From: Deltaproteobacteria bacterium
Lineage (GTDB): Bacteria > UBA10199 > JADFYH01
Direction of reading: 5' to 3'
DNA length: 64,000 nt
NCBI GenBank assembly: GCA_015233135.1
Contig: JADFYH010000001.1
Location: 91,930-155,929, forward strand
Below the pieces are notes generated by a model. The model had not been told where the DNA came from and ran no database searches. It saw nothing but the letters and a program-made list of their open reading frames with translations. The translations under genes were made by a program, and so were the position numbers. Shown one piece after another: positions 1 to 64,000 of the stretch. Numbering within the stretch: the first letter of the stretch is position 1; the number at the start of each line of letters is the position of its first letter.

Positions 1-119
1 ATGGAAGAAATGGTCTCACCGTCTTTTTCTGCTTCAGCAAGAATTTTTTGTTTATCTTCGGATGAGTAGTGATGGCGTACCTTAGTTTTTGATACCTTTT
101 CTTTCTTGACACTGGGCAT
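1..119 (-). CDS. Transposase-like helix-turn-helix protein, N-terminal part (cut by window edge)
   Basis: An open frame begins with ATG at 119, seven bases after a good AAAGGAG ribosome site, and runs off the left edge. The visible 39 residues are basic and contain RHHYSSEDKQKILAEAEKDG, which resembles the first helices of OrfA-type transposases and related DNA-binding proteins (pattern R-x-Y-s-x-E-x-K-x-x-I-L). The rest of the helix-turn-helix would lie outside the window. It could instead be a stand-alone HTH regulator. Seen: start, ribosome site and N-terminus. Inferred: transposase relationship. Confidence 0.45.
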   Translation of the reverse strand, partial: MPSVKKEKVSKTKVRHHYSSEDKQKILAEAEKDGETISS

Positions 120-222
120 TAGAACTCCTTTCAACTACAGATTTTAATAATAGACGTCTCAAAAATATAATTACTTCATGAGCCACTTGCAAAATTAAAT
201 TCTAACAAGAAGTAGAGCTGCC

Positions 223-1365
223 TCAACCGCTTACATTTATCTTATTGAATTCAGAAACAACATTTTCAACAGTAATATAATTCATACAATCTGTTGCTCT
301 ATTTTTAAATTCAAACCCATAATTTAAAAAACAACAACCTTCTTTGCTTGGCACTAAAGGATAAACATTTGGTCCAACTCCTCCCCATCTTTTAGGATTT
401 GATGGACCATGCAAAGAAATTACCTTTGCACCAATTACTGCAGCATAATGCAATATCCCTGTATCAACAGTAATCACAACTTGTGAATAATAAAGCACAG
501 AAGCTAATTCCTCAAAACTAAAGACACCAGCTGCATTAATTATATTTTGATTGATAACACCATCTATTTTTTCGATGACCAATTCGTTATGATATTTATC
601 CTGTTCCGAGCCTGTCAAAATTATACTTAGACCGAGAGAAACAAAATATTTTGCTAGTGACTTCCAGTAATCAATGGGCCATTCTCTAAAATGCCCCACG
701 AATCCCCCTGACTTAATATGAAAAACAATGTATTTCTTACTAGTAATTCTTTCTGGAATATTTGTATTTATTTTAACTTCTAAACTAGGTTTAAAATCAT
801 TTAATCTTTCCACAAAACAAGAAACTAAACTTAAATAATTTTCATATTCATGAATGTTAGTGCTGTGAGGAACTTTCAAGTCATAAGCATAATGCCTATA
901 CTGCCCAGGAGTTTTAAAACCCACTACTCGTTTAGCACCCGACAACACAGAGCATATAGCATTTATTCGAGGCCAAGCACCCATATCAAACAAAACATCC
1001 AATTTTTCTTTTCTAAACGCCCCGATAATTCCAACTGGATTACTAGGTTGAACAACAACGACCTTACTTACCCAAGGAATAAACCCTGAAACCACAAAGT
1101 TAGACGGGTTGCAAAACAATACTATTTCAGCATTAGGATAAAAACTTCTTAGCGCTTTTATGGCGGCTGTTGCAAGAATCAAATCTCCAATCCCAACTTC
1201 TTTATATATTCCTATTTTATTAATACTTTTATTTTTTTTGGACTTGAGCAATCTCTTAACAAACCCCAAAATAATGAGAATTGGAATACCCAAATAGAAA
1301 TCAAGCTTCCTTTGGAGAGAACTAGATCTTTTACGTTTTGGCGAAATACTATAAAATTCTACCAT
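223..1365 (-). CDS. Glycosyltransferase family 9 (heptosyltransferase-like)
   Basis: The 380-residue product has the layout of GT9 enzymes such as WaaC/WaaF, which add heptose or related sugars to lipopolysaccharide at the cytoplasmic face of the inner membrane. A basic, weakly hydrophobic N-terminus of about 45 residues leads to the acceptor-side Rossmann motif GIGDLILATAAIKAL (about residues 58-72). The donor-binding C-terminal half carries TVDTGILHYAAVIGAKVISL and HGPSNPKRWG (about 299-328). The family is typically 330-380 residues, so the gene looks complete. Next to an initiating sugar transferase it most likely serves surface polysaccharide or LPS assembly. The sugar and acceptor cannot be told from sequence. 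Confidence 0.85.
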   Translation of the reverse strand: MVEFYSISPKRKRSSSLQRKLDFYLGIPILIILGFVKRLLKSKKNKSINKIGIYKEVGIGDLILATAAIKALRSFYPNAEIVLFCNPSNFVVSGFIPWVSKVVVVQPSNPVGIIGAFRKEKLDVLFDMGAWPRINAICSVLSGAKRVVGFKTPGQYRHYAYDLKVPHSTNIHEYENYLSLVSCFVERLNDFKPSLEVKINTNIPERITSKKYIVFHIKSGGFVGHFREWPIDYWKSLAKYFVSLGLSIILTGSEQDKYHNELVIEKIDGVINQNIINAAGVFSFEELASVLYYSQVVITVDTGILHYAAVIGAKVISLHGPSNPKRWGGVGPNVYPLVPSKEGCCFLNYGFEFKNRATDCMNYITVENVVSEFNKINVSG

Positions 1366-1403
1366 ACCTAAACTTTACCATTATATCGAACCAAACGACA
1401 AAA

Positions 1404-2138
1404 TTAGTAAGCCCCACGACTCTTCAAAACCTCAGGTATTGTTTTGATAAGAATCAGAATATCTAAGCCAAGAGATTGCTCAAAAAAGTATTGTTTATCC
1501 AAAGAAACACGACTCTGGTATTCCACATTATTTCTCCCACTAACCTGCCAAAGCCCAGTAATTCCAGGTTTTAAATTTTTATAAAACTCAAAATCAACCC
1601 CATACATTTTAATTTCATCTTTTATGATGGGCCTAGGCCCCACGAAACTCATCTCACCTTTGATAACATTTAAGATTTGAGGCAATTCGTCCAAGCTAGT
1701 CTTTCTCAAAAACTTTCCTATTTTTGTAATACGCGGATCATTTTTTAGCTTAAAATCTTTATTCCATTCTTCTAAAGATTGAGGGTCTTGTTTTAAGACA
1801 TCCTTTAGAATCTTTTGAGCACCTTGCATCATTGTGCGAAATTTAAAGCATTTAAAGGCTTCGCCCTGATAGCCAATTCTTTCATGCCTAAAAAACACCG
1901 GCCCCTTCGAATCTAGCTTTATCAAAACCCCAATCACTGCCATGAGGGGTAGGAGGAAGGGAAGCAGTAAAATGGCAAACGTAATATCAAAAACACGCTT
2001 GCTGATTAAATAGGAGCGGGAGATCTTGGGAGATGTAAGACGTGAGATGTTAGACGCAGGAAGAGGAGCGTCAGGCGTCAGGCGTGAGGCGTGAGGAGTT
2101 AGAGGTGAGGATATACTCATTTTTTTGGCTAGTTCCAT
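1404..2138 (-). CDS. Initiating sugar transferase (polyprenyl-phosphate hexose-1-phosphate transferase)
   Basis: A 244-residue monotopic phosphoglycosyl transferase of the bacterial sugar-transferase family (PF02397; WcaJ/WbaP/PglC type). Such enzymes move a sugar-phosphate from a UDP-sugar to undecaprenyl phosphate to begin polysaccharide or glycan assembly. Seen: the re-entrant membrane helix (about 46-75, KRVFDITFAILLLPF), the KGPVFFRHERIG motif, FKFRTM, the catalytic Asp-Glu pair in LDELPQ (150-151), SFVGPRP and PGITGLWQVSGR. Residues about 9-40 are odd: they are translated from a 7-bp tandem array and read [14 protein letters not shown], with no counterpart in the family. The functional core therefore starts near residue 42. 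This is the only intact copy; four decayed pieces lie in the next 3.5 kb. Confidence 0.9.
   Translation of the reverse strand: MELAKKMSISSPLTPHASRLTPDAPLPASNISRLTSPKISRSYLISKRVFDITFAILLLPFLLPLMAVIGVLIKLDSKGPVFFRHERIGYQGEAFKCFKFRTMMQGAQKILKDVLKQDPQSLEEWNKDFKLKNDPRITKIGKFLRKTSLDELPQILNVIKGEMSFVGPRPIIKDEIKMYGVDFEFYKNLKPGITGLWQVSGRNNVEYQSRVSLDKQYFFEQSLGLDILILIKTIPEVLKSRGAY
2031..2110. repeat. Heptamer array inside the sugar transferase 5' end
   Basis: Successive 7-bp units of the form N-N-G-T-N-A-G (atgtaag, acgtgag, atgttag, gcgtcag, gcgtcag, gcgtgag, gcgtgag, gagttag, aggtgag) run across the first codons of the sugar transferase. Seven bases is not a multiple of three, so the protein repeats every 7 residues (LTPHASR / LTPDAPL). 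A near-identical array lies at 4143-4222. Confidence 0.8.
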
Positions 2139-2190
2139 AAATAGTATTAGAAGTCAGGTGTCAGAATGTGAGAACACAGAATGAAGAATT
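2139..2190. repeat. Short degenerate heptamer units upstream of the sugar transferase
   Basis: The spacer holds aagtcag, gtgtcag and aatgtgag-like units, a diluted continuation of the array inside the gene. The equivalent site at 4258-4300 has aagtcag, gattcag, aaataag and aattcag. No gene or clear promoter is visible here. Confidence 0.45.
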
Positions 2191-2217
2191 GCTGACCTAC
2201 TGAATTTTGAATTCTTT

Positions 2218-2616
2218 TTAACCACATATTTCCTTCGGAGTTTTTCTTCCTGCCATAGTGCGATCAAAGTCTTTATCAAAGCTTATCAAAACAAGGCTGT
2301 ATACTTGGATAATGGTATATTGATAAGCATCATCAAAGTCTAAGCTAAACTGTTTAGAATTCTCAATCAGTTGTTTCATGTGAAGAGGCTCCAGTTTAAG
2401 AACCTGTAATTGCCCATTTAGAAACAAATCGTCTATGAATTTGAGAAACAAGTCTGATTTTTTTCGATTGAGTAGAAACAAACCTATTGAATAAAAAGAA
2501 AACTCTGAGATAAATATTTTTTCTAGGGGTGTCTTTGAAAAAAGTTCAACCACATCATCCGACCTTTGCTGGTTGAGTAAAACTTCAAGAAAAATATTGG
2601 TGTCAGCAAGATACAT
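2218..2616 (-). CDS. PIN-domain toxin (VapC-like), module TA1
   Basis: A 132-residue PIN-domain ribonuclease. The first acidic residue is in the N-terminal strand MYLADTNIFLEVLL. A second acidic patch is FDDAYQYT (about 100) and the third is LISFDKDF near the C-terminus, the usual order for metal-binding acids of VapC enzymes, which cleave RNA when free of antitoxin. The ATG at 2616 is preferred: it lies one base past the antitoxin stop and places the canonical PIN strand at the N-terminus. An upstream in-frame ATG at 2643 would overlap the antitoxin. The module sits between the intact sugar transferase and the first decayed copy. Confidence 0.75.
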   Translation of the reverse strand: MYLADTNIFLEVLLNQQRSDDVVELFSKTPLEKIFISEFSFYSIGLFLLNRKKSDLFLKFIDDLFLNGQLQVLKLEPLHMKQLIENSKQFSLDFDDAYQYTIIQVYSLVLISFDKDFDRTMAGRKTPKEICG

Positions 2617-2617
2617 T

Positions 2618-2854
2618 TTATTTCCATTCTTTAAAAATTTCATGTTGTAGTTTTACAGAATCAAACTGATTGTTTAAATCTTTCAGACCACCCCTCCAAT
2701 CGAACTTCAATGAAATAGCATTTTCTTTAGTCTTCGACACAGAGTCATCATCCAATAAGGTAATAAGGATTCTCTGTGTAACCTCAAAGTGTATAGGCTC
2801 TTTGAATTTTACCACTCCACCGGGGCTAAGGACTGCCTCTACAGTTTTATACAT
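2618..2854 (-). CDS. Antitoxin of module TA1
   Basis: A 78-residue acidic protein whose N-terminus (MYKTVEAVLSPGGVVKFKEP) follows the short beta-strand start seen in AF2212-like/DUF2281-type antitoxins. The C-terminus SVKLQHEIFKEWK resembles the toxin-binding tail of DUF2281 antitoxins. It directly precedes a PIN toxin, with a 1-nt gap if the toxin starts at 2616. The expected role is to neutralise that toxin and repress the pair. The assignment rests on weak sequence likeness plus gene order. Confidence 0.65.
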   Translation of the reverse strand: MYKTVEAVLSPGGVVKFKEPIHFEVTQRILITLLDDDSVSKTKENAISLKFDWRGGLKDLNNQFDSVKLQHEIFKEWK

Positions 2855-2884
2855 AACAAAACTCCTTTTTTACAACATCTGCAT

Positions 2885-3065
2885 GATTATAAAACACCGA
2901 CCCCTTCGAATTTATTGAAAGAAACGGGAGTAGGAAAACAGCGAACAGGATATCAAAAACACGTTTACTCAGCAAATAAGCGCGGCTGGGGGTGGGGGAA
3001 GTTAGGGGGGAGGCGTTAGGGGTAAGGGGTGAGGAGTGAGGAGTTAGACGTGAGGAGGAGCTCAT
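2885..3065 (-). pseudogene. Sugar transferase fragment, copy 2
   Basis: The frame reads SRAYLLSKRVFDILFAVFLLPF followed by SINSKGSVFYNHAD, clearly the N-terminal membrane segment of the sugar transferase at 1404-2138. About 11 residues after the membrane helix are missing (LLPF joins SINSKG). It breaks off just upstream of the TA1 antitoxin, so the catalytic domain is absent. Its first 20 residues again come from a heptamer array (LTPHSSPLTPNASPLTSP). The same internal deletion is found in copy 3, so copies 2 and 3 share a deleted ancestor. Confidence 0.8.
2998..3060. repeat. Heptamer array in sugar transferase copy 2
   Basis: Units gcgttag, gggtaag, gggtgag, gagtgag, gagttag and acgtgag follow one another without gaps. 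This is the same family as the array at 2031-2110, but the unit sequences differ, so it has diverged or been re-amplified independently. Confidence 0.75.
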
Positions 3066-3256
3066 TTCTTGCTCCTACTTTTAATGGAGTTAATCAAGCC
3101 ACCAAGAAGGGCAAAAATTTTATCTATTTTTTCTTTGGGTATATCCTTCTCCTGAATATATCCCACTTCTTTCGAAATAATCATTTGAGTTTCCAATTCA
3201 TGATGTTTTCTCCTCACATCCTTAACCCCTTTCGCCTCACCCATCACTTTCATCAC
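3062..3256 (-). pseudogene. Four-helix-bundle (23S IVS-type) protein, C-terminal remnant
   Basis: Sixty-four residues with KHHELETQMIISKEVGYI and a terminal helix KIDKIFALLGGLINSIK match the second half of the four-helix-bundle proteins often found in 23S rRNA intervening sequences and scattered as single genes in genomes of uncultured bacteria (pattern ELETQL-IA-e-GY ... L-gLI-SL). The first two helices are missing, so this is a truncated relic. Its start overlaps nothing useful and I see no ribosome site. Confidence 0.6.
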
Positions 3257-3278
3257 TTTTTACGCTTCACACCAAATG

Positions 3279-3665
3279 TTACCATACAACACTTACTGCA
3301 TTTGATAGAGTGATATCTTCATCCTTTGTAATCAATGTGGCCTCTAATTGAATGGCGGTAGCAACAATAAGCTTATCATGCATTTCAAGATTGGGTTTAA
3401 TTTGATTTGCAATTCTAAGAATGGAAAGCTCAAGAGGAACAAATTTAAAATTTTTTAAATTCAAAACTCTTTCAAGCGTTTCTTCAAAAGACAGCACAAT
3501 CTTACCCTTCTTCGAAATGAACTGAATTTCTGCCAAAACAAGAGCTGGAATATAAATAGTTCCAGCTTGGACTGTAGCTTCAAAGGCACGTAGAGCCTGC
3601 TTGCTCAAACGATCATCTTCTGTCAAATACCAAACCAGCGAATGAGTGTCTGTTACATAATTCAT
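3279..3665 (-). CDS. PIN-domain toxin (VapC-like), module TA2
   Basis: About 128 residues. MNYVTDTHSLVWYLTEDDRL is the characteristic N-terminus of one VapC subgroup. EIQFISKKGK is the mid-domain acidic site, EMHDKLIVATAIQL carries the third acid, and LITKDEDI carries the fourth. The ATG at 3665 is chosen because it puts the PIN strand at the N-terminus and starts 7 nt after the antitoxin stop. An in-frame ATG at 3686 would overlap the antitoxin by 14 nt. Predicted role: toxic RNase held in check by the upstream antitoxin. The downstream flank is the four-helix-bundle relic. Confidence 0.8.
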   Translation of the reverse strand: MNYVTDTHSLVWYLTEDDRLSKQALRAFEATVQAGTIYIPALVLAEIQFISKKGKIVLSFEETLERVLNLKNFKFVPLELSILRIANQIKPNLEMHDKLIVATAIQLEATLITKDEDITLSNAVSVVW

Positions 3666-3672
3666 GAAAGTA

Positions 3673-3897
3673 TTAATTTTTTTCATAAGGAAACAGGGAT
3701 TTTTTTGCCTCTTCGTAAAGTGAATCGTCTATCAAACTGTCTTTCCAAATTCCTTTCACAGACCCTCTCTTTTCAGAAGAAGGAAGTTCTTCTGAAAATT
3801 CATCTTTAAGGAAATGAAAAATTTTGTAAATTTTCGGAATCAAGTCCGGAGGTGTGGCTTGAATTTCTTCAATTAATATTTGTTTCAATGAAGCCAT
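3673..3897 (-). CDS. Antitoxin of module TA2 (DUF2281-like)
   Basis: A 74-residue protein beginning [20 protein letters not shown], with a helical N-terminal half and an acidic tail, typical of DUF2281-type antitoxins placed before VapC genes. Its start lies immediately after the break point of sugar transferase copy 3: the transferase frame runs through LDELPQIL and then reads into the antitoxin leader. The gene and its toxin look intact. Confidence 0.7.
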
Positions 3898-3914
3898 GAT
3901 AAATAAACCCTTTC

Positions 3915-4250
3915 CATTAAAATTTGAGGCAATTCATCCAAGCTAGTCTTTCTCAAAAACTTTCCTATTTTTGTAATACGCGGATCATTTTTTAGCTTAA
4001 AATCTTCGCCCTGGTAGCCAATTCTTTCATGCCCAAAAAACACCGGCCCCTTCGAATTTATTGAAAGAAACGGGAGAAGTAAAACGGCAAACGTAACATC
4101 AAAAACACGTTTACTGATCAAATAGGAGCGGGAGATCTTGGGAGATGTAAGATGTGAGATGTTAGACGCAGGAAGAGGAGCGTCAGGCGTCAGGCGTGAG
4201 GCGTGAGGAGTTAGAGGTGAAGATATACTCATTTTTTTGGCTAGTTCCAT
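3915..4250 (-). pseudogene. Sugar transferase fragment, copy 3
   Basis: The frame opens with the same [10 protein letters not shown] start as the intact gene, including the heptamer-coded [14 protein letters not shown] stretch. It keeps the membrane helix and [16 protein letters not shown], then jumps directly to [15 protein letters not shown] and ends at LDELPQIL. Two internal in-frame deletions (about 11 and about 34 residues) and loss of everything after the catalytic Asp-Glu pair make it non-functional. The frame continues a few codons into the TA2 antitoxin leader. Bases 4133-4270 are nearly identical to 2021-2158 (two differences seen), so part of this copy is recent. Confidence 0.85.
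4143..4222. repeat. Heptamer array in sugar transferase copy 3
   Basis: A copy of the 2031-2110 array at a constant offset of 2112 bases, with one base change in the second unit and one in the last. It was duplicated together with the transferase 5' end. Confidence 0.8.
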
Positions 4251-4323
4251 AAATAGTATTAGAAGTCAGGATTCAGAAATAAGATTCAGAATTCAGAATA
4301 TGGTAATCAGCATTTACTTTGAA

Positions 4324-4449
4324 TCAATCATCAATCGGGTTAATAATATCAAGACCTTGAACAAATGAAAAATCACTTACGTTACGGGTCACTAAAGTGA
4401 GGTCATTTACCACGGCAGTTGCAGCAATGACTGCATCGGCAATTCCCAT
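4324..4449 (-). pseudogene. VapC-type PIN toxin, C-terminal remnant
   Basis: A 41-codon frame begins MGIADAVIAATAVVNDLTLV and continues TRNVSDFSFVQGLDIINP. This is the last third of a VapC/FitB-like PIN toxin: the ADA-IAATA acid motif, the LVTRN-x-x-DF strand and the INP ending. The N-terminal strand with the first catalytic Asp is missing. A complete antitoxin (4473-4706) lies just upstream, so the toxin of this module was lost by deletion. Confidence 0.75.
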
Positions 4450-4472
4450 ATTTTTTTCTACTTTTAGTGAAA

Positions 4473-4706
4473 TTAGCGGGGTTCATTGCGATCCCATTCC
4501 TTTCTTATTTTTCTGGACTCCCCCTCAGCATCAATCTCCGAATACAGCCCCGACGTTTTTTGAAGTACATTCAAAACATCTTGAGTGAAATTTGATTCCG
4601 GTACGTCATAAACGATATGAACTTTAAAAGTACCTTGTGGAAACTTACCAAGCACTTGTTTAATTTGTCCGTTTTCTAGAACTGCTTCTAAAATTTTATG
4701 GCTCAT
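4473..4706 (-). CDS. Antitoxin left behind by a deleted PIN toxin
   Basis: Seventy-seven residues, MSHKILEAVLENGQIKQVLG at the N-terminus, then a beta strand (TFKVHIVYD) and an acidic helical tail ending RKIRKEWDRNEPR. The layout matches AF2212-like antitoxins. The toxin it should pair with survives only as a 41-codon C-terminal piece downstream. An orphan antitoxin of this sort may persist because it can neutralise a related toxin, but that is inference. Confidence 0.6.
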   Translation of the reverse strand: MSHKILEAVLENGQIKQVLGKFPQGTFKVHIVYDVPESNFTQDVLNVLQKTSGLYSEIDAEGESRKIRKEWDRNEPR

Positions 4707-4765
4707 AAGACTCCTTAGAAGACAAATAGCATCTTTTCAATACGTCTACCACCTCTCAAACCACT

Positions 4766-4880
4766 GGGCCTAAACCCTACAAAACTCATTGCCCCTTGTA
4801 AAATGTTAAATAACGGAAGTAGGAAGACGGCAAAGGTAACATCAAAAATACGTTTACTGATTAAATGGGAGCGGGAGATC
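4766..4880 (-). pseudogene. Sugar transferase fragment, copy 4
   Basis: Translating the minus strand gives HLISKRIFDVTFAVFLLPLF joined directly to NILQGAMSFVGFRP. The membrane helix of the sugar transferase is thus fused to the segment after the catalytic site, with roughly 90 residues deleted between. There is no start and the frame does not continue. Its membrane-helix end abuts the truncated toxin at 4881, so the toxin frame reads into it for a few codons. Confidence 0.75.
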
Positions 4881-5174
4881 ATCAATAATCACCAGATCTG
4901 CCTTTTCTTGCAGCGACATCCATATTGTATCCCGCTCACCCTTGCCTAATTCTGCTAACAAGGGTGGAATATTTTGAGAAATTTCGGATCTTCTGGGCAA
5001 CACCTCCAACCACTCCAAGTTTGCAAAAGGTGGCACTACTACTTTACCACCCTCTTCACACTCTTCCCGAACAGATTCGACGGTATAAATTTTTGTAAAA
5101 AGTAACTGCAACAAATTCAATTGAGAAACTGACGAAAGAGCAATGAGTGGTGTTGTATTGGTAAATACTTTCAT
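4854..5174 (-). pseudogene. DUF3368-type PIN toxin, truncated (module TA3)
   Basis: A 106-residue frame begins MKVFTNTTPLIALSSVSQLN, the N-terminus of the DUF3368/PIN-like toxins that pair with UPF0175 antitoxins. LGKGERDTIWMSLQEKADLV and IIDD carry the second and third acids. In intact members the DD is followed by about 45 more residues (R-x-x-A ... G-T-x-G-x-L). Here the frame changes at about 4881 into sugar transferase copy 4 and stops. The catalytic acids remain but the C-terminal fold is lost, so activity is unlikely. Its start overlaps the antitoxin stop by 4 nt. Confidence 0.7.
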
Positions 5175-5425
5175 AACAATGAGGTTTCTCTCCTAAAATC
5201 ATCCTGACTATCTTCTAGCAAACAAGCTCCGCTTTCCATTGCTTTTGATAAAAAATGTAACCTCGAAACATTCAACCACTGTGCCGCCATACCCGATGCA
5301 ATTTTACCTTCGTCAAACAAGGAAATTGCAACTTTCCATTTCATAATTTTTGCAAACTCCTCTGCATTGACATGCACCCCTAATAAAATTTCCTGAGGAA
5401 CATCTATGGATATTTGGCTATTCAT
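5171..5425 (-). CDS. UPF0175-type antitoxin of module TA3
   Basis: Eighty-four residues: IDVPQEILLGVHVNAEEFAK followed by AISLFDEGKIASGMAAQWLNV and SRLHFLSKAMESG. This is the fold signature of UPF0175 antitoxins (a beta start, then a helix-turn-helix with K-S-G-AA--L---R--F). Members pair with DUF3368 PIN toxins, and the next gene is one with a lost C-terminus. ATGA overlap couples the two genes. The gene looks intact. Confidence 0.7.
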   Translation of the reverse strand: MNSQISIDVPQEILLGVHVNAEEFAKIMKWKVAISLFDEGKIASGMAAQWLNVSRLHFLSKAMESGACLLEDSQDDFRRETSLL

Positions 5426-5507
5426 GTTAATTTCAACCTTTCTTTCAAGCTACTGATTTCCGCCTTTTCGATTGTAGATAAAAAGTATGGAAGTTTTTCG
5501 ACAAATT

Positions 5508-5675
5508 CTAATAAGCACCCTTTCTAAACAAAATTACGGGAATAGTTTTCAAAATAATCCAAGCATCAAACCCAATAGATTGCCTAGCAGAATACTCTTT
5601 ATCCAATTGCACCCGATTGTCATACTCCGTATCATTTCTCCCGCTCACCTGCCAAAGCCCAGTAATTCCACGCAT
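5508..5675 (-). pseudogene. Sugar transferase fragment, copy 5 (C-terminal)
   Basis: The minus strand reads GITGLWQVSGRNDTEYDNRV, then QLDKEYSARQSIGFDAWIIL and KTIPVILFRKGAY before a stop. This is the last 55 residues of a sugar transferase, equivalent to residues 192-244 of the intact gene but only moderately similar to it, so it came from a different paralogue. It ends in the same RGAY/KGAY motif. Everything upstream is gone. Confidence 0.8.
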
Positions 5676-5752
5676 CAGAACGACTCTCCAACTTGAGTAG
5701 CCAATTTTTCAAGCAGTTTTGGGTGATATCGGTTTCAATTTGAATCAAAAAT

Positions 5753-5790
5753 CACCCTCTCCCCAACCCTCTCCCCTCAAGGGAGAGGGA
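5753..5790 (+). repeat. REP-like palindrome with tail (intergenic, single)
   Basis: A pyrimidine-rich tail (caccctctccccaac) is followed by a hairpin of the type CCTCTCCC-ctcaa-GGGAGAGG. This is a single copy of the element family described in the findings. It lies in a 425-base stretch (5676-6100) with no intact gene. Confidence 0.85.
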
Positions 5791-5835
5791 ACTTCCAATG
5801 AAAATCAATGAGATAGAAAAGTACAAAAAAACACA

Positions 5836-6025
5836 CTAGTTAGTTACAATATTCTTCTTCAAACTTCTCTTAATCCACTCTTCTGTAGTTAAGTGTGCCT
5901 TTTGGGCCAGCTTTTCTATTTTATGAAACAATCCCTCTTCTAAGCCAATATATTTTTTTTGGGTAATTTAAATTTTTCCTTCACTTCTTTCACACTAGAA
6001 AATTCTTCCAAGTCATGCTCGTCAA
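5836..6025 (-). pseudogene. Small antitoxin-like gene with frameshift
   Basis: Two frames together give an antitoxin-like protein: DLEEFSSVKEVKEKFKLPKK in the first, then YIGLEEGLFHKIEKLAQKAH and LTTEEWIKRSLKKNI in the second, ending at 5836. The switch falls in an 8-base A/T run near 5951-5958, so one base gained or lost in the run broke the gene. The C-terminal half resembles the ribbon-helix-helix region of CopG/MetJ-like antitoxins. The 5' end runs into a REP-like palindrome (6031-6055) and no start codon is left. Confidence 0.5.
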
Positions 6026-6030
6026 AAAAA

Positions 6031-6055
6031 TCTCTCTCCCCTCAAGGGAGAGAGG
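6031..6055. repeat. REP-like palindrome, hairpin only
   Basis: A bare hairpin (CTCTCTCCC-ctcaa-GGGAGAGAG) without the usual tail, at the broken 5' end of the frameshifted antitoxin-like gene. Apart from the two palindromes and that relic, the 5676-6100 region shows nothing I can call. Confidence 0.75.
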
Positions 6056-6100
6056 ACTTTTCAGAGTGGCTTCTTACTAAAATCTGCGGAACTCAAGTTA

Positions 6101-6859
6101 TTAATTTACCCCCATCCCCTTATGTACCTGGGGAATAATCTTGAGAGGCATTTTAAACTGAGAACTTAACTGATAAAAATGAGCAATTTTTTTTATGCTC
6201 ACCCATTCTGAAAAACCCTTTATCGCCGATACAGGCTGCAAGATCACGGGGGTCTTTTCATTGATCGAGGCAATCAAGTGTAAAGCCCGCTGCAGCTCTT
6301 CTTCCACTGTCTTTTCAGTCAGCACCATTTTAACGTAAAACTGTGGGGCCCTCTGGGCAACCTTTAAAAACTCGCCGTGTTGAATCCAATACTCTCCCGT
6401 TTGGGTGGAGCTGGGCAATTTAATATCCATGCTTACGCAGTGAAGGTAAGAAATTATTCTTTCGAGCTCACCAGGTAAAAATCCGCCGGTTTCCAGCAAA
6501 AACCGGAAATGCTTCGGAGCAATTTTTAAACACTCTTCTAAAAAATCGGCCTGTTCCAGAGGCTCTCCGCCGGTGAAACTGACCCAAGTATTTTTGAAAT
6601 GACTTAAGAATTGAAGCAGTTTTTCTGCAGAAATGGAATTGGGATGTTCACTCCAAGTTCCAGAAAAAGGAAGGTCTTCCACACGATAATTTTTCTTTGG
6701 ATTGAAATTTTCTGGGGTGTCACACCAGCGACAACGCAAAGAACAACCTTGAAAGCGAACGAAGGTCTGCATTTCTCCCAGACGTAGACCTTCGCCTTGA
6801 ATGGAAGAAAATATTTCTATCAGTTGAGCTTCACTCAAGACACTGCCCTCACCTTGCAA
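6101..6859 (-). CDS. queE: 7-carboxy-7-deazaguanine synthase (radical SAM)
   Basis: QueE converts 6-carboxy-tetrahydropterin to 7-carboxy-7-deazaguanine in the queuosine pathway, using S-adenosylmethionine and a [4Fe-4S] cluster. Seen: EIFSSIQGEGLRLG near the N-terminus (the family's S-IQGEG), the cluster motif C-S-L-R-C-R-W-C (Cys39, Cys43, Cys46 counted from the first ATG), FTGGEPLEQ (the SAM-binding GGEP) and LETGG. At 252 residues it is of normal or slightly long size. The ATG at 6859 overlaps the upstream gene by 25 nt; a TTG at 6838 overlapping that gene's stop is an equally plausible start. It is the last gene of a queC-DUF366-queE run. Confidence 0.93.
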   Translation of the reverse strand: MQGEGSVLSEAQLIEIFSSIQGEGLRLGEMQTFVRFQGCSLRCRWCDTPENFNPKKNYRVEDLPFSGTWSEHPNSISAEKLLQFLSHFKNTWVSFTGGEPLEQADFLEECLKIAPKHFRFLLETGGFLPGELERIISYLHCVSMDIKLPSSTQTGEYWIQHGEFLKVAQRAPQFYVKMVLTEKTVEEELQRALHLIASINEKTPVILQPVSAIKGFSEWVSIKKIAHFYQLSSQFKMPLKIIPQVHKGMGVN

Positions 6860-7401
6860 GTCGCCAAATAAATGGATTTCAGTTCTTCTTTGTATTCCTC
6901 CATTACTCGTCTGCCCAACTCTTCGGGATTCACCTCATAATCTCCCAAGCCTTTTGTTTTAACCGGTGTCCCCTTGCTGATCACATTCACCCCCGCATGA
7001 ATAAGGCCTGAAATGGGGCTGAGGGTGGCAATAGACACCGAAAGCTTGGAATCATTTTCGTAGAGGTCATCTCCCCAACGCAGGATTTTCTTTTGAGGCA
7101 CTTTCTTCAAAAGCTCCTGCTGAATAATCGCCATCAGCAAGCGTTGTCTTAAAACAAGATTCTCAAGGCTTACTCCAAAATGCTCGATGATAAAATGCAA
7201 CATGCTTTTTGAGTAAATGGGACTGTCCAACTTCACATCCTGCAAATCGACCATATCCTGCAAAGCCACATCACAGGGGCCTACGAAGACAAGCATGGCA
7301 TCGCCCATGAGATTATACTGATCATAAATATAATGGGAACACAGTTGAGATCCATCGTATTTGATTTCTTTTTTCACATATCTTGTTTGAAGACTTTGCA
7401 T
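6835..7401 (-). CDS. DUF366 family protein in the queuosine cluster
   Basis: A 188-residue protein that matches my recollection of DUF366: IKYDGSQLCSHYIYDQ, LMGDAMLVFVGPCDVALQDM, VDLQDV, SKSMLHFIIEHFG and a basic C-terminus. The repeated acidic and histidine-bearing motifs suggest an enzyme or metal-binding protein, but I know of no established reaction. It lies between queC and queE with a 1-nt gap to queC and an overlap with queE, so it is co-transcribed with 7-deazaguanine genes. No signal peptide or membrane segment is visible. A role in deazaguanine or pterin metabolism is inference from position alone. Confidence 0.75.
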   Translation of the reverse strand: MQSLQTRYVKKEIKYDGSQLCSHYIYDQYNLMGDAMLVFVGPCDVALQDMVDLQDVKLDSPIYSKSMLHFIIEHFGVSLENLVLRQRLLMAIIQQELLKKVPQKKILRWGDDLYENDSKLSVSIATLSPISGLIHAGVNVISKGTPVKTKGLGDYEVNPEELGRRVMEEYKEELKSIYLATCKVRAVS

Positions 7402-7402
7402 A

Positions 7403-8095
7403 TTATTTAAAAAATTCCCCCACTTTATCTTTTAACCCACTTTCAAGATAAGCTCTTTTTGAACGCAAACAAGACTCGCAGATTCCACACATCTTCTCCC
7501 CCGATTCATAACAGCTCCACACAGAGTCTAAAGAAAGTTCCAATTCGATGGCCTTTTGTACAATTTCTTTCTTGGTCAAATGGGCTAAAGGGGCCCGTAC
7601 TTGAATTTGCTTGAGTGTAGAAAAGGATAGCGAAACATTGATGCCTTCTACAAATGCCATGGAGTTGTCCGGAAATGTTGCGGCTTCTTCCAAATTAAAA
7701 CCCGTGATTAAATATTTTGCATCCATCGCCTCGGCAAAACAGGCCGCAGCATTGATAAAAAGGCCGTTGCGATTGGGTACCCAAACTGCTTTTGCGGAAT
7801 CCTGTGCTTTTTGCAGATGGTCTAAATTTTCAAAGGAAAGGAGTTCCAGGCTTTTCTCTTTTTGATTCAGTGCACTTTGAGAGATGGAGGCCAGCCAAGT
7901 GAGATCTACAATTTGATGAGGGATTTTGTAATGTCTACAGAGTAAAGCAGAGGCCTTTTTTTCCGACAAAAAAGCCCTCTGACCATAATTAAAGGTGAGG
8001 GCCAAGGCAATATCGCATTGTTGCAGAGCAAGAAGTGTGGCGACCGAAGAATCGAGTCCTCCGGAAAGAATGCTGATAGCAGTGAGTGTCTTCAT
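7403..8095 (-). CDS. queC: 7-cyano-7-deazaguanine synthase
   Basis: QueC makes preQ0 from 7-carboxy-7-deazaguanine with ATP and ammonia. The PP-loop SGGLDSS appears about 10 residues from the chosen start. FNYGQR, VPNRNGLFINAAACFAEAMD and the C-terminal zinc site C-x7/8-C-G-x-C-x2-C (SCYESGEKMCGICESCLRSK) are all present. The ATG at 8095 gives the normal short N-terminus before the PP-loop; an ATG at 8119 would add eight hydrophobic residues and is less likely. It heads the queC-DUF366-queE operon. No preQ1 riboswitch-like structure is apparent in the 100-base upstream spacer, which instead contains the terminator of the next gene. Confidence 0.95.
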   Translation of the reverse strand: MKTLTAISILSGGLDSSVATLLALQQCDIALALTFNYGQRAFLSEKKASALLCRHYKIPHQIVDLTWLASISQSALNQKEKSLELLSFENLDHLQKAQDSAKAVWVPNRNGLFINAAACFAEAMDAKYLITGFNLEEAATFPDNSMAFVEGINVSLSFSTLKQIQVRAPLAHLTKKEIVQKAIELELSLDSVWSCYESGEKMCGICESCLRSKRAYLESGLKDKVGEFFK

Positions 8096-8144
8096 AAGAG
8101 TAAGTAGTAAAGCAAGCATAAAACAATTTATGGAAGATTTTAAA

Positions 8145-8190
8145 AAACAAAAAGGGCCGCTCCATTGAAGGAGCTAGCCCTTTTCGAGGG
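8145..8190 (-). terminator. Rho-independent terminator after the phasin-like gene
   Basis: On the minus strand AAAAGGGC and GCCCTTTT pair, with an inner GCTCC/GGAGC stem, followed by TTTTGTTTTTT. It lies between the stop at 8204 and queC, so it ends the phasin-like transcript and isolates queC. Confidence 0.8.
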
Positions 8191-8203
8191 AGGTAAGCCT
8201 GTT

Positions 8204-8743
8204 CTACGCTGCTTTTTGAGAAAGGTTCTGAATTCTTCTCTCCAAATTTTTAATTCGGCCTTCTAATTTTTCCACTTCTTTTTGAGAAGGAATTTTTAAC
8301 ACGGAAAGGATCCCATTTTTGGTATCCTGGGCTTTATGACGGGCCACGGAAACCAAGTCACTTTTTTCAACCACTTGAACAAATCCTTCTATCCCTTTTC
8401 TGGCGTCTTTAATAATACGCTTTGCATTGAAGTTACCCGGCTTAATTTCCAGGCCTTTCACCTTCTCCACGATGTCATCTGCCAAACGGCGAATCTCTTT
8501 TTCAAAGTCCTCAGTTTTTTCTTGGGCCTTTGTATAAATTCCAAGCTTCTTTACCTTACCTAAAATATCATCAAAATTCTTACGGAGACCCTTGCTGGAC
8601 TTCTCTCCTTTTTGAACAAGCTTTTTGAAGATGTCCTCCACTTCCTGTTCAAGTCGACTCATAATGGAATTAATTTCCTTGATTCGAAAATTAAGGAAAT
8701 CTTTTGATTTGGACTGATTTTTTTTCTGTTTCTTACTCGCCAT
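8204..8743 (-). CDS. Phasin-like coiled-coil protein
   Basis: A 179-residue, lysine-rich, almost wholly helical protein. It has a basic N-terminus (about 1-15, SKKQKKNQSK), a long amphipathic region, and a C-terminal leucine-zipper-like helix (KEVEKLEGRIKNLERRIQNL, about 153-175). The composition and the terminal zipper resemble PhaF/PhaI-type phasins, which coat polyhydroxyalkanoate granules and some of which bind DNA. No PHA synthase is in the window, so a granule role is unproven and a nucleoid-associated or cytoskeletal coiled coil is possible. It has its own promoter, a strong AGGGGGA ribosome site and its own terminator, so it is a single-gene unit. Confidence 0.55.
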   Translation of the reverse strand: MASKKQKKNQSKSKDFLNFRIKEINSIMSRLEQEVEDIFKKLVQKGEKSSKGLRKNFDDILGKVKKLGIYTKAQEKTEDFEKEIRRLADDIVEKVKGLEIKPGNFNAKRIIKDARKGIEGFVQVVEKSDLVSVARHKAQDTKNGILSVLKIPSQKEVEKLEGRIKNLERRIQNLSQKAA

Positions 8744-8784
8744 AAGTTCCCCCTAAAAATTAATCGAAGTTCGACAGACGATTT

Positions 8785-8813
8785 TGGTAACACAACGCGT
8801 CAAGCGCTGTCAA
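8785..8813 (-). promoter_or_regulatory. Sigma-70-type promoter of the phasin-like gene
   Basis: On the minus strand TTGACA (8813-8808) is followed after 17 bases by TTACCA (8790-8785), 41 bases upstream of the ATG. The gene also has a strong ribosome site, consistent with high expression. Confidence 0.55.
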
Positions 8814-8865
8814 TCTCAAAACATTTTTTTTGTCTTTTTAGTATTCAAACTTGAAGGGCGTTCAT

Positions 8866-10575
8866 TCAACGCGGAAAATCCCCTAATTTTAGCTGAATCC
8901 GACGGCTTCCATTCCATTCATTCCACTGGGCTTGAAAGGCCAAACTGATTTTTTGTGGGAGGTCGGCATAAGCCTGGAACATTCCAAAACCAATGCTCTC
9001 AACCAGACGAAGCCCATCTTTCAGTAAAATTTTAAGGTGTTTCTCTTGCAGGATTTGAGCAGAACTCACGCAGGCTTCGTCCAATTGAAAAAGAGGTTCT
9101 GGATTTCCCGCCCCAAAGGGTTCCAATAAACTGAGTTGCTCCATCAACGCTTCATCAATATCACTCAGCTGTAATTTTGCATCCATTTTAAGCCGTGGGA
9201 TAAAATCTTCTTCACCTAATTTTTCATTAATGAAGAGATCCAGATTATCTTGTAAGGCCGTCGCCTGTTGCACTTTAAAAGTGAGGCCTGCTGCATGATG
9301 ATGTCCGCCAAACTTGAGTAGCTGATCTTTACAGGCGCCGAGTGCCTCAAACAAATTCAGGCTTGCGATAGAACGTGCCGAGCAACGTACCGTATCTCCC
9401 TCGATGCAGCCGACAAGCGCAGGTAAGCAGAATTTTTCCGCCAGTCGACTCGCCACAATGCCCACCACTCCAATATGCCAATGGGGTTCAAAAACCAAAA
9501 TCGCTTTTCGTTTTTGCGGAAGAAGCTCTTTCTGCACTTTTAGGATGGCTTCTTCCAGTATTTGTTCTTCGATTTGTTGGCGTTCGCGGTTGGCAGCATC
9601 CAGAGCTTGAGCAAGTTTTTGTGCTTCATCCCTGTCTTGACACACCAACAAATCGAAACCCAATTTTGCGGATTCTAAACGCCCCACCGCATTCAGTCTG
9701 GGTCCCAAGCGGTAGCCCACGTGGACGGGGCTCACCTTGCCTTTTACCTGAGACACTTCTTTGAGGGCGACAATGCCGGGCTCCTCGCTTCGGCTCAGCA
9801 CTTCAAGTCCTGCCTTCACCAAAATTCTATTCTGTCCTGTCAGAGGGACCACATCGGCAATGGTTCCCAGCGCGACCAAGGCCAGAAATTTTTTAAGATT
9901 CGGTTCGGTTCTGAATGCAAAAAAAGATTTTTTTCTCAGATGGGCCCGCAGCGCTATTGCCAACTGAAAAGCCACACCCACGCCCGACAGCTCTTTGTAA
10001 GGATACTGGCAATCGCTTTGCTTGGGATTCAGCACCGCCATGGCCATGGGGATTTGCGGGGGAACCTGATGATGATCGATGATGATGAGTTTTAATCCCA
10101 GCTCCTGAGCCCTTTTGGCCTCTTCTACCGAGCTGATGCCGTTGTCGACGGTGATCACCAGATCTGTTTTTTGATCTCTCAAATTTTCAAGGGCCTTAAA
10201 ATTGAGGCCATAACCTTCTTGCACCCGGTGGGGAATATAAACATCTACGTTTGCTCCTAAATCTTTGAGTAAAAGATAGAGCAAAGTGGCGCCGGTGGTT
10301 CCATCCACATCGTAATCGCCATAAACCGTTATTTTTAATTTCTGCTCCAGGGCATCTTCGATGTGCTGCACGGCCTTGGCCATGTCTTTCATCAAAAAAG
10401 GATCCGCGAGTTTTGAGAGTTCTGGATTCAAATAATTCTGGATGTCTTCTGCCGTAGACAAGCCGCGATTGAGCAGAATCTGAATGAGTAAAGGAGAAAG
10501 CTTTAAATCCAAAGAAAGTTGTTGGATGAGTTTTGGATCTTGTGGAGTAAAGATCCAACGTTTTCGTGGATTCAC
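8866..10575 (-). CDS. recJ: Single-stranded-DNA-specific exonuclease RecJ
   Basis: RecJ degrades single-stranded DNA 5' to 3' in recombination and mismatch repair. The DHH-family metal ligands are visible in order: VYGDYDVDGTTGA (about 84-96), TVDNGISS (142-149), IIIDHHQVP (164-172), then LGTIADVVPL, and the DHHA1 motif FGGHHHAAGLTF near the start of the last third. A C-terminal OB-like part (residues about 470-569) follows. The 569 residues match the usual 560-580. Its start overlaps the secF stop by 4 nt, so it is the last gene of the yajC-secD-secF-recJ run. Confidence 0.96.
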   Translation of the reverse strand: MNPRKRWIFTPQDPKLIQQLSLDLKLSPLLIQILLNRGLSTAEDIQNYLNPELSKLADPFLMKDMAKAVQHIEDALEQKLKITVYGDYDVDGTTGATLLYLLLKDLGANVDVYIPHRVQEGYGLNFKALENLRDQKTDLVITVDNGISSVEEAKRAQELGLKLIIIDHHQVPPQIPMAMAVLNPKQSDCQYPYKELSGVGVAFQLAIALRAHLRKKSFFAFRTEPNLKKFLALVALGTIADVVPLTGQNRILVKAGLEVLSRSEEPGIVALKEVSQVKGKVSPVHVGYRLGPRLNAVGRLESAKLGFDLLVCQDRDEAQKLAQALDAANRERQQIEEQILEEAILKVQKELLPQKRKAILVFEPHWHIGVVGIVASRLAEKFCLPALVGCIEGDTVRCSARSIASLNLFEALGACKDQLLKFGGHHHAAGLTFKVQQATALQDNLDLFINEKLGEEDFIPRLKMDAKLQLSDIDEALMEQLSLLEPFGAGNPEPLFQLDEACVSSAQILQEKHLKILLKDGLRLVESIGFGMFQAYADLPQKISLAFQAQWNEWNGSRRIQLKLGDFPR

Positions 10576-11480
10576 GCACTCATCCCAAAACGGTGTCCAT
10601 GCTTCTTTAGGAAAATATAAATGGGTGAGGCAATAAAGATGGAGGAATAAGTCCCGGTGACGACGCCGATGATCATCGCAAAAGCGAAATCTTTAATATC
10701 TCCGCTACCCATGATGAAAAGGACCAGCACCACGAAGAACATGGTCAGCGAAGTCACAATGGTACGAGAAAGGGTTTCGTTGATGCTTTGATTCACCAGG
10801 TCTTCGATGGGAAGAGATTTAAACTTTTTGGCATTTTCTCGAACACGGTCATAGACGATGATGGTGTCGTTGACCGAATAACCGAGGATGGTCAGAAATG
10901 CTGCAAGCACAGTGAGGTTGATCTCTCTGCCTGTAATGGCAAAGCCGCCCAAAACGATCAGCAGGTCATGCAGCAAGGCCACAATGGCTCCGGGAGAAAA
11001 ATAAAAATCGAAACGGAACCCGATATAAATCAAGATCAAAATCCAGGCGACGATTACCGACACCTGTCCTTTTTTAAAGATCTCGGATCCTGCCTTGGCT
11101 CCGACGGCTTCTTCTTTAATCAAGGTAACCGTTTCCAACTGGAATTCCTTTTTCAACACCTCTGTCACTTTGGTGGAAAAAGTATCGATATTTTCTTTGG
11201 GGGTTTGCAGTTCAAAGGCGTATAAATTTTCACTCGGCTGACCCACCTGCTGCACCAATATTTTTTCGCCCGTGCCTTTTGTTAAGGCCTCCTGAATTTT
11301 GCCCGATTCAATACTTTGACTTAATTTGTATTGAAGTTTGATACCCCCTTTGAAATCGATACCTAAATTAAAGCCATGATAAACCATCAACAAGAGAGAA
11401 CCCATGGTCAGAATTAAGGATAAGATCAAAAGAAAAGACTGGTTTTGAATAAAGGGAATTTCTTTTTCGACGATTTTCAT
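10572..11480 (-). CDS. secF: Protein translocase subunit SecF
   Basis: SecF forms with SecD the RND-type inner-membrane complex that pulls secreted proteins outward using the proton gradient. Seen: first membrane helix, then FNLGIDFKGGIKLQY (the SecF D-F-x-GG motif), a small periplasmic domain, and five further helices including GREINLTVLAAFLTILGYSV, NDTIIVYDRVREN and SLTMFFVVLVLFI. The ATG at 11480 gives a 302-residue protein starting MKIVEKEIPF. An upstream ATG at 11504 abuts a REP-like palindrome and would add eight odd residues. recJ overlaps its stop. Confidence 0.95.
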   Translation of the reverse strand: MKIVEKEIPFIQNQSFLLILSLILTMGSLLLMVYHGFNLGIDFKGGIKLQYKLSQSIESGKIQEALTKGTGEKILVQQVGQPSENLYAFELQTPKENIDTFSTKVTEVLKKEFQLETVTLIKEEAVGAKAGSEIFKKGQVSVIVAWILILIYIGFRFDFYFSPGAIVALLHDLLIVLGGFAITGREINLTVLAAFLTILGYSVNDTIIVYDRVRENAKKFKSLPIEDLVNQSINETLSRTIVTSLTMFFVVLVLFIMGSGDIKDFAFAMIIGVVTGTYSSIFIASPIYIFLKKHGHRFGMSA

Positions 11481-11503
11481 AAGAAAAAATTTCCATACTG
11501 GCA

Positions 11504-11603
11504 TCCCCTCTCCCCTTGGGGGAGAGGGTTAGGGTGAGGGGTTGGATTCCATTTACATCCACTGTCACCCTCTCCCTGACCCTCCCCCCTCAAGGGGGAG
11601 TGG
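11504..11603. repeat. REP-like pair between secD and secF (tails inward)
   Basis: Copy one (11504-11541) reads hairpin then tail (tcccctctcccc ... gggttagggtgagggg). Copy two (11565-11603) reads tail then hairpin (caccctctccctgaccc ... caagggggag). Orientation is therefore back to back, with tails facing each other over about 23 bases. It fills nearly the whole secD-secF spacer and could affect the ratio of the two transcripts. Confidence 0.85.
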
Positions 11604-11611
11604 ACTGGGAT

Positions 11612-13594
11612 TTATATGCTCAAAGTCTCAGGATTCTTTTTTTGAATCCAATATTCATAAATAAGATGCGTCACCCAATAAGCAGTGAGTAAAGTCGTCA
11701 CCACTCCAATCATCAGGGTCACCGCAAAGCCACGAATAGGGCCGGTTCCGAACTGATAGAGTACAATTCCTGATAGAAAGGTGGTCAGATGGGTATCGAT
11801 GACGGCGGTTAAGGCATTCGAAAAACCTGCATTCACGGCTATTTTAATAGGTTTGCCCGATTTGATTTCCTCTCGAATACGTTCAAAAATAATAATGTTC
11901 GCATCCAGGGCCATCGCCATCGTAAGGGCAATTCCTGCAATACCAGGCAGAGTAAGCGTGGCCTGGAACATGGCGAGCACTCCCATAATGAGCAGGACGT
12001 TCACTCCCAGCACGACATCGGCAATGAGTCCGGAGGCCTTATAATAGAGGATCATAAAGGCGACGACCACCAAAGCCGCAATGAGCGCAGCCCTTAAACC
12101 TTCGTGAATCGCGTTTTTACCCAAACTCGGTCCGATAATCGTTTTGGTGATTTCTTTGAGCGAGGCCGGAAGGGCGCCTTCTCTTAAAACCAGCGAAAGG
12201 TTTTCGGCCTCCTGCAATTGGGTATTATAATCGCCAGCCCCCAGGGTAATTTGTGCTTCTCCATTGGGAATAGCTACCTTGATGAAGGGAGCGGACATGA
12301 CATTCCCATCGAGGATAATCGCCAAAAAACCTTTCTGGGCATTGGCTGCAGTGAGTTCCCCAAACAGTTTTGCACCGATGGGATTAAAAGACAGCGAGAC
12401 ATAAGGCCCTTCGTTTCCCACACTGACTTGTGCTCCGCGTAGCATGTCTCCTGTCACCTCGGCTTTTCGTTTCAAGACATACGGGGTTCCAGCAACCACC
12501 TTCTTTTTGATGGGATCGGTTTGAAGTTCAAAGGCAATCTCGGAATCGGAGGAAATTTTTCCTTTGAGGGCCTCATTAATCTGGTTAACACTTTCAGCGC
12601 TAAAACCTTCAGGAATTTTTTTCTCTACCCTTGCCTTGGCAATCAGATCTTGTATTTCATTGTTTGCGCGTGGATGTTGAGGGGAAGTCATTTTGGAATC
12701 ATCCACCAGTTTAAATTCAAGTTTACCCGATTGTTTGACAATACTAATGGCTCGAGCGGGATCGCTCACCCCCGGCAATTCTACGGCAATGCGATTGGTC
12801 CCCAGCTTTCGGATAGAAGGCTCTGCAACTCCATAACGATCGATACGGTTTCGAATGGTTTCCACGGCCTGCTTCACGGAATCTTGGTGCAGCGTATTCA
12901 AATAGGCGTCACTGGGTTTATAAACCACTTTGCCAGGCTCATTCTTTTCTTTCAGATCTTTAAAATCGCTGGCAATTTTTTGTTTTATTTCTTCTCGTTT
13001 GGCCTCATTGGGTAAGACCACCCGAAAAGTATCGGAACCTGTGCTTCTTTCAATCTCGAGCGCTCCCAGGGGGGCTAATTTTTCATTTAAGCTGCCCACT
13101 AGAGCCTGCAGACTGGCTTCGTCTTTTTGTTCGCTTTGATAAGTAAGTTCGTTACTTTCCTTTTGTAGAACTAAAGAGTTCGAATAATTTTTAGAAAGGT
13201 ATTCGGATAATTTTTTAAGCGCCACTTCGTTCGGAAGCAGGGCACGAATACGATCGGTCTTGGGAACGCGCTCTATAATGACATTGGGGATTTTTTCGGA
13301 GCTCAGGTAACGCTGAGTCTGACTGGCTATCAGGTCCAGTCGATTAGAAACGGCCTCTTGAACCGAGACCTCGAGTTCCAGATAGATTCCTCCCCGAAGA
13401 TCCAGACCCAGGTTGAGTTCTTTTTGAGGTAAGATCCAGGCCAAGGTTTTTTCCCAGGTTTTAAGGACACGACCTTTGGCCTCTGCCTCTTCAAGGCGGG
13501 ATTGCAGGCCTAAAATACTGGGCATGAGGGCATAGAGAGAAAGAAGGATAAGGGCTAAAACCAGATAAATTTTATTACGCCAGGAAGAAGTCAT
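11612..13594 (-). CDS. secD: Protein translocase subunit SecD
   Basis: The large partner of SecF. Seen: one N-terminal helix, LNLGLDLRGGIYLELEV (the SecD D-L-R-GG motif, about 60-76), a long periplasmic region including QAVETIRNRIDRYGVAEPSI, and the C-terminal helix bundle with GIALTMAMALDANIIIFERI, REEIKSGK and GFSNALTAVIDTHLTTFLSG. At 660 residues it is longer than the common 520-620, the excess lying in the periplasmic domain. It lies in the order yajC-secD-secF, separated from yajC by about 20 bases and from secF by a REP-like pair. Confidence 0.96.
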   Translation of the reverse strand: MTSSWRNKIYLVLALILLSLYALMPSILGLQSRLEEAEAKGRVLKTWEKTLAWILPQKELNLGLDLRGGIYLELEVSVQEAVSNRLDLIASQTQRYLSSEKIPNVIIERVPKTDRIRALLPNEVALKKLSEYLSKNYSNSLVLQKESNELTYQSEQKDEASLQALVGSLNEKLAPLGALEIERSTGSDTFRVVLPNEAKREEIKQKIASDFKDLKEKNEPGKVVYKPSDAYLNTLHQDSVKQAVETIRNRIDRYGVAEPSIRKLGTNRIAVELPGVSDPARAISIVKQSGKLEFKLVDDSKMTSPQHPRANNEIQDLIAKARVEKKIPEGFSAESVNQINEALKGKISSDSEIAFELQTDPIKKKVVAGTPYVLKRKAEVTGDMLRGAQVSVGNEGPYVSLSFNPIGAKLFGELTAANAQKGFLAIILDGNVMSAPFIKVAIPNGEAQITLGAGDYNTQLQEAENLSLVLREGALPASLKEITKTIIGPSLGKNAIHEGLRAALIAALVVVAFMILYYKASGLIADVVLGVNVLLIMGVLAMFQATLTLPGIAGIALTMAMALDANIIIFERIREEIKSGKPIKIAVNAGFSNALTAVIDTHLTTFLSGIVLYQFGTGPIRGFAVTLMIGVVTTLLTAYWVTHLIYEYWIQKKNPETLSI

Positions 13595-13614
13595 AATTGA
13601 ACTCGAAATTATTT

Positions 13615-13923
13615 TTACTCAGTTTTTTTAGATACCGCGTCACGATCACATTTAATTTTCACATTGGGGGCAATTTCCAAAGTGATTATTTTGTCGCTGG
13701 TCTCCACAATTTTTGCGTAAATTCCGGAGGTGGTCACCACAGAATCCCCTTTTTGTAAGGCAGTAATCATTGCCTGCCTGTCTTTCTGCTGTTTTTGCTG
13801 GGGACGAATCACCAGAAAATAAAAAATCAAAAACACTATGCCTAGCGGGGCAAAAAAACTAAGGCTGGCGGTGGGTGATGCGCCTGCACCTTGGGCCCAG
13901 GCGGTAGAAATAAATGGATTCAT
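13615..13923 (-). CDS. yajC: Preprotein translocase subunit YajC
   Basis: A 102-residue single-helix membrane protein associated with SecDF. A short N-terminal tail (MNPFISTAWAQGAGA) leads to a hydrophobic helix (FFAPLGIVFLIFYFLVIRPQ), then the diagnostic RPQQKQQK and the cytosolic domain with LQKGDSVVTTSGIYAKIVE. It is of normal length and is the first gene of the sec run. Upstream lies a REP-like pair and then tgt, so whether tgt and yajC share a transcript is uncertain. Confidence 0.95.
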   Translation of the reverse strand: MNPFISTAWAQGAGASPTASLSFFAPLGIVFLIFYFLVIRPQQKQQKDRQAMITALQKGDSVVTTSGIYAKIVETSDKIITLEIAPNVKIKCDRDAVSKKTE

Positions 13924-13946
13924 AAGTCACTCTTGTATCATGTCTA

Positions 13947-14049
13947 GCCCTCTCTCCCTTGAGGGGAGAGAGTCAGAGAGAGGGTGATCATAAATTGGAT
14001 TTATGATTGGACCCCCCTCCCTAACCCTCTCCCTCAAGGGGAGAGGGGA
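13947..14049. repeat. REP-like pair between tgt and yajC (tails inward)
   Basis: Copy one (13947-13987) is hairpin then tail, copy two (14011-14049) is tail then hairpin, so the pair is back to back as at 11504-11603. Copy two supplies the last codons and the stop codon of tgt, giving the protein end PSPLEGEG. Confidence 0.85.
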
Positions 14050-15190
14050 TCATTTTTCTAAAAAAATCTTTCTTAAATTCTGGAAATCTCTCCTCGGCTA
14101 TCGCGAGGCGGATTTCGACTAACAGATTGAGATAGTAATGTAAATTGTGAATTGAATTTAGTATGGAGGAGAGAATTTCCTTCCCCATCATTAAATGTCT
14201 CAAGTAAGCCCGACTGAAATTCTGGCAGGTATAGCACTTGCAATTTTCGTCGATGGGACGAGGATCTTCCTTATGCTCGGCATTGCTGATATAGAGTGAT
14301 CCTTCGGGCGTAAACAACATCCCATTTCGAGCATTGCGCGTGGGGATGATGCAGTCAAACATGTCGATGCCACGGTCGATGCATTCCACGATATCTTCGG
14401 GCATCCCTACTCCCATCAGGTAACGAGGTTTATCGGGAGGAAGATATTCAGTGCAGCTCTCTGCAATTTTGTAAGCAAGTTCCATGGGTTCGCCCACCGA
14501 AACGCCGCCAATGGCGTAGCCGTCGAAAGGGCGTGAGGTGTGAGGTGTGAGGTGTGAGGCGTTTTCTGACAGCTCCTGCAGCCGATCAAAACATTGTCTT
14601 CTGAGATGCGGATACATCCCTCCTTGAAGGATTGCGAACAACGCAGAATCCGATTTTCTCGCCATCAAGCAACGCGCAGCCCAATCCACCGTAAGATCCA
14701 AAGATTTCTGGGCCTGTTCCTCGGTGACCGGAAAGCCCAGGCATTCATCCAATACCATCATGATGTTGGAGCCCAAGGATTCTTGAATTTCGATGGCTAA
14801 CTCCGGACTTAAGAGATGCGTCGATCCATCCAGATGCGACTGAAACTCCACCCCCTCTTTTTTGAGTTTCCGGAACTTTGCTAAAGAAAACACCTGAAAG
14901 CCCCCGCTGTCCGTCAAAATAGGCCCCGGCCATTGCATGAAATGATGAAGACCACCCAGTTTTTGAACAAGCTTATGCCCGGGCCGGAGATAGAGGTGAT
15001 AGGTATTTCCCAAAATGATAGGAGGTTTCAGTTCGTTCGCCAATTGATCCGGACGAATCGCCTTCACCGTCGCGTAAGTACCGACGGGCATAAATACGGG
15101 TGTAGGGATGAGTCCCCGAGGCGTCTGAATTTCACCCAAACGGGCTTTAGTGTTTGCGGAACTTTTGAGAAGTTTGAAAGAAAAGGACAT
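14021..15190 (-). CDS. tgt: tRNA-guanine transglycosylase
   Basis: Tgt swaps guanine 34 for a 7-deazaguanine in tRNAs with GUN anticodons. Seen: PVGTYATVKA, ILGNTYHLYLRPG, LTDSGGFQVFSL (catalytic Asp), DGYAIGGVSVGEP, and the zinc site CKCYTCQNFSRAYLRHL with a downstream H. The ATG at 15190 (MSFSFKLL) is preferred over a start at 15217. Two oddities: about residues 211-220 (SHLTPHTSR) come from a 7-bp tandem array placed just before the conserved DGYAIGG loop, and the last eight residues (PSPLEGEG) with the stop are supplied by a REP-like palindrome. It follows queA, as in many genomes. Confidence 0.96.
   Translation of the reverse strand: MSFSFKLLKSSANTKARLGEIQTPRGLIPTPVFMPVGTYATVKAIRPDQLANELKPPIILGNTYHLYLRPGHKLVQKLGGLHHFMQWPGPILTDSGGFQVFSLAKFRKLKKEGVEFQSHLDGSTHLLSPELAIEIQESLGSNIMMVLDECLGFPVTEEQAQKSLDLTVDWAARCLMARKSDSALFAILQGGMYPHLRRQCFDRLQELSENASHLTPHTSRPFDGYAIGGVSVGEPMELAYKIAESCTEYLPPDKPRYLMGVGMPEDIVECIDRGIDMFDCIIPTRNARNGMLFTPEGSLYISNAEHKEDPRPIDENCKCYTCQNFSRAYLRHLMMGKEILSSILNSIHNLHYYLNLLVEIRLAIAEERFPEFKKDFFRKMIPSPLEGEG
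14531..14560. repeat. Heptamer array inside tgt
   Basis: Four units (gcgtgag, gtgtgag, gtgtgag, gtgtgag) sit in the coding sequence and are translated as part of SENASHLTPHTSRPF. The array is not found in Tgt proteins generally and falls in a surface loop before the conserved GGVSVGEP motif. Confidence 0.75.
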
Positions 15191-15264
15191 AAGTAAACCA
15201 AAAAAAAATTGGCCCACTTAAGACTACAAGTCCGAGGAGGGGTCAAGGTATGTTTCCTCGAAAA

Positions 15265-16305
15265 TTAGCCAATCCACATGCAATCCCCATAACTAAAAAG
15301 ACGGTATTTTTGGGCTATCGCTTCGGCATAGGCCTTTTTCAAAAACTCAGCTCCCGCAAAAGCAGAGGTGAGTAGTAAGGGAGTGGATTCGGGTTGATGA
15401 AAGTTTGTCAGGAAACGATCGATGACTTGGAATTTGTAGCCGGGGGTGATGTAGAGAGAGGTAGCTTGCATTGACCCCTCTCCCTCAAGGGGCGAGGGAT
15501 TTCTATAATAGGATTCCAGACTCCTCACCACCGTCGTGCCCACCGCCGTGATGGGCCGACCTTCCTGTTTAGCGTTCTGGATGGCTGCAGCAACCGAATC
15601 TGGTACTTCGTAATATTCCGTCTGCATTTGATGCTCTTCAATCTTTTCTACCCGAACCGGCTCAAAGGTTCCCATCCCCACATGCAGGGTAATGAAATGG
15701 ATTTCTACTCCTTTTTCTCTTAACTCCTTCAATACCGCTTCTGTAAAATGCAGACTGGCAGTGGGTGCGGCGATGGCGCCTTCTTTTTGGGCAAAGATCG
15801 TTTGATAGCGATGCAGATCTTCGGCTTTCGGATGCGCGCGCTTGATGTAAGGGGGCAAAGGTGCGGCCCCTTGTTCGAGCATTAACTCACGCACCGAAAC
15901 GGAAGAAGAAAAAAGAAGCTGTTTTACTTTTCCTTCGGGTTGGATAATTTCGGCTTCGATCTTTCCCAATTTCGATTCAAAAAAAATCTTCTGCCCGGCT
16001 TTTATATTTTTGGAAGGGAAGATCATCGCCGAGCAAAGGCCCCTTTGATTTTCAGCCACGATCAAGACCTCTAATTTTCCGCCTGTCTCTTTTTGGGCCC
16101 AAAGTCGAGCGGGCAAGACCTTGGTGTTGTTCAGAATGAGCAGATCTCCTTTTTTGAAAAACGAGGGAAGATCTCGAAATAGAGAGTGCGAAATACCTTG
16201 TGTGCTTCTATCCAAAACCAAAAGACGCGAACTATCGCGAGGGTTCGCAGGTTCTTGAGCTACCAGCTCAGGAGGATAGGAGAAGGAAAAATCTTTCAAA
16301 AGCAT
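15265..16305 (-). CDS. queA: S-adenosylmethionine:tRNA ribosyltransferase-isomerase
   Basis: QueA adds the epoxycyclopentane ring precursor to preQ1 in tRNA. Seen: FSYPPELVAQEP at the N-terminus, RDSSRLLVLDR, LILNNTKVLPARL, YIKRAHPKAEDLHRYQTIFA, ASLHFTEAVL, GMGTFEPVRVE and TNFHQPESTPLLLTSAFAG. The 346-residue length is normal. A REP-like palindrome (15474-15499) inside the gene adds NPSPLEGEG at about residues 269-277, in the variable loop between LESYY and the YITPGY strand. The gene is divergent from dedA and upstream of tgt. Confidence 0.96.
   Translation of the reverse strand: MLLKDFSFSYPPELVAQEPANPRDSSRLLVLDRSTQGISHSLFRDLPSFFKKGDLLILNNTKVLPARLWAQKETGGKLEVLIVAENQRGLCSAMIFPSKNIKAGQKIFFESKLGKIEAEIIQPEGKVKQLLFSSSVSVRELMLEQGAAPLPPYIKRAHPKAEDLHRYQTIFAQKEGAIAAPTASLHFTEAVLKELREKGVEIHFITLHVGMGTFEPVRVEKIEEHQMQTEYYEVPDSVAAAIQNAKQEGRPITAVGTTVVRSLESYYRNPSPLEGEGSMQATSLYITPGYKFQVIDRFLTNFHQPESTPLLLTSAFAGAEFLKKAYAEAIAQKYRLFSYGDCMWIG
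15474..15499. repeat. REP-like palindrome inside queA
   Basis: A single hairpin (CCCCTCTCCC-tcaa-GGGGCGAGGG) lies in frame and is translated as PSPLEGEG. It has no tail. The gene remains open on both sides, so the insertion or conversion kept the reading frame. Confidence 0.85.
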
Positions 16306-16395
16306 TTATTATCCCTGATAGAGAGAAATTGCAGCACTATCAATCTTTTATTGTTTTTCTACCTCAAGACTTCTAAAAGATTATCTAACTCACTT

Positions 16396-17052
16396 ATGGA
16401 ACACTACTTACCTTACCTCAGCCACTTCAAATACATTGCCTTTTTTATCCTCTTGCTCCTCTGCGGCATGGGTCTGCCTATTCCCGAAGATGTCGTGATT
16501 GTGATTGGGGGTTATCTGGCTCATCGGGGAGACACCGAGTTTATTCCCACCCTGCTTACATTATATGTGGGAGCCATCTGCGGTGATTTTTGTCTGTACT
16601 GGATTGGGCGTCGCTTTGGACAGGATATTATCAGCCACAAAAAACTGAAAAGATTTTTCAGCGCGAAACGAATCAAGGCCATCAATTATTATTTTCATCG
16701 TTACGGAAACCGGACCTTCTTTTTTGCCCGATTTTTAGTGGGTCTGCGTTCCACTATCTTCCTGAGCTCGGGGGCCTTCAAAGTTCACTTTAAAAAAGTA
16801 CTTTTGATGAACGGTATGGCGGCTTCTATATCGGTTAGTTTTGTCACTTGCCTGGGTTATTTTTTTGGCAATCAACTGGATCAACTTTTATTCTGGATGA
16901 AACGCGTGGAGCGTGTGCTGATCTTAGTGGTAGGAATGGGCATTGGCCTTTTAATTATGGCCTTTTGGCGTTTTTTGAAAAAACAGGAACAGGAGATAGA
17001 ACAGGAATCTCCCGAGTTAGAGGCGCCTCCGAAGGATGAGGGGATTCTTTAA
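16396..17052 (+). CDS. DedA family inner-membrane protein
   Basis: A 218-residue polytopic protein of the DedA/SNARE-associated family, whose members take part in lipid-carrier translocation and envelope homeostasis. Seen: GMGLPIPEDVVIVIGGYLA (about 25-43), ICGDFCLYWIGRRFG, a basic loop, RYGNRTFFFARFLVGLRSTI (the family's F-x-R-F-x-P-x-R-x-x-x arginine motif) and a C-terminal helix with an acidic tail. The ATG at 16396 is chosen because the frame before it is antisense to queA. It is a single plus-strand gene among minus-strand ones, and its stop overlaps the TPR gene's stop by 4 nt (convergent). Confidence 0.85.
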   Translation: MEHYLPYLSHFKYIAFFILLLLCGMGLPIPEDVVIVIGGYLAHRGDTEFIPTLLTLYVGAICGDFCLYWIGRRFGQDIISHKKLKRFFSAKRIKAINYYFHRYGNRTFFFARFLVGLRSTIFLSSGAFKVHFKKVLLMNGMAASISVSFVTCLGYFFGNQLDQLLFWMKRVERVLILVVGMGIGLLIMAFWRFLKKQEQEIEQESPELEAPPKDEGIL

Positions 17053-17675
17053 TTCGGAAAACTAATCAAAAGTTTCGTCAACTGATCGGCCGCGGTCAAA
17101 TCTTTCAGCGACAGGGCCAGCATCTTTGCTTCCTCCAAAAAATATTTACATTCTTCAGTCCCCGTGTTTCTTCGGATCAGGCCCTCGAGCAAGGTCATGT
17201 CCAAATCCGATAGCTTTTGAATCCCCGAGAAATGCTCCCCGATCGATTGCAACAAAGACTTTGCCGCGCGCTTGCGGTCGCTCTTTTTGAGATAGGCAGA
17301 TCCAATGGTGATGAAGGCCTGATGGCGCAAGGCCGGCGTAATGTCCTCTTGCATAATGATCTTCTCGCATTTTTTGATGGCGGTATCGTTTTGGCCAAAC
17401 AAACGCAAAAGAAGGCGTGCCACTAAAAGTTTGTAATAGCCATTTTGAGGATCCAACCTTTCGGCTTTTTCATAGTAACGCCACGATTCTTTCCATTCTT
17501 TTTTGAGTTGGGCGAGCAGACCTAAACAGGAATAAGCGGTAGTTTGGAGAAGCAGGTTTTTTTTCTGATGGGCGTCTTCCAGCAGCTTGTTCAGGTTTTC
17601 CGCCGCACTTTCCCAGTTTTTCTTTTGCAAATCGATCAGGGCCTTTTGGAGATTTTCGTGAGTTAAACTTTGCAT
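17049..17675 (-). CDS. TPR-repeat protein, unknown role
   Basis: A 208-residue soluble protein made of helix pairs. At least three tetratricopeptide repeats can be made out: ALIDLQKKNWESAAENLNKL (about 11-30), TAYSCLGLLAQLKKEWKESW with YYEKAERLDPQNGYY (about 47-80), and QAFITIGSAYLKKSDRKRAA (about 118-137). TPRs bind peptides or partner proteins; nothing here points to a specific one. No signal peptide is visible. It lies 15 bases after the phosphatase gene, probably in one transcript with comF and that gene. Confidence 0.7.
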   Translation of the reverse strand: MQSLTHENLQKALIDLQKKNWESAAENLNKLLEDAHQKKNLLLQTTAYSCLGLLAQLKKEWKESWRYYEKAERLDPQNGYYKLLVARLLLRLFGQNDTAIKKCEKIIMQEDITPALRHQAFITIGSAYLKKSDRKRAAKSLLQSIGEHFSGIQKLSDLDMTLLEGLIRRNTGTEECKYFLEEAKMLALSLKDLTAADQLTKLLISFPN

Positions 17676-17690
17676 CCGGTCCTCGCTGAC

Positions 17691-18461
17691 TTAAGAATTC
17701 AAAATTTTTAACATGGCGTCGTGCAGTAAACTATTCGACGCCAACATTTGTTTTTCATAAATACTAAAACGCTTTCCCTGATAATTGCTCACCCGCCCAC
17801 CGGCCTCTTCGACGATCAATAATCCCGCGGCCACGTCCCAGGGCTGAAGGGCCAGTTCCCAAAAACCATCGTAGCGTCCCATGGCCACATCACACAAATC
17901 GGTAGAGGCCACGCCGTCTCGACGCACCGCCTGGGCGTTCATCAAAAATTTTTCAAACTGGACGATGTTGTTTTCACCCGTCTCCGAAAGATTATAAGCA
18001 AAACCGGTCACCAGAAGCGACTGTTTTAATATTTTTGTGGAAGATACCGCTATTTTTTGCCCATTACAAAAGGCCCCGGAACCCTTTTCAGCGATAAACA
18101 TTTCTTTCAAATTAGGCTCGTAAACCACACCCAAAATAATCTCTCCTTTATATTCCAAACCGATCGACGTGGAAAACAAGGGATAGGCATGCGCATAATT
18201 GGTGGTTCCATCAATAGGGTCAATCACCCAGCGATAATCGGAATGCTGCCGGTTTCCTCCACCTTCTTCAGCCAGAATATCATGACTGGGAAAGGCCCCC
18301 TGGATAATCGCGATAATTTCTTTTTCGCAAAGTTTATCCACGTGGGTCACCAGATTGATCTCCCCCTTGAATTCAATCTGCTTTTCTTTCAGCAGATTAT
18401 CTAACTGTAGCTGACCAGAAGCCAGGGCGGCTTGTTTGGCTACTTCAAAAAATGATTTCAT
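17691..18461 (-). CDS. Inositol-1-monophosphatase family protein (SuhB-like)
   Basis: A 256-residue Mg-dependent phosphatase of the IMPase family. Seen: LVTHVDKLCEKEI, ILAEEGGG (metal-binding Glu), WVIDPIDGTTNYAHAYPLFS (the diagnostic DPIDGT-N), RRDGVASTDLCDVAMGRYDG and ELALQPWDVAAGLLIVEEAGG. These enzymes hydrolyse inositol phosphates and related sugar phosphates; SuhB also binds the transcription machinery in enterobacteria, which cannot be inferred here. The ATG at 18461 overlaps the comF stop as ATGA. An upstream start would lie inside comF. Confidence 0.92.
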   Translation of the reverse strand: MKSFFEVAKQAALASGQLQLDNLLKEKQIEFKGEINLVTHVDKLCEKEIIAIIQGAFPSHDILAEEGGGNRQHSDYRWVIDPIDGTTNYAHAYPLFSTSIGLEYKGEIILGVVYEPNLKEMFIAEKGSGAFCNGQKIAVSSTKILKQSLLVTGFAYNLSETGENNIVQFEKFLMNAQAVRRDGVASTDLCDVAMGRYDGFWELALQPWDVAAGLLIVEEAGGRVSNYQGKRFSIYEKQMLASNSLLHDAMLKILNS

Positions 18462-19189
18462 GAAAACTCCAATGGGGTTCTGGCCAGGGTCAAACCATAA
18501 ACCTCTGCGCCGGCGTTCTTTAAAAGCTTGGCACACTCGATCAGGGTTGCGCCTGTTGTATACACATCATCAATCAGCAGCACCTTTTTATTTTTAAAGG
18601 GATGCTTTTTTGCCAGCCTAAAGACATTACGAATATTTTTCAAGCGCTGCTGTCGATTCAACGTTTTTTGTGCCGAACCCAACTTGACTCGTTTTAAAGC
18701 CGAAAACTCCACTGGAACTTTTATTTTGCGGGAAAGCGCCTTTGCCAAAATTAATGAAGGATTGTAGCCGCGACGAATCAAGGTAAACCAGTGCGAAGGC
18801 ACGGGAAGCAGATAATCGGCAGATTGCAAAAAGCCAGGGATTTTATCCGCTAATTTTTGTGTAAAAAAATCTAAACAGAGCTCGGAATTTTTAAATTTAA
18901 AAAGATACAAAAGATCTGAAAAAGGTTTTTTGAGACTAAAAATCGAACGACAAATTTCAAAAGGAAGCTTGGCCTTCAAACAATCCTGACAGCTGTGAGC
19001 CTTCAGCTGATTTGTGGAATTGGGATCTCCGCAACGGGGACAAATCGGCCCACTCACTTCTTCAAGCTTGCTCTGACAGGATTCGCAAAGAGCAAACTTT
19101 GAATCAAGCTCCAAACTTTTACAAAGCACACAGAGCGGCGGGAAAAAGTAAGAAATGGATGAAGAAAGGAGAAGTCGAGGAATACGCAT
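18458..19189 (-). CDS. comF: ComF family phosphoribosyltransferase-like protein
   Basis: ComF/GntX-type protein of 243 residues. The N-terminal zinc ribbon is CVLCKSLELDSKFALCESC and CPRCGDPN. LYLFKFKNSELCLDF is the family's Y-K-F----L motif. PVPSHWFTLIRRGYNPSLIL is followed by the PRPP-type loop VLLIDDVYTTGATLIECA. Members support DNA uptake or DNA metabolism, but the biochemical substrate is unclear. It is translationally coupled to the phosphatase gene by ATGA overlap. Confidence 0.92.
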   Translation of the reverse strand: MRIPRLLLSSSISYFFPPLCVLCKSLELDSKFALCESCQSKLEEVSGPICPRCGDPNSTNQLKAHSCQDCLKAKLPFEICRSIFSLKKPFSDLLYLFKFKNSELCLDFFTQKLADKIPGFLQSADYLLPVPSHWFTLIRRGYNPSLILAKALSRKIKVPVEFSALKRVKLGSAQKTLNRQQRLKNIRNVFRLAKKHPFKNKKVLLIDDVYTTGATLIECAKLLKNAGAEVYGLTLARTPLEFS

Positions 19190-19450
19190 CTCTAAAGAGA
19201 CAGCAAGGTTGAGGCCAAGCTAAAGAGAAGCATAAGCTCTTATTAATACTAAAATGTGTAAAAGTATCTTCAAAATAAAAGTCCAAAATTCAAACGCTTT
19301 CAAATAGGCTGGGTTGGTTTGCGGACGTCTGTCACCGGGCTGCTACTCAAGTTAAATCCAAGATGGAATTAGAAATTATTTCTCCCACAATTTCTGAATA
19401 GAAAAAATTTGATGAAAATAATCGCTTTCTTCCAAAGCAATCGTAGCCTT
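19190..19450. other. Spacer upstream of comF without a recognisable gene
   Basis: About 260 bases, AT-rich, with a GC-richer patch near 19308-19345. I see no open frame of weight, no tRNA and no clear terminator. Together with the adjoining ATPase-like relic (19451-19598) it looks like a decayed region between metG and comF. Confidence 0.4.
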
Positions 19451-19598
19451 TTAGTTTGAGATGAGAATTTTTTCGATGCTGTAGTTTTTAGGAAATTTTG
19501 AGCGCGCAAGCTTTTGTTCCATTTCAGAAATCACTTTGGTCCCCACGGGGTTACTTTGATACTTCATTTCACACACCGTCTTTTCTGTATGCGGATTT
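19451..19598 (-). pseudogene. C-terminal remnant resembling AAA-ATPase tails
   Basis: Just beyond the metG stop, in another frame, the minus strand reads TVCEMKYQSNPVGTKVISEM, then EQKLARSKFPKNYSIEKILI and ends SN. The pattern (an E-x-K-Y strand, a helix, then a short strand S-I-E-K-x-L-I-S) looks like the last 45 residues of the nuclease-like tail of AAA_14/DUF4143 or DUF234 ATPases, three intact examples of which are elsewhere in the window. Nothing of the ATPase domain remains. It could instead be an alternative metG end after a frameshift, but MetG proteins do not end this way. Confidence 0.4.
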
Positions 19599-21131
19599 TT
19601 ATTTGTTTTCAAAGCGGGGAAAGAGCTGAAAAGATTCACCCAGTTGATGAGGGCCCCGAAAAGCAGACCAATCCTCATTTTGCTGGAAGACCTGAGGAAG
19701 GGGCAGGTTCAATTGCTGATAGATCTTTCTACTCGTTTCGGGCATGAAGGGAGAAATCCAGAGACCAATAATTCGCAGGGCATTTACCAAATTGAAGAGC
19801 ACCTCTTTCAGTCGATCGTCCTGATTATTTTTCTTTAAGGTCCAGGGGGCCGAGACATCGATGTATTTATCACAGGCGCTCATGAGTTCCCAAATCGCAC
19901 TCAAGGCCTGATGAAATTCCAGATCTCCATTCAAATAATCCAGAGACTCATGATATTTCTTTTTAGAATTTTCAAAGGTTTGTAGCAGCCAATTTTCTTC
20001 TTCCGCTCTTTGACCCGCTTCAATTTTTCCTTCAAAATATTTCTTGGCCATCCCCAAGGTACGGCTGAGCAAGTTTCCTATATCGTTAGCAAGATCGCTG
20101 TTATAGCGGGTAATGAAATCCTCCCAGCTAAAATTTCCGTCCGACCCAAAACTGGAGGAACGCATCAGATAATAGCGCAGGACATCGGCATCGAACTTTT
20201 CGACGATGTCCAGGGGAGTCACCACATTGCCCAGGCTCTTGCTCATCTTCTCGCCTTTTAAGTAGACAAATCCATGCCCAAAAACATGTTGGGGCAGTTC
20301 CAAGCCGGCACTCATCAACATCGCTGGCCAAATGACACAGTGAAAACGGGTGATATCTTTTCCCACAATATGAAGTTGCGCGGGCCACCACTGCCTGAAT
20401 TTTGCCTCGTCTTGGCCATAGCCGACGGCCGTGATGTAATTGAGGAGTGCGTCAAACCAGACATACAAAACATGCTTGGGATTTGCGGGCACCGGAATGC
20501 CCCAATCGAAGGTCGAGCGGGAGATGGAAATATCCTGCAGCCCTTCTTTTTGCAGCAGACTCAAAATTTCGTTTCGGCGAATATCCGGTAAAATAAATTT
20601 TGGATTTTTTTCGATATGAGCAATTAAGGCCTCGCGATATTTGGAGAGTTTAAAAAAATAATTTTTTTCCACCAACCAGCGGGGTTTTGTTTTATGGTTA
20701 GGACAAAGACCTTCCACTAAATCTTTTTCGGTTTGATAAGCCTCACAGGATTCACAATACCATCCTTCATATTCCCCTTCGTAGATATCCCCTTTTTCAA
20801 AAACAACTTGGAAAAATTTTTTGGAAGCCGCGTGATGACGCGGCTCTGAGGTTTGAATAAAATCGTCATAGCTGATGCGAAGTTTGCTCCAAATTTGGGT
20901 AAACTTCTCACGCATCCCATCGCAGTAAACTTTGGGGCTCAGACCCTGGGCAATGGCCGCCTTTTGCACATTGGCCGAATGTTCATCGTTGCCCATCTGA
21001 AAACGAACCTCGTCTCCTTTGAGGCGCCGGTAACGTACGAGCACATCGGCTCCAATTTTTTCATAGGCCGTGCCAATGTGAGGGATGGAATTGACATAAT
21101 CGATGGCAGTCGTGAGGTAAAATTTAGGCAT
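19599..21131 (-). CDS. metG: Methionyl-tRNA synthetase
   Basis: Class I aminoacyl-tRNA synthetase charging tRNA-Met. Seen: FYLTTAIDYVNSIPHIGTAY (HIGH-equivalent PHIG, about 3-22), the zinc knuckle CESCEAYQ ... CPNH, WFDALLNYITAVG, HVVGKDITRFHCVIWPAMLM-like strand (here IVGKDITRFHCVIWPAMLMS), and the KMSKSLGNVV loop (about 292-301). The ATG at 21131 lies two bases after the holB stop. The 510-residue protein ends after the anticodon-binding helical domain, with no C-terminal EMAPII-like dimerisation domain. It belongs with tmk and holB. Confidence 0.96.
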   Translation of the reverse strand: MPKFYLTTAIDYVNSIPHIGTAYEKIGADVLVRYRRLKGDEVRFQMGNDEHSANVQKAAIAQGLSPKVYCDGMREKFTQIWSKLRISYDDFIQTSEPRHHAASKKFFQVVFEKGDIYEGEYEGWYCESCEAYQTEKDLVEGLCPNHKTKPRWLVEKNYFFKLSKYREALIAHIEKNPKFILPDIRRNEILSLLQKEGLQDISISRSTFDWGIPVPANPKHVLYVWFDALLNYITAVGYGQDEAKFRQWWPAQLHIVGKDITRFHCVIWPAMLMSAGLELPQHVFGHGFVYLKGEKMSKSLGNVVTPLDIVEKFDADVLRYYLMRSSSFGSDGNFSWEDFITRYNSDLANDIGNLLSRTLGMAKKYFEGKIEAGQRAEEENWLLQTFENSKKKYHESLDYLNGDLEFHQALSAIWELMSACDKYIDVSAPWTLKKNNQDDRLKEVLFNLVNALRIIGLWISPFMPETSRKIYQQLNLPLPQVFQQNEDWSAFRGPHQLGESFQLFPRFENK

Positions 21132-21133
21132 AA

Positions 21134-22009
21134 TTAGAGGCACAATTTAAGGAAGAGATTTTCGAAGGTCAACAAGGCATTTGCGTAACGGTCGAGGCGT
21201 TTTAATGAAAGGCCGATGCATTGAAATTTCTCCAGGTTTTCTGCACAGGGATTTTGCAAGATCCTTTTGCGCCATTCCCATAATAAAAGAGTTAAGACCG
21301 ACTTTTCCGTTTCCGCATCTCCTGAAATTTCCTGCGCCACATTCAAAAGCTGCAACAATTGCCTCGGTTTGGAATTGAGCGCCGGTAAAATTTGTTTTTC
21401 TATCAATTCGAGCGCTTCGCTTTTTAGGGACAGCCACTGCCCGGGAGAAAGAGCGTGCGTACGCAGCAGCTCCGAATTGGGGACATGGTTTTTGAGCGCC
21501 AAAACCTGCGCGGTTTGATTTGGGCTTAAGGGTTGAAAATAGATCTTTTGCGCACGGGACAAGATAGTCTTAAGCAAGGCATTGGGAAAAGCTGTAATCA
21601 GAATAATCAAAACATCGGAGGGTGGCTCCTCCAAGATCTTCAACAGAGCATTGGCCGCCGCAGGAGGCAAGGCATGCGCATCCCTTAAAATAATAATTTT
21701 TCTGCAAGCTTCCAACGGTTTTAGAGAGAGCCATTGCTTCATCTGCCGAACCTTCTCGATTTTAATCACCTCTTTTTCGGGTTCGATCCAAAGCAAATCG
21801 GGATGATTTTTTTCCTGCACTCGCAAACAGGTGGGGCATTTTTGACAAGGTTCTGAACCAGCACAGAACATTTTTTGCACAAAGTGCAAAGCCACCAAAG
21901 ATTTCCCAATGCCTTCCGGACCGCAGAAGAGTAAGGCGTGAGGAAGCTTATTGGAAGCTGCAAGCTGAAGGAGATGCTTTAAAGTTTTTTCGTGGCCTAG
22001 GATATTCAT
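21134..22009 (-). CDS. holB: DNA polymerase III delta-prime subunit
   Basis: Clamp-loader subunit of 291 residues. Seen: FCGPEGIGKSLVALHF (P-loop, about 29-44), a zinc module CAGSEPCQKCPTCLRVQEKN with HPDL, an R/K-rich IEKVRQMKQWLSLKPLE, ANALLKILEEPPSDVLIIL and TILSRAQKIYF (the sensor SRC-like SRA). The C-terminal collar domain (about 200-291) is less conserved. tmk is directly upstream and metG two bases downstream, the common tmk-holB gene pair. Confidence 0.9.
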   Translation of the reverse strand: MNILGHEKTLKHLLQLAASNKLPHALLFCGPEGIGKSLVALHFVQKMFCAGSEPCQKCPTCLRVQEKNHPDLLWIEPEKEVIKIEKVRQMKQWLSLKPLEACRKIIILRDAHALPPAAANALLKILEEPPSDVLIILITAFPNALLKTILSRAQKIYFQPLSPNQTAQVLALKNHVPNSELLRTHALSPGQWLSLKSEALELIEKQILPALNSKPRQLLQLLNVAQEISGDAETEKSVLTLLLWEWRKRILQNPCAENLEKFQCIGLSLKRLDRYANALLTFENLFLKLCL

Positions 22010-22010
22010 T

Positions 22011-22670
22011 TTATTCCTCCCTCCCCCTTTGACGGGGGAGGGTTAGGGAGAGGGAGTTCACAGCTTTTAATACTCGCTCAAAAATTTCTGCAATCGACAA
22101 ACTGGCATCCAGCACACAAAATCGTTTTGTATCCTTTTTGGCCAGCCTCAAATATTCGTCTCTCACCGCTTGATGAAAAGACAAATCCAGATTTTCAAAA
22201 CGATCCTGAACATCATTCTCTTTTTGATTTCTTCCCTTGGCTCGGCCCAGCCCCAGTTCTACCGGACAGTCAAACAGCAGGGTTAAGTGAGGCCTTAGGC
22301 CATTCGTCGAAATATGGATCAGTTGTTCAATAAGATCCAAATCGATTTTTCGACCTCCATGCTGGTAGGCCAGGGTAGAATCGATGAAGCGATCGCAGAG
22401 AACCATTTTACCTTCTTTTAGGGCAGGAAGAATTTTTTCAGCACAGTGCTGGGCACGATCTGCCGAATATAAAAGTAATTCTGCCATAGGGACAGGATTG
22501 GAATGACGATCTAATAGAAGAGGCCGGATTTTTTCTCCCAGCAGGGTTCCGCCGGGTTCTCGGGTTTTAATAAAGGGGATTTTATTTTTTAAAAAATGCC
22601 CCGCCAGCAAATCGATTTGAGTCGATTTTCCGCAGCCTTCGATCCCCTCAAAAGTAATAAATAGGGCCAT
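22011..22670 (-). CDS. tmk: Thymidylate kinase
   Basis: Phosphorylates dTMP to dTDP. The start at 22670 gives MALFITFEGIEGCGKSTQID (P-loop GIEGCGKST), then TREPGGTLLGEKIRPLLL, the DRYxxS-type loop as CDRFIDSTLAYQHGGRKI, and the LID region GLGRAKGRNQKENDVQDRFE. It is about 219 residues. The last 13 residues (SLSLTLPRQRGREE) and the stop codon are encoded by a REP-like palindrome (22016-22057), so the natural C-terminus was replaced or extended. An upstream in-frame start lies inside the terminator of the porin gene and is rejected. holB follows by 1 nt. Confidence 0.95.
   Translation of the reverse strand: MALFITFEGIEGCGKSTQIDLLAGHFLKNKIPFIKTREPGGTLLGEKIRPLLLDRHSNPVPMAELLLYSADRAQHCAEKILPALKEGKMVLCDRFIDSTLAYQHGGRKIDLDLIEQLIHISTNGLRPHLTLLFDCPVELGLGRAKGRNQKENDVQDRFENLDLSFHQAVRDEYLRLAKKDTKRFCVLDASLSIAEIFERVLKAVNSLSLTLPRQRGREE
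22016..22057. repeat. REP-like element at the tmk 3' end
   Basis: Hairpin (CCTCCCTCCCCC-tttgac-GGGGGAGGG) then tail (ttagggagaggga). It encodes the final residues of tmk and abuts the holB start at 22009. Confidence 0.85.
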
Positions 22671-22719
22671 GTAGCAGCTATGGATAAGGAGGACAAACTT
22701 GTCAAGAATGCAAAAAAAA

Positions 22720-22754
22720 AAGCAGCCCCGCTTATAACAAAAGCGAGGCTGCAC
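22720..22754 (-). terminator. Rho-independent terminator of the first porin gene
   Basis: On the minus strand GCAGCC and GGCTGC with an inner CGCTT/AAGCG stem form a strong hairpin, followed by a run of ten T. It lies 20 bases after the porin stop and upstream of tmk. Confidence 0.9.
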
Positions 22755-22774
22755 TTATTAGGAGGGGAAGAAAA

Positions 22775-23932
22775 CTAAAAGTTATAAGCCAGTTCTGCGG
22801 CAAATCCATGACTCCATGAAGTCTTGGCACCCGTGCCACGAGGATCAAAAATAGTCGGACTGTATTCCAACTTCAGTTTTGCTCCATCCGTGATTTGGTA
22901 ACCCAGGCCCAGCGCGAAATCATGCATGTTCTGGTTTGTTGCCGTGTAATAGCCACTTCGATCCTGTAAAAAACCATAACGGAAGAAAACTCTCCAGGCC
23001 TCATTCAAATCGTAATTGGCCACAACAAATCCACCCCAGACCTTGTCGTTCTTGATACCCAAGATGTTGGAGTTGTCCTGACGGTAAACCAATTCGCCTG
23101 CCAATAAAAACTCCGGCGTAAATTTAACCGCGAAATCCAGATCGGCCAGATTGGTGAGGTGCTTGTTACAAGAGGATCCGCCTCCGTTGCAACCGAAGCG
23201 TTCCGGCCCACCGGCATAAGAAAAGCCGACGGTGCTTTTGGTGTTGTCCTTGCCCCAGTTGAATCCTAGTCTCATCCCATAAGAAGGAATGGCGCTGTAA
23301 CTTGCCAAGCCCCCAGGATTCACGGTGGTTCCTCCCGCAATAGGATTACCAAAGGCCACGGAATCGGCTAAATTATTGACCACATAGACATTCAAATCCA
23401 CCAGGTCATTGAAGGAATAATACAGCTTTGCGCCTGTTGCATTGGCGGGCGTAACGTAATTAAAAATATTTGAGAAAGAAATAGTGGGGTTATCGGCACG
23501 ATCGACCACATAATAACCGATGGGGACATTGAAACGACCCACGAGTAACTCCGCCCCACCCACGCCTACAGTGACATAGGCCTGCTCGAGGGACATATTA
23601 AAACCTTCCGTATTTCTTCCTGTTCCGGAAAGCTCGCGACCCAAATCGATATCCGCTCTCATTCGAATATTTTCACCGTAAGTTTTATTGAGATCCAGTT
23701 CGACTTGATCGAGGTAAAAATTAAAGGTGTCGTGCTTGGGAGCCGTTGCGCCGCGAAACCATCCCAATTGGCCCCCCACCGGAGTTCCCAAGGCATTGCT
23801 ATCGTCGTGTTGCCAGCCCGTAACCACATCAATATTTCCAGAAAGCTGCAGACCACCCGCTTTGGATTCTGCCTTTGAGGAGAACGGTGCAAAGGCCAAG
23901 AATGCGGTTAATAGAGATAAAGTTTTTTTCAT
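22775..23932 (-). CDS. Outer-membrane beta-barrel porin (BBP2/OmpL-like), paralogue 1
   Basis: A 385-residue protein with a 21-residue Sec signal peptide (MKKTLSLLTAFLAFAPFSSKA) and a repeated beta-strand pattern ending in an aromatic C-terminal residue (AELAYNF), as outer-membrane barrels do. LSGNIDVVTGWQHD, DTFNFYLDQVELDLNKT, LLVGRFNVPIGYYVVDRADN and ISFSNIFNYVTPANATG match the BBP2 barrel family (PF07642). Substrate unknown. A close paralogue follows at 24187-25398. An AAAGGAG ribosome site lies just upstream and its own terminator just downstream, so it is monocistronic. Confidence 0.85.
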   Translation of the reverse strand: MKKTLSLLTAFLAFAPFSSKAESKAGGLQLSGNIDVVTGWQHDDSNALGTPVGGQLGWFRGATAPKHDTFNFYLDQVELDLNKTYGENIRMRADIDLGRELSGTGRNTEGFNMSLEQAYVTVGVGGAELLVGRFNVPIGYYVVDRADNPTISFSNIFNYVTPANATGAKLYYSFNDLVDLNVYVVNNLADSVAFGNPIAGGTTVNPGGLASYSAIPSYGMRLGFNWGKDNTKSTVGFSYAGGPERFGCNGGGSSCNKHLTNLADLDFAVKFTPEFLLAGELVYRQDNSNILGIKNDKVWGGFVVANYDLNEAWRVFFRYGFLQDRSGYYTATNQNMHDFALGLGYQITDGAKLKLEYSPTIFDPRGTGAKTSWSHGFAAELAYNF

Positions 23933-24128
23933 TTCATGCTCCTTTTCCAGAAGTTGTTAATCTTGCCGTTGCTTGTTAATGCATGCTTGATGCCAAAAAC
24001 AACAATTAATTTTCTTTAGACTTTATAAGGAGTTAATAATTTTGGATTTGCATTCTTGTTTTGAATGAATTTCATTTTTAATCATATGCCTACTTTTTTA
24101 ACACCGTAATAAACAATCCTTCTTTACG

Positions 24129-24163
24129 AAAAAAAAACCCCCCGATAAATCGGGGGGTTTTCA
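24129..24163 (-). terminator. Rho-independent terminator of the second porin gene
   Basis: A perfect CCCCCCGAT-tta-ATCGGGGGG-type hairpin followed on the minus strand by nine T. It stands between the stop at 24187 and the promoter region of the next porin gene. Confidence 0.92.
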
Positions 24164-24186
24164 AAAGCCACGCTTAAACTTCTCAA

Positions 24187-25398
24187 TTAGAAGTTATAGG
24201 CAAATTCAGCGGCGAAACCATTGTTATATCCTTTAGGAGCGCCACCTGTATAGCGTTGCAAATCTAAACGATATTCCAATTTCATCTTTGCACCATCGGT
24301 GATTTGGTAGCCTGCACCTAAGGCAAAATCATGATAGGTAGAATGAACGTTTGTGGTATAGAGGCCTTGTCTGTCGTTCAAGAAATCGTAACGAAGGTAG
24401 GCATTCCAGGTTTCGTTGAAACTGTAACCTAACAGTAAGTTACCACCAAAGGCCTTCGCATTAGGATTTCCAGGGACACCGATTAGGGGAAGACCCGCGG
24501 CACCCAAATAAGCACCACCCAAGTTATCCTGTCTATAGATAGCTTCACCAGCAATCAAGAAGGCATCGGTCACGTGAACCGAGAAATCCAAATCAGCGAT
24601 ATGCGTGAAATGCTTCTTTAGACTTACAGGAACTGCTGCACCGGTCACAAGATGAGCCGCCGCACCTTCAGGACCTGCTGCATAAGAAAGACCAAAGGTG
24701 CTTTCTTTCCCTTTTTCACCCCAGGTAAAACCAATACGGGTACCAAAAGAAGGAATGGTGGTATCCATGGCAATGGTATCAAACAGATTGTTCACCACAT
24801 ACAAATGCCAATCGATATTATCATTGAATGCGTAATAAATTTTAGCACCGGTTGTATTGTGGGGACGAATGAAATTGAAGATGTTACTGTAAGAAAGTGC
24901 GGTATTGTCGTTACGATCCACCGATTCAGTTCCGATGGGGGTATTGAAACGTCCCACCAGGAATTCCACGCCATTCCCTAGGGGAATATTCGCGGTCACA
25001 TAGGCCTGCTCTATCACACTGTGATAGGAACCTGAAGCAGCACGACCGAAGTCCAAATCGGCACGGGCACGGATGTTTTCACCGAAGGTCTTGTTCAGAT
25101 CGAGTTCAACTTGATCGAGGTAGAAATTGAAGGTGTCTCTCTTAGGGGTATCTGCACCTCTAAAATCACCTAATTGTCCCCCACCAACTCCACCGGAGGT
25201 GTCTGCATCATTAACGGTATTGATCATGCCAAATGCACCACCACCACCAATATTTGCAGAGTCATGCTGCCAACCCATAACCACATCGACATTTCCACTG
25301 AGCTCTAAGCCCCCAGCGGAACTTTTATCTTTAGCCTGTAATGAACCAGCTGTCAGAGCAACAGCGGCTGCCACGGCTAATAAGCCTATTTTTTTCAT
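24187..25398 (-). CDS. Outer-membrane beta-barrel porin (BBP2/OmpL-like), paralogue 2
   Basis: A 403-residue paralogue of the preceding porin. It has a signal peptide (MKKIGLLAVAAAVALTAGSLQA), LELSGNVDVVMGWQHD, the shared DTFNFYLDQVELDLNKT, VEFLVGRFNTPIGTESVDRN and the same C-terminus (AEFAYNF). The differences are concentrated in glycine-rich stretches (about 48-75) and in loops, as expected for surface-exposed parts. A strong AGGAGAGG ribosome site, a plausible TTGACA promoter and a strong terminator flank it. Function: general or specific diffusion; substrate not deducible. Confidence 0.87.
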   Translation of the reverse strand: MKKIGLLAVAAAVALTAGSLQAKDKSSAGGLELSGNVDVVMGWQHDSANIGGGGAFGMINTVNDADTSGGVGGGQLGDFRGADTPKRDTFNFYLDQVELDLNKTFGENIRARADLDFGRAASGSYHSVIEQAYVTANIPLGNGVEFLVGRFNTPIGTESVDRNDNTALSYSNIFNFIRPHNTTGAKIYYAFNDNIDWHLYVVNNLFDTIAMDTTIPSFGTRIGFTWGEKGKESTFGLSYAAGPEGAAAHLVTGAAVPVSLKKHFTHIADLDFSVHVTDAFLIAGEAIYRQDNLGGAYLGAAGLPLIGVPGNPNAKAFGGNLLLGYSFNETWNAYLRYDFLNDRQGLYTTNVHSTYHDFALGAGYQITDGAKMKLEYRLDLQRYTGGAPKGYNNGFAAEFAYNF

Positions 25399-25531
25399 GG
25401 CTTCCTCTCCTTTTTATTTTAGTTTCTATTTTTAGAACAGTTTTACAAACACTGGCTCTCACCAGTTCTATAAAATTAAAATTTTTTATTAATAAAGAAA
25501 TAACCCCATTAACGGAATGCTAAGTGCAAAA

Positions 25532-25560
25532 TAGTTAAGAGATTATAAAAGATGTGTCAA
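25532..25560 (-). promoter_or_regulatory. Sigma-70-type promoter of porin 2
   Basis: On the minus strand TTGACA (25560-25555), 17 bases, TAACTA (25537-25532). A perfect TATAAT also occurs, but only 8 bases from the TTGACA, too close to pair with it. Confidence 0.5.
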
Positions 25561-25733
25561 GAAATTAATCTCTGTTAAATTTCACTCGTTCCGTTATGCG
25601 ATTTTACTCGCTACGTTACTTACCCACACGAAACCAACTGGCTACCGTTTATCGCTAAGCTTGTCCGACCTGTCAAGCAGATAATGCGCCGCGTTAGCCT
25701 TGGAAAAAATATGCAAGGGTTCGAAACTGTTCC

Positions 25734-25762
25734 TTGGCCTTTTTAAATTTAATCGTTATAAT
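25734..25762 (+). promoter_or_regulatory. Sigma-70-type promoter of the response regulator
   Basis: TTGGCC (25734-25739), 17 bases, TATAAT (25757-25762), 46 bases before the ATG at 25809. A GAGGGA ribosome site sits 9-14 bases before the start. Confidence 0.55.
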
Positions 25763-25808
25763 TTTTGCCTACCTTAATTTCGTATTTTTTTATCGAGGGA
25801 TAAAATAA

Positions 25809-26207
25809 ATGGAAAAAAACGCAAAACACTCCGTCCTGGTGGTGGATGATGATCCGCAGATTTTCAAGATTGTTTCACGAATTCTTAATCCCAATCGCTA
25901 CGAGGTAGAAAAGGCGCAGGATGGCGAGGAAGCCCTTAAAAAAATCAGCAAATATAAACCCGTATTATTGTTACTCGATTTAATGATGCCCGGGATGAGT
26001 GGGATAGAAGTCTGCCAAAAAATAAAGGGCAGCCCTGGGTCCAAGGAAATCATGATTTTAGTTTTAACGGCAAAAGATGGACAAATAGACAGAAGACGTT
26101 GTTTCGAAAGTGGAGCAGATGATTTTTTAGTGAAACCTTTTCACATCGATTCGCTGGCCCGGAAAATTGAATATATGATTGGGAAGAAGGGGTTTGCGTT
26201 GAATTGA
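25809..26207 (+). CDS. Single-domain response regulator
   Basis: A 132-residue receiver domain only, like CheY or Spo0F. The acidic pair is Asp13/Asp14 (VVDDDPQ), the phospho-acceptor Asp57 (LLLLDLMMPGMSG), Thr87 (VLTAKD) and Lys109 (DFLVKPF). No output domain and no neighbouring histidine kinase exist in the window, so it acts as a phospho-relay partner or protein-binding switch for a kinase elsewhere. It is the only gene on the plus strand between 17 and 52 kb and has its own promoter. Confidence 0.93.
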   Translation: MEKNAKHSVLVVDDDPQIFKIVSRILNPNRYEVEKAQDGEEALKKISKYKPVLLLLDLMMPGMSGIEVCQKIKGSPGSKEIMILVLTAKDGQIDRRRCFESGADDFLVKPFHIDSLARKIEYMIGKKGFALN

Positions 26208-26231
26208 GGACAACAGAAAGACAGGACTCAA

Positions 26232-26708
26232 TCATTTCACTTCCAAAATCAAATCCACTTCTACCGTGGCTCCCAGAGGCAGGTCGGTGACACCCACGCT
26301 GACTCGGCTATGCTTGCCCAGGTCTCCAAAAATTTCTCCCAACAAGTCACTGGCGCCATCCATCACCTTGGCTTGATCACTAAAACCCGGGAAACTGTTT
26401 ACATAACCGGTCAAACGGACGACGCGTGTAATTTTATCTAAAGAGCCCATTTCCCATTTCGCCACCGCCAGCGCATTCGCCAAGGCCTGTTTCGCTGCAC
26501 GCTTGCCGTTGTCGAGATTCACTTCTTTGCCCAGGCGCCCTTTGAAGGCCAGTTGCGGGCCCACCTTTGGGAGTTGACCACTAATGAACAGCAGATTGCC
26601 TGTTCGAACACAGGGGACATAGTTCCCCTCCGAAGGAGTGGGTTCAAACAAAGAAACCTTGAGGAGTTTCAGTTTTTCTTCGGGGGATGTTTTTTTTTGA
26701 AGATCCAT
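26232..26708 (-). CDS. RidA family protein
   Basis: A 158-residue member of the RidA/YjgF family, which hydrolyses reactive enamine/imine intermediates from amino-acid metabolism. Seen: YVPCVRTGNLLFISGQLPKV, a Lys-Arg-Ala-Ala-Lys helix (GKRAAKQALANALAVAK), VVRLTGYVNSFPGFSDQAKV and the terminal strand RVSVGVTDLPLGATVEVDLI. It is about 25 residues longer than the standard RidA and belongs to the longer subgroup. The Arg usually binding the carboxylate is R-V in the terminal motif (S-R-V-S-V). It lies two bases after a methyltransferase-like gene, with which it is probably co-transcribed. Confidence 0.88.
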   Translation of the reverse strand: MDLQKKTSPEEKLKLLKVSLFEPTPSEGNYVPCVRTGNLLFISGQLPKVGPQLAFKGRLGKEVNLDNGKRAAKQALANALAVAKWEMGSLDKITRVVRLTGYVNSFPGFSDQAKVMDGASDLLGEIFGDLGKHSRVSVGVTDLPLGATVEVDLILEVK

Positions 26709-26710
26709 AA

Positions 26711-27469
26711 TTACTTTTTTTGCCGCTTTAAGCGGGCTACTTTAAAAAATAGCAGTGCGGGAAGGCCTTTGATGGATTTAAATTCCTCTTCTGAAAGAGC
26801 ACGCAGCTTCACTTTGAGGGAATCTTCCACCAGCACTTCGCGAATCTCCTCCACGTAAAGCTGATTCTTTTTGAGCTCCATAAAATAACGGTCAAAGCGA
26901 TGGGCAAAACGAACGCTGGGATTGGAGAGATATTCCCAAAAGGGATGCATGAAGGAAATCACCGCACGCCCATTGTCTTTCAGCAGTCTTGAAATCTCCG
27001 AACACCAGGGGATAAAATCGTTCTTTTTAAGCCCCGAGCTGAGGAAGAGCACAAAATCGATATTTTCATTTTTGAAGGGAAGCTTGCAGAGATTCACTCT
27101 CAATTTATCGATCTGAAGATTTTTAGGGACCTTGGCCTCTGAGGCGGAAAACTCGTTTTCGAGTTCAAGGATCTCGGTGGCTCCTTTTTGGGACAGCAAA
27201 TCGAAGACCTTCTCTTCGCCCCATTGATAATAGATTATTTTTTTGGAGGACAAGGCCGGAAGCAGGGAAGACAGGTCTTTTAATTCACAAAGAGAAAGGA
27301 CTTTCTTGAGTTTATAGTCCGGAATTGAAAAGGATTCACTCGTACTGCGGCCATTTTTATGGGCAGACGCAGGGGAAGCCCCCGTCTTTTTCAGAAAAGG
27401 CCTGGCAATTCCCTCCACCACCTTGCCCATCCCCTGCATCGATTTTTTAAGAATTTCTTGCATAGACAT
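26711..27469 (-). CDS. Class I SAM methyltransferase-like protein
   Basis: A 252-residue protein. A basic, helical N-terminus (about 1-45) is followed by a Rossmann-like region: KIIYYQWGEEKVFDLLSQKG, ATEILELENEFS, then KLRVNLCKLPFKNENIDFVL (strand 4 with the acidic-D-F-V-L motif) and SEISRLLKDNGRAVISFMHP, which is the typical G-R-x-x-I-S-x-x-H-P strand 5 of methyltransferase_11-type proteins. The glycine-rich SAM loop (E/D-x-G-x-G-x-G) is not clearly present, so SAM binding may be lost. Substrate unknown. It lies between a BamA-like gene and ridA. Confidence 0.55.
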   Translation of the reverse strand: MSMQEILKKSMQGMGKVVEGIARPFLKKTGASPASAHKNGRSTSESFSIPDYKLKKVLSLCELKDLSSLLPALSSKKIIYYQWGEEKVFDLLSQKGATEILELENEFSASEAKVPKNLQIDKLRVNLCKLPFKNENIDFVLFLSSGLKKNDFIPWCSEISRLLKDNGRAVISFMHPFWEYLSNPSVRFAHRFDRYFMELKKNQLYVEEIREVLVEDSLKVKLRALSEEEFKSIKGLPALLFFKVARLKRQKK

Positions 27470-27490
27470 AATCCTAAAATTTTATCGTGT

Positions 27491-30184
27491 TTAAAAGAAA
27501 TAGCCAAAGGTAAAGTGCAGCCTCCCCTTACTTTCTTCCGGTCTTCTATCCAAAATAAAGCCATAATCGAGGCGTATAGGACCCACCGGGGTGACGTAAC
27601 GGAGCCCCGCTCCAGCGCTATGTCTTAAAGTATCCAGACCCAACTCCCCCCAGGAATTGATATCAAAGCCCGAATCGGCAAAACCCACCACTTGAAAACC
27701 TTTATAAAGACGGAACTGCAGTTCAAGATTATGCACCAGGGCCAATTTTCCGCCTCCGGGGTTGATCTGATCCTGGCCAAAGCCTCGGATTGTGTCGTCT
27801 CCCCCCAGAAAGAATAATTCCTGGGCGGGAACCCGGCCTGAGGAGCTGAGGGGGATGATATTATCCACACGCAACACATTGGCAAAAGTTAATTTTGCAA
27901 AGGGAGACCACCAATAACCAAAGCGGCTGCCCCACTTTAAAAAATGGGTGACGCCATCATTCAATTGGGTTCCATAGTCGAATTTGCCCACCGTATAGAA
28001 ACCCGAATGGGGATCTCCAAAATTATCCCGCTTGTCGTAACTCACCGAGACACCTAATTTTCCCGTTGTGTTGGTCCCACTTCCAGGGGGAAGCAGGGAA
28101 AAATCGGTTTTGGCTTCATTGAATTCCGTTAAGGCAAATTCATATTTAAAAATTAAGCTGAGTTTGCGGGTAAGATCCCTCAAAAAAGCCAGAGAGGTCC
28201 CTACCTGACGGTCTTCCAGTGAGGCCCGATTTTCATATTGCGCAAAAACATTAGCAAACTGTTGCCAATCCGATCCTAAAAAACGGGGGTCGGTATAGGC
28301 AATCTCGCCACGGTTAAAAAGCAGCCCGCCCGTCAATTTAAAATCGAGGTGTTTGGCACGCCCCAATAAATTGAGTTCGCTATAAACCAATTTGGCCTTG
28401 AAGCTGGTGTCGGTATCGTAGGTAAAACCCAAATCCAGAATTTTATTTTTTCTCTCTTCGACCCTCACCACCAGATGAACTTTTTCCTCTTTTCCTTTTA
28501 GGCCCAGGGTTTCCAGACTGAGGGAATCAAAAATACCCAGTCGGCGAAGTCGAATCTGGCTATCCAGGATCTGCTGGGGCCTGAAAGGATCTCCTTCTTT
28601 TAATTTCAAGGCTTGAAGGATGCTTTTGGATTTTGTTCGATTATTTCCAACGAGCAAAATTTGACCCATTTCAGCTTTTTTCCCCTCGTTGATTTTATAT
28701 CGGATTTTGACCTTGCCGGAATCCAGCTTATCAAATTCAGTCTTCACCTCGGCGTAAGGATAGCCTTGATCCGCATAGTGCACGAGGAGGGCGCGCACAT
28801 CTTCTTCCAACAAGGTGGGAGAAAAAGGTTTATTTTCCTGAACCCGCAAAAAGCCTTTCACTTTTTCCAGCTTCAGACTTTTCAGGCCCTCAAATTCCAA
28901 AGATTCTACGGGATAAATTTTTCTTTCCTTCAGCTCTACATTTAAAAGAAATTTATCCTGGGTGGCATTCAGCTCCTTTTTCCAATCTTCCACCTTCGTT
29001 TCCAAATAACCCTGGGTCTCATAAAACTTCTCGATATTTTCCAGGTCCTGCTTGAATAATTCCTCCAGAAAAACCCCCGAGTCGCCCAGGGATTCTTCTT
29101 TCGTGAGCATTTGTTTTTTGAGTGTCTTATCGGAAAAATGCTCGTTGCCTTCAAAATCAATTTTTTTAATGAGATGCTTGGGGCCTTCCTCGATTTTAAA
29201 AACGAGGAGGCTATGGAGAGGGCTGAGTTCCTTTTTTGTGTATGTCACCTGGGTCTCATCGTAGCCCAGACTTCGATAATGGGCCAAAAGCAGGGCCTTG
29301 GAATGTTCGAGTTCAAATTCGTCTGTGTCTCCACTTTGAGTCACCGAGACAATTTTTTGCAGTTTTCTACTTTGCTGATGCGCATTGCCTTCGAATAAAA
29401 CCTCTACCCTTTTTCCTTCCTTGATTTGCAGGGTCAAATCGACGGTGCGGCGCTCTTTATCAAACTCGGTCTTGGAAAGTTTGACTCGCACTCGGGGATA
29501 GCCCGCATCTTTGTAAAGTTTTACGATAGAATCGATGTCGCTTTTAATTTTTCGGGGTTTAAAGTCAAAAAATCGGCTGATTTTATTTTTGATTCTTCCC
29601 GGATGAAAGACCGTATTTCCTTCCAGATTTACTTCCCTGACGCGAAAACCCCGTCCTTTTTCGATCACCACTTTAAGCGTGATGGAACGGTCATTGTCGT
29701 TGGGGTATTGCTGAATATAAACGATGGTGTTTTGAAAGCCCTCTTTTTCGTAGAAACCGATCAGACGATCGATTTGTTCCGGAATTTTTTCCTCTTCAAA
29801 CACATCGCCCGGAGACATGAAAACAGCGCGCCGCACCCGTTTTTCAAGCAGGGGATAATTTCCGGCGATGGCCACCTCTTTAATAATGTAGGCGTCTTCC
29901 AACTGGTAAGTCAGCTCGACTTCGTTGCCTTCATGACGGACTAAAACCTCGACATTTTTAAAGACCCCCCATTTGCGTAAATCAAAAATGGAATTGTCCA
30001 TTTTTTCACGGTCAAACGTGTCCCCTACCTTAAGGCGAATAATCGACAAGATATCCTTTCTTCTCTGGGGCAGACTGTTTTGGATTTCAATGGAACGGAT
30101 GCGCTCCAACTCTCCTCCAGGAAGGGCTCGGGGAGAGAAGGAAAGGAGCAGGGTGGATAGAATGAAAAAATGTCGGAGCTTCAT
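27491..30184 (-). CDS. BamA/TamA-family outer-membrane assembly protein with seven POTRA domains
   Basis: An 897-residue Omp85 protein: signal peptide (about 1-22), then seven POTRA-like repeats judged by the recurring pattern ...V..I...GN......, starting about residues 28, 99, 180, 260, 338, 425 and 505, and a C-terminal 16-strand barrel (about 585-897). The barrel carries the lid-lock motif as TIRGFG (in FFLGGDDTIRGFGQDQINPG) and ends LHFTFGYFF. TamA has three POTRAs and most BamA five, so seven is unusual. It overlaps the tamB stop by one base (TAATG), so it is most likely the TamA-role partner of that TamB. Confidence 0.88.
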   Translation of the reverse strand: MKLRHFFILSTLLLSFSPRALPGGELERIRSIEIQNSLPQRRKDILSIIRLKVGDTFDREKMDNSIFDLRKWGVFKNVEVLVRHEGNEVELTYQLEDAYIIKEVAIAGNYPLLEKRVRRAVFMSPGDVFEEEKIPEQIDRLIGFYEKEGFQNTIVYIQQYPNDNDRSITLKVVIEKGRGFRVREVNLEGNTVFHPGRIKNKISRFFDFKPRKIKSDIDSIVKLYKDAGYPRVRVKLSKTEFDKERRTVDLTLQIKEGKRVEVLFEGNAHQQSRKLQKIVSVTQSGDTDEFELEHSKALLLAHYRSLGYDETQVTYTKKELSPLHSLLVFKIEEGPKHLIKKIDFEGNEHFSDKTLKKQMLTKEESLGDSGVFLEELFKQDLENIEKFYETQGYLETKVEDWKKELNATQDKFLLNVELKERKIYPVESLEFEGLKSLKLEKVKGFLRVQENKPFSPTLLEEDVRALLVHYADQGYPYAEVKTEFDKLDSGKVKIRYKINEGKKAEMGQILLVGNNRTKSKSILQALKLKEGDPFRPQQILDSQIRLRRLGIFDSLSLETLGLKGKEEKVHLVVRVEERKNKILDLGFTYDTDTSFKAKLVYSELNLLGRAKHLDFKLTGGLLFNRGEIAYTDPRFLGSDWQQFANVFAQYENRASLEDRQVGTSLAFLRDLTRKLSLIFKYEFALTEFNEAKTDFSLLPPGSGTNTTGKLGVSVSYDKRDNFGDPHSGFYTVGKFDYGTQLNDGVTHFLKWGSRFGYWWSPFAKLTFANVLRVDNIIPLSSSGRVPAQELFFLGGDDTIRGFGQDQINPGGGKLALVHNLELQFRLYKGFQVVGFADSGFDINSWGELGLDTLRHSAGAGLRYVTPVGPIRLDYGFILDRRPEESKGRLHFTFGYFF

Positions 30185-33100
30185 TAATAACTCTTAAAAC
30201 GCAAAGTCAATTCCAGTCGATAACGCCCATTCGTGCTTCGAGAACCCTTTAAAAGAAGGTTATCAAACAAAAGATATTCTGCTTGTACACTTTTCACCGA
30301 TTCTTCCAAAGAAAGATCGGTTTTAAATTCCAGGGAAAGTCTATCGGTGACTCTTTTGCCTACCACTAGCGAAGTTAAACTTTGGGCTTCGGGATCCGAG
30401 GCCTCCAGCCGGAATACATCCAGGCTGGTATAAGAACCCACCGGGCCCTCCAGAACCGAGGTCAGCTGGTTGGCGAGCACCGAGCTTGCCAAGTTTGCCC
30501 CTGAAATGCTGCGTTTGTCTTCGGGCAAATTCCCGGTAAAAATCAAGGCCAGGATTTCTCGTTTTTCCAAAGGAGGATCCGAGGTGAAGGAAAGCTGAAG
30601 ATTATCGGTATATCCTGTAATGCGGGCATTCACCCGAATATCTTGACTGGGCCGTTCGAATAATTTTTCGGCGACAATCTCGACATAAGGATCACTTTTG
30701 CGCACGTCCCGAAAATCAATCACCCCTTTGGCATTCTCAAAATTGAGCTTAAAATAATGGAAGCTCCCATCCAGAATTTCAAGGGCCCCTTGATAGGCAG
30801 GATTCATCGGAGTGCCGGTGACATGCAAATCGCTTTTGAGATAAAGTTCCGCAATATTATTTTTGATGGCCAGCTCGCCGGGCGATTTTATTTTGAGATC
30901 CAATTTCAAGTTGGAAATCGGGGAAGGCTTGGAAGGTTCACTGACCGTGCTGGGTTTTAAAATATAGTCTTTGATGTCGAAATTTTTGATATAACGACCT
31001 TCAGTAATATCCAGATTTCCGGCCAAAAGCAGATTGTCCTGGTTTCCTGTCAGACCCAGTTTTCCGGATAAAATAATTTTATAGACCCCCGGCTCACTGA
31101 CTGCAATTTCCCGGGCCTCAATGTTTACATCCGATTTTTGGATTTTAAAATCCTGGTGCCAGACCTGTCCCGAAACCAGAAGATCGCCTTCTAACACCGA
31201 CCCTTTGAGCTTTTCAAAGCGCAGCAAATCTTTTTCAAAGATCACTTTTCCTTCTAAATTTTCAATCGGGTTCCCTAAAACACGCGGAGCAAGCAGTGCA
31301 TTTTGAAACTGCAGACTGCCTAACACAGCGGGCTGCTTCTTGTTCCCGGTGATTTTCAAATCGACTTGGGCAAGGCCAGCAGCCTCTCTCACCAGGGTTT
31401 TAAATTGCGAAAGAATGGCCAGATCTACACTCCCCTTGAGCGAGAGATCCAGAGGCCCATCGCTCTTAAAAGATCCGCCTAGCACAAGATTGCCCTGTTT
31501 AAAATTAAGCACGGCATCGTCAAAATGAAAGGCAGATTGGGAATAGCTGATTTTTATAGGCCGAGTCTGTTCCAAACTCTCATCTCCGAGTTTAAGGCTG
31601 AATCGATCTACTTTGGATTGCATTTTGGAGGCCAGAAAGTTTCCAATCACCAGGTTCATCTCCAGCGATCCGCTTAAGTCTCCTTCCAGGGGATTGAAAT
31701 CGAGCGCTGAAACCAGCGGTGCCAGGTCGCACTTTTTACAGTCTACCCTGGCCGTAAAAATATTTTTGCGTTCGTAAAAATATTCACCCTCTCCATGCAT
31801 GCCTGGCAGGGGATTGGTTTTGAAGTGAAATCCCTTGGGATCGAAGTTAAAAACAGTATCCTTTGCCAAGGTCATCTTCTGATAGGTGGGAGGATGGATA
31901 CTCATCGTCGGGATGGAAAACACGCCGCTGTTCAAATCGCCTTCCATTTCGGTAGCGCCCAAACGAAACTGGTAAAAGAAAAAATCATCGATACTGGCCT
32001 TCGCTTTTCCCAGATTTTTTTGATGATCGACCTCCAAATCAAAAATGCCGGTAATTTTTCCCTTTATCTCCGGATTCTCGAGGAGTTGCCTTGCCTCCAG
32101 ATTGGCAAAACTACTTTTCAGATTCGTGTGGCGTTTCTCCTCAAAAATAAAGGGCGCCTGGATGTTGACTTGAGTCTTGTACAGAGCTTCAGCGGGCGAA
32201 TTTCCCACATAGCCCAGGGTTCCGTCTACAATCTGAAATTTCCCCTCGTTTTGCCCGAATCTTAAAAATTTATAGCCCGTCTCTTTGGCCTTGGCGCTAA
32301 ACACAAAGTCGGGACGTTTGAGCGAACCGGTCACCGTTCCATTAAAATCGACATAACCATAGATTTCCAAATCAGAAAGCATGGCAATAAAAGTACGCAA
32401 ATCGAAACCCGTGCCACTAATAGGAACAGAGATTTCCATCTTCCTAAAATCGATACTGCCTTTGTTGGTAAAGATATTCGTTTTTTCGGTAGACACCTTT
32501 AATTGGGCAAGATCCAGTTTCCCTTTGACCAAAGGTCCTTTGACCAGAATATCCAGATTTGGATTTTCTTTATTATAAAGATTGTCTTTCGCCTGCAGCT
32601 GCAGTTCGACGTAGCCTTCCATTTCCTTGGGGAGAAAACCCGTGAGATCAAAATCGAGCTTGGCCTGAAGCTTCTCGTAACTGCCCGCCACCCGCTTGCC
32701 CAGGCCAGGAATATCATTGGGGCTGATCCAGCCTTTAGTCTTCAGACTGCCCTTGGCCTGTTGTTCGATGGGGGCCAAGGCCACATTGAGCAAAAAAGCA
32801 GTCTCTCCGATTTTAAGCTCAAAATTCTCGACGCTGATCTTTTCATCTTCCAACTTGGCCTCCGTCGCCAGATCGGAAAACTGCCATTTGCCCAGTTGGG
32901 CGCCACGAATCTTCAGTTGCCCTTTGGCCTCCTGAAAAAGCAGCACCTTTTTTAGGGTGCTGGAAAAGGAAAAACTGCCGTCATAACTCATTTCACTCAC
33001 CGACAGAGGTTTGGAAAAAAGTTCTCCCTGGATGTTGTGAAGGCTGAGCAAGAGTTGATCGCCCTTTAAAAGAGCAGGGACATACTGGAGTTCTGCCCTT

Positions 33101-33594
33101 GGGATTTCAAAATTCATATTTTTCAAAAGGATCTTTAAATTTGAAAAATGAGAATCTTCAATTCCCAGACGCTGCATGATATTTTTGAATACCTCCGAGA
33201 CATTGCTCTTCTTTTTGCTGGGAGGGAAAGAGCTCAAATCCAGAGTGAAACCCTCCAGATTAAAATGCTGAAAGATTAAACGAAATTTCCAGAGGGAAGA
33301 CCAACTGCCACGGGCATCGATATTATTTATCTGGAGGAGAGAGGCCCCGTTGGGCAATTGATAACGCGCGTTTCGAAGCTGAAGATGTCCGCTGAAGAAA
33401 TTGAACTGGAGATATTCGACCTGCAATCGACCCGGAACCAGATAAAATAAACGCCCCCAGGTTTTTTGGAAAAAATTGGGAAATTGAAAACTGCAAAAAA
33501 GAAAAATCACAGTAGCAAAAAAAGTATAGAGAAAAAATTTTCCCCGCCTTCTCCATTTTCGTTTTTTTTGGGGCTTGGACTTTTCCTTTTCCAT
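30184..33594 (-). CDS. tamB: Translocation and assembly module protein TamB
   Basis: An 1136-residue inner-membrane-anchored periplasm-spanning protein of the AsmA/TamB family, which bridges to an Omp85 partner and moves lipids or assists outer-membrane protein insertion. Seen: one N-terminal helix after a basic stretch (KKRKWRRRGKFFLYTFFATV), an AsmA-like first third, hundreds of residues of repeating beta-rich grooves, and the C-terminal DUF490 signature (VIDFRDVRKSDPYVEIVAEK, PPLEKREILALIFTGN, LGLTGN-type repeats, VVGKRVTDRLSLEFKTDLSL). Transcription runs tamB then the Omp85 gene, whose start overlaps its stop. Confidence 0.9.
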   Translation of the reverse strand: MEKEKSKPQKKRKWRRRGKFFLYTFFATVIFLFCSFQFPNFFQKTWGRLFYLVPGRLQVEYLQFNFFSGHLQLRNARYQLPNGASLLQINNIDARGSWSSLWKFRLIFQHFNLEGFTLDLSSFPPSKKKSNVSEVFKNIMQRLGIEDSHFSNLKILLKNMNFEIPRAELQYVPALLKGDQLLLSLHNIQGELFSKPLSVSEMSYDGSFSFSSTLKKVLLFQEAKGQLKIRGAQLGKWQFSDLATEAKLEDEKISVENFELKIGETAFLLNVALAPIEQQAKGSLKTKGWISPNDIPGLGKRVAGSYEKLQAKLDFDLTGFLPKEMEGYVELQLQAKDNLYNKENPNLDILVKGPLVKGKLDLAQLKVSTEKTNIFTNKGSIDFRKMEISVPISGTGFDLRTFIAMLSDLEIYGYVDFNGTVTGSLKRPDFVFSAKAKETGYKFLRFGQNEGKFQIVDGTLGYVGNSPAEALYKTQVNIQAPFIFEEKRHTNLKSSFANLEARQLLENPEIKGKITGIFDLEVDHQKNLGKAKASIDDFFFYQFRLGATEMEGDLNSGVFSIPTMSIHPPTYQKMTLAKDTVFNFDPKGFHFKTNPLPGMHGEGEYFYERKNIFTARVDCKKCDLAPLVSALDFNPLEGDLSGSLEMNLVIGNFLASKMQSKVDRFSLKLGDESLEQTRPIKISYSQSAFHFDDAVLNFKQGNLVLGGSFKSDGPLDLSLKGSVDLAILSQFKTLVREAAGLAQVDLKITGNKKQPAVLGSLQFQNALLAPRVLGNPIENLEGKVIFEKDLLRFEKLKGSVLEGDLLVSGQVWHQDFKIQKSDVNIEAREIAVSEPGVYKIILSGKLGLTGNQDNLLLAGNLDITEGRYIKNFDIKDYILKPSTVSEPSKPSPISNLKLDLKIKSPGELAIKNNIAELYLKSDLHVTGTPMNPAYQGALEILDGSFHYFKLNFENAKGVIDFRDVRKSDPYVEIVAEKLFERPSQDIRVNARITGYTDNLQLSFTSDPPLEKREILALIFTGNLPEDKRSISGANLASSVLANQLTSVLEGPVGSYTSLDVFRLEASDPEAQSLTSLVVGKRVTDRLSLEFKTDLSLEESVKSVQAEYLLFDNLLLKGSRSTNGRYRLELTLRFKSY

Positions 33595-33699
33595 GGGAAG
33601 GCATCAAAACATTGTCAGGAAAGGATGGCAAATTAATATAATGTCTTCCTGGCGCAGGCCAGGATCTCCACGGATGTAGGGCCAAGGTCAAAGGATTGA
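33595..33699. other. Spacer between tamB and the AAA ATPase
   Basis: About 100 bases holding a short palindrome (CCTGG-cgcagg-CCAGG near 33649-33664) that may be a weak terminator of the ATPase transcript. Nothing else is evident. Confidence 0.35.
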
Positions 33700-35094
33700 C
33701 TAACAAAATTTTGAGGGCATCAAATTGTAGATTTTCTCCAAACTGTAGTATTCAACATCTCCCTCTTTCTTTGTAATCTCCTTTTGGGTAAATAAAGCTT
33801 TTCGAATAGTCAGGCCTTTTGGATTTGGGAAACAGGCTATTTTGGCTTCCAGCTCTGCTTTGAGGGCAGTAGAAGATTTCACCTTTCCCCACTTGCATTC
33901 TCCCAAAATAATTTTTTCTTTTTCATACAATCCCACCACATCAATCTGGACATTCTTATCCCAATATTCCCCCACCTGAAAACTTCCCAAAGAGGATTTT
34001 GCAGAAAGACAGGTCAGTGCTTCACGACATAGATTCTCAAAGCAAACACCAAAATAACTTTCTAATCTGGGTTTGAGGACTGCCAGATAAGCCTGTTCTG
34101 GACTTACTTGAGCCAGGTAACTTTGTTGAGGATAGACAAAAAAGAACCAAAATCTCAGCAAGGGATCTTCCAAAATAAAACGCACTTCATTTTTAGTTGT
34201 TTTTTTATGACTGAGCGGAAATTTTCGTCGCACATAACCAATCTCAAGCAAGGTTTGGAGATAGTAGGAAAGCTTCTTATCTCCCACTCCACTTTGCTGA
34301 GCCAGCTGCGGAAGAGTTTGGGAACCCAAAGCCAAACTCATCAAAATCGAATAATATTTCTGCAATTCGCGAAGTTCTTCCCTCAATAAAAAGTCTGGCT
34401 CCCTAAACAAAGGAGCAAATTCTGAAAGGATGTGGTTGATAATATTTTTTTCGATGGAGCTGTGATCTTTAAAGAAAAGAAGATAATAGGGAACACCACC
34501 GCAAATGAAATAAGCCTTGGCCTTGTCGACCACTGACCATCGGGGATGAAAAAGGGCCGCTTCGTAATAAGGAAAAGGTTTAAGAAAAATCTGTCCGCTT
34601 CGCCTTCCAAAAAGTGGACTTTTTTCGCCCAAGACTTCTTTTTCCATGAACCCTAAATAAGACCCACAGAGAATCAAAAAAATATCCCGCCGCTTTTTCC
34701 ATTCCGTATCCAGAAGTTCCTGTAAGATTGAAGGAAGTTCTGGACTGGCAGCTACCAACCATTGAAACTCATCAAATACTATTATCAATTTTTTCCCTTC
34801 TTTTTTGTGATCAATCAAGAGTTGTAGGGCTTTTTTCCAATCTCGAGTCTGGGTTTCACGAAGTAAAGGCTGCTTGAAACAACGCGCGCCCTCATTCATA
34901 AACTCAGTAATCTGTAACTCGGCAAGAGCTTGCTTGCCCATGAGATAAACATGAGGCTTGTCCGAACAAAATTGCCGAATCAGCTCACTTTTACCCACAC
35001 GACGTCGTCCATAAATAGGAATGAATTCTGTTTTATTGGAAAGATAGGCTTCTTTCAGATAGGCGAGTTCTTTGTTTCTTCCAAAAAAATCCAT
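33700..35094 (-). CDS. AAA ATPase with C-terminal DUF234 nuclease-like domain
   Basis: A 464-residue protein of the ATP_bind_2 family. Walker A is IYGRRRVGKSELI (about 27-39), Walker B KLIIVFDEFQWL (about 101-112), and LILCGSYLGFMEKEVL is a sensor-1-like strand. A winged-helix segment (TLPQLAQQSGVGDKKLSYYL, about 261-280) precedes a C-terminal part with IDVVGLYEKEKIILGECKWG, a PD-(D/E)XK-type D ... E-x-K signature. Role unknown; such ATPases are common, multi-copy and mobile. The -10 of its likely promoter ends 6 bases before the ATG and its -35 lies in a large palindrome (see separate entry), so the transcript may be leaderless and self-regulated. Confidence 0.8.
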   Translation of the reverse strand: MDFFGRNKELAYLKEAYLSNKTEFIPIYGRRRVGKSELIRQFCSDKPHVYLMGKQALAELQITEFMNEGARCFKQPLLRETQTRDWKKALQLLIDHKKEGKKLIIVFDEFQWLVAASPELPSILQELLDTEWKKRRDIFLILCGSYLGFMEKEVLGEKSPLFGRRSGQIFLKPFPYYEAALFHPRWSVVDKAKAYFICGGVPYYLLFFKDHSSIEKNIINHILSEFAPLFREPDFLLREELRELQKYYSILMSLALGSQTLPQLAQQSGVGDKKLSYYLQTLLEIGYVRRKFPLSHKKTTKNEVRFILEDPLLRFWFFFVYPQQSYLAQVSPEQAYLAVLKPRLESYFGVCFENLCREALTCLSAKSSLGSFQVGEYWDKNVQIDVVGLYEKEKIILGECKWGKVKSSTALKAELEAKIACFPNPKGLTIRKALFTQKEITKKEGDVEYYSLEKIYNLMPSKFC

Positions 35095-35154
35095 GGCGCA
35101 ACGTTAATCGCTTCCTGTTGCCAAGTCAAGACTTGTCAAGTTACGACTTGGCAA
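35095..35154 (-). promoter_or_regulatory. Palindromic promoter of the DUF234 ATPase, likely leaderless
   Basis: A perfect 10-bp inverted repeat (TTGCCAAGTC at 35118-35127 and GACTTGGCAA at 35145-35154) flanks a 17-bp spacer holding a second palindrome ACTTG-t-CAAGT. On the minus strand TTGACT (35129-35124), 17 bases, TAACGT (35106-35101), then 6 bases to ATG. No ribosome site fits. The -35 overlaps one arm, so a bound protein would block transcription. Confidence 0.55.
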
Positions 35155-35197
35155 GTTCAGACCTCACTTCAAAACGCAGCCACGATTTCGTGGGTTC

Positions 35198-36688
35198 TTA
35201 CAACGACTCCAACAACTTCTGGTGTATCCCCCCAAAGCCGCCATTGCTCATCACCAGCAAGACATCGCCAGGTTTGGCTTCTTTCGAAACGATGTTCACT
35301 ATTTCGTCCACTTCTAAGCCGGATCGTGCGGGGACTTTTGCTTTTCGAATATCTTCCGCCACTTGTTCGACATCGAGCACTGCGCTGTCTTTCACTTTTT
35401 CGGGCATGAAAACTTTTGCGAGTAAAACCTCCTGCGCGTGAGACAAGGCCTTGGGGAAGTCTTGTTGAAAGATGGCGCGCTTACTGGTGTTGGAGCGGGG
35501 TTCGAAGATGGCCCAGACTTTTTGATGGGGATATTTTGACCGGATCGCATCCAGGGTTTCGGCAATGGCCGTGGGGTGATGGGCAAAGTCGTCGATGACG
35601 GTGATGTGGTTCACTACGCCACGGATTTCCTGGCGGCGTTTGACGCCTTGGAAGAGGGAGAGGGAGGATTGAATAGACCACCCCCCAACCCCCTCCTTAT
35701 TATTAAGGAGGGGGAGCGCATCTATTTTTAAATTCTTGGTAAAGAGAGGGGAAGACTGTAACTCCCCCTCCTGAATTAGGAGGGGGCTGGGGGGTGGTAA
35801 TCTCCTCAGCAATGCCAACACCCCCAACAGATTCTGCAAATTATGATTTCCCGCCATGGGGGATTCTAACACGCCCAGTTCTACTCCATTTTCCACAAGC
35901 GTGAAGGAAGCGCCCCTTGGACTTAAGCGAACCTTGGTGGCACGAATTTGATTTTTATCGCCCAGACCATAGGTGACGACCTTGCACTTCGCTCGAGACA
36001 AAAGCTTGAGATTGTTCTCATTATCCCCGCAAACATATAAGCATCCTTCGGGAGGAATGCGGTCCACCAGGCCTTCAAAGGATTTCATCACGTGTTCCAA
36101 ATCTTTATAAATATCGGCATGATCAAACTCAATGCCCGTGAGGATCACCTGATAAGGTCGGTAATGCCAAAACTTGGGGCCTTTATCAAAAAAGGCCGTG
36201 TCGTATTCATCGCCTTCAATCACAAAATAAGGGCCCTGCCCCAAGCGAAAAGAAGAATCGAAATTTTTGGGAATCGCACCGACGAGCAAACTGGGATCAA
36301 AACCCAGATCGTAAAGCATCCAGGCCAGTAAGCTGGTGGTGGTACTTTTCCCATGGGTGCCCGCAGCGATGAGAGATTTTTTATCAGCCAGAAAGAATTC
36401 ACCCAAGGCCTGAGGAAGAGAGAGATAGCGGATGTCGGATTGCAACAAGGCTTCGACTTCCGGATTCGTTTTTGAAACCGCGTTGCCGACAATGACGAGA
36501 TCGGGCTGAGGCTGTAAATTTTTCGCTGAAAAACCTTTTTGAATGGCAATACCCCACTTTTCAAGTTGGGTACTCATGGGAGGATAAACATTGTCGTCGC
36601 TGCCGCTGACCTGAAAACCCTTGGCCTTCAACATGCCGGCTAGGGTTCCCATGGCGGTGCCGCAGATGGCGATAAGATGGATGTGCAT
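35198..36688 (-). CDS. mpl: UDP-N-acetylmuramate:L-alanyl-gamma-D-glutamyl-meso-diaminopimelate ligase
   Basis: Murein-peptide recycling ligase, 496 residues against a usual 450-460. Seen: HIHLIAICGTAMGTLAGMLK at the N-terminus, KSLIAAGTHGKSTTTSLLAW (P-loop), FVIEGDEYDTAFFDKGPKFW, YRPYQVILTGIEFDHADIY and FQGVKRRQEIRG then DDFAHHPTAI and WAIFEPRSNTSKR. The excess length is one block at about residues 297-337 made by two REP-like elements: PPPSPLLIQEGELQS at one end and LPLLNNKEGVGG at the other. The block lies between the conserved HNLQNLLGVLALL helix and the FQGVKRRQE motif, so the fold can probably tolerate it. Confidence 0.93.
   Translation of the reverse strand: MHIHLIAICGTAMGTLAGMLKAKGFQVSGSDDNVYPPMSTQLEKWGIAIQKGFSAKNLQPQPDLVIVGNAVSKTNPEVEALLQSDIRYLSLPQALGEFFLADKKSLIAAGTHGKSTTTSLLAWMLYDLGFDPSLLVGAIPKNFDSSFRLGQGPYFVIEGDEYDTAFFDKGPKFWHYRPYQVILTGIEFDHADIYKDLEHVMKSFEGLVDRIPPEGCLYVCGDNENNLKLLSRAKCKVVTYGLGDKNQIRATKVRLSPRGASFTLVENGVELGVLESPMAGNHNLQNLLGVLALLRRLPPPSPLLIQEGELQSSPLFTKNLKIDALPLLNNKEGVGGWSIQSSLSLFQGVKRRQEIRGVVNHITVIDDFAHHPTAIAETLDAIRSKYPHQKVWAIFEPRSNTSKRAIFQQDFPKALSHAQEVLLAKVFMPEKVKDSAVLDVEQVAEDIRKAKVPARSGLEVDEIVNIVSKEAKPGDVLLVMSNGGFGGIHQKLLESL
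35678..35798. repeat. REP-like pair inside mpl (hairpins inward)
   Basis: Copy one (35678-35716): tail accacccccc then hairpin CCCCCTCCTT-attatt-AAGGAGGGGG. Copy two (35761-35798): hairpin CCCCCTCCT-gaatt-AGGAGGGGG then tail ctggggggtggt. They face each other head to head over 44 bases. The hairpin sequence is a second subtype (CTCCTT rather than CTCTCCC). Confidence 0.85.
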
Positions 36689-36695
36689 ATTTCTT

Positions 36696-36800
36696 TCTCC
36701 CTCCCCCTGAACGGGGGAGGGTCGGGGAGAGGGTGAAACTTTCAGTGCACTCAGGATTTCACCCTCTCCCTAACCCTCTCCCCTCAAGGGAGAGGGGACT
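36696..36800. repeat. REP-like pair upstream of mpl (tails inward)
   Basis: Copy one (36696-36736) hairpin then tail; copy two (36759-36800) tail then hairpin; tails face each other over about 22 bases. It fills the gap between mpl and the unknown gene upstream. Confidence 0.85.
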
Positions 36801-36802
36801 TT

Positions 36803-37477
36803 TTAAACTTCTACTTTGGGTAAGCCCGAAAAAAGATTTCCCGTCAGGGAACTTGGCGCAGGTTTATCAAAACCATGGCGGAAGACGGGCAAGTCCCCGT
36901 TGGAATCCACCACGTCGATGATGCGACCGGTTTGATCTTCCCATTTTCGGAGGGCCTTCTCTAAAATGGGTTGATTCATGGACCACAAGGCCTGCGGTTC
37001 GTCGTCGATGACCGTCGCCGAGAATAATTTGTAGCTGATCGTCACCGATTGAAAACCGGTCTCGTCCGGGCCGCCCCAGATAATAAAGGTGCAAGGTTCT
37101 TTAATTTGCAGGCGCAGGGTTTTGTCGGGATCGTGTTTGGTGCGCAAAAAACCCACCATATTGAGACTTACTTTCAGAGTCCAGATGGGTTCATTCAAGC
37201 CCTTCATCACCAGCATCAATTCGTCTAGAAAGGTTTGATGCTCCAAATTCTGCTTATTGATGTGTTTGGTGGCATTATAGGTGATGACTTCCAGTTGATC
37301 GGGCACCACAATGCCAAAAAAGGCGCGAAGAAAATTGAACACCTGCTCAAAAAACCAGACATTGGTTTCTTCGGGGGTCATGCTCGTGAAATTCATGTTC
37401 GAGTTGAAGCCCCAGCCCCCCACCACTTCATTCCGCTCCAGACTATCGAGTAAAAAGTCATCTAGGTTTTTTAGCAT
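36803..37477 (-). CDS. Conserved-looking protein of unknown function
   Basis: A 224-residue soluble protein I do not recognise. It is mixed alpha/beta with no signal peptide or membrane helix. Noticeable parts are FNSNMNFTSMTPEETNVWFF, a short hydrophobic helix FNFLRAFFGIVV, and the strand pattern PCTFIIWGGPDETGFQSVTI. A start ATG at 37477 lies 10 bases past the nuoN stop at 37490, so it is probably the last gene of the complex I transcript. The end of the gene touches a REP-like pair. Its place says nothing certain about function. Confidence 0.6.
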   Translation of the reverse strand: MLKNLDDFLLDSLERNEVVGGWGFNSNMNFTSMTPEETNVWFFEQVFNFLRAFFGIVVPDQLEVITYNATKHINKQNLEHQTFLDELMLVMKGLNEPIWTLKVSLNMVGFLRTKHDPDKTLRLQIKEPCTFIIWGGPDETGFQSVTISYKLFSATVIDDEPQALWSMNQPILEKALRKWEDQTGRIIDVVDSNGDLPVFRHGFDKPAPSSLTGNLFSGLPKVEV

Positions 37478-37489
37478 GGATGTCCTGCT

Positions 37490-38959
37490 TTAATGAAAGG
37501 ACGGCAAAAAATTCGAAAGGGCGATATTTTCCAAATAGCGCGAAGGGGCAAAGCCTAATAAAAACACGCAGAGGGCACAGAAAAGAATTACACCCAGTAG
37601 GGTCCCATTAATTTTCAAAGGCTGATTATTGTCTGCCTCGCTGGAACCAAAATACATGGCCACAATCACCCTCAAATAATAATAGGCAGAGACAGCACTC
37701 ATCACCAAAGCCGTAATCACCAAAGTGACTAAACCTTGAGAAAAGGCCTGTTTAAAGAGCAGATATTTTCCCACGAAACCTACCGTAGGAGGAATGCCCG
37801 TCAGCGCAATCATAAAGAGGGCCAGCAGGGCCGCAGCAAGAGGAGATCTTTTAGACAGACCTGCGTAATGACTAATTTCCGAAAAATCTTCGCGGGTCCC
37901 CGCCATGGCCGAAACCAGGGAAAAGGCCCCCAAGGTAATGAGAGAATAGGCAAAGAGATAAAAAACGGGAGCCGTTACATAGGGCGCACTAAAATGGGAT
38001 AAATAAGCGGCACAGACACCCAACAAAATATATCCTGCATGGGCAATGGAAGAATAGGCGAGCATTCTTTTGATGTTTGTTTGACTGAGCGCCACCAAAT
38101 TAGCGACCACCAAGGTAGCAAGGGTAAAGAAACTCAAAAGTTTCAAAATGGGAAGTTCAGAAATGTAGGAAAGAGGAGCCAGTATGCGAATGAGGGCTCC
38201 AAAGGCCGCGGTCTTAACCGCAGTGGACATAAAACCGGTAATGGGCGTGGGAGCTCCTTCGTAGACATCGGGTGTCCAGAAATGAAAGGGGACGGCAGCG
38301 ACTTTAAAAGCGAAGGCGATAAAAATCAAGGTAATGGCCACTTTAAAAAGGGGCCAATCGGCAGCGGCAATTCGGCTCGCCTCTACATTTTTTAAATCGA
38401 AGGTCCCTGTCGCTCCATAAAAGAGTGCGGTACCAAAAACCAGAAACCCTGCGGCAATGGCACCCAGTAAAAAATATTTCAAGGCAGCTTCGTTCGAAAA
38501 ACTATCTTTCCGTTTAATCCCCACCAACACATAAAGGGCCAGGCTCATGATCTCCAGCACGATAAAAAATATGAGCAGATGCGTGGTAGAAACCATCAAC
38601 ATTAGACCAAAGAGACAAAACAGAAAAAGCGAATAAACTTCGGCAATGTGAATCCTCTGCTTTTCGAAATAATCGTAGAGAGCGAGAAGACTGAGTAAAG
38701 CTATAAAAAGCAGCAAGGTGTAAAGAAAGTAGCCATAGGGATCTACGGTAAGCATCCCGCTTATGCTATAAGAATGGACATTCCACAATTGGATGGCAGA
38801 ATAAAAAGCGCCAGAAATCCCTGCCACACTGGCAATCAGTAAAAACCCAGTCGATTTTTTTGGAAGGAAAAGGCCTAAAATCAGCACAAGGCAAGCCGTT
38901 CCCAAGATGATCCAGAGGGGGAGACTGCCTGAAAAAAAAATTATCCAATCTATATTCAT
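37490..38959 (-). CDS. nuoN: NADH-quinone oxidoreductase subunit N
   Basis: A 489-residue antiporter-like proton-channel subunit of complex I, about 14 membrane helices. Seen: FFIVLEIMSLALYVLVGIKR (the conserved TM5 Glu), SNEAALKYFLLGAIAAGFLV, AAVPFHFWTPDVYEGAPTPI (TM7-8 region with conserved Lys/His) and LSQTNIKRMLAYSSIAHAGY. Length is standard. It follows nuoM by 4 bases and is the last nuo gene of the operon. Confidence 0.96.
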   Translation of the reverse strand: MNIDWIIFFSGSLPLWIILGTACLVLILGLFLPKKSTGFLLIASVAGISGAFYSAIQLWNVHSYSISGMLTVDPYGYFLYTLLLFIALLSLLALYDYFEKQRIHIAEVYSLFLFCLFGLMLMVSTTHLLIFFIVLEIMSLALYVLVGIKRKDSFSNEAALKYFLLGAIAAGFLVFGTALFYGATGTFDLKNVEASRIAAADWPLFKVAITLIFIAFAFKVAAVPFHFWTPDVYEGAPTPITGFMSTAVKTAAFGALIRILAPLSYISELPILKLLSFFTLATLVVANLVALSQTNIKRMLAYSSIAHAGYILLGVCAAYLSHFSAPYVTAPVFYLFAYSLITLGAFSLVSAMAGTREDFSEISHYAGLSKRSPLAAALLALFMIALTGIPPTVGFVGKYLLFKQAFSQGLVTLVITALVMSAVSAYYYLRVIVAMYFGSSEADNNQPLKINGTLLGVILFCALCVFLLGFAPSRYLENIALSNFLPSFH

Positions 38960-38963
38960 TCAA

Positions 38964-40427
38964 TTACCTCTTCACCTGAGACAAAAACTGATTTACCGAA
39001 ACTTCCATCTTTTGAAAAATAGGCTTGGGATAAACTCCCATCCAGAAGATAAGGACGATCAGGGGCAGCAAAATTGCCGTTTCCCTCAAACCCAAGTCTT
39101 TCAAGCCTTCATTTTTAGGATTCTTCAAAGGCCCAAAAAACACCCGCTGAACCATCCATAACATGTAGACGGCAGCTAAAATGACACCACTGGCTGCAAT
39201 CGTTGCGGCCCAAGGCTGGGTTTGAAAGCTGCCGAGTAAAATTAAAAACTCACCGACGAAGCCATTTGTGCCCGGTAACCCAATGGAAGAGAAGGTCACA
39301 ATTAAAAAGAAAATACTGTAAAGCGGCATGACCTTGGCGATTCCACCGTATTCAGAAACAAGGCGAGTGTGGCGTCGGTCATAAATCATTCCTACCAAAA
39401 GGAAGAGCGCCCCGGTAGAAATACCGTGATTGAGCATCTGATAAACAGCGCCTTGTACCCCCTGCGTCGTGAGAGACAAAAGACCCAACATCACAAAACC
39501 CAGGTGCGACACGGAAGAGTAGGCAATCAGCTTTTTGATATCCGGCTGAACCATACTCACGAGCGCTCCATAGACAATGCCAATGACGGAAAGCGTAATC
39601 AGCAAAGGTTGCGCCTGATGCAAGGCCTGGGGAAAAAGAGGCATCGCAAAACGGTAAAAACCGTAGGTTCCCATCTTGAGTAAAATTCCCGCCAATATGA
39701 CAGAACCCGCGGTAGGCGCCTCGACGTGCGCATCGGGCAACCAGGTGTGTAAGGGAAACATGGGGACTTTGATTGCAAAGGCCAAGGCAAAGGCCGCAAA
39801 TACCCAAATTTGTATCTGGGGAGCTAAATGAATTTTTTCCAGCCAAAGACTGTAATCAAAACTTTGTCCTGCCTGCAGATAAAGATAGATAATCGCCGCC
39901 AACATGAGGACAGAACCCAGCAGGGTATAAAGAAAGAGCTTCAGTGCTGCATAAATACGTCGTTCGCCTCCCCAGATCCCAATGAGCAAATACATGGGAA
40001 TGAGCATGGTTTCCCAAAACACGTAAAACACAAAGAGATCGAGCGCACAAAAAGTACCCAACATAGCCGTCTGCAAAAGCAGCAGGCAAAAATAATATTC
40101 TTTGTGTTGTTTCTGGATGGAACCTGCCGAAAATAAAATGACCAGGGGAAGCGTAAAGGCGGTGAGCAAGACCAGCAGCAAACTCACTCCATCAATCCCC
40201 ACTTTGTAATCGACATTCCAGGCACGAATCCAGCGAATGCTTTCTACAAAAGCAAATCCCGCGCTAGGTTCATAATCTACATAAAGCTTGAGGGCCAAGG
40301 CAAGAGTGACCAGTGAAGCAAAGAAGCTGAGACCTACTAAAACCTTGGTGGCGTTTTTGGGAACGACCAGCAAGATCAGGGCAAAGAGGAGGGGTGTAAA
40401 AATAATGTATGAGAGTATGTGTTCCAT
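38964..40427 (-). CDS. nuoM: NADH-quinone oxidoreductase subunit M
   Basis: A 487-residue antiporter-like subunit. Seen: LFVFYVFWETMLIPMYLLIG (TM5 Glu), AFAIKVPMFPLHTWLPDAHV (conserved Lys in TM7), EAPTAGSVILAGILLKMGTY, MVQPDIKKLIAYSSVSHLGF and PGTNGFVGEFLILLGSFQTQ. The ATG at 40427 is chosen over an upstream TTG at 40448. A HicB-like gene separates it from nuoL, where they would normally be adjacent. Confidence 0.96.
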   Translation of the reverse strand: MEHILSYIIFTPLLFALILLVVPKNATKVLVGLSFFASLVTLALALKLYVDYEPSAGFAFVESIRWIRAWNVDYKVGIDGVSLLLVLLTAFTLPLVILFSAGSIQKQHKEYYFCLLLLQTAMLGTFCALDLFVFYVFWETMLIPMYLLIGIWGGERRIYAALKLFLYTLLGSVLMLAAIIYLYLQAGQSFDYSLWLEKIHLAPQIQIWVFAAFALAFAIKVPMFPLHTWLPDAHVEAPTAGSVILAGILLKMGTYGFYRFAMPLFPQALHQAQPLLITLSVIGIVYGALVSMVQPDIKKLIAYSSVSHLGFVMLGLLSLTTQGVQGAVYQMLNHGISTGALFLLVGMIYDRRHTRLVSEYGGIAKVMPLYSIFFLIVTFSSIGLPGTNGFVGEFLILLGSFQTQPWAATIAASGVILAAVYMLWMVQRVFFGPLKNPKNEGLKDLGLRETAILLPLIVLIFWMGVYPKPIFQKMEVSVNQFLSQVKR

Positions 40428-40464
40428 CACTAAAATATATCTTTCCAATCAAGCCCTGCTTGAT

Positions 40465-40650
40465 TCAAAATCGATTTTTCTTCATCGCTTGAAGATGTAA
40501 AGAAATTGTTTCTTGAACATTTTTTAGGGCATTTTCAACCGTATTTCCTTGGCTAAAGCAACCTGGCAATGCAGGGACAACCACGTAATATCCCTTTCCA
40601 TCTTCTTCAGGAATCACATCGATTGAAAAATGAAATTTCTTTGTTTTCAT
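40465..40650 (-). CDS. HicB-like antitoxin inside the nuo operon
   Basis: About 61 residues. FHFSIDVIPEEDGKGYYVVV and PALPGCFSQGNTVENALKNV are the hallmark of the HicB RNase-H-like fold (Y-x-x-x-x-P-x-x-P-G-C-x-x-x-G-x-T-x-x-E-A). It lacks the C-terminal DNA-binding domain of full HicB. The ATG at 40650 follows the nuoL stop (40659) by 8 bases and the gene ends 38 bases before nuoM. No HicA toxin (about 60 residues, double-stranded-RNA-binding fold) is beside it, so it is an orphan antitoxin carried in an essential-type operon. Confidence 0.8.
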   Translation of the reverse strand: MKTKKFHFSIDVIPEEDGKGYYVVVPALPGCFSQGNTVENALKNVQETISLHLQAMKKNRF

Positions 40651-40658
40651 AATCAGTT

Positions 40659-42617
40659 CTACCCCAACACCCACCACAACAAGCCCAGCACTGCTAAACC
40701 AAAATACAAACTATAGGCATTCACCAAACCATTTTGTAATAATCCCGCACATTGCCCCAATAATTGCGCGGCCCTTGCGGTCCCATTGACAAAAATAGTG
40801 TCGATAATGCCTGCATCGAAACCCTTCCAGAGTACTGTTTCAGAAATTTTATGAATGGGGGTCACAATGAGCGCCTCGTAAATTTCATCGATGTAGTACT
40901 TGTTCATCAAGGTGTTGTAGAGGCACTTTAATCTGTTGGCGAGGGATTCCAAGACCTGAGGGCCACGACGATAAAGGGCAATTGCGACAAAAGACCAGAA
41001 CAGGGCCCAAACGGCTGAGCCAATCGCAAACAGCATTTCACTATGCTCTAATTCTTCTTCTGAAACAGGCAAAGCACGGTTCAATCCCCCTTCTATTTCC
41101 AAATAATGATGGATCCAATTGTGGCCGCCCCAAATAACATGGGGAACCCCCATCAAACCTCCTCCTGCCGCCAACAGGGCAAGAATGACTAAAGGAAAGG
41201 TCATCTGCCAGGGGGATTCGTGCAGATGTTCCTGGGTATGATGATCGGCCCGACAGTTTCCAAAGAAAGTAAGAATGGTAAGACGAAACATGTAAAAGGC
41301 GGTAAATCCAGCGGCCACAAACCCCATGGCCCAAATAATGGGATAGCCTCTTGAATAGGCCTGCCACAAGATTTCATCTTTACTGAAAAATCCCGAGAAG
41401 GGAGGAATCCCTGCAATGGCAATGGTTGAAATTAAAAAGGTAATCGAGGTCACCGGCATCCATTTTCTAAGACCCCCCATTTTGAAGATATCTTGTTCGC
41501 CGTGCATGGCATGAATGACTGAACCGGATCCTAAAAACAAACAGGCTTTGAAGAAGGCGTGAGTGGCTAAATGGAAGATCCCTGCCGAAGAAGCCCCTAA
41601 GCCCACCCCGATAAACATATAACCCAGTTGAGAGACCGTGGAATAGGCAAGCACCTTTTTGATATCGCGCTGCACCAGCCCAATACTGGCGGCAAAAAGG
41701 GCCGTGGCCGCGCCGGTATAGGCAATCACTTCACGGGCCACAGGGGCCAGATCAAACAAAAAGTGCAGACGCGCCACCATGTAGACCCCGGCGGTGACCA
41801 TGGTTGCGGCATGGATAAGGGCTGAAACGGGGGTGGGGCCGGCCATGGCATCGGGCAACCAGACATAGAGGGGAATCTGTGCCGATTTTCCGCAGGCGCC
41901 GACAAAAAGAAAGAGACAAATGAGCGTCGCAAGAGGGGCCAATAATTCTTTATAGGTTTCTAGGGTCTGAAAACTGAAAATCCCTTGAGAAGCCGCCTCT
42001 GGATTTTTCAGCAACACAGAGGAAATCAAAAAGAGCGCGAGTATAAATCCAAAATCACCGATACGATTGACCACGAAGGCCTTTTTGCCGGCCGAGGCCT
42101 TGGCGGGATCGTCAAACCAGAATCCAATCAACAGATAACTGCAAAGCCCCACGCCTTCCCAACCCAGGAAGAGGACGAGAAGATTGTCACCCAGAATGAG
42201 CATGAGCATGGCAAACAAGAAAAGATTGAGATAGGAAAAATAACGGGCAAACCCTTGTTCACCGTGCATATAAGAGGTGGAATAGAGATGAATCAAGGTT
42301 CCAATGCCGGTGACGATCAGCACCATAATCGAAGAAAGCCTGTCGACACGAAGGGCAAAATCGAGTTGAAAGGTACCTGAACCCATCCATTGAAAGAGTG
42401 TTTCTCGGGTTTCATGCTCTGCACCAGAAAGTATGGGATACGCGACACTCAAGGCGATAAAAAATGCAGCCAGAGGAAAAAGCACCGCAATAAAGCTGAT
42501 GAGCTTTTCGGAGGGCTTCTGACGACGATAGGCCACATGAGCAGCTATAAGGCCGTTCACTAAGGCTCCCAGTAATGGAAACAATGGAATTAAATAGAGA
42601 GGAAACGAGAAATTCAT
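40659..42617 (-). CDS. nuoL: NADH-quinone oxidoreductase subunit L
   Basis: The largest antiporter-like subunit, 652 residues with about 16 helices and the C-terminal lateral helix that spans the membrane arm. Seen: LFLGWEGVGLCSYLLIGFWF (TM5 Glu), GKSAQIPLYVWLPDAMAGPT (TM7 Lys), PVSALIHAATMVTAGVYMVA, LVQRDIKKVLAYSTVSQLGY, LRKWMPVTSITFLISTIAIA and GIPPFSGFFSKDEILW. Normal length. It lies one base past nuoK. Confidence 0.97.
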   Translation of the reverse strand: MNFSFPLYLIPLFPLLGALVNGLIAAHVAYRRQKPSEKLISFIAVLFPLAAFFIALSVAYPILSGAEHETRETLFQWMGSGTFQLDFALRVDRLSSIMVLIVTGIGTLIHLYSTSYMHGEQGFARYFSYLNLFLFAMLMLILGDNLLVLFLGWEGVGLCSYLLIGFWFDDPAKASAGKKAFVVNRIGDFGFILALFLISSVLLKNPEAASQGIFSFQTLETYKELLAPLATLICLFLFVGACGKSAQIPLYVWLPDAMAGPTPVSALIHAATMVTAGVYMVARLHFLFDLAPVAREVIAYTGAATALFAASIGLVQRDIKKVLAYSTVSQLGYMFIGVGLGASSAGIFHLATHAFFKACLFLGSGSVIHAMHGEQDIFKMGGLRKWMPVTSITFLISTIAIAGIPPFSGFFSKDEILWQAYSRGYPIIWAMGFVAAGFTAFYMFRLTILTFFGNCRADHHTQEHLHESPWQMTFPLVILALLAAGGGLMGVPHVIWGGHNWIHHYLEIEGGLNRALPVSEEELEHSEMLFAIGSAVWALFWSFVAIALYRRGPQVLESLANRLKCLYNTLMNKYYIDEIYEALIVTPIHKISETVLWKGFDAGIIDTIFVNGTARAAQLLGQCAGLLQNGLVNAYSLYFGLAVLGLLWWVLG

Positions 42618-42618
42618 T

Positions 42619-42921
42619 CTATCCCTTCATCATTTTCAAATGAGTGGTTTGTACCGTCCCTTTGTTTCTAAAAATTGCAATCACGATGGCTAATCCGACA
42701 GCCGCTTCTGCTGCCGCGACGGCGATGACAAAAAAACCGGCCACGTGGCCATCCAAAGTTCCCCTGAATCTTGAAAAGGCGATGAAGGCCAAATTGGCGG
42801 CGTTCAAAAGGAGTTCTACCGACATAAACAGCACAAGGATGTTCCTTCGAACCATAAGGCCCAAAAGACCTATGGAGAATAGCGCCGCACTTAAGAATAA
42901 ATAATTTTCCAAGCTTACCAT
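42619..42921 (-). CDS. nuoK: NADH-quinone oxidoreductase subunit K
   Basis: A 100-residue, three-helix subunit. The proton-path Glu36 is visible in LFMSVELLLNAANLAFIAFS. Also seen are LFSIGLLGLMVRRN and FFVIAVAAAEAAVGLAIVIA with its second conserved Glu. Placed between nuoJ and nuoL with one-base gaps. Confidence 0.97.
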   Translation of the reverse strand: MVSLENYLFLSAALFSIGLLGLMVRRNILVLFMSVELLLNAANLAFIAFSRFRGTLDGHVAGFFVIAVAAAEAAVGLAIVIAIFRNKGTVQTTHLKMMKG

Positions 42922-42922
42922 T

Positions 42923-43417
42923 TTAGAGCTCTCGCTTAGCTAAAACCACACCGCCAATGATGGCGACGAGGAGAAGCACGGATAATATTTCAAAGGGGAA
43001 CCAATATTCCCGAAACATTAAAGAACCGGCTGTCTCAATGGTGCCATATAAGTTATCGACCTCAGGCATGGACAACTCATGACCTTTAAAGACACAAGCC
43101 AGGGCCCCTAAAATTCCAACCGAAGAAAAGATCGAGCACAGCCAAAAAAATCGGGAAGGGACCTTTTCCTTGAGTTCCTCTACATTCAAATTGAGCAACA
43201 TAATGACGAACACAAAAAGCACCATGATGGCGCCGGTATAAACCAGAATCTGGATCACCGCCATGAAATGGGCCTGCATCATGGCATACAAGGCAGCCAT
43301 TCCAAAAAAACAGGCAATCAATGAAAAAGCAGAGCTGATAGGATTCTTAAAAAGAATCACCCCCAAAGCCCCGGCCAGGGCCAAACCGCCAAAGATGTAG
43401 AAAAGTATAAGTTCCAT
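42923..43417 (-). CDS. nuoJ: NADH-quinone oxidoreductase subunit J
   Basis: A 164-residue, five-helix subunit. FKNPISSAFSLIACFFGMAA and AHFMAVIQILVYTGAIMVLF (the conserved TM3 with Tyr) identify it, followed by VFVIMLLNLN. It starts 3 bases after the nuoH stop, which leaves no room for nuoI, the ferredoxin-type subunit that sits between nuoH and nuoJ in standard operons. Confidence 0.96.
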   Translation of the reverse strand: MELILFYIFGGLALAGALGVILFKNPISSAFSLIACFFGMAALYAMMQAHFMAVIQILVYTGAIMVLFVFVIMLLNLNVEELKEKVPSRFFWLCSIFSSVGILGALACVFKGHELSMPEVDNLYGTIETAGSLMFREYWFPFEILSVLLLVAIIGGVVLAKREL

Positions 43418-43420
43418 AAA

Positions 43421-44740
43421 TTAGATCGCTAAAAGACAAACCCCCGTCACTAAAATATTAAGCAGAGAAATCGGCAACATCTTCTTCCAGCCCAGGTTCA
43501 TCAGTTGATCATAACGAAAACGGGGTAAAGTCCAGCGCACCCAGATAAAGACCCAGCAGAAGAATAAAATTTTTGCCAAAAAAGTAAGGGCCTGAAGGAC
43601 TACTTGTAAAATCAATCCGCCATTCTCAGTCAATGAAATAGGATATAAAAAATAAAGCAGCGCAGACAAAAGCAGACCCAAGCCCAAGGCCGCCGTTCCA
43701 ATCACAGCAGGTTCATAATCCCAACCGTTCCCCCATTTGCGGATTCGGATATTCTTTATTCCCTTCTTCAACAAGACGGCCCCTCCCAGCACATGAGTGA
43801 TGGCCAAAACCGCCAAGACAAGGGTTAGTATCATTGAGGCATTTTCACGAATGTAGGCAGAGCTCATGAAAGGGATCTGCCAGCCACCGAAAAACAGCGT
43901 CGCCAGCACCCCCGAGGCAATGGTCATATTGACGTATTCTGCCATAAAAAAGAGGGCAAATTTTAAGGAACTGTATTCGGTATGATAACCCGCCACGAGT
44001 TCGGATTCACCCTCGGGCAAATCGAAGGGTAAGCGGTTGGCCTCTGCAAACATCGCCACAATAAAAAATAAACAGGCAATGGGTTGGCGAATAAAATTCC
44101 AACCTTGTAAATGGAGGTAGGGGAAATGATCCAATAAAGAGACCTGCAGGGGAATCGATCCCTGATTTTCAACGACCTTGGACAACTCCAGAGAACCTGC
44201 CATCATCAACACACTGATGATCGCCATCGACATTACAATTTCATAACTGATCATTTGAGCGGAAGAGCGCAGGCCGCCCAGAAGGGTATATTTACTGTTG
44301 GAACTCCAGGCCCCCAGCATAATGCCAAAGATTCCGATGGAGGAAATAGACAGCACATAAAGAATGCCGGCATTTAAATCGGCCGCCTGAAAGGTGATCC
44401 AGGCGCCATTCCAGCGAATGGAGTCTGCAAAAGGAAGCACAGCAAAGGTGACGCAGGCAACACTCATGGCGATAAATGGGGCCAGGTAATAAAAAAACTT
44501 ATTCGCGTTGCTGGGGGTGATATCTTCTTTATTGACCAACTTGATGACGTCCGTGATTGCATGAATGAGCCCACCCAGGCGGATGACCCCGAACAGCGAA
44601 GCCCGGTTAGGTCCACGGCGATCCTGAATATAGGCCGCGCCTTTTCTCTCCAACCAGATCAACAAGGGAAGCATGTTGAGGAGGATGAAAAAAGGGATAA
44701 TAATTTTAGCTAAAATGAGTAACAAGAGCATTTCCCCCAT
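43421..44740 (-). CDS. nuoH: NADH-quinone oxidoreductase subunit H
   Basis: A 439-residue membrane subunit at the quinone site. Seen: WLERKGAAYIQDRRGPNRAS, IHAITDVIKLVNKEDITPSN, YEIVMSMAIISVLMMAGSLE, AEANRLPFDLPEGESELVAG, YHTEYSSLKFALFFMAEYVN and RWTLPRFRYDQLMNLGWKKM. The common length is 325-350; here an extra block of about 90 residues with two added hydrophobic segments lies between the FFGGWQIPF region and the terminal R-W-T-L-P-R-F motif. Long NuoH forms exist in several lineages. Upstream, a DUF2442/DUF4160 pair separates it from nuoG. Confidence 0.96.
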   Translation of the reverse strand: MGEMLLLLILAKIIIPFFILLNMLPLLIWLERKGAAYIQDRRGPNRASLFGVIRLGGLIHAITDVIKLVNKEDITPSNANKFFYYLAPFIAMSVACVTFAVLPFADSIRWNGAWITFQAADLNAGILYVLSISSIGIFGIMLGAWSSNSKYTLLGGLRSSAQMISYEIVMSMAIISVLMMAGSLELSKVVENQGSIPLQVSLLDHFPYLHLQGWNFIRQPIACLFFIVAMFAEANRLPFDLPEGESELVAGYHTEYSSLKFALFFMAEYVNMTIASGVLATLFFGGWQIPFMSSAYIRENASMILTLVLAVLAITHVLGGAVLLKKGIKNIRIRKWGNGWDYEPAVIGTAALGLGLLLSALLYFLYPISLTENGGLILQVVLQALTFLAKILFFCWVFIWVRWTLPRFRYDQLMNLGWKKMLPISLLNILVTGVCLLAI

Positions 44741-44749
44741 CTCTTATTT

Positions 44750-44983
44750 CTAGTGACTCTTCTCGTAAAGCGTATCTGGACAAAAATCCTGCCCATGGGG
44801 CCATTGTATTGTTCCCATAAAAGGACGAACCTTACAAAAATAATTAATGTCTTTCAGCTCTTTAAAAAAACCAAATTCCAAATAAGGCTTCACATCAAAT
44901 TTTTTTCTCTCACCTGAATCAAATTCCAATTCCAATTCATAGCCTAATTCTGCTTTTACGGTTTTTATTCTGGGATTTTTCAT
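44750..44983 (-). CDS. DUF2442 protein, second gene of a TA-like pair in the nuo operon
   Basis: Seventy-seven residues: ELELEFDSGERKKFDVKPYL, EFGFFKELKDINYFCKVRPF and MGTIQWPHGQDFCPDTLYEK match DUF2442 (the W-x-G-x-D-x-C-P-D-x-L-Y-E ending is distinctive). DUF2442 commonly pairs with DUF4160, as here (4-nt gap), and the pair is widely suspected to be a toxin-antitoxin system although I know of no firm assignment. It ends 9 bases before nuoH. Confidence 0.85.
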   Translation of the reverse strand: MKNPRIKTVKAELGYELELEFDSGERKKFDVKPYLEFGFFKELKDINYFCKVRPFMGTIQWPHGQDFCPDTLYEKSH

Positions 44984-44987
44984 AATT

Positions 44988-45257
44988 CTATTTCAAAGGC
45001 TCAATATTAAATATTGGATGCCCTTGCACTGCTAGCTGCCAATCCGTAAGTAAATCTTCTCGGCGCAACTCTATCCACGCCTCAACCAATTTTTTTTTAT
45101 TAGACCTAAGATTTCCTTCTAATAAATCACCCGTTTCAATTGAAAACACAGCCTCTTGTTCTTGATAACGAATATGAACATGTGGCAAATGATGTTTATC
45201 ATTATCGAAAGGGTACATCATAATCACTATCCCATAAAACATAGAGATTACAGGCAT
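44988..45257 (-). CDS. DUF4160 protein, first gene of a TA-like pair in the nuo operon
   Basis: Eighty-nine residues: MPVISMFYGIVIMMYPFDND, KHHLPHVHIRYQEQEAVFSI and ETGDLLEGNLRSNKKKLVEA W match DUF4160 (the H-H-x-P-H-x-H motif is diagnostic and suggests a metal or nuclease site). The start at 45257 is only 3 bases after the nuoG stop (45261), so the pair depends on the nuo transcript or an internal promoter inside nuoG. No separate promoter was found. Confidence 0.85.
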   Translation of the reverse strand: MPVISMFYGIVIMMYPFDNDKHHLPHVHIRYQEQEAVFSIETGDLLEGNLRSNKKKLVEAWIELRREDLLTDWQLAVQGHPIFNIEPLK

Positions 45258-45260
45258 AAG

Positions 45261-46763
45261 TTACACTACCTTTCCCTCAACTCCCAAATCTTTATAATCC
45301 AGCTTAAAACCTTCTTTCAAAAGTTCTTCTGCCGAGGAAAACTTCATCTCTACTCCCACTTTTTTGGCAAGATCTTTTAACCACACCCAGGCCGGTTTCA
45401 TTTGTCCTTTGGCCTTCAAAGCGGCGTTAAACTTTTGCACCCGACCTTCAAAGTTGCAAAAACTGCCTTCTTCTTCAGCAAATAGCGTCACAGGAATTTT
45501 CCAATGGGCCAGTTCACTACAGGAATTTTTATGGGATGAAAACACAATAATTAATTCGGCATTCAAATCGGTAAGTTTCTTTTGATCTGCCTCATTCATC
45601 TCTCCCAACACCAACACGACTTTTGCCTTCGAGAAGCTGGCCTTCTTTTTAAAACCCAGTTTTTCCACGCCAAAACTGTTTGGATTTTTATCGGCCTTGA
45701 TTAGAAAATCATCGGAGTCCGGATCTTTTACTTCACGCCTGGAACTCGCAAGAACGGCCTTGGCATTGAGGGCCCGTGCAAACTTTTTAAAAGCAAAAAT
45801 ATTTTCGTTAGAAGACTGTGCAGAGGCGATGGCCAAAAGAGAATCCGCCGCTTTTTCTTTCAAGACTTGAGAAAGTTCAAGAAGAGTGCCTTCAGGACCC
45901 ATGATCTGCCAGGTCCCTTCCGATTTTTTTTCAGGAAGGAGCAGACGATTTTCGTCGTTGATTTCTTTATAGCTCAAGCGGCCCTTGTCGCACAGCCACA
46001 CCTGGTTGACGGCTTCATTCTGGCGAGGAAGATAACGATACACGATGCCCTTGTTGTGTTGCAGCTTGATATTGCAGCCCGTTGAACAGCCCGTACAAAT
46101 AGAATCAGCCGATTGTAAAAACCAGACCCGCTGCTTAAAACGAAAATCCCTGCTGGTCAGGGCACCCACTGGACAAATATCTACCGTATTCACGGAATAG
46201 GCATTGTCCAATTTTCTCCCGGGAAAGGGCCTCAATTCCACATGATTTCCACGCTGGATAAAACCCAGTTCATTGGTTTTGCTGATCTCGTTACAAAAAC
46301 GAATACAGCGCGAACACATGATGCAGCGCTCATCATCCAACATCACCTCGGGACCTAATTCATATTTTTTTAATTTATGGACCTTCTCCTCTTCAAAACG
46401 AGATCCTTTGACCGATTCGGACAAGTAATAATCGTGTAATTTGCATTCCCCCGCCTGATCGCAAACCGGACAATCAATGGGATGATTGACGAGGATGAAT
46501 TCCAGCACATTCTTGCGCCACTTTTTTGCATTTTCGGACTGAGTATGAACCACCATGCCTTCGGTGCAAGGGAGATTGCAGGAAATCTGCGGCTTCGGCA
46601 TCTTCTCGACTTCTACCAGACACATGCGACAATTGCCGGCAATGGAGAGCTTGCGGTGATAGCAAAAATGAGGAATACTCACGCCCAGTCTACATGCGGC
46701 TTCAATCACCAGGGTGCCAGGTTCTACTGTAATCTCTTTTCCGTCTATTTTAAGTGTAGGCAT
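45261..46763 (-). CDS. nuoG: NADH-quinone oxidoreductase subunit G (short form)
   Basis: Iron-sulfur subunit of 500 residues. The [2Fe-2S] set is CYHRKLSIAGNCRMC; the His-Cys3 site is HPIDCPVCDQAGECKLHD; the 4Fe-4S motifs are CIMCSRCIRFC and DICPVGALTS; a further cluster motif is ICTGCSTGCN. The molybdopterin-oxidoreductase-like C-terminal half is reduced to about 250 residues with no cofactor residues evident; NuoG is usually 600-900 residues. The last stretch keeps EEGSFCNFEGRVQKF, typical of the family's end region, so the shortening is internal, not a simple truncation. It starts 4 bases after the nuoF stop. Confidence 0.93.
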   Translation of the reverse strand: MPTLKIDGKEITVEPGTLVIEAACRLGVSIPHFCYHRKLSIAGNCRMCLVEVEKMPKPQISCNLPCTEGMVVHTQSENAKKWRKNVLEFILVNHPIDCPVCDQAGECKLHDYYLSESVKGSRFEEEKVHKLKKYELGPEVMLDDERCIMCSRCIRFCNEISKTNELGFIQRGNHVELRPFPGRKLDNAYSVNTVDICPVGALTSRDFRFKQRVWFLQSADSICTGCSTGCNIKLQHNKGIVYRYLPRQNEAVNQVWLCDKGRLSYKEINDENRLLLPEKKSEGTWQIMGPEGTLLELSQVLKEKAADSLLAIASAQSSNENIFAFKKFARALNAKAVLASSRREVKDPDSDDFLIKADKNPNSFGVEKLGFKKKASFSKAKVVLVLGEMNEADQKKLTDLNAELIIVFSSHKNSCSELAHWKIPVTLFAEEEGSFCNFEGRVQKFNAALKAKGQMKPAWVWLKDLAKKVGVEMKFSSAEELLKEGFKLDYKDLGVEGKVV

Positions 46764-46766
46764 AAG

Positions 46767-48029
46767 TTACTCTAAAGGACACTTCCCCAGTTTCACATGC
46801 TCTTCAAACTCCGCTCTGAATTTATTAATATGACTCACAATCGGCATCGCCAGAGCATCCGAGAGCACACAGACTGTCTTACCCGCCATGTTGTCGGCAA
46901 TTTCCAGGAGGAGATCCAAATCCTTCACACTGCCTTCTCCGTCGTGAAAACGTTTTAAGATTTTATAAGACCAGCCGGTTCCTTCCCGACAAGGCGAACA
47001 TTGTCCACAAGATTCATGGGCATAAAAATGAGCGAGATTCAGCAGACTCTTCACCATGCACACCGATTCATCCATCACGATCACCCCGCCCGAACCCAGC
47101 ATGGTTCCTTTTGCGGCAAGGGCCTCATAATCGAGGTTCACCTCCATCGCTTCCGCTGCCGTCAAGACAGGCACGGAAGATCCTCCGGGAATCACGGCCT
47201 TCAAGGCCTTTCCATTGCGCATTCCACCGCAATCTTCCTCAATGAGCTTTTTTAAGGGATAGCCCAAGGGCACTTCGTAGTTCCCTGGTTTCTTCACGTG
47301 ACCCGATACACAGAAAAGTTTGGTACCAGGACTTTTTTCGGTGCCATATTGTCGATATGCCGCCGAACCCTTGTTCACGATGTAGGGCACGGCCGCGATC
47401 GTTTCCACATTGTTGATAACCGTAGGACAGCCAAACAAACCCATGACAGCGGGAAAGGGAGGCTTGATACGAGGATAACCGCGTTTGCCTTCCAAAGATT
47501 CGAGTAAGGCAGTCTCCTCTCCACAGATGTAAGCCCCGGCACCCTTGTGCAGATAAAAATCCACATCCACCCCAGAGCCCTTGATATTTTTTCCTAGATA
47601 TCCCCCCGCATAGGCCTCATCCACTGCCTGTTGCAGTCTATCGTAAGGAAACATGAATTCCCCGCGGATATAGCAATAGACCGTTTTTGCGCCGATGGCA
47701 TAAGCACAGCCAATGGCCCCCTCAATCAGCTGATGGGGATTGAGTTCCAAAATATAACGATCTTTAAAAGTACCCGGTTCCGATTCATCGGCATTGATGC
47801 ACAAATATTTGGGCTTGGAATCGTCTTTGGGAATAAAACTCCATTTCATCCCGGTCGGAAAACCAGCGCCTCCGCGGCCACGAAGACCAGACTTTTTGAC
47901 TTCTTCGGTCACTTCTTCGGGCTTCATTGTAAAAAGTTTGGAGAGAGATTGATAGCCGCCTGTCGATTCGTACACAGCAAGTGTGTGAGAATCTTTCAGG
48001 CTCCAATTTTGTGTGAGAATTTTTTCCAT
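46767..48029 (-). CDS. nuoF: NADH-quinone oxidoreductase subunit F
   Basis: The NADH- and FMN-binding subunit, 420 residues. GLRGRGGAGFPTGMKWSFIP (FMN/NADH loop, about 49-68), INADESEPGTFKDRYILE, GAGAYICGEETALLESLEGK, RIKPPFPAVMGLFGCPTVIN and the N3 cluster site CGQCSPCREGTGW are all present. It is standard in length. Between it and nuoE lie a ParE-like toxin gene and its antitoxin, 4 bases from the nuoF start. Confidence 0.97.
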   Translation of the reverse strand: MEKILTQNWSLKDSHTLAVYESTGGYQSLSKLFTMKPEEVTEEVKKSGLRGRGGAGFPTGMKWSFIPKDDSKPKYLCINADESEPGTFKDRYILELNPHQLIEGAIGCAYAIGAKTVYCYIRGEFMFPYDRLQQAVDEAYAGGYLGKNIKGSGVDVDFYLHKGAGAYICGEETALLESLEGKRGYPRIKPPFPAVMGLFGCPTVINNVETIAAVPYIVNKGSAAYRQYGTEKSPGTKLFCVSGHVKKPGNYEVPLGYPLKKLIEEDCGGMRNGKALKAVIPGGSSVPVLTAAEAMEVNLDYEALAAKGTMLGSGGVIVMDESVCMVKSLLNLAHFYAHESCGQCSPCREGTGWSYKILKRFHDGEGSVKDLDLLLEIADNMAGKTVCVLSDALAMPIVSHINKFRAEFEEHVKLGKCPLE

Positions 48030-48032
48030 GAT

Positions 48033-48332
48033 TTAAAACTTTAATCGACCTAGCCAATAATCTGGATTACGGCTTTGGTGCATAATCGCAGCCACTACGA
48101 GTTCCTTATCATCAAAAGCATAAATCACTTTATAGGGAAAACGTTTCAGTGACCATTTTCTCGTATTTAATTTTTCTTTTGAACCTATTTTTGGATTTCG
48201 AACAAGAAATTCCAAAACCGAATCAATAGCATCTAAAAACTGCTCGCCCAGATGTAACTTTTGTTCTGCATAATAATGGGCCACTTGAAACATTTCCATT
48301 TTCGCAGCTTCAAGAAATCTAATCGTTCTCAT
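48033..48332 (-). CDS. ParE/RelE-type toxin between nuoE and nuoF
   Basis: Ninety-nine residues: FLEAAKMEMFQVAHYYAEQK, LGEQFLDAIDSVLEFLVRNP and KFPYKVIYAFDDKELVVAAI-like strands (here RFPYKVIYAFDDKELVVAAI) with the ending HQSRNPDYWLGRL. This is the ParE family: a helical hairpin, then a beta sheet, R-N-P-x-Y-W at the end. It overlaps its antitoxin gene by 4 nt and ends 4 bases before the nuoF start. Such toxins inhibit gyrase or cleave mRNA. Confidence 0.88.
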   Translation of the reverse strand: MRTIRFLEAAKMEMFQVAHYYAEQKLHLGEQFLDAIDSVLEFLVRNPKIGSKEKLNTRKWSLKRFPYKVIYAFDDKELVVAAIMHQSRNPDYWLGRLKF

Positions 48333-48577
48333 TTAGATCCAAATTTCTTTTTTAATTTTGATCTAATTTCTTTAAACACTTTCTCAGCAGGAATAGCCTT
48401 CATCTTTCCAGCTTTATAGAGATGAAGTCGTCTTTCTGCTTCTTCCATCCAAGCCATTTCAATTTCTTTTTTGGAACCCTCTTCTAAACTACTCAAAAGT
48501 CGGGAGGCCAGGTCTGCACGGTCTTTTCTGGGTAATTTAAAGGCCTCATTTTCGATCTTCTCTATTTTACTTGGCAT
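48329..48577 (-). CDS. Addiction-module antitoxin (PF09720-like) between nuoE and nuoF
   Basis: Eighty-two residues: EAFKLPRKDRADLASRLLSS is the typical start of this antitoxin family, and EMAWMEEAERRLHLYKAGKM with AIPAEKVFKEIRSKL is its end (E-x-x-x-R-x-x-x-Y-x-x-G, then the A-x-P-x-E-x-V-x-x-x-x-R motif). It starts 13 bases after the nuoE stop at 48590 and is coupled by overlap to the toxin. Placing it first in the pair is the standard antitoxin-toxin order. Confidence 0.88.
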   Translation of the reverse strand: MPSKIEKIENEAFKLPRKDRADLASRLLSSLEEGSKKEIEMAWMEEAERRLHLYKAGKMKAIPAEKVFKEIRSKLKKKFGSK

Positions 48578-48589
48578 ACATCCCTACCT

Positions 48590-49069
48590 CTATTTCAATT
48601 GTCCCAAAATCTCATCCACCTTCTCAGGCGTCAAACTTTCGTAAAAATCGTCGTTGAGCTGCATCATGGGGCCGGTACCGCAAGAGCCCAGACACTCCAC
48701 TTCAGTCAGAGTAAATTTCCCATCGGCCGTGGTTTCGCCGAGTTTTATTCCCAATTTATTTTTTAGATGGGAAACAATATTTTCTTTTCCACACACTTCG
48801 CAGGACAAAGTTCGGCAGACCTGGAGATGATATTTCCCCACGGGTTTTTGATTAAACATCGTGTAGAAGGTGACCACTTCCAGCACCTTGATGGGAGACA
48901 GCTCTAAAAGCCCGGCCACATACTCCATCACTTCATTCGAAATCCATCCCCACTGCCTTTGCGCCAACCAAAGCGTAGGGAGAAGCGCGGCGCGCCTGCG
49001 CTCGGAAGGATACTTGGCCACAATCTTTTCAAATTCTTTTTTATTTTCTGCACTGAATTCCACGTTCAT
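48590..49069 (-). CDS. nuoE: NADH-quinone oxidoreductase subunit E
   Basis: Thioredoxin-like [2Fe-2S] subunit of 159 residues. LLPTLWLAQRQWGWISNEVM and VVTFYTMFNQKPVGKYHLQV precede cluster ligands in CRTLSCEVCG and VECLGSCGTGPMMQ. It ends with YESLTPEKVDEILGQL. Length and order match the family. The gene upstream is not nuoD but a small secreted protein. Confidence 0.96.
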   Translation of the reverse strand: MNVEFSAENKKEFEKIVAKYPSERRRAALLPTLWLAQRQWGWISNEVMEYVAGLLELSPIKVLEVVTFYTMFNQKPVGKYHLQVCRTLSCEVCGKENIVSHLKNKLGIKLGETTADGKFTLTEVECLGSCGTGPMMQLNDDFYESLTPEKVDEILGQLK

Positions 49070-49071
49070 TC

Positions 49072-49455
49072 CTATCTAAATTTTATGCGTGTCTCTTCGT
49101 GATAAATGTAAGGCCTGTCGCTATCCAATTCTATTGGAAATGAGGAAGAGGCCCCGATGCTGATACCCCCTGGAAGTCTAAGTCCAACCCTCCAGCCACT
49201 GGGCTCTCTCCAATAATAACGTCGGGTCACCGGATAGTAATAAACTTCCTGCTCGGGATAATAAATATACCGATACGTCCTCACTCTTCGGTGTCTTCTC
49301 TCTTCATATCTTCTGTCCCCGTCATCATGATCACGATAGTGGCGGTAACGATATCCATAAGCGGGTGCCCAGTAGGGAGGATCTGCAAAAACAGTCTTCG
49401 CAAAATCCAGGGAGAACACAGCAAGCAAAATGAAAAACAATATTTTTTTACCCAT
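49072..49455 (-). CDS. Small secreted Tyr/Arg-rich protein between nuoD and nuoE
   Basis: A 127-residue protein with a Sec signal peptide (KKILFFILLAVFSLDFAKTVFA, cleavage near 24) followed by DPPYWAPAYGYRYRHYRDHD, a basic Tyr/Arg stretch (RYEERRHRRVRTYRYIYYPE), and a C-terminal beta part (GLRLPGGISIGASSSFPIEL). This resembles small periplasmic or surface proteins of unknown function. It lies 10 bases after the nuoD stop and 2 bases before the nuoE start, so it is expressed with complex I although its location is outside the inner membrane. I recognise no family beyond the general pattern. Confidence 0.7.
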   Translation of the reverse strand: MGKKILFFILLAVFSLDFAKTVFADPPYWAPAYGYRYRHYRDHDDGDRRYEERRHRRVRTYRYIYYPEQEVYYYPVTRRYYWREPSGWRVGLRLPGGISIGASSSFPIELDSDRPYIYHEETRIKFR

Positions 49456-49464
49456 AAAAATCCC

Positions 49465-50649
49465 CTACCTATCTAATTCCCCCGCAATAATATTGATAGA
49501 ACCCATCACCGCAATGGCATCTGCCAACATCACCCCATTCACCAGACGTGGATAAGCCGCGTAGAGAGGAAAGCAGGGAGGACGACATTTCACCCGATAA
49601 GGGTTAGTGGATCCATCGCTCACGATATAAAAACCCAATTCCCCATTCGCCGCTTCCGTGGCCGAATAGACCTCACCTGGCGGGGGACGCACCCCTTCGT
49701 AGATCAGTTTGAAATGATTCATGAGCGCTTCAATATTGGTATAAACCTCGGCCTTGGGAGGCAAAGCGACGCGCCGGTCTGAGGTCATCACAGGACCAGG
49801 TCTTAATTTGGAAATAGCTTGTTCGATAATGCGAATGGATTGATTGATTTCTTCAAAACGCACCAGAAATCGATCGTAGGTGTCTCCATCCTCGCCCACA
49901 GGAATATCAAAATCGTAATTCTCGTAACCGCAATAAGGCTCGCTTTTTCTCACATCATAATCGCAACCTGTGGCCCTCAAACAAGGCCCGGTAAAACCAT
50001 AATTAATGGCCTCTTCCTGACTGATGGGCGCAATACCCAGCGTTCTATCCACGAAGATCTTGTTTCGTTCCAGCAAACCCCTTACTTCTTTGGTAGCAAG
50101 CTGTACGTCTTTAATAATGGCTGCCAATTCCGCAACGGCCTCCGGATACAAATCGCGGCTCACTCCACCGATACGGGTATAATTGGTCGTCAGACGCGCA
50201 CCGCAGATTTTTTCGATAAAATCATAAATTTTTTCGCGCACATTGAAGTAATACCAAAAATTGGTGAGGGCTCCCAAATCCACCACATTGGTTCCAATGC
50301 ACACCAGATGGTCAGTAATGCGGGAAAGTTCACAGATGATGACGCGAATCGTTTGCGCGCGTTCGGGGATTTCACAACCAATAAGTTTTTCTACCGCCAT
50401 GCAATAGCCCACATTGTTCATGAGGGGGCTCACATAGTTGAGCCGGTCGGTATAAGGGATCACCTGCGTGTAAGTCCCCGCTTCACTGTGTTTCTCAAAA
50501 CCCCGATGCAAATAGCCCATCTCGGCAACGGAACTGACAATGCGCTCGCCATCCATCTCGGCAAAGATGCGCAAAGTACCATGCATGGTTGGATGCGAAG
50601 GGCCTATGTTGAGATACATATTTTTAGTTTTGAAATCGCCTTCTGACAT
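49465..50649 (-). CDS. nuoD: NADH-quinone oxidoreductase subunit D
   Basis: The 49-kDa-type subunit of 394 residues at the quinone site. NIGPSHPTMHGTLRIFAEMD, MGYLHRGFEKHSEAGTYTQV, YTDRLNYVSPLMNNVGYCMA, VGEDGDTYDRFLVRFEEINQ and YRVKCRPPCFPLYAAYPRLV are present. The start follows the nuoC stop by 3 bases. The Arg-His quinone-binding region is intact. Confidence 0.97.
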   Translation of the reverse strand: MSEGDFKTKNMYLNIGPSHPTMHGTLRIFAEMDGERIVSSVAEMGYLHRGFEKHSEAGTYTQVIPYTDRLNYVSPLMNNVGYCMAVEKLIGCEIPERAQTIRVIICELSRITDHLVCIGTNVVDLGALTNFWYYFNVREKIYDFIEKICGARLTTNYTRIGGVSRDLYPEAVAELAAIIKDVQLATKEVRGLLERNKIFVDRTLGIAPISQEEAINYGFTGPCLRATGCDYDVRKSEPYCGYENYDFDIPVGEDGDTYDRFLVRFEEINQSIRIIEQAISKLRPGPVMTSDRRVALPPKAEVYTNIEALMNHFKLIYEGVRPPPGEVYSATEAANGELGFYIVSDGSTNPYRVKCRPPCFPLYAAYPRLVNGVMLADAIAVMGSINIIAGELDR

Positions 50650-50652
50650 AAA

Positions 50653-51135
50653 TCAGGGCCTTTCTAAGGGTTCCGGAATTTTTTGTCGTCTATTGATTTT
50701 ATAATCTTTTCTCAAAGGGTGCCCTTCAAATCCATCGAACAGCAGCAAGCGCTTCAGGTTAGGATGTCCTTCAAAAACAATCCCCAACATATCCCAGGCC
50801 TCTCGCTCAAACCAATCGGCAGATTTCCATAAATCGACGCAAGTCTTCACTTTTGGATTTTCTTCAGGTACACGGGTTTTTATTCTTAATCGATGATTTT
50901 TTGAGGTGGAATACAGATGATACACCACTTCAAAACGGGGGCCTTGCCCTAAATAGTCGACCGCGCAGAGATCCATCAACGCATTCAGCAGAGTTTCAGG
51001 ATCGTTTTTGGCAAAGCCGAGGACGTCATGAAGCCGCTCGGGGCTCACCACGATTGTTTCGTTTCCCTGCTGCTCATGAGAATCCAAAATGTCAGCCTGG
51101 AAATTTTTCTTAAAAATGTCGATGAGTTTTACCAT
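50653..51135 (-). CDS. nuoC: NADH-quinone oxidoreductase subunit C
   Basis: The 30-kDa-type subunit of 160 residues. RFEVVYHLYSTSKNHRLRIK, SADWFEREAWDMLGIVFEGH, PNLKRLLLFDGFEGHPLRKD Y identify it. Separate nuoC and nuoD genes (not fused) are the common arrangement. It directly abuts nuoB. Confidence 0.96.
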   Translation of the reverse strand: MVKLIDIFKKNFQADILDSHEQQGNETIVVSPERLHDVLGFAKNDPETLLNALMDLCAVDYLGQGPRFEVVYHLYSTSKNHRLRIKTRVPEENPKVKTCVDLWKSADWFEREAWDMLGIVFEGHPNLKRLLLFDGFEGHPLRKDYKINRRQKIPEPLERP

Positions 51136-51660
51136 TTATTTCCGAACCGAATGAGGTTTATAGATGTACAATTCGGGTTTTTCACCCACTGCTTCTTTAC
51201 AGATTTTTTCCTGTAACCTGACAATAGCAAGCAGGATGGATTCAGGTCGTGGAGGGCAACCCGGAACATACACATCCACGGGAATCACCTCGTCAATTCC
51301 CTGCAACACACTATAATTGTCGTAAAAACCTCCACAGGTAGCACAAGAACCCACCGCAACCACCCATTTGGGTTCCGTCATTTGTTCATAAACTTTTTTC
51401 AAGACAGGGGCTTGTTTATAATTAATGGTCCCCAAGACCAGCAAGAGATCGGCCTGACGAGGAGAAAACCTCACGAGTTCGGCCCCAAAACGCGAGATAT
51501 CAAACACCGAATCCACCGCCCCCATAAATTCAATCGCACAACAAGCCGTACCAAAAGGCAAGGGCCACAAGGAGTTTTTGCGCCCCCAGGCAACAAGCTC
51601 GGAGAGCTTGGTAGTTAAAAAATTGTTTTCGACAACGGATGACATTTTTTTAGACTCCAC
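51136..51660 (-). CDS. nuoB: NADH-quinone oxidoreductase subunit B
   Basis: PSST-type subunit of 174 residues holding the N2 [4Fe-4S] cluster. The four ligands are in [30 protein letters not shown] and [32 protein letters not shown] precedes them. The start at 51660 lies 43 bases past the nuoA stop. Confidence 0.97.
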
Positions 51661-51702
51661 TTTAAGTCTAATGACAGAAATTTTATTTACGCCATTAGAA
51701 CC

Positions 51703-52077
51703 CTACCTTTCCCAATCCAGGGCCCCTCTCTTCCAGACATAAACAAGACCCAGGAAGAGAACAACGAGAAAAGCTAGCATTTCCCAAAAAATAAACAAGC
51801 CCGCTCCGGCAGCCTTAAAAGTGTTCAGGAGCACCGCCCAGGGGAAAAGAAAAACAGCTTCTACATCAAAAAGGATAAAGATAATGGCCACCAGATAGAA
51901 TTTCACGGAGAAGCGCTCGCGGGGGCTTCCTACGATAGGCATACCACATTCGTAGGTCTCGTTTTTAGACACCGTGGGTTTTTTGGGGCCGAACAAGGCA
52001 GAAAGTCCGACAAAGGCACCCGAAAAAATAAAGGCAATGGCAAACAACAGGAGAATGGGCACATAGGGATTGCTCAT
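51703..52077 (-). CDS. nuoA: NADH-quinone oxidoreductase subunit A
   Basis: A 124-residue, three-helix subunit and first gene of the operon. LLLFAIAFIFSGAFVGLSAL, the loop NETYECGMPIVGSPRERFSV, and KFYLVAIIFILFDVEAVFLF (with conserved Asp/Glu) identify it. It lies 100 bases from a divergent PPIase gene. A plausible TTGACA promoter lies just upstream. Confidence 0.96.
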   Translation of the reverse strand: MSNPYVPILLLFAIAFIFSGAFVGLSALFGPKKPTVSKNETYECGMPIVGSPRERFSVKFYLVAIIFILFDVEAVFLFPWAVLLNTFKAAGAGLFIFWEMLAFLVVLFLGLVYVWKRGALDWER

Positions 52078-52087
52078 AGGGGCTGTA

Positions 52088-52117
52088 TTGCTATTGAATC
52101 CTCCCTCACTTTGTCAA
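52088..52117 (-). promoter_or_regulatory. Candidate promoter of the nuo operon
   Basis: On the minus strand TTGACA (52117-52112), 18 bases, TAGCAA (52093-52088), about 11 bases before the nuoA ATG. The -10 is weak; the 5' leader would be very short. Confidence 0.4.
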
Positions 52118-52177
52118 GTTGTTTAGGGCCCTTACCTTTAACCTTGCACTTTTAAGTTGATTTGCTAAACGCCGCGC

Positions 52178-53122
52178 ATGTGGCAGCGCCATTTTTGGAA
52201 AACATTTTTCATTTTTATTTTTTTTTCTTTCTGTCATTGTGGCGAACCGCAAAACCAGAGCAGCCTTGCGGAGGTGGCCAACAAAAAAATTAGCGTAGGG
52301 GAGTTCAAGGCCGCGCTGAGCCGCGAAAAAGAAAATCAAGACCCTGAAATCGTTCATCAAGAAAAACAGTTTGGCGAACTGAAGAAAAAAATCCTGGAAG
52401 ATCTCATCCAAAAAAAAATTTTGGAAAATGAAGCGGAGCTTAAAAGAATAAGTATTTCCGAAGCTGAATTGGAAGAAGAAATCAAGCAGTACAAGTCCCG
52501 CTATTCCGAAAAGGCATTTCTGAAAGTTTTAGAGCAACGCAATATCAATTATGAAGATTGGAAAGAATTGAAACGCAGCAATTTACTCATTAACAAATGG
52601 GTAGAAACGTTTCTGGCTCCCCAAATCAAAATTTCTGAAGAACAAATCCAGTCTTATTACGAGACCCATTTAAAGGAATTTACCCAGGGGGCTGCGGTGA
52701 AAGTCCGACAGATCCTGAGCGACAACGAAAGCAGCGCCAAAGAAATACAGGCCCGTATTCAGAAGGGCGAAAACTTTGCCAAACTTGCCAAAGAACTTTC
52801 TCTGGCTCCAGAACGTGAGAACGGGGGCGAATTACCCTGGATGAGCAAAGGAAGTTTCCCCAGGGAGTTTGAGATCTGTTTCGATTTAAAAGAAGGACAG
52901 GTTTCTGAGGTCATTCCCTCCCTTTATGGCTTTCATCTCTTTAAACTTCTTGCCAAAAGGCCGGAAGAAACGTTCAAACTGGAGCAGGTGAAAGATCAAA
53001 TAGAGGCTTGGCTTAAAAAAGAAGCCCTTGAACAGCGGCTGCAAAGTTACTATCAACAAGTAAAACCGAATTACGTCATAAAGGTGCACTCATGGACTCT
53101 CAAAAGAATAAAAGTTTTTTAG
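52178..53122 (+). CDS. Parvulin-type peptidyl-prolyl isomerase, probably exported
   Basis: A 314-residue protein. The N-terminus (KTFFIFIFFSFCHCG) is a signal peptide with Cys residues near its end, so it may be a lipoprotein. A SurA_N-like helical region (KKILEDLIQKKILENEAELK) follows, then a long amphipathic stretch, and the PpiC-type rotamase domain (about 165-260) starting AVKVRQILSDNESSAKEIQA and containing GGELPWMSKGSFPREFEICF and SLYGFHLFKLL. It begins a four-gene plus-strand run (two PPIases, then pdxA), and its 3' end overlaps the next gene by 31 nt. Likely chaperones outer-membrane proteins in the periplasm. Confidence 0.85.
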   Translation: MWQRHFWKTFFIFIFFSFCHCGEPQNQSSLAEVANKKISVGEFKAALSREKENQDPEIVHQEKQFGELKKKILEDLIQKKILENEAELKRISISEAELEEEIKQYKSRYSEKAFLKVLEQRNINYEDWKELKRSNLLINKWVETFLAPQIKISEEQIQSYYETHLKEFTQGAAVKVRQILSDNESSAKEIQARIQKGENFAKLAKELSLAPERENGGELPWMSKGSFPREFEICFDLKEGQVSEVIPSLYGFHLFKLLAKRPEETFKLEQVKDQIEAWLKKEALEQRLQSYYQQVKPNYVIKVHSWTLKRIKVF

Positions 53123-54126
53123 AAGTGAGGAGTAAGGCGTTAGAAGTAAGGCGCTCCCTGTTCCGTATAAAACATCACGTCTTATACATCGTTCTCTTCT
53201 TCCTTACACCTTACACCTTACACCTTACACCTCTCCTCCCCTCCCTTCACGCCGAAATCATCGACAAAATCATTGCCACCGTAAACCAGGAGCCCATCAC
53301 CCAGCTGGATTTGCAACGCGCCAAAGACAATCTGAACAAACAAATGAAAGAGGATAAAAAATCAGGCCCTGCCAGTGAGGAAGAGCTGAAAAATTTTGCC
53401 CTTAGTCGTTTGATTGACGAAACCTTACTCAATCAACAAATTGAAAAATCCCAAATTCTTGTGAGCGAGTCGGAATTGAAGCAGGCCATCGACTCGATCA
53501 TGAAAAGAAACAAGATGAGCGACGAGGCCTTGAAAAAAGATTTAAGTAGCAAGGGGATTACTCTCGACCAATACAAAGAAGACATTCGAAAACAGATGAA
53601 ACGCATGCGTTTCTTTAGCCAAACCATAGGCAGCAAAATCAAGGTGAGCGACGAAGAAGTAAATGCCTATTATAGCCAAAGTGCCGCAAAAATGGGGGGC
53701 GATCAAAAGGTGAAGCTCGCTCAGATTGTGCTGCCTTTTTCTTCGGAAGAAGACCTGAAAAAGGTCGAGAAAGAAGCCGTGTCTCTCTACGAAAAAGTGA
53801 AGTCGGGAAAGAATTTTGATCAGGCCATGAAGGAACATAGCGCCGCAGGCAGCGGAGATTTAGGAGAATTGCCTTACTCCGGTCTTTCCAGCGAACTTTC
53901 GAATGCGGTTTCAAAATTAGCCAAGGGCCAAGTGAGTGAACCCATCAAAACCAGCTCTGCCTTTTTGATTGTGAAACTGTTAGACAAACCCGACACCCAG
54001 CTTCAAGGCTCGGAGGAACTCAAGGCCAGCTTGAGAGACAAGATTTATGAATTCAAGATGCAGGAAGAAATTAAAAAATACATCGAAAAGCTGAAAAAAG
54101 ACGCTTTTATTCAGATAAAATCATGA
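53092..54126 (+). CDS. SurA-like periplasmic chaperone/PPIase
   Basis: A 344-residue protein with an export signal in about 25-51, a SurA_N domain (IIDKIIATVNQEPITQLDLQ onward, about 52-150) and one parvulin domain (DQKVKLAQIVLPFSSEEDLK to SSAFLIVKLLDKP, about 205-305). SurA usually has two parvulin domains, so this is the one-domain type. The N-terminal region is odd: bases 53122-53152 and 53197-53238 are heptamer arrays, translated as EVRSKALEVRRSL and LTPYTLHLTPLLPSLHAE. The second supplies most of the signal-peptide core. Its stop overlaps the pdxA start by 4 nt (ATGA). Confidence 0.85.
   Translation: MDSQKNKSFLEVRSKALEVRRSLFRIKHHVLYIVLFFLTPYTLHLTPLLPSLHAEIIDKIIATVNQEPITQLDLQRAKDNLNKQMKEDKKSGPASEEELKNFALSRLIDETLLNQQIEKSQILVSESELKQAIDSIMKRNKMSDEALKKDLSSKGITLDQYKEDIRKQMKRMRFFSQTIGSKIKVSDEEVNAYYSQSAAKMGGDQKVKLAQIVLPFSSEEDLKKVEKEAVSLYEKVKSGKNFDQAMKEHSAAGSGDLGELPYSGLSSELSNAVSKLAKGQVSEPIKTSSAFLIVKLLDKPDTQLQGSEELKASLRDKIYEFKMQEEIKKYIEKLKKDAFIQIKS
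53122..53238. repeat. Facing pair of heptamer arrays at the surA-like 5' end
   Basis: Array one (53122-53152) is gagtaag, gcgttag, aagtaag in the forward sense. Array two (53197-53238) is four tandem cttacac units, the reverse complement of gtgtaag. They are inverted with respect to each other around 45 bases, so the mRNA could fold over the first codons of the gene. Confidence 0.75.
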
Positions 54127-55013
54127 AAATCGGAATCACCCCCGGTGACCCCCGCGGCATCGGCGCAGAAATTATCGAGAAGGCCTTGGCAGATGAAAGT
54201 ATTCGCTCGCTGGCGGAGTTTGTGGTGTATTCAAATCCCCCTCTCCCCAACCCTCTCCCGCAAGGGGCGAGGGAGTCAGACGTTCAAGCAGGACACACCG
54301 TCATTTCTTACCTCGACCACGCCGTCGCAGACGCGATGAGCGGAAAAATTGACGCCATCGTCACCGCCCCCATCACCAAAAAAAGTCTGGAGGCCGCAGG
54401 TTATCCTTGGCCCGGACACACCGAGTTTTTGGCGGAAAAATCGGGAGGCCACAAAGTCGTCATGATGATGGCGGCACCGAAACTCAAAGTCACTTTGGTG
54501 ACGATTCACACGCCCTTGAAAGAAGTCCCCTTAAAAATCACCCAAGAAAAAATCAGCGACACCGTTCGCATCACCTTTGATTCCCTCAAAACCTATTGGG
54601 GCTTAGACCATCCCCGAGTCGCTGTTTGCGGACTCAATCCCCACGCGGGTGAGCAAGGCCTGCTGGGAAAAGAAGAAATTGAAATTATTGCCCCCACCTT
54701 AGAAAGATTAAGAAAAGAAGGCTACGAAGTGGAGGGTCCCTGCGTGCCCGATGCCGTTTTTCACGATGCCTATCTGGGAAAATATGACGCTGTAGTCTGC
54801 ATGTATCACGACCAAGGTCTTATCCCTTTCAAGATGCTCTATTTTCAGGAAGGCGTAAATGTAACGTTAGGCTTACCGATTATCCGCACCTCCCCCGATC
54901 ACGGCACGGCTTTTGATATTGCCGGCAAAGGTATTGCCGATGCGAGTAGCATGAAGGCAGCCATTCGCTTGGCGGTGGAGATGGTGGAGAAAAGAGCATC
55001 AAAAGAAGCATGA
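54123..55013 (+). CDS. pdxA: 4-hydroxythreonine-4-phosphate dehydrogenase-like protein (PdxA)
   Basis: PdxA oxidises 4-phosphohydroxythreonine in vitamin B6 synthesis. Seen: MKIGITPGDPRGIGAEIIEK, IVTAPITKKSLEAAGYPWPG with HTEFLAE (metal His), VTIHTPLKEVP, CGLNPHAGEQGLLGKEE, MYHDQGLIPFKMLYF (metal His) and NVTLGLPIIRTSPDHGTAFD. At 296 residues it is about 35 shorter than the common 330, and the shortening falls in the region about 38-55, where a REP-like element supplies NPPLPNPLPQGARES. So a stretch between the first strand and the TAPI motif was lost and a palindrome-coded segment is present instead. Catalytic residues remain. Confidence 0.9.
   Translation: MKIGITPGDPRGIGAEIIEKALADESIRSLAEFVVYSNPPLPNPLPQGARESDVQAGHTVISYLDHAVADAMSGKIDAIVTAPITKKSLEAAGYPWPGHTEFLAEKSGGHKVVMMMAAPKLKVTLVTIHTPLKEVPLKITQEKISDTVRITFDSLKTYWGLDHPRVAVCGLNPHAGEQGLLGKEEIEIIAPTLERLRKEGYEVEGPCVPDAVFHDAYLGKYDAVVCMYHDQGLIPFKMLYFQEGVNVTLGLPIIRTSPDHGTAFDIAGKGIADASSMKAAIRLAVEMVEKRASKEA
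54236..54275. repeat. REP-like element inside pdxA
   Basis: Tail (tcccctctccccaac) then hairpin (CCCTCTCCCG-caa-GGGGCGAGGG), in frame and translated as PLPNPLPQGARES. It is located where the usual protein has about 50 more residues. Confidence 0.85.
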
Positions 55014-55027
55014 CCATATTGCACTCC

Positions 55028-55075
55028 ATTGCAAAATAGTCTTGACTAAAATGCAATTCGCTACAAAATGGTCTG
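55028..55075 (+). promoter_or_regulatory. Palindromic promoter of ATPase A, likely leaderless
   Basis: Inverted repeat ATTGCA (55028-55033) and TGCAAT (55052-55057). Inside it TTGACT (55042-55047), 16 bases, CAAAAT (55064-55069), then 6 bases to the ATG at 55076. Two direct repeats AAAATAGTC and AAAATGGTC lie 32 bases apart (55033-55041, 55065-55073). No ribosome site exists. Confidence 0.6.
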
Positions 55076-56203
55076 ATGGAAAGACCTTATAAAAAACTCA
55101 TTCAAAAAGACCTCGAAAAAAAAATGGTTTTTCTCACCGGCCCCCGGCAGGTCGGAAAAACCACTTTAGCAAAATCTTTCTTCAAACTCTGGCCTTCGAC
55201 TCAATATCTCAATTACGACAATGAAGACGAAAGAAAAATCATTGTTAAGAGAGAATGGGATCGAAAAGCTCCCCTCATTATCTTGGATGAAATCCATAAA
55301 CGACCCAAATGGAAATCGCATCTCAAGGGGATTTACGACAGTGAAGGAATTCCTCCCAGAATTTTAGTGACAGGCTCTGCACGCCTGGACGTTTATCGCC
55401 GGGGTGGCGACTCTTTGGCAGGGCGTTATTTTTTACACAGGCTGCATCCTTTTTCTATTGGCGAACTTCGGGGGCAAGACAGCAATCAAAATCTGTTGGA
55501 AAAACTCATGAAATTGGGGGGATTTCCCGAGCCTTTTTTAGAAGCCTCCGAAGTAGAAGCCGCACGTTGGAAAAAGCAACATTTAGAAAGGATTATTCGG
55601 GAAGACGTGCAAGATCTGGAACCCGTTCGCGATATTCAAAAATTATTGTTATTGGTAGATGTCTTAAAAGAAAGAGTAGGGTCTTCCATTTCAATAGGAA
55701 ATATTGCCCGTGATTTGGAAATCTCTCCCCACACCCTCAAACACTGGATTCAAACCCTAGAAAATATGTATGTGATTTTTTTGCTTCCCGCCTATCATCA
55801 AAATCTAGCGCGCGCGATTATTAAAGAACCGAAGATTTTTTTCTATGACACCGGAGCGGTTGTAAATGAAGTAGGTGCTCGCTTTGAAAATTTGGTAGCA
55901 GGACATCTAAAAAAATGGGTGGATTATTTGGAAGATGTAGAAGGCAAAAGTTTTAAACTTTATTTTTTGAGGGATAAAGAAAAACGCGAAGTGGATTTTG
56001 TGATTGGTTCCGGAAAACAAATCGAATATCTGATTGAGGCAAAATATGCGGATGATCAACTGAGTGCTTCATTAAAGTACTATCAAAATAAATTAAAACC
56101 CAAACAAACGCTTCAATTGGTAGGACAGATTCGAAGAAATAAAACAGTAGACGGGATATCGATTTACTCAGCAGCGGATTGGTTGGCAGAATTAAAGGTA
56201 TAA
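55076..56203 (+). CDS. AAA ATPase with DUF4143 domain (ATPase A)
   Basis: A 375-residue AAA_14-family ATPase. Walker A is TGPRQVGKTTLAK (about 21-33), Walker B LIILDEIHKRPKWK (about 67-80), and VTGSARLDVYRRGGDSLAGR (about 101-120) is the sensor with a conserved arginine. The winged-helix-like segment GNIARDLEISPHTLKHWIQT lies at about 206-225. The C-terminal DUF4143 part has REVDFVIG and YLIEAKYAD (about 305-330), a PD-(D/E)XK-type signature. Function of the family is unknown. It is transcribed from a palindrome that may be its own operator (inference) and is paralogous to ATPase B, with a TA module between them. Confidence 0.85.
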   Translation: MERPYKKLIQKDLEKKMVFLTGPRQVGKTTLAKSFFKLWPSTQYLNYDNEDERKIIVKREWDRKAPLIILDEIHKRPKWKSHLKGIYDSEGIPPRILVTGSARLDVYRRGGDSLAGRYFLHRLHPFSIGELRGQDSNQNLLEKLMKLGGFPEPFLEASEVEAARWKKQHLERIIREDVQDLEPVRDIQKLLLLVDVLKERVGSSISIGNIARDLEISPHTLKHWIQTLENMYVIFLLPAYHQNLARAIIKEPKIFFYDTGAVVNEVGARFENLVAGHLKKWVDYLEDVEGKSFKLYFLRDKEKREVDFVIGSGKQIEYLIEAKYADDQLSASLKYYQNKLKPKQTLQLVGQIRRNKTVDGISIYSAADWLAELKV

Positions 56204-56233
56204 AATCTCAATGGTACGTAGAAAACAAAGGCT

Positions 56234-56290
56234 GACCAATTTCCACCCACCTGGAAAATAGTCTTGACCATTTTCCAGTTGCACCTAAAA
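56234..56290. repeat. 57-bp direct repeat, first copy (ghost promoter)
   Basis: Identical at 56 of 57 positions to 56984-57040. It contains the inverted-repeat promoter of ATPase B (CCTGGAAAAT, TTGACC, ATTTTCCAG), but is followed by AAAACGCCTGG rather than AAAATGGTC, so the downstream half-site is gone. No ATPase follows; the antitoxin of a PIN module starts 53 bases on. Confidence 0.9.
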
Positions 56291-56343
56291 CGCCTGGCTT
56301 TTTTATTTTCAATTCACCCCAAATATGCTTTAGATTGGCTCCT

Positions 56344-56532
56344 ATGCGCTATAATCAAAAAAAAATAAGCCCAGAGGAATTTATCCTTTCTGCCTTAGAT
56401 GATGAGGAAAGACTAAAGTCTGCCTTCAAAGTTGCCCAAGAAACATTCAAGAAAACTAAACTAAGCATTCAAGATATTGAGAAAGCTGTTAAAAAAGTTC
56501 GTGGAAGTTCGCATGCAAAAAGTAGTCGTTGA
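56344..56532 (+). CDS. Antitoxin-like protein of the PIN module between the ATPases
   Basis: A 62-residue protein: MRYNQKKISPEEFILSALDD, EERLKSAFKVAQETFKKTKL, then SIQDIEKAVKKVRG. It is mostly helical, with a basic tail, and overlaps a PIN toxin gene, the usual layout of small antitoxins. The ATG at 56344 is chosen over a TTG at 56335. I recognise no named family. Its promoter would lie in or just after the 57-bp repeat. Confidence 0.6.
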   Translation: MRYNQKKISPEEFILSALDDEERLKSAFKVAQETFKKTKLSIQDIEKAVKKVRGSSHAKSSR

Positions 56533-56962
56533 TACTTGTGTTTTAATTTCTGGATTTGCCTACGGTGGAATCCCTGCCAAAGCAGTTGAGTTGGCTTTCT
56601 CCGACTTTCAAATTATTGTTTCCCCGAAACTTTTGAACGAATATAAAAAAGTTCCTCTGGAGTTGTACAAGAAAAACAAAATAAATTTTGAACAGCTTTC
56701 TAGCTTGGTCCGTGGCATAGCCAGTTTTGTCAAAAACTCAATTTTCGTTATCCCGAAAAAAACTCTTAAAATTTGTCGTGATCCTGCCGATGATATGCTT
56801 CTGGAATGCTGCCTGGAAGTGAGAGCACATTTTTTAGTAAGCAGTGATAAAGATTTACTTTCTATTAGTGGCGAAAAACTTGAAAACAAACTTCATCATT
56901 TACAAATTTTGAAGCCTGGAGATTTTTTAAGAAAATTTTCAAAAACAACCAAGCTTCACTGA
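56513..56962 (+). CDS. PIN-domain toxin (COG1569-type)
   Basis: A 149-residue putative toxin: MQKVVVDTCVLISGFAYGGI is the first PIN strand with its acid, IVSPKLLNEYKKVP the second region with the conserved E, ICRDPADDMLLECCLEVRAH carries the D-P-x-D-D motif, and FLVSSDKDLLSI the final one. This matches the COG1569 group of PIN proteins, longer than VapC. The ATG at 56513 overlaps the antitoxin by 20 nt and has a GTGGAAG-like site. The module is bounded on both sides by a 57-bp direct repeat. Confidence 0.75.
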   Translation: MQKVVVDTCVLISGFAYGGIPAKAVELAFSDFQIIVSPKLLNEYKKVPLELYKKNKINFEQLSSLVRGIASFVKNSIFVIPKKTLKICRDPADDMLLECCLEVRAHFLVSSDKDLLSISGEKLENKLHHLQILKPGDFLRKFSKTTKLH

Positions 56963-56983
56963 ACAAATAAACAATCCGAACCC

Positions 56984-57047
56984 GACCAATTTCCACCCAC
57001 CTGGAAAATAGTCTTGACCATTTTCCAGGTGCACCTAAAATGGTCGA
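56984..57047 (+). promoter_or_regulatory. Palindromic promoter of ATPase B, likely leaderless; second copy of the 57-bp repeat
   Basis: A perfect 12-bp inverted repeat (CACCTGGAAAAT at 56998-57009, ATTTTCCAGGTG at 57020-57031) with a 10-base spacer. TTGACC (57014-57019), 16 bases, TAAAAT (57036-57041), then 6 bases to the ATG at 57048. Direct repeats AAAATAGTC (57005-57013) and AAAATGGTC (57037-57045) are 32 bases apart, as at ATPase A. Confidence 0.65.
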
Positions 57048-58274
57048 ATGAATAAAAATCGTTTTGTGTGCAATTGGGCTCTCTCTCCCGGACATCTTAA
57101 TGGACGCATGTCTTTTATTGCAGGACCACGCCAGGCGGGAAAAACAACTCTGATTGAAAATTTCCTCAGGCAGAAAAGCATCCAAGGCCATTACTACAAT
57201 TGGGATTCTCCTCTTGTCAAAAAACGCTATGCCAAAGACCCCAGCTTTTTTACAGAAGATCTCTCTTTGAAAGAACGGGAATGGGTAGCCTTGGATGAAA
57301 TTCACAAATATCCCAAATGGAAAAATATTTTAAAGGGTTATTACGATGAATGGAAAAACCAAGTTCAATTTGTCATCACTGGATCGGCGCGTTTAGATCT
57401 TTTCCGAAAGTCGGGTGACAGCCTGGTGGGAAGATATTTTTTATTTCGACTCTTTCCTTTGGGCCCTCGCGAGGTTTTGGGACAAACCCTAACCATTGAA
57501 AACGAATGGCAACCTTTGGAAAAAGATTTACTCCCTCGTTTCGAAAATCATGGGGGTATTTACGAAGCAGTACAGCAGCTCCTGGCTTGTTCCGGATTTC
57601 CTGAACCTTTTTTCAAGGGCCAATCCAAATTCTACAATTTGTGGAAAGAGAATCATCTCTCAATGATTCTTCAAGAAGACCTGAGAGACTTGAGTAAAAT
57701 TACTTCCATTCAAAAAGTGGAACAGCTTCTTTATTTGTTAGAAGAAAGGGTGAGTTCACCTCTGAGTTTAAACTCCATCCGGCAATTACTCGAATGCGCT
57801 CATGATACGCTGAACCACTGGTTGCTTGCCTTGGAAAAAGTATACCTTACTTTCTCCATTCCCCCTTGGTCCGAGCGACTGAGCCGCAGTATTTTGAAAG
57901 AAAAAAAAGTGTATTTTTGGGATTGGAGCTTTAATGAAAACGTGGGTTCTAAATTTGAAAATTTTATTGCGGTTTCTCTCATGCGAACGATATCTGCGTG
58001 GAATGAACAGGGTTTAGGACCCTACTTTCTCTACTATGTTCGAACCAAAGATGGCCATGAGGTTGACTTCGCGATTGCCGACCGAAAAAAAATTCATTTA
58101 TTAATTGAAGCAAAAAATTCGGATACTGCCCTCGATACCAACCTGCTTTATCTTCAAGAAAAATTAAAAGTGGAGACTGCTATCCAGGTAGTCAACCAAA
58201 AGGAAGTTTTTCAACATAAGAAACCTGGTGTTTTTATAATAGGAGTAGATCGCTTGATGGGATTGTTGCTTTAG
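57048..58274 (+). CDS. AAA ATPase with DUF4143 domain (ATPase B)
   Basis: A 408-residue paralogue of ATPase A: AGPRQAGKTTLIENF (Walker A, about 25-39), WVALDEIHKYPKWKNILKGY (Walker B region), VITGSARLDLFRKSGDSLVG, a wHTH-like segment SLNSIRQLLECAHDTLNHWL and a C-terminal GHEVDFAIADRKKIHLLIEA K nuclease-like motif. It has about 30 residues more than A between the sensor and the wHTH. Function unknown; with A and the DUF234 ATPase it is one of three self-contained AAA ATPases in the window whose promoters share layout. Confidence 0.85.
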   Translation: MNKNRFVCNWALSPGHLNGRMSFIAGPRQAGKTTLIENFLRQKSIQGHYYNWDSPLVKKRYAKDPSFFTEDLSLKEREWVALDEIHKYPKWKNILKGYYDEWKNQVQFVITGSARLDLFRKSGDSLVGRYFLFRLFPLGPREVLGQTLTIENEWQPLEKDLLPRFENHGGIYEAVQQLLACSGFPEPFFKGQSKFYNLWKENHLSMILQEDLRDLSKITSIQKVEQLLYLLEERVSSPLSLNSIRQLLECAHDTLNHWLLALEKVYLTFSIPPWSERLSRSILKEKKVYFWDWSFNENVGSKFENFIAVSLMRTISAWNEQGLGPYFLYYVRTKDGHEVDFAIADRKKIHLLIEAKNSDTALDTNLLYLQEKLKVETAIQVVNQKEVFQHKKPGVFIIGVDRLMGLLL

Positions 58275-58422
58275 AAACAGGCAAAGACCATCTTGCACGT
58301 CATCCTTAGCGAAGACATCCAGGGAAATATTTTTTTGAGGCATTTTTTTGTTCGATAAGATAATTGATTTGTATTTCGACCAAGAATAAGTGTGGCATGA
58401 AAATCAAAAAAGGACCTCAAAC
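58275..58422. other. Spacer between ATPase B and the phosphohexomutase
   Basis: About 150 AT-rich bases with no gene. No convincing terminator was found. It ends in an AAGGACC-like ribosome site for the next gene. Confidence 0.4.
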
Positions 58423-59841
58423 ATGACCCCCATTAAATTCGGCACCGACGGCTGGAGAGCTGTCATTGGACGTGATTATACCTATGAAAATGTACGCAAG
58501 GTGATTCAGGCCTGGTGTGATATTCAGAGCAGGAAAGAGGGAAGAGGGAAGTGGGAAGTGGTACTGGGCTACGACCGCCGTTTTTCCTCCGACCTCTTTG
58601 CCCAAGAAGTGGCAGGCGTTTTAGCCGCCAATGGTTTTCACACTTTGATCTCCGAAACCTACTGCCCTACCCCTTGCGTATCCTGGATGACCAAAGAAGA
58701 AAAAGCCTTGGCGGGCATTGTCATCACCGCTTCGCATAATCCTTACCAATGGAATGGCGTAAAGTTTAAAGAAAGCTACGGCGGTTCGGCCTCGCCGGAA
58801 TATTGTCAAAAAATTGAAGAGCAGATTGTGAAAAACGACGCCGCAAAACGCAGCGCTCTTTTTATGTCTTTTGAAGAAGCGGAAAAAAAAGTCTGGGTGA
58901 AGACCTTCAGCCCTCAGCGCTACATCGAGCATCTACGAACTTTAGTGGATATCCCTCGCATCAAAAAATCAAAACTTAAAATTGCGGTGGATTCTCTGTA
59001 TGGCGCAGGCTCTGGCTTTGTCGCGGAAGTCTTGGGAGAAGAAATCACCGAAATCCGTTGTGACGCCAATCCGGGTTTTGGCGGCGTGAATCCGGAACCC
59101 ATTGAAAAGAATTTAAAGGCCCTCCTCAAAACCATCGTCACCCAAAAATGTGACATTGGCCTGGCGACGGATGGCGATGCAGACCGCATTGGCGCAGTGG
59201 ATGAAAAAGGAAATTTTATTGATTCGCACAAGATTTTTTCGCTCCTCCTACGCCATCTGGTGTTCGAACAAAATCGTCGCGGGGATGTAGTGACCACCGT
59301 TTCTACCACCCAAATGGTGGCCCGACTTTGCAAAAAATTTAATCTTCCCCTTCACGAAACTCCCATTGGATTCAAATACATCTGTCAGAAATTTTTGGAG
59401 TCGAAAACGCCTCTCATGGGCGGAGAGGAATCCGGCGGCCTGGGCATGGCGCATCACGTGTACGAGCGGGATGGAATCTTATCTGGCCTGCTTTTGCTGG
59501 ACATACTGGCCCGGCATCAAAAACCCATCTCTCAGATTATTGAAGACCTGCAAAAAGAAGTAGGCCCGCTGCACTTTGTGCGGGAGGACCTGCATGTCCC
59601 CCAAGAACAAATTACGGCAATTAAGCAGAAGATGAATCAAGGCCCTCCCCAAAATTTATGCGGAGAAAAGATTGTAAAAAATAATTTCAAAGATGGTTTT
59701 AAATTTATTTTAGCGGATGATTCCTGGCTGCTGATCCGCCCCTCGGGAACCGAGCCCTTGCTGAGGGTCTACGCCGAGGCCCCTACTCTGGAAAAGGCAC
59801 AGAAGATGATTGAAGAGGCGAAGAGGATGATTGAAATGTGA
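58423..59841 (+). CDS. Phosphoglucomutase/phosphomannomutase family protein
   Basis: A 472-residue alpha-D-phosphohexomutase, moving phosphate between C1 and C6 of hexoses. MTPIKFGTDGWRAVIGRDYT (start and substrate loop), VITASHNPYQWNGVKFK (phospho-Ser, about 105-121), TDGDADRIGAVDEKGNF (metal loop), GGEESGGLGMAHHV (sugar loop) and IRPSGTEPLLRVYAEAP (phosphate loop) are all present. The ATG at 58423 gives the normal N-terminus. About residues 36-47 (RKEGRGKWEVV) come from gggaag heptamer units, a small insertion after VIQAWCDIQS. Substrate preference between glucose and mannose is not clear. Confidence 0.92.
   Translation: MTPIKFGTDGWRAVIGRDYTYENVRKVIQAWCDIQSRKEGRGKWEVVLGYDRRFSSDLFAQEVAGVLAANGFHTLISETYCPTPCVSWMTKEEKALAGIVITASHNPYQWNGVKFKESYGGSASPEYCQKIEEQIVKNDAAKRSALFMSFEEAEKKVWVKTFSPQRYIEHLRTLVDIPRIKKSKLKIAVDSLYGAGSGFVAEVLGEEITEIRCDANPGFGGVNPEPIEKNLKALLKTIVTQKCDIGLATDGDADRIGAVDEKGNFIDSHKIFSLLLRHLVFEQNRRGDVVTTVSTTQMVARLCKKFNLPLHETPIGFKYICQKFLESKTPLMGGEESGGLGMAHHVYERDGILSGLLLLDILARHQKPISQIIEDLQKEVGPLHFVREDLHVPQEQITAIKQKMNQGPPQNLCGEKIVKNNFKDGFKFILADDSWLLIRPSGTEPLLRVYAEAPTLEKAQKMIEEAKRMIEM
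58528..58562. repeat. Heptamer array inside the phosphohexomutase
   Basis: Units gggaaga, gggaagt, gggaagt follow an AGGAAAGA start. It is a third sequence version of the 7-bp array family and is translated as RKEGRGKWEVV. Confidence 0.6.
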
Positions 59842-59854
59842 CGTTTGCACTACG

Positions 59855-59937
59855 CTGTCATCTCGAACACAGTGAGAGATCCCGTGGATGCAATTGGAAA
59901 ACCAACTAGATCTCTCGCTTTACTCGAGATGACAGCC
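59855..59937. repeat. Imperfect 28-bp inverted repeat between the phosphohexomutase gene and uvrA
   Basis: Arms GCTGTCATCTCGA and TCGAGATGACAGC (13 bp, perfect) continue into GAGAGATC and GATCTCTC, with an unmatched middle, separated by 27 bases. In RNA it would be a long hairpin ending the upstream transcript. The sequence is of the kind found repeated in many bacterial genomes (TGTCATCTCGAG ... GAGAGATCT). Only this copy is in the window. Confidence 0.7.
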
Positions 59938-60008
59938 GTTTTATCTTAATTACTCCTCAATATAAACACCCTCTTGTTTTTTTCCCATCGAATGTTTATC
60001 TCAAAAAA

Positions 60009-63000
60009 ATGGAACCCCAGGAAATCATCGTCAAAGGTGCGCGCCAGCATAATCTAAAAAATATTGATGTCCACATCCCACGCAATAAACTCGTGGTGAT
60101 TACCGGCTTGTCAGGCTCGGGAAAATCTTCTCTGGCCTTTGACACCATTTATGCCGAGGGCCAGCGTCGTTATGTCGAATCGCTTTCGTCTTATGCGCGT
60201 CAATTTTTGGAGCAGATGGGCAAACCGGATGTCGACACCATCGAAGGTTTATCGCCCGCGATTTCCATCGAACAAAAATCCACCAGCCGTAATCCCCGCT
60301 CCACCGTGGGGACGGTGACCGAAATTTACGACTATCTGCGCCTGCTCTTTGCTCGCGTCGGGCATCCCCACTGCTACCAATGCGGAAAATTGATTGCGGC
60401 TCAAACCGTTTCGCAGATGGTGGATCAAATCTTAAGACAGCCCGCTGGCACTAAACTGCATCTCCTGGCCCCCGTAATTCGCGACCGCAAAGGCGAGTAC
60501 AGCAAAGAACTTCAAAAGTTTAAGACTGAAGGTTTTGTGCGCATGAAAATTGATGGCAAGACTTATAGCTTTGAAGAACTCCCCAAGCTGGACAAAAAGA
60601 AAAAACACAGCATCGATTTATTCATTGACCGCCTGGTGATGAAAGAAGGCATTCAAACGCGGCTGGCGGATTCGTTGGAGACGGCCTTGAAGTATGGGGA
60701 GGGATTGGTGAAGGTGGAGGTGGTGGGTGATTCGTCCCCTCACCCTAGCCCTCTCCCCCAAGGGGCGAGGGGAAATCGAATCCCCTCTCCCTCGAGGGGA
60801 GAGGGTAAGGGTGAGGGTGGAAACTTGGAACTCCTTTTCTCCTCCAACTTCGCCTGCATTGCATGTGGCGTCAGTTACTCTGAAATTGAACCCCGTCTTT
60901 TTTCTTTCAACAGCCCGCACGGGGCTTGTTCGGAATGTGCCGGCCTGGGGCACAAGATGTATTTTGACCCGGAGCTCGTGGTTCCCAATCCTCAGCTTTC
61001 CATCAATGAAGGAGCGATTGCGCCTTGGTATTCCAAAACCGGCAAAGGCAATTATTATGAGAATTATCTGGTGGCACTCTCCAAACATTACAAATTTTCT
61101 CTCAACAGCCCCTGGAATAAACTGCCCAAAAAAATTCAGGAGATCTTGCTGAATGGATCTGAGGAAAAAATCTCGATGGGTTATTACAGGGCCAGCTTTG
61201 AAGGGGTCTGCAACAACCTTTCGCGTCGTTACAAAGAAACCGAAAGCGATTGGATGCGCGAGGAATTGGAACGCTACATGAATTTTCAGGCCTGCCCCCT
61301 CTGCGCCGGAAGTCGTCTGAAAAAAGAGGCCCTGGCGGTAAAGGTGGCTGGAAAAAATATCTATGAAGTGACGCAGATGTCAGTGAAGGAGTGTTTGGAG
61401 TTTTTTGAGGGGCTTCAGAATAACTCTCCAAATTCTCTACCGCCCCCTGACCCCCTCCTTACAAAGGAGGGGGAAAAATCTTCGTCCCCTCTCCTTAGGA
61501 AGGAGAGGGTTAGGGTGAGGTCTGAATATTTGCTAAGCACTCAGGAGTTTGAAATCGCCTCCCGCATCCTCAAGGAAATCCGCGAGCGCCTGTCTTTTTT
61601 ATCCAATGTGGGACTGGACTACCTCTCGCTGGATCGCACCAGTGGCACACTCTCCGGCGGCGAGGCCCAGCGCATTCGACTGGCCACGCAGATTGGCTCC
61701 AGTCTGGTGGGCGTGCTTTATATCCTGGATGAACCTTCGATTGGGCTTCACCAGCGCGACAATTCCAAACTTCTGGCCACCCTCAAGAGACTACGCGATC
61801 TCGGCAATACGGTGCTTGTCGTCGAACATGATGAAGAAACCATTTTGGAATCCGATCATGTGATTGACATGGGCCCGGGTGCTGGGGTGCATGGCGGTGA
61901 GATTATCGCGCAAGGCAGGCCCGAAGATATTTGTAAAAATCCAAATTCTCTCACCGGGCTTTTTATTTCGGGAAAAGAAAAAATTGCGCTGCCTGCTGTG
62001 CGCCGCAAGGCCAAAGGAAAAATTACCCTGAAAGGCTGTCGCGAGAATAACCTGAAAAATATCACTGTGGATCTCCCTTTGGGTGTTTTCACCTGCATCA
62101 CCGGTGTTTCAGGATCCGGAAAATCCACTTTAATCAACGACACCTTCTACAAGGCGCTCGCCCAGCAACTGCATGGCACGCGCGAGACGGCGGGAAAGCA
62201 CGATGAAATGATCGGGCTGGATCAGGTGGATAAGATTATCAATATTGATCAATCTCCCATCGGTCGCACGCCCCGATCGAACCCCGCTACCTACACCGGG
62301 CTTTTTACTCCTATTCGCGATTTGTTTGCCGCCCTGCCCGAGGCAAAAGTGAGAGGCTACAAGGCGGGACGTTTTTCGTTCAACGTAAAAGGGGGACGCT
62401 GCGAGGCCTGTGAGGGCGATGGCCTCATTAAAATTGAAATGCATTTTTTGCCCGATATTTATGTGCAGTGCGAAGAATGCAAAGGCCTGCGCTACAATCG
62501 CGAAACCCTGGAGATTAAATTCAAAGGGCATTCCATTGCCGACCTTCTCAAAATGAGTGTGGAAAAGGCCTTGGAGCTACTCGCCGCCATCCCCAGCGTT
62601 GCCTCAAAATTAAAGACACTGGTGGAGGTAGGGCTTTCCTACATCGAGTTGGGACAGGCAGCGACCACCCTATCGGGCGGAGAGGCCCAGCGCATCAAAC
62701 TGGCCAAGGAACTCTCCAAACGCAGCACCGGCAAAACCCTGTATATTCTGGATGAACCGACGACTGGGCTCCATTTTGCCGACATCCAAAAATTGCTGGA
62801 AGTGTTGCATCGCTTTGTAGAAGGCGGAAACAGCGTGCTGGTGATCGAACACAATCTGGATGTCATCAAAACCGCCGATTGGATCATCGACCTGGGCCCC
62901 GAAGGTGGTAGTGGTGGTGGCGAAATTATTGGTCAGGGGACCCCAGAAGAGCTTGCGGCCCTGAAGCATTCGTATACGGGGCAATATTTGAAAAGATATT

Positions 63001-63035
63001 TGGGAGGAATGGATACAGCGAAAAAACGAGCTTGA
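60009..63035 (+). CDS. uvrA: Excinuclease ABC subunit A
   Basis: DNA-damage recognition ATPase of nucleotide-excision repair, 1008 residues against the usual 930-960. Two ABC ATPase cores: [20 protein letters not shown] with [14 protein letters not shown] near the start, [20 protein letters not shown] and [16 protein letters not shown] in the first half, [19 protein letters not shown], and [20 protein letters not shown] with [20 protein letters not shown] in the second. Zinc motifs CIACGVSY ... CSECAGLG and CEACEGDG ... CEECKGLRY are intact. The excess length is two REP-coded blocks at about 243-271 and about 478-505, in loops beside the zinc module and before the [15 protein letters not shown] helix. 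Confidence 0.97.
60735..60820. repeat. REP-like pair inside uvrA, first block (hairpins inward)
   Basis: Copy one (60735-60772): tail caccctagccc then hairpin CTCTCCCC-caa-GGGGCGAG. Copy two (60781-60820): hairpin CCCCTCTCCC-tcga-GGGGAGAGGG then tail taagggtgaggg. They are head to head with about 8 bases between and are translated as [13 protein letters not shown] then [15 protein letters not shown]. Confidence 0.88.
61440..61522. repeat. REP-like pair inside uvrA, second block (hairpins inward)
   Basis: Copy one (61440-61473): tail ccgccccctga then hairpin CCCCCTCCTT-acaa-AGGAGGGGG. Copy two (61485-61522): hairpin CCCCTCTCCTT-agg-AAGGAGAGGG then tail ttagggtgagg. The two hairpin subtypes are mixed in one pair. 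Translated as [15 protein letters not shown] and [13 protein letters not shown]. Confidence 0.88.
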
Positions 63036-63046
63036 GGGATCATACC

Positions 63047-63063
63047 TCACCCCGACCCTCTGA
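63047..63063. repeat. Degenerate REP tail after uvrA
   Basis: A lone tail-like sequence (cctcaccccgaccctct) without a hairpin, 12 bases past the uvrA stop. Probably a decayed element. Confidence 0.45.
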
Positions 63064-63099
63064 TTAAAATACCTATCCAAAGAATGCTATCCTCGGGAC

Positions 63100-63999
63100 T
63101 CATCCTCTGATTCCCAGCGAACTAATCCACGAAAAAGCGGCCGCCATATTAGTCCCTATTTCTTCACAGCGAGCCTGAATCTCTGAACGTTCTCCGCATT
63201 TCCAACATTCTATAATTCTATCAACGCCTCTTCGAATATTCGGATAATGAAGTAAATGTTTACTGGGGGAATATCTAAAAACTGCTTGTAGCAACTCCGC
63301 GAGCTGTGGGGGTAAATAAATGGGAAGCACCTTGGCATCGCTTCTTTTGCTTGAGGTCAAATTAGTAACAGCCTCTGCAATTGGTGCAGACGGGAAATGG
63401 GGTTTTTGATAAATCTGAGCCGGATCAAACCCATTGAGTAATTGTTCCAAATTTCCATCACTTTTTCGAATGGCCACATGCCAGGCCAAATTTGGATTCA
63501 TTCTTAAGACACCATCCACAGTCAATGCCAGGCGTATCATGTAGCCACCCATTCTTGCAAAAGTATGAGCAGAACCTTCGCCTACCGCTTCGGGTGTGCT
63601 ACTAAAAAACATGTCCACCATCGATAAATTACGAAATAAATCATAGAGCAAGACTCTTGTTTTAAGACCAATGCGGATAGAAGAAGCTTCTTCTTGCTGC
63701 AAAGACAGTGAAATAGCCTTCCCCATTTCTGCTATTTGGGAAGAGCTTTGTCTTACATGAAAATCTATAAATTCCTGAACGGCACCTTGTTTTTGAATAT
63801 TGGGAACTCTTTGCAAAAGTGCATGAGCAAGTTGCCAAACCTTTAGTTCAGTCTCTCTTAAGCCGCGATAAACAAAATAGGGTTTTTGCGAAGCTCGAAT
63901 GCGAACAGACAATTGAGTAAATGCATTTTCCGGAGGAGTTCCTTGATGAACTAAATCTCCCATCGCGTAGACGACCTCTTTGAGTTGCACTCCAAAATG
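63100..63999 (-). CDS. Protein of unknown function, possibly cut at its N-terminus
   Basis: At least 296 residues that I do not recognise. The protein is largely helical with clusters such as AVQEFIDFHVRQSSSQIAEM, KTRVLLYDLFRNLSMVDMFF and ECWKCGERSEIQARCEEIG, the last with two Cys. No signal peptide or clear transmembrane helix is visible. A GTG at 63990 could be the start, but the frame stays open to the window edge (three more codons), so the true start may be outside. It converges with uvrA and has no visible terminator. Confidence 0.6.
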   Translation of the reverse strand, partial: HFGVQLKEVVYAMGDLVHQGTPPENAFTQLSVRIRASQKPYFVYRGLRETELKVWQLAHALLQRVPNIQKQGAVQEFIDFHVRQSSSQIAEMGKAISLSLQQEEASSIRIGLKTRVLLYDLFRNLSMVDMFFSSTPEAVGEGSAHTFARMGGYMIRLALTVDGVLRMNPNLAWHVAIRKSDGNLEQLLNGFDPAQIYQKPHFPSAPIAEAVTNLTSSKRSDAKVLPIYLPPQLAELLQAVFRYSPSKHLLHYPNIRRGVDRIIECWKCGERSEIQARCEEIGTNMAAAFSWISSLGIRG

Positions 64000-64000
64000 T

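Follow-up and report, generated by a model that had tools for sequence, protein, structure and literature searches.

Two abundant groups of phage-defence candidates, PDC-S01 and PDC-S27, are built as single proteins in which an ATPase is fused to a PD-(D/E)XK domain; in a 2026 survey PDC-S01 ranked fourth in frequency among the defence systems of prokaryotes, and both are single-gene candidates in a class whose members mostly await validation (PMC12988326). The genes considered here resemble them in that fusion and in their PADLOC profile matches, a DUF234 ATPase matching PDC-S27 (E 2.9e-57) and two further ATPases, A and B, matching PDC-S01; the private DNA arrays described below are an addition to the published account, which mentions no promoter, autoregulation or palindrome (PMC12988326). 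No mechanism for PDC-S01 or PDC-S27 was found in the literature searched, and the search, which covered the full text of open-licence papers only, so that absence is not proof, returned no paper on elements upstream of DUF234/DUF4143 or PDC-S27/PDC-S01 genes.

Other described systems share part of this organization. Archaeal Orc1/Cdc6 proteins and their ORB elements are similar in the order of domains (AAA+, then winged helix), in fold, and in the placement of inverted repeats beside the gene of the binder, with paralogs having their own element variants (PMC3936714). The DUF234 ATPase differs from the Orc1/Cdc6 domain make-up by an additional PD-(D/E)XK-like domain, its array lies over the promoter of the gene, and the family is mainly bacterial, present in many copies and without sign of an origin. 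Iteron-type plasmid Rep proteins autorepress through direct repeats of about 20 bp that adjoin their gene and overlap its promoter, whereas the DUF234 ATPase belongs to a different protein family and the locus described here contains no replicon. RepA (ParA-type) of repABC plasmids, together with ADP, represses only its own operon via imperfect palindromes (PMC4492784), and is thus a copy-specific, autorepressing ATPase on its own operator, to which binding by the DUF234 ATPase would be an analogy; RepA, however, is an ATPase of a different class, encoded in a partition operon where there is no 15-bp array. In the IniR/STAND comparison, the ATPase domain of the transcription regulator IniR was modelled on SSO1545, a relative of the DUF234 family (PMC5760070); IniR acts on another operon and has a separate C-terminal DNA-binding domain and a MalT-like sensor, neither of which the DUF234 protein possesses.

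Here we describe an array of alternating half-sites at the start of a DUF234 ATPase gene in a 64,000-nucleotide stretch of DNA (the window) from a Deltaproteobacteria bacterium, and report its distribution and the variation of its sequence among homologs. Operators of self-regulated ATPases are already known; what is new is a family-wide array, fixed in geometry and diversified in letters, that is tied to candidate defence ATPases.

A three-unit array upstream of the ATPase gene

The 464-residue DUF234 AAA+ ATPase (Pfam PF01637 and PF03008) is encoded on the minus strand at 33700-35094, with its ATG at 35094, and is preceded on the same strand by a Mur ligase gene of the mpl/murC type (35198-36688; Pfam) that lies outside the system. 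The minus-strand sequence leading to the start reads ...TGAACTTGCCAAGTCGTAACTTGACAAGTCTTGACTTGGCAACAGGAAGCGATTAACGTTGCGCC-ATG. A first-pass annotation had noted here a perfect 10-bp inverted repeat over a -35 element, with a second palindrome nested within it, and this is confirmed in the sequence: the arms TTGCCAAGTC and GACTTGGCAA (35154-35145 and 35127-35118) enclose ACTTGACAAGT, the repeat has its centre 7 bases before the -35, and as a whole it has 18-nt arms that are 83% complementary. The element is better described as a set of three direct repeats, 15 bp in period, than as a single palindrome. Each unit follows the plan GACTTG-N-CAAGTC-NN, that is, a 6-bp half-site, 1 bp, the inverted half-site and 2 bp. 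The window copy (minus strand, 35115-35157) ends 20 bases from the ATPase start and reads, in register, AACTTG.C.CAAGTC.GT / AACTTG.A.CAAGTC.TT / GACTTG.G.CAACAG.GA, the three units lying at 35145-35157, 35130-35142 (the nested palindrome) and 35115-35127 (degenerate in its right half); the dyads contained in this array include both the outer inverted repeat and the nested one. The inverted repeat scores z = 4.8 against dinucleotide shuffles, and a search for the motif at up to three mismatches gives one occurrence in the window and none in 100 shuffles. The 2.6-Mb source genome contains a single array; elsewhere in it a relaxed form of the pattern occurs only at background level and single units at control level, with no other target or regulon seen. 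The shuffle score and the conservation among orthologs given below exclude a chance origin of the palindrome.

The reported promoter, TTGACT-17-TAACGT placed 6 bases before the ATG, is borne out as a reading of the sequence (35129-35124 and 35106-35101); as a promoter it is a possible one, its candidate -35, within the array, matching TTGACA at 5/6 positions, its candidate -10 being weak at 3/6, and a promoter scan calling nothing at this site. Good array-overlapping promoters are seen in orthologs rather than in the window copy: TTGACA-17-TATAAT-6-ATG at locus L205 and TTGACA-17-TATAAA-6-ATG at L196, and also TTGACA-17-TATCTT-6-ATG at L204, all with the -35 inside the array. Most myxobacterial members are without a recognisable sigma-70 promoter. 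With the -35 inside the array in orthologs that have such promoters, RNA polymerase must face competition from a protein that occupies the array.

The element could fold into a hairpin, and the genes on either side of it are on one strand, so that a role as RNA, whether as a hairpin at the 5' end, an attenuator or the terminator of the Mur ligase gene, had to be weighed; we consider it very improbable. The Mur ligase gene has its own terminator-like hairpin apart from the array (35193-35180), for which reason the terminator reading was rejected, and the array has no T-run. At L205, L196 and L204 the promoter is leaderless and has the array at its -35, which places the array upstream of any RNA, and tandem palindromes repeated in a fixed 15-bp phase suit protein half-sites better.

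The mpl-type gene is itself associated with two GC-rich inverted-repeat elements (arms of 25-49 nt), one inside the ORF at the boundary between Mur_ligase_M and Mur_ligase_C (35670-35808) and one just beyond the start of the gene (36699-36796); they look like dispersed REP-type repeats, one of them inserted in frame.

Distribution of the array among genomes

We interrogated 84,980 genomes (257 Gb) with the pattern CAAGT-n(3-5)-ACTTGnCAAGT-n(3-5)-ACTTG, which holds no gene information, and retrieved 26 loci where, by our own estimate, about two are expected by chance. Twenty of these lie directly upstream of an ortholog of the window ATPase, the array centre being 12-83 bases from the first start-type codon, and these ATPase-linked arrays span at least six phyla; hosts of the array include Myxococcota, Thermodesulfobacteriota, Verrucomicrobiota, Actinomycetota, Planctomycetota and Elusimicrobia. 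Although spacers of three to five were permitted, 25 of the 26 loci keep 4/4. The six loci without an adjacent ATPase comprise one array close to a contig end (21 bases away; L191), one within a coding repeat (L203), one with other spacing (L187) and three with no ATPase nearby (L180, L181, L182).

Alignment of the window with its ortholog in genome G023 (54-56% protein identity) showed upstream conservation only from -60 to -23, which is the array, the rest of the 400-bp upstream region being at chance level. The array-bearing ATPases form one clade that crosses phyla (support 100/100), and both close orthologs found independently of the motif, in the window genome and in G023, have the array, a recall of only 2 of 2 because close orthologs are present in few of the genomes examined. 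Its central dinucleotide varies freely among the DUF234 orthologs. Together these comparisons support the view that the array belongs to the ATPase gene and is under selection.

Passage of the gene between phyla as a unit might suggest a mobile element, with the array as its end or its target. We regard this as extremely improbable: the genome holds no second copy and no matching end, on which grounds a transposon end was rejected, and a sister clade has different letters on the same geometry. Regulation through the array by some other DNA-binding protein of the host is also to be considered, since binding by the ATPase is something we infer, but it is decidedly unlikely. The array stays with the ATPase in unrelated hosts, and no second gene accompanies the pair: apart from the ATPase, no neighbour recurs in more than two of 21 array loci, the second cluster of neighbours in this analysis being made up of frames antisense to the ATPase, from GC-rich genomes. 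Moreover, elements of paralogs differ within a genome, so that dozens of dedicated regulators would be needed.

A search of IMG/VR for the ATPase subfamily of the window returned no relatives. Two IMG/VR contigs contain the same 15-bp array (CAAGTCCAAACTTGTCAAGTCCAAACTTG; L206:10279-10307 and L207:3889-3917), in both cases 54 bases ahead of an ORF of 599 aa that does not encode an ATPase of the DUF234 family.

A common geometry with different half-sites

DUF234 homologs at 30-37% identity have different half-sites on the same 15-bp plan. Examples are ATACTC-CA-GAGTAT-A-ATACTC-TC-GAGTAT on the Rhodothermus marinus plasmid pRMAR01, GTAACC-TT-GATTAC-C-GTAATC-AG-GATTAC in Mesorhizobium and ATAATT-TC-AATTAT-C-ATAATT-AT-AATTAT on a plasmid of Methanocaldococcus jannaschii; period-15 arrays also occur in Halorussus, Cetobacterium and Fusobacterium, and the half-sites of the sister clade include ATACTC, GTAATC, ATAATT, ATTATC and ATAGTC. 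When 81 spacer combinations were scanned over the upstream regions of 50 DUF234 genes, none of them from the subfamily of the window ATPase, ranks 1 to 4 went to the four combinations of period 15. At that period z exceeded 4.5 in 10/50 DUF234 regions, compared with 2/81 DUF4143 regions and none of 200 control genes. The last ten plasmid loci, fetched after the period-15 idea had been formed, served as a prospective test, in which eight exceeded z = 3.5 as against 3/200 controls (p = 9e-11).

Upstream regions are AT-rich and short palindromes common in them, which is what a chance or compositional origin would have in its favour; this explanation, refuted by the dinucleotide shuffles, the control genes, the blind scan and the prospective test, has a negligible probability.

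Another DUF234 clade (20 tree rows) has other arrangements. The common design within the DUF234 family is the 15-bp array of alternating half-sites, whose geometry is older than its letters. In haloarchaeal plasmid homologs of three genera (L220, L221, L224), AGTCATTATCGYAGTAATCATTA is common to all immediately before the ATG; the remaining upstream region differs, and TCATTATC recurs at 15 bp.

Upstream palindromes in the wider DUF234/DUF4143 family

The source genome (G000) has 27 DUF4143 matches and at least four DUF234-type genes; DUF4143 numbers are similar (11-38) in eight of nine other genomes examined. Inverted repeats were sought between -90 and +15 of genes from G000 and other genomes (p<=0.01 against dinucleotide shuffles), the start codon being taken as the first ATG unless annotated and most genomes being metagenome-assembled. 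They were significant in 54 of 117 family genes (DUF4143, 39/81; DUF234, 15/36) and in 41 of 433 controls (Mann-Whitney p = 3e-19), with clusters of DUF4143 centres at -31 to -36 and at -15. In about half of the wider family no palindrome reaches significance at the start that was assigned, and some of these starts are surely wrong. Orthologs have upstream elements in common across families (L004/L080, L021/L176), and those of paralogs differ: an upstream stretch is shared by 34% of pairs at 50-70% protein identity and by about 1% of pairs below 25%. The suggestion that the design is selected is supported by this pattern in roughly half of the DUF234/DUF4143 paralogs, together with conservation of the array and its co-travel with orthologs.

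Predicted properties of the ATPase

The window ATPase is predicted to consist of an AAA+ domain (residues 1-230), a winged helix (about 240-294, with its recognition helix at 272-285) and a PD-(D/E)XK-like domain, and its Pfam scores of 76.2 (PF01637) and 73.0 (PF03008) bits stand against curated cut-offs of 33.2 and 22.5. An AlphaFold2 model built with 41 sequences has a pLDDT of 94.6 (above 90 in the winged helix, 240-294) and a pTM of 0.91. Among 41 homologs the Walker A and B motifs are intact, with GRRRxGK and DEFQW invariant or nearly so, as are D385 and E399-C-K401 of PD-(D/E)XK type. NCBIfam and PHROGs give the protein no name, and no Rep initiator family was matched in Pfam, NCBIfam or PHROGs. 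The best Foldseek match is the Walker-type ATPase 2qen of Pyrococcus, followed by ORC/Cdc6 proteins, including origin-bound 2qby; for 1w5t, 2qby and 1fnn, E is about 1e-8 at TM-scores of only 0.37-0.50.

These matches, one of them to a structure on origin DNA, raise the alternative of a replication-type element, in which the ATPase would be an ORC/Cdc6-like initiator and the array an origin or titration box, comparable to iterons with rep or ORB with orc1/cdc6. The repeats do adjoin an initiator-like gene, many homologs are plasmid-borne, and Haloarcula origins pair specifically with the adjacent cdc6 gene (PMC3936714). We nevertheless judge this reading unlikely. There are many paralogs in one 2.6-Mb genome, at loci without replicon genes; the array reaches the ATG and in orthologs overlaps promoter elements; Reps of iteron plasmids belong to a different family; and the protein has a nuclease-like domain and no recurring replicon context.

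With its winged helix, the ATPase could bind a site of the kind that the array represents. The recognition helix reads RxLHYYL in the clade with CAAGTC half-sites, and LSKYL, LTPYI and others where half-sites differ, a change that fits the ATPase as putative binder and is not independent proof of it. Operator similarity follows overall protein identity, and the winged helix tracks the operator no more than other domains do, no domain-specific signal being found (Spearman 0.017 for the winged helix, 0.10 for the AAA domain); co-variation therefore does not pin down the binder.

A model of private autorepression

The one constant protein companion of the array contains a winged helix, which points to autorepression by the ATPase, and it is probable, in our assessment, that each ATPase binds a private array over its own promoter and represses itself. 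We infer the ATPase as binder, repression as the effect and nucleotide state as what sets affinity. In such a model the 43-bp element would be a private operator of alternating 6-bp half-sites, with spacers of 1 and 2 bp, that covers the -35 and the spacer of a promoter whose transcript begins at the ATG or close to it. When bound there, probably in oligomeric form and with each half-site taken by one winged helix, the ATPase would block its own transcription, and nucleotide probably modulates the binding. Recognition helix and half-site would have changed together in each lineage while the geometry was kept, which could explain how many copies coexist in a genome without cross-regulation.

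A more speculative and rather unlikely reading takes the arrays as self-addresses of ORC-like ATPase-nucleases, each of which would assemble on its own array and, by the same recognition, silence, exclude or cut incoming DNA bearing the same address. If that were true, diversification of the operators would be an incompatibility or defence code, beyond tidy autoregulation. As for the favoured model of autorepression, a private DNA target for each copy offers a direct binding assay for an uncharacterised family, and matched pairs of protein and site, fixed in geometry and changing in letters, would be useful for work on the winged-helix recognition code and on orthogonal repressors.

ATPases A and B of the window

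ATPases A (55076-56203) and B (57048-58274) both consist of AAA_14 and DUF4143. They are not unrelated to the DUF234 ATPase, as the DUF234 and DUF4143 profiles match each other's members. The proposal that one design serves all three holds insofar as upstream palindromes extend to about half of the DUF234/DUF4143 paralogs, and fails for the 15-bp alternating half-site array, which is absent from A and B. A shared position (-37, -37 and -38) and the AGTCTTGAC core had seemed to link the three, but neither is conserved in DUF234 orthologs; the close resemblance of the three is therefore partly coincidence, and homology of the core between the DUF234 ATPase and A/B was rejected.

The 81-combination spacer scan yielded nothing as clear as period 15 for a spacing common to DUF4143 operators. 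The DUF4143 operator CTCCAAAT-n-ATTTGGAG was matched five times in 385 genomes, twice at a DUF4143 start codon (G000 and G041), the other three matches being apparently due to chance. In one DUF4143 subgroup (L004, L005, L080, L073, L082, L084, L092, L095, L127) the palindrome is centred at -15 and ends at the start codon, often with TTGAC just upstream; its arms differ in each member, the letters being variable and the geometry constant. The putative operator of ATPase B occurs in the window in two nearly identical copies, one before B (56983-57040) and one (56233-56290) before a two-gene module that encodes a 62-aa protein (56344-56532) and a PIN_3 protein (56513-56959), likely a toxin-antitoxin pair; because a nearly identical operator precedes both, B may co-regulate this module.
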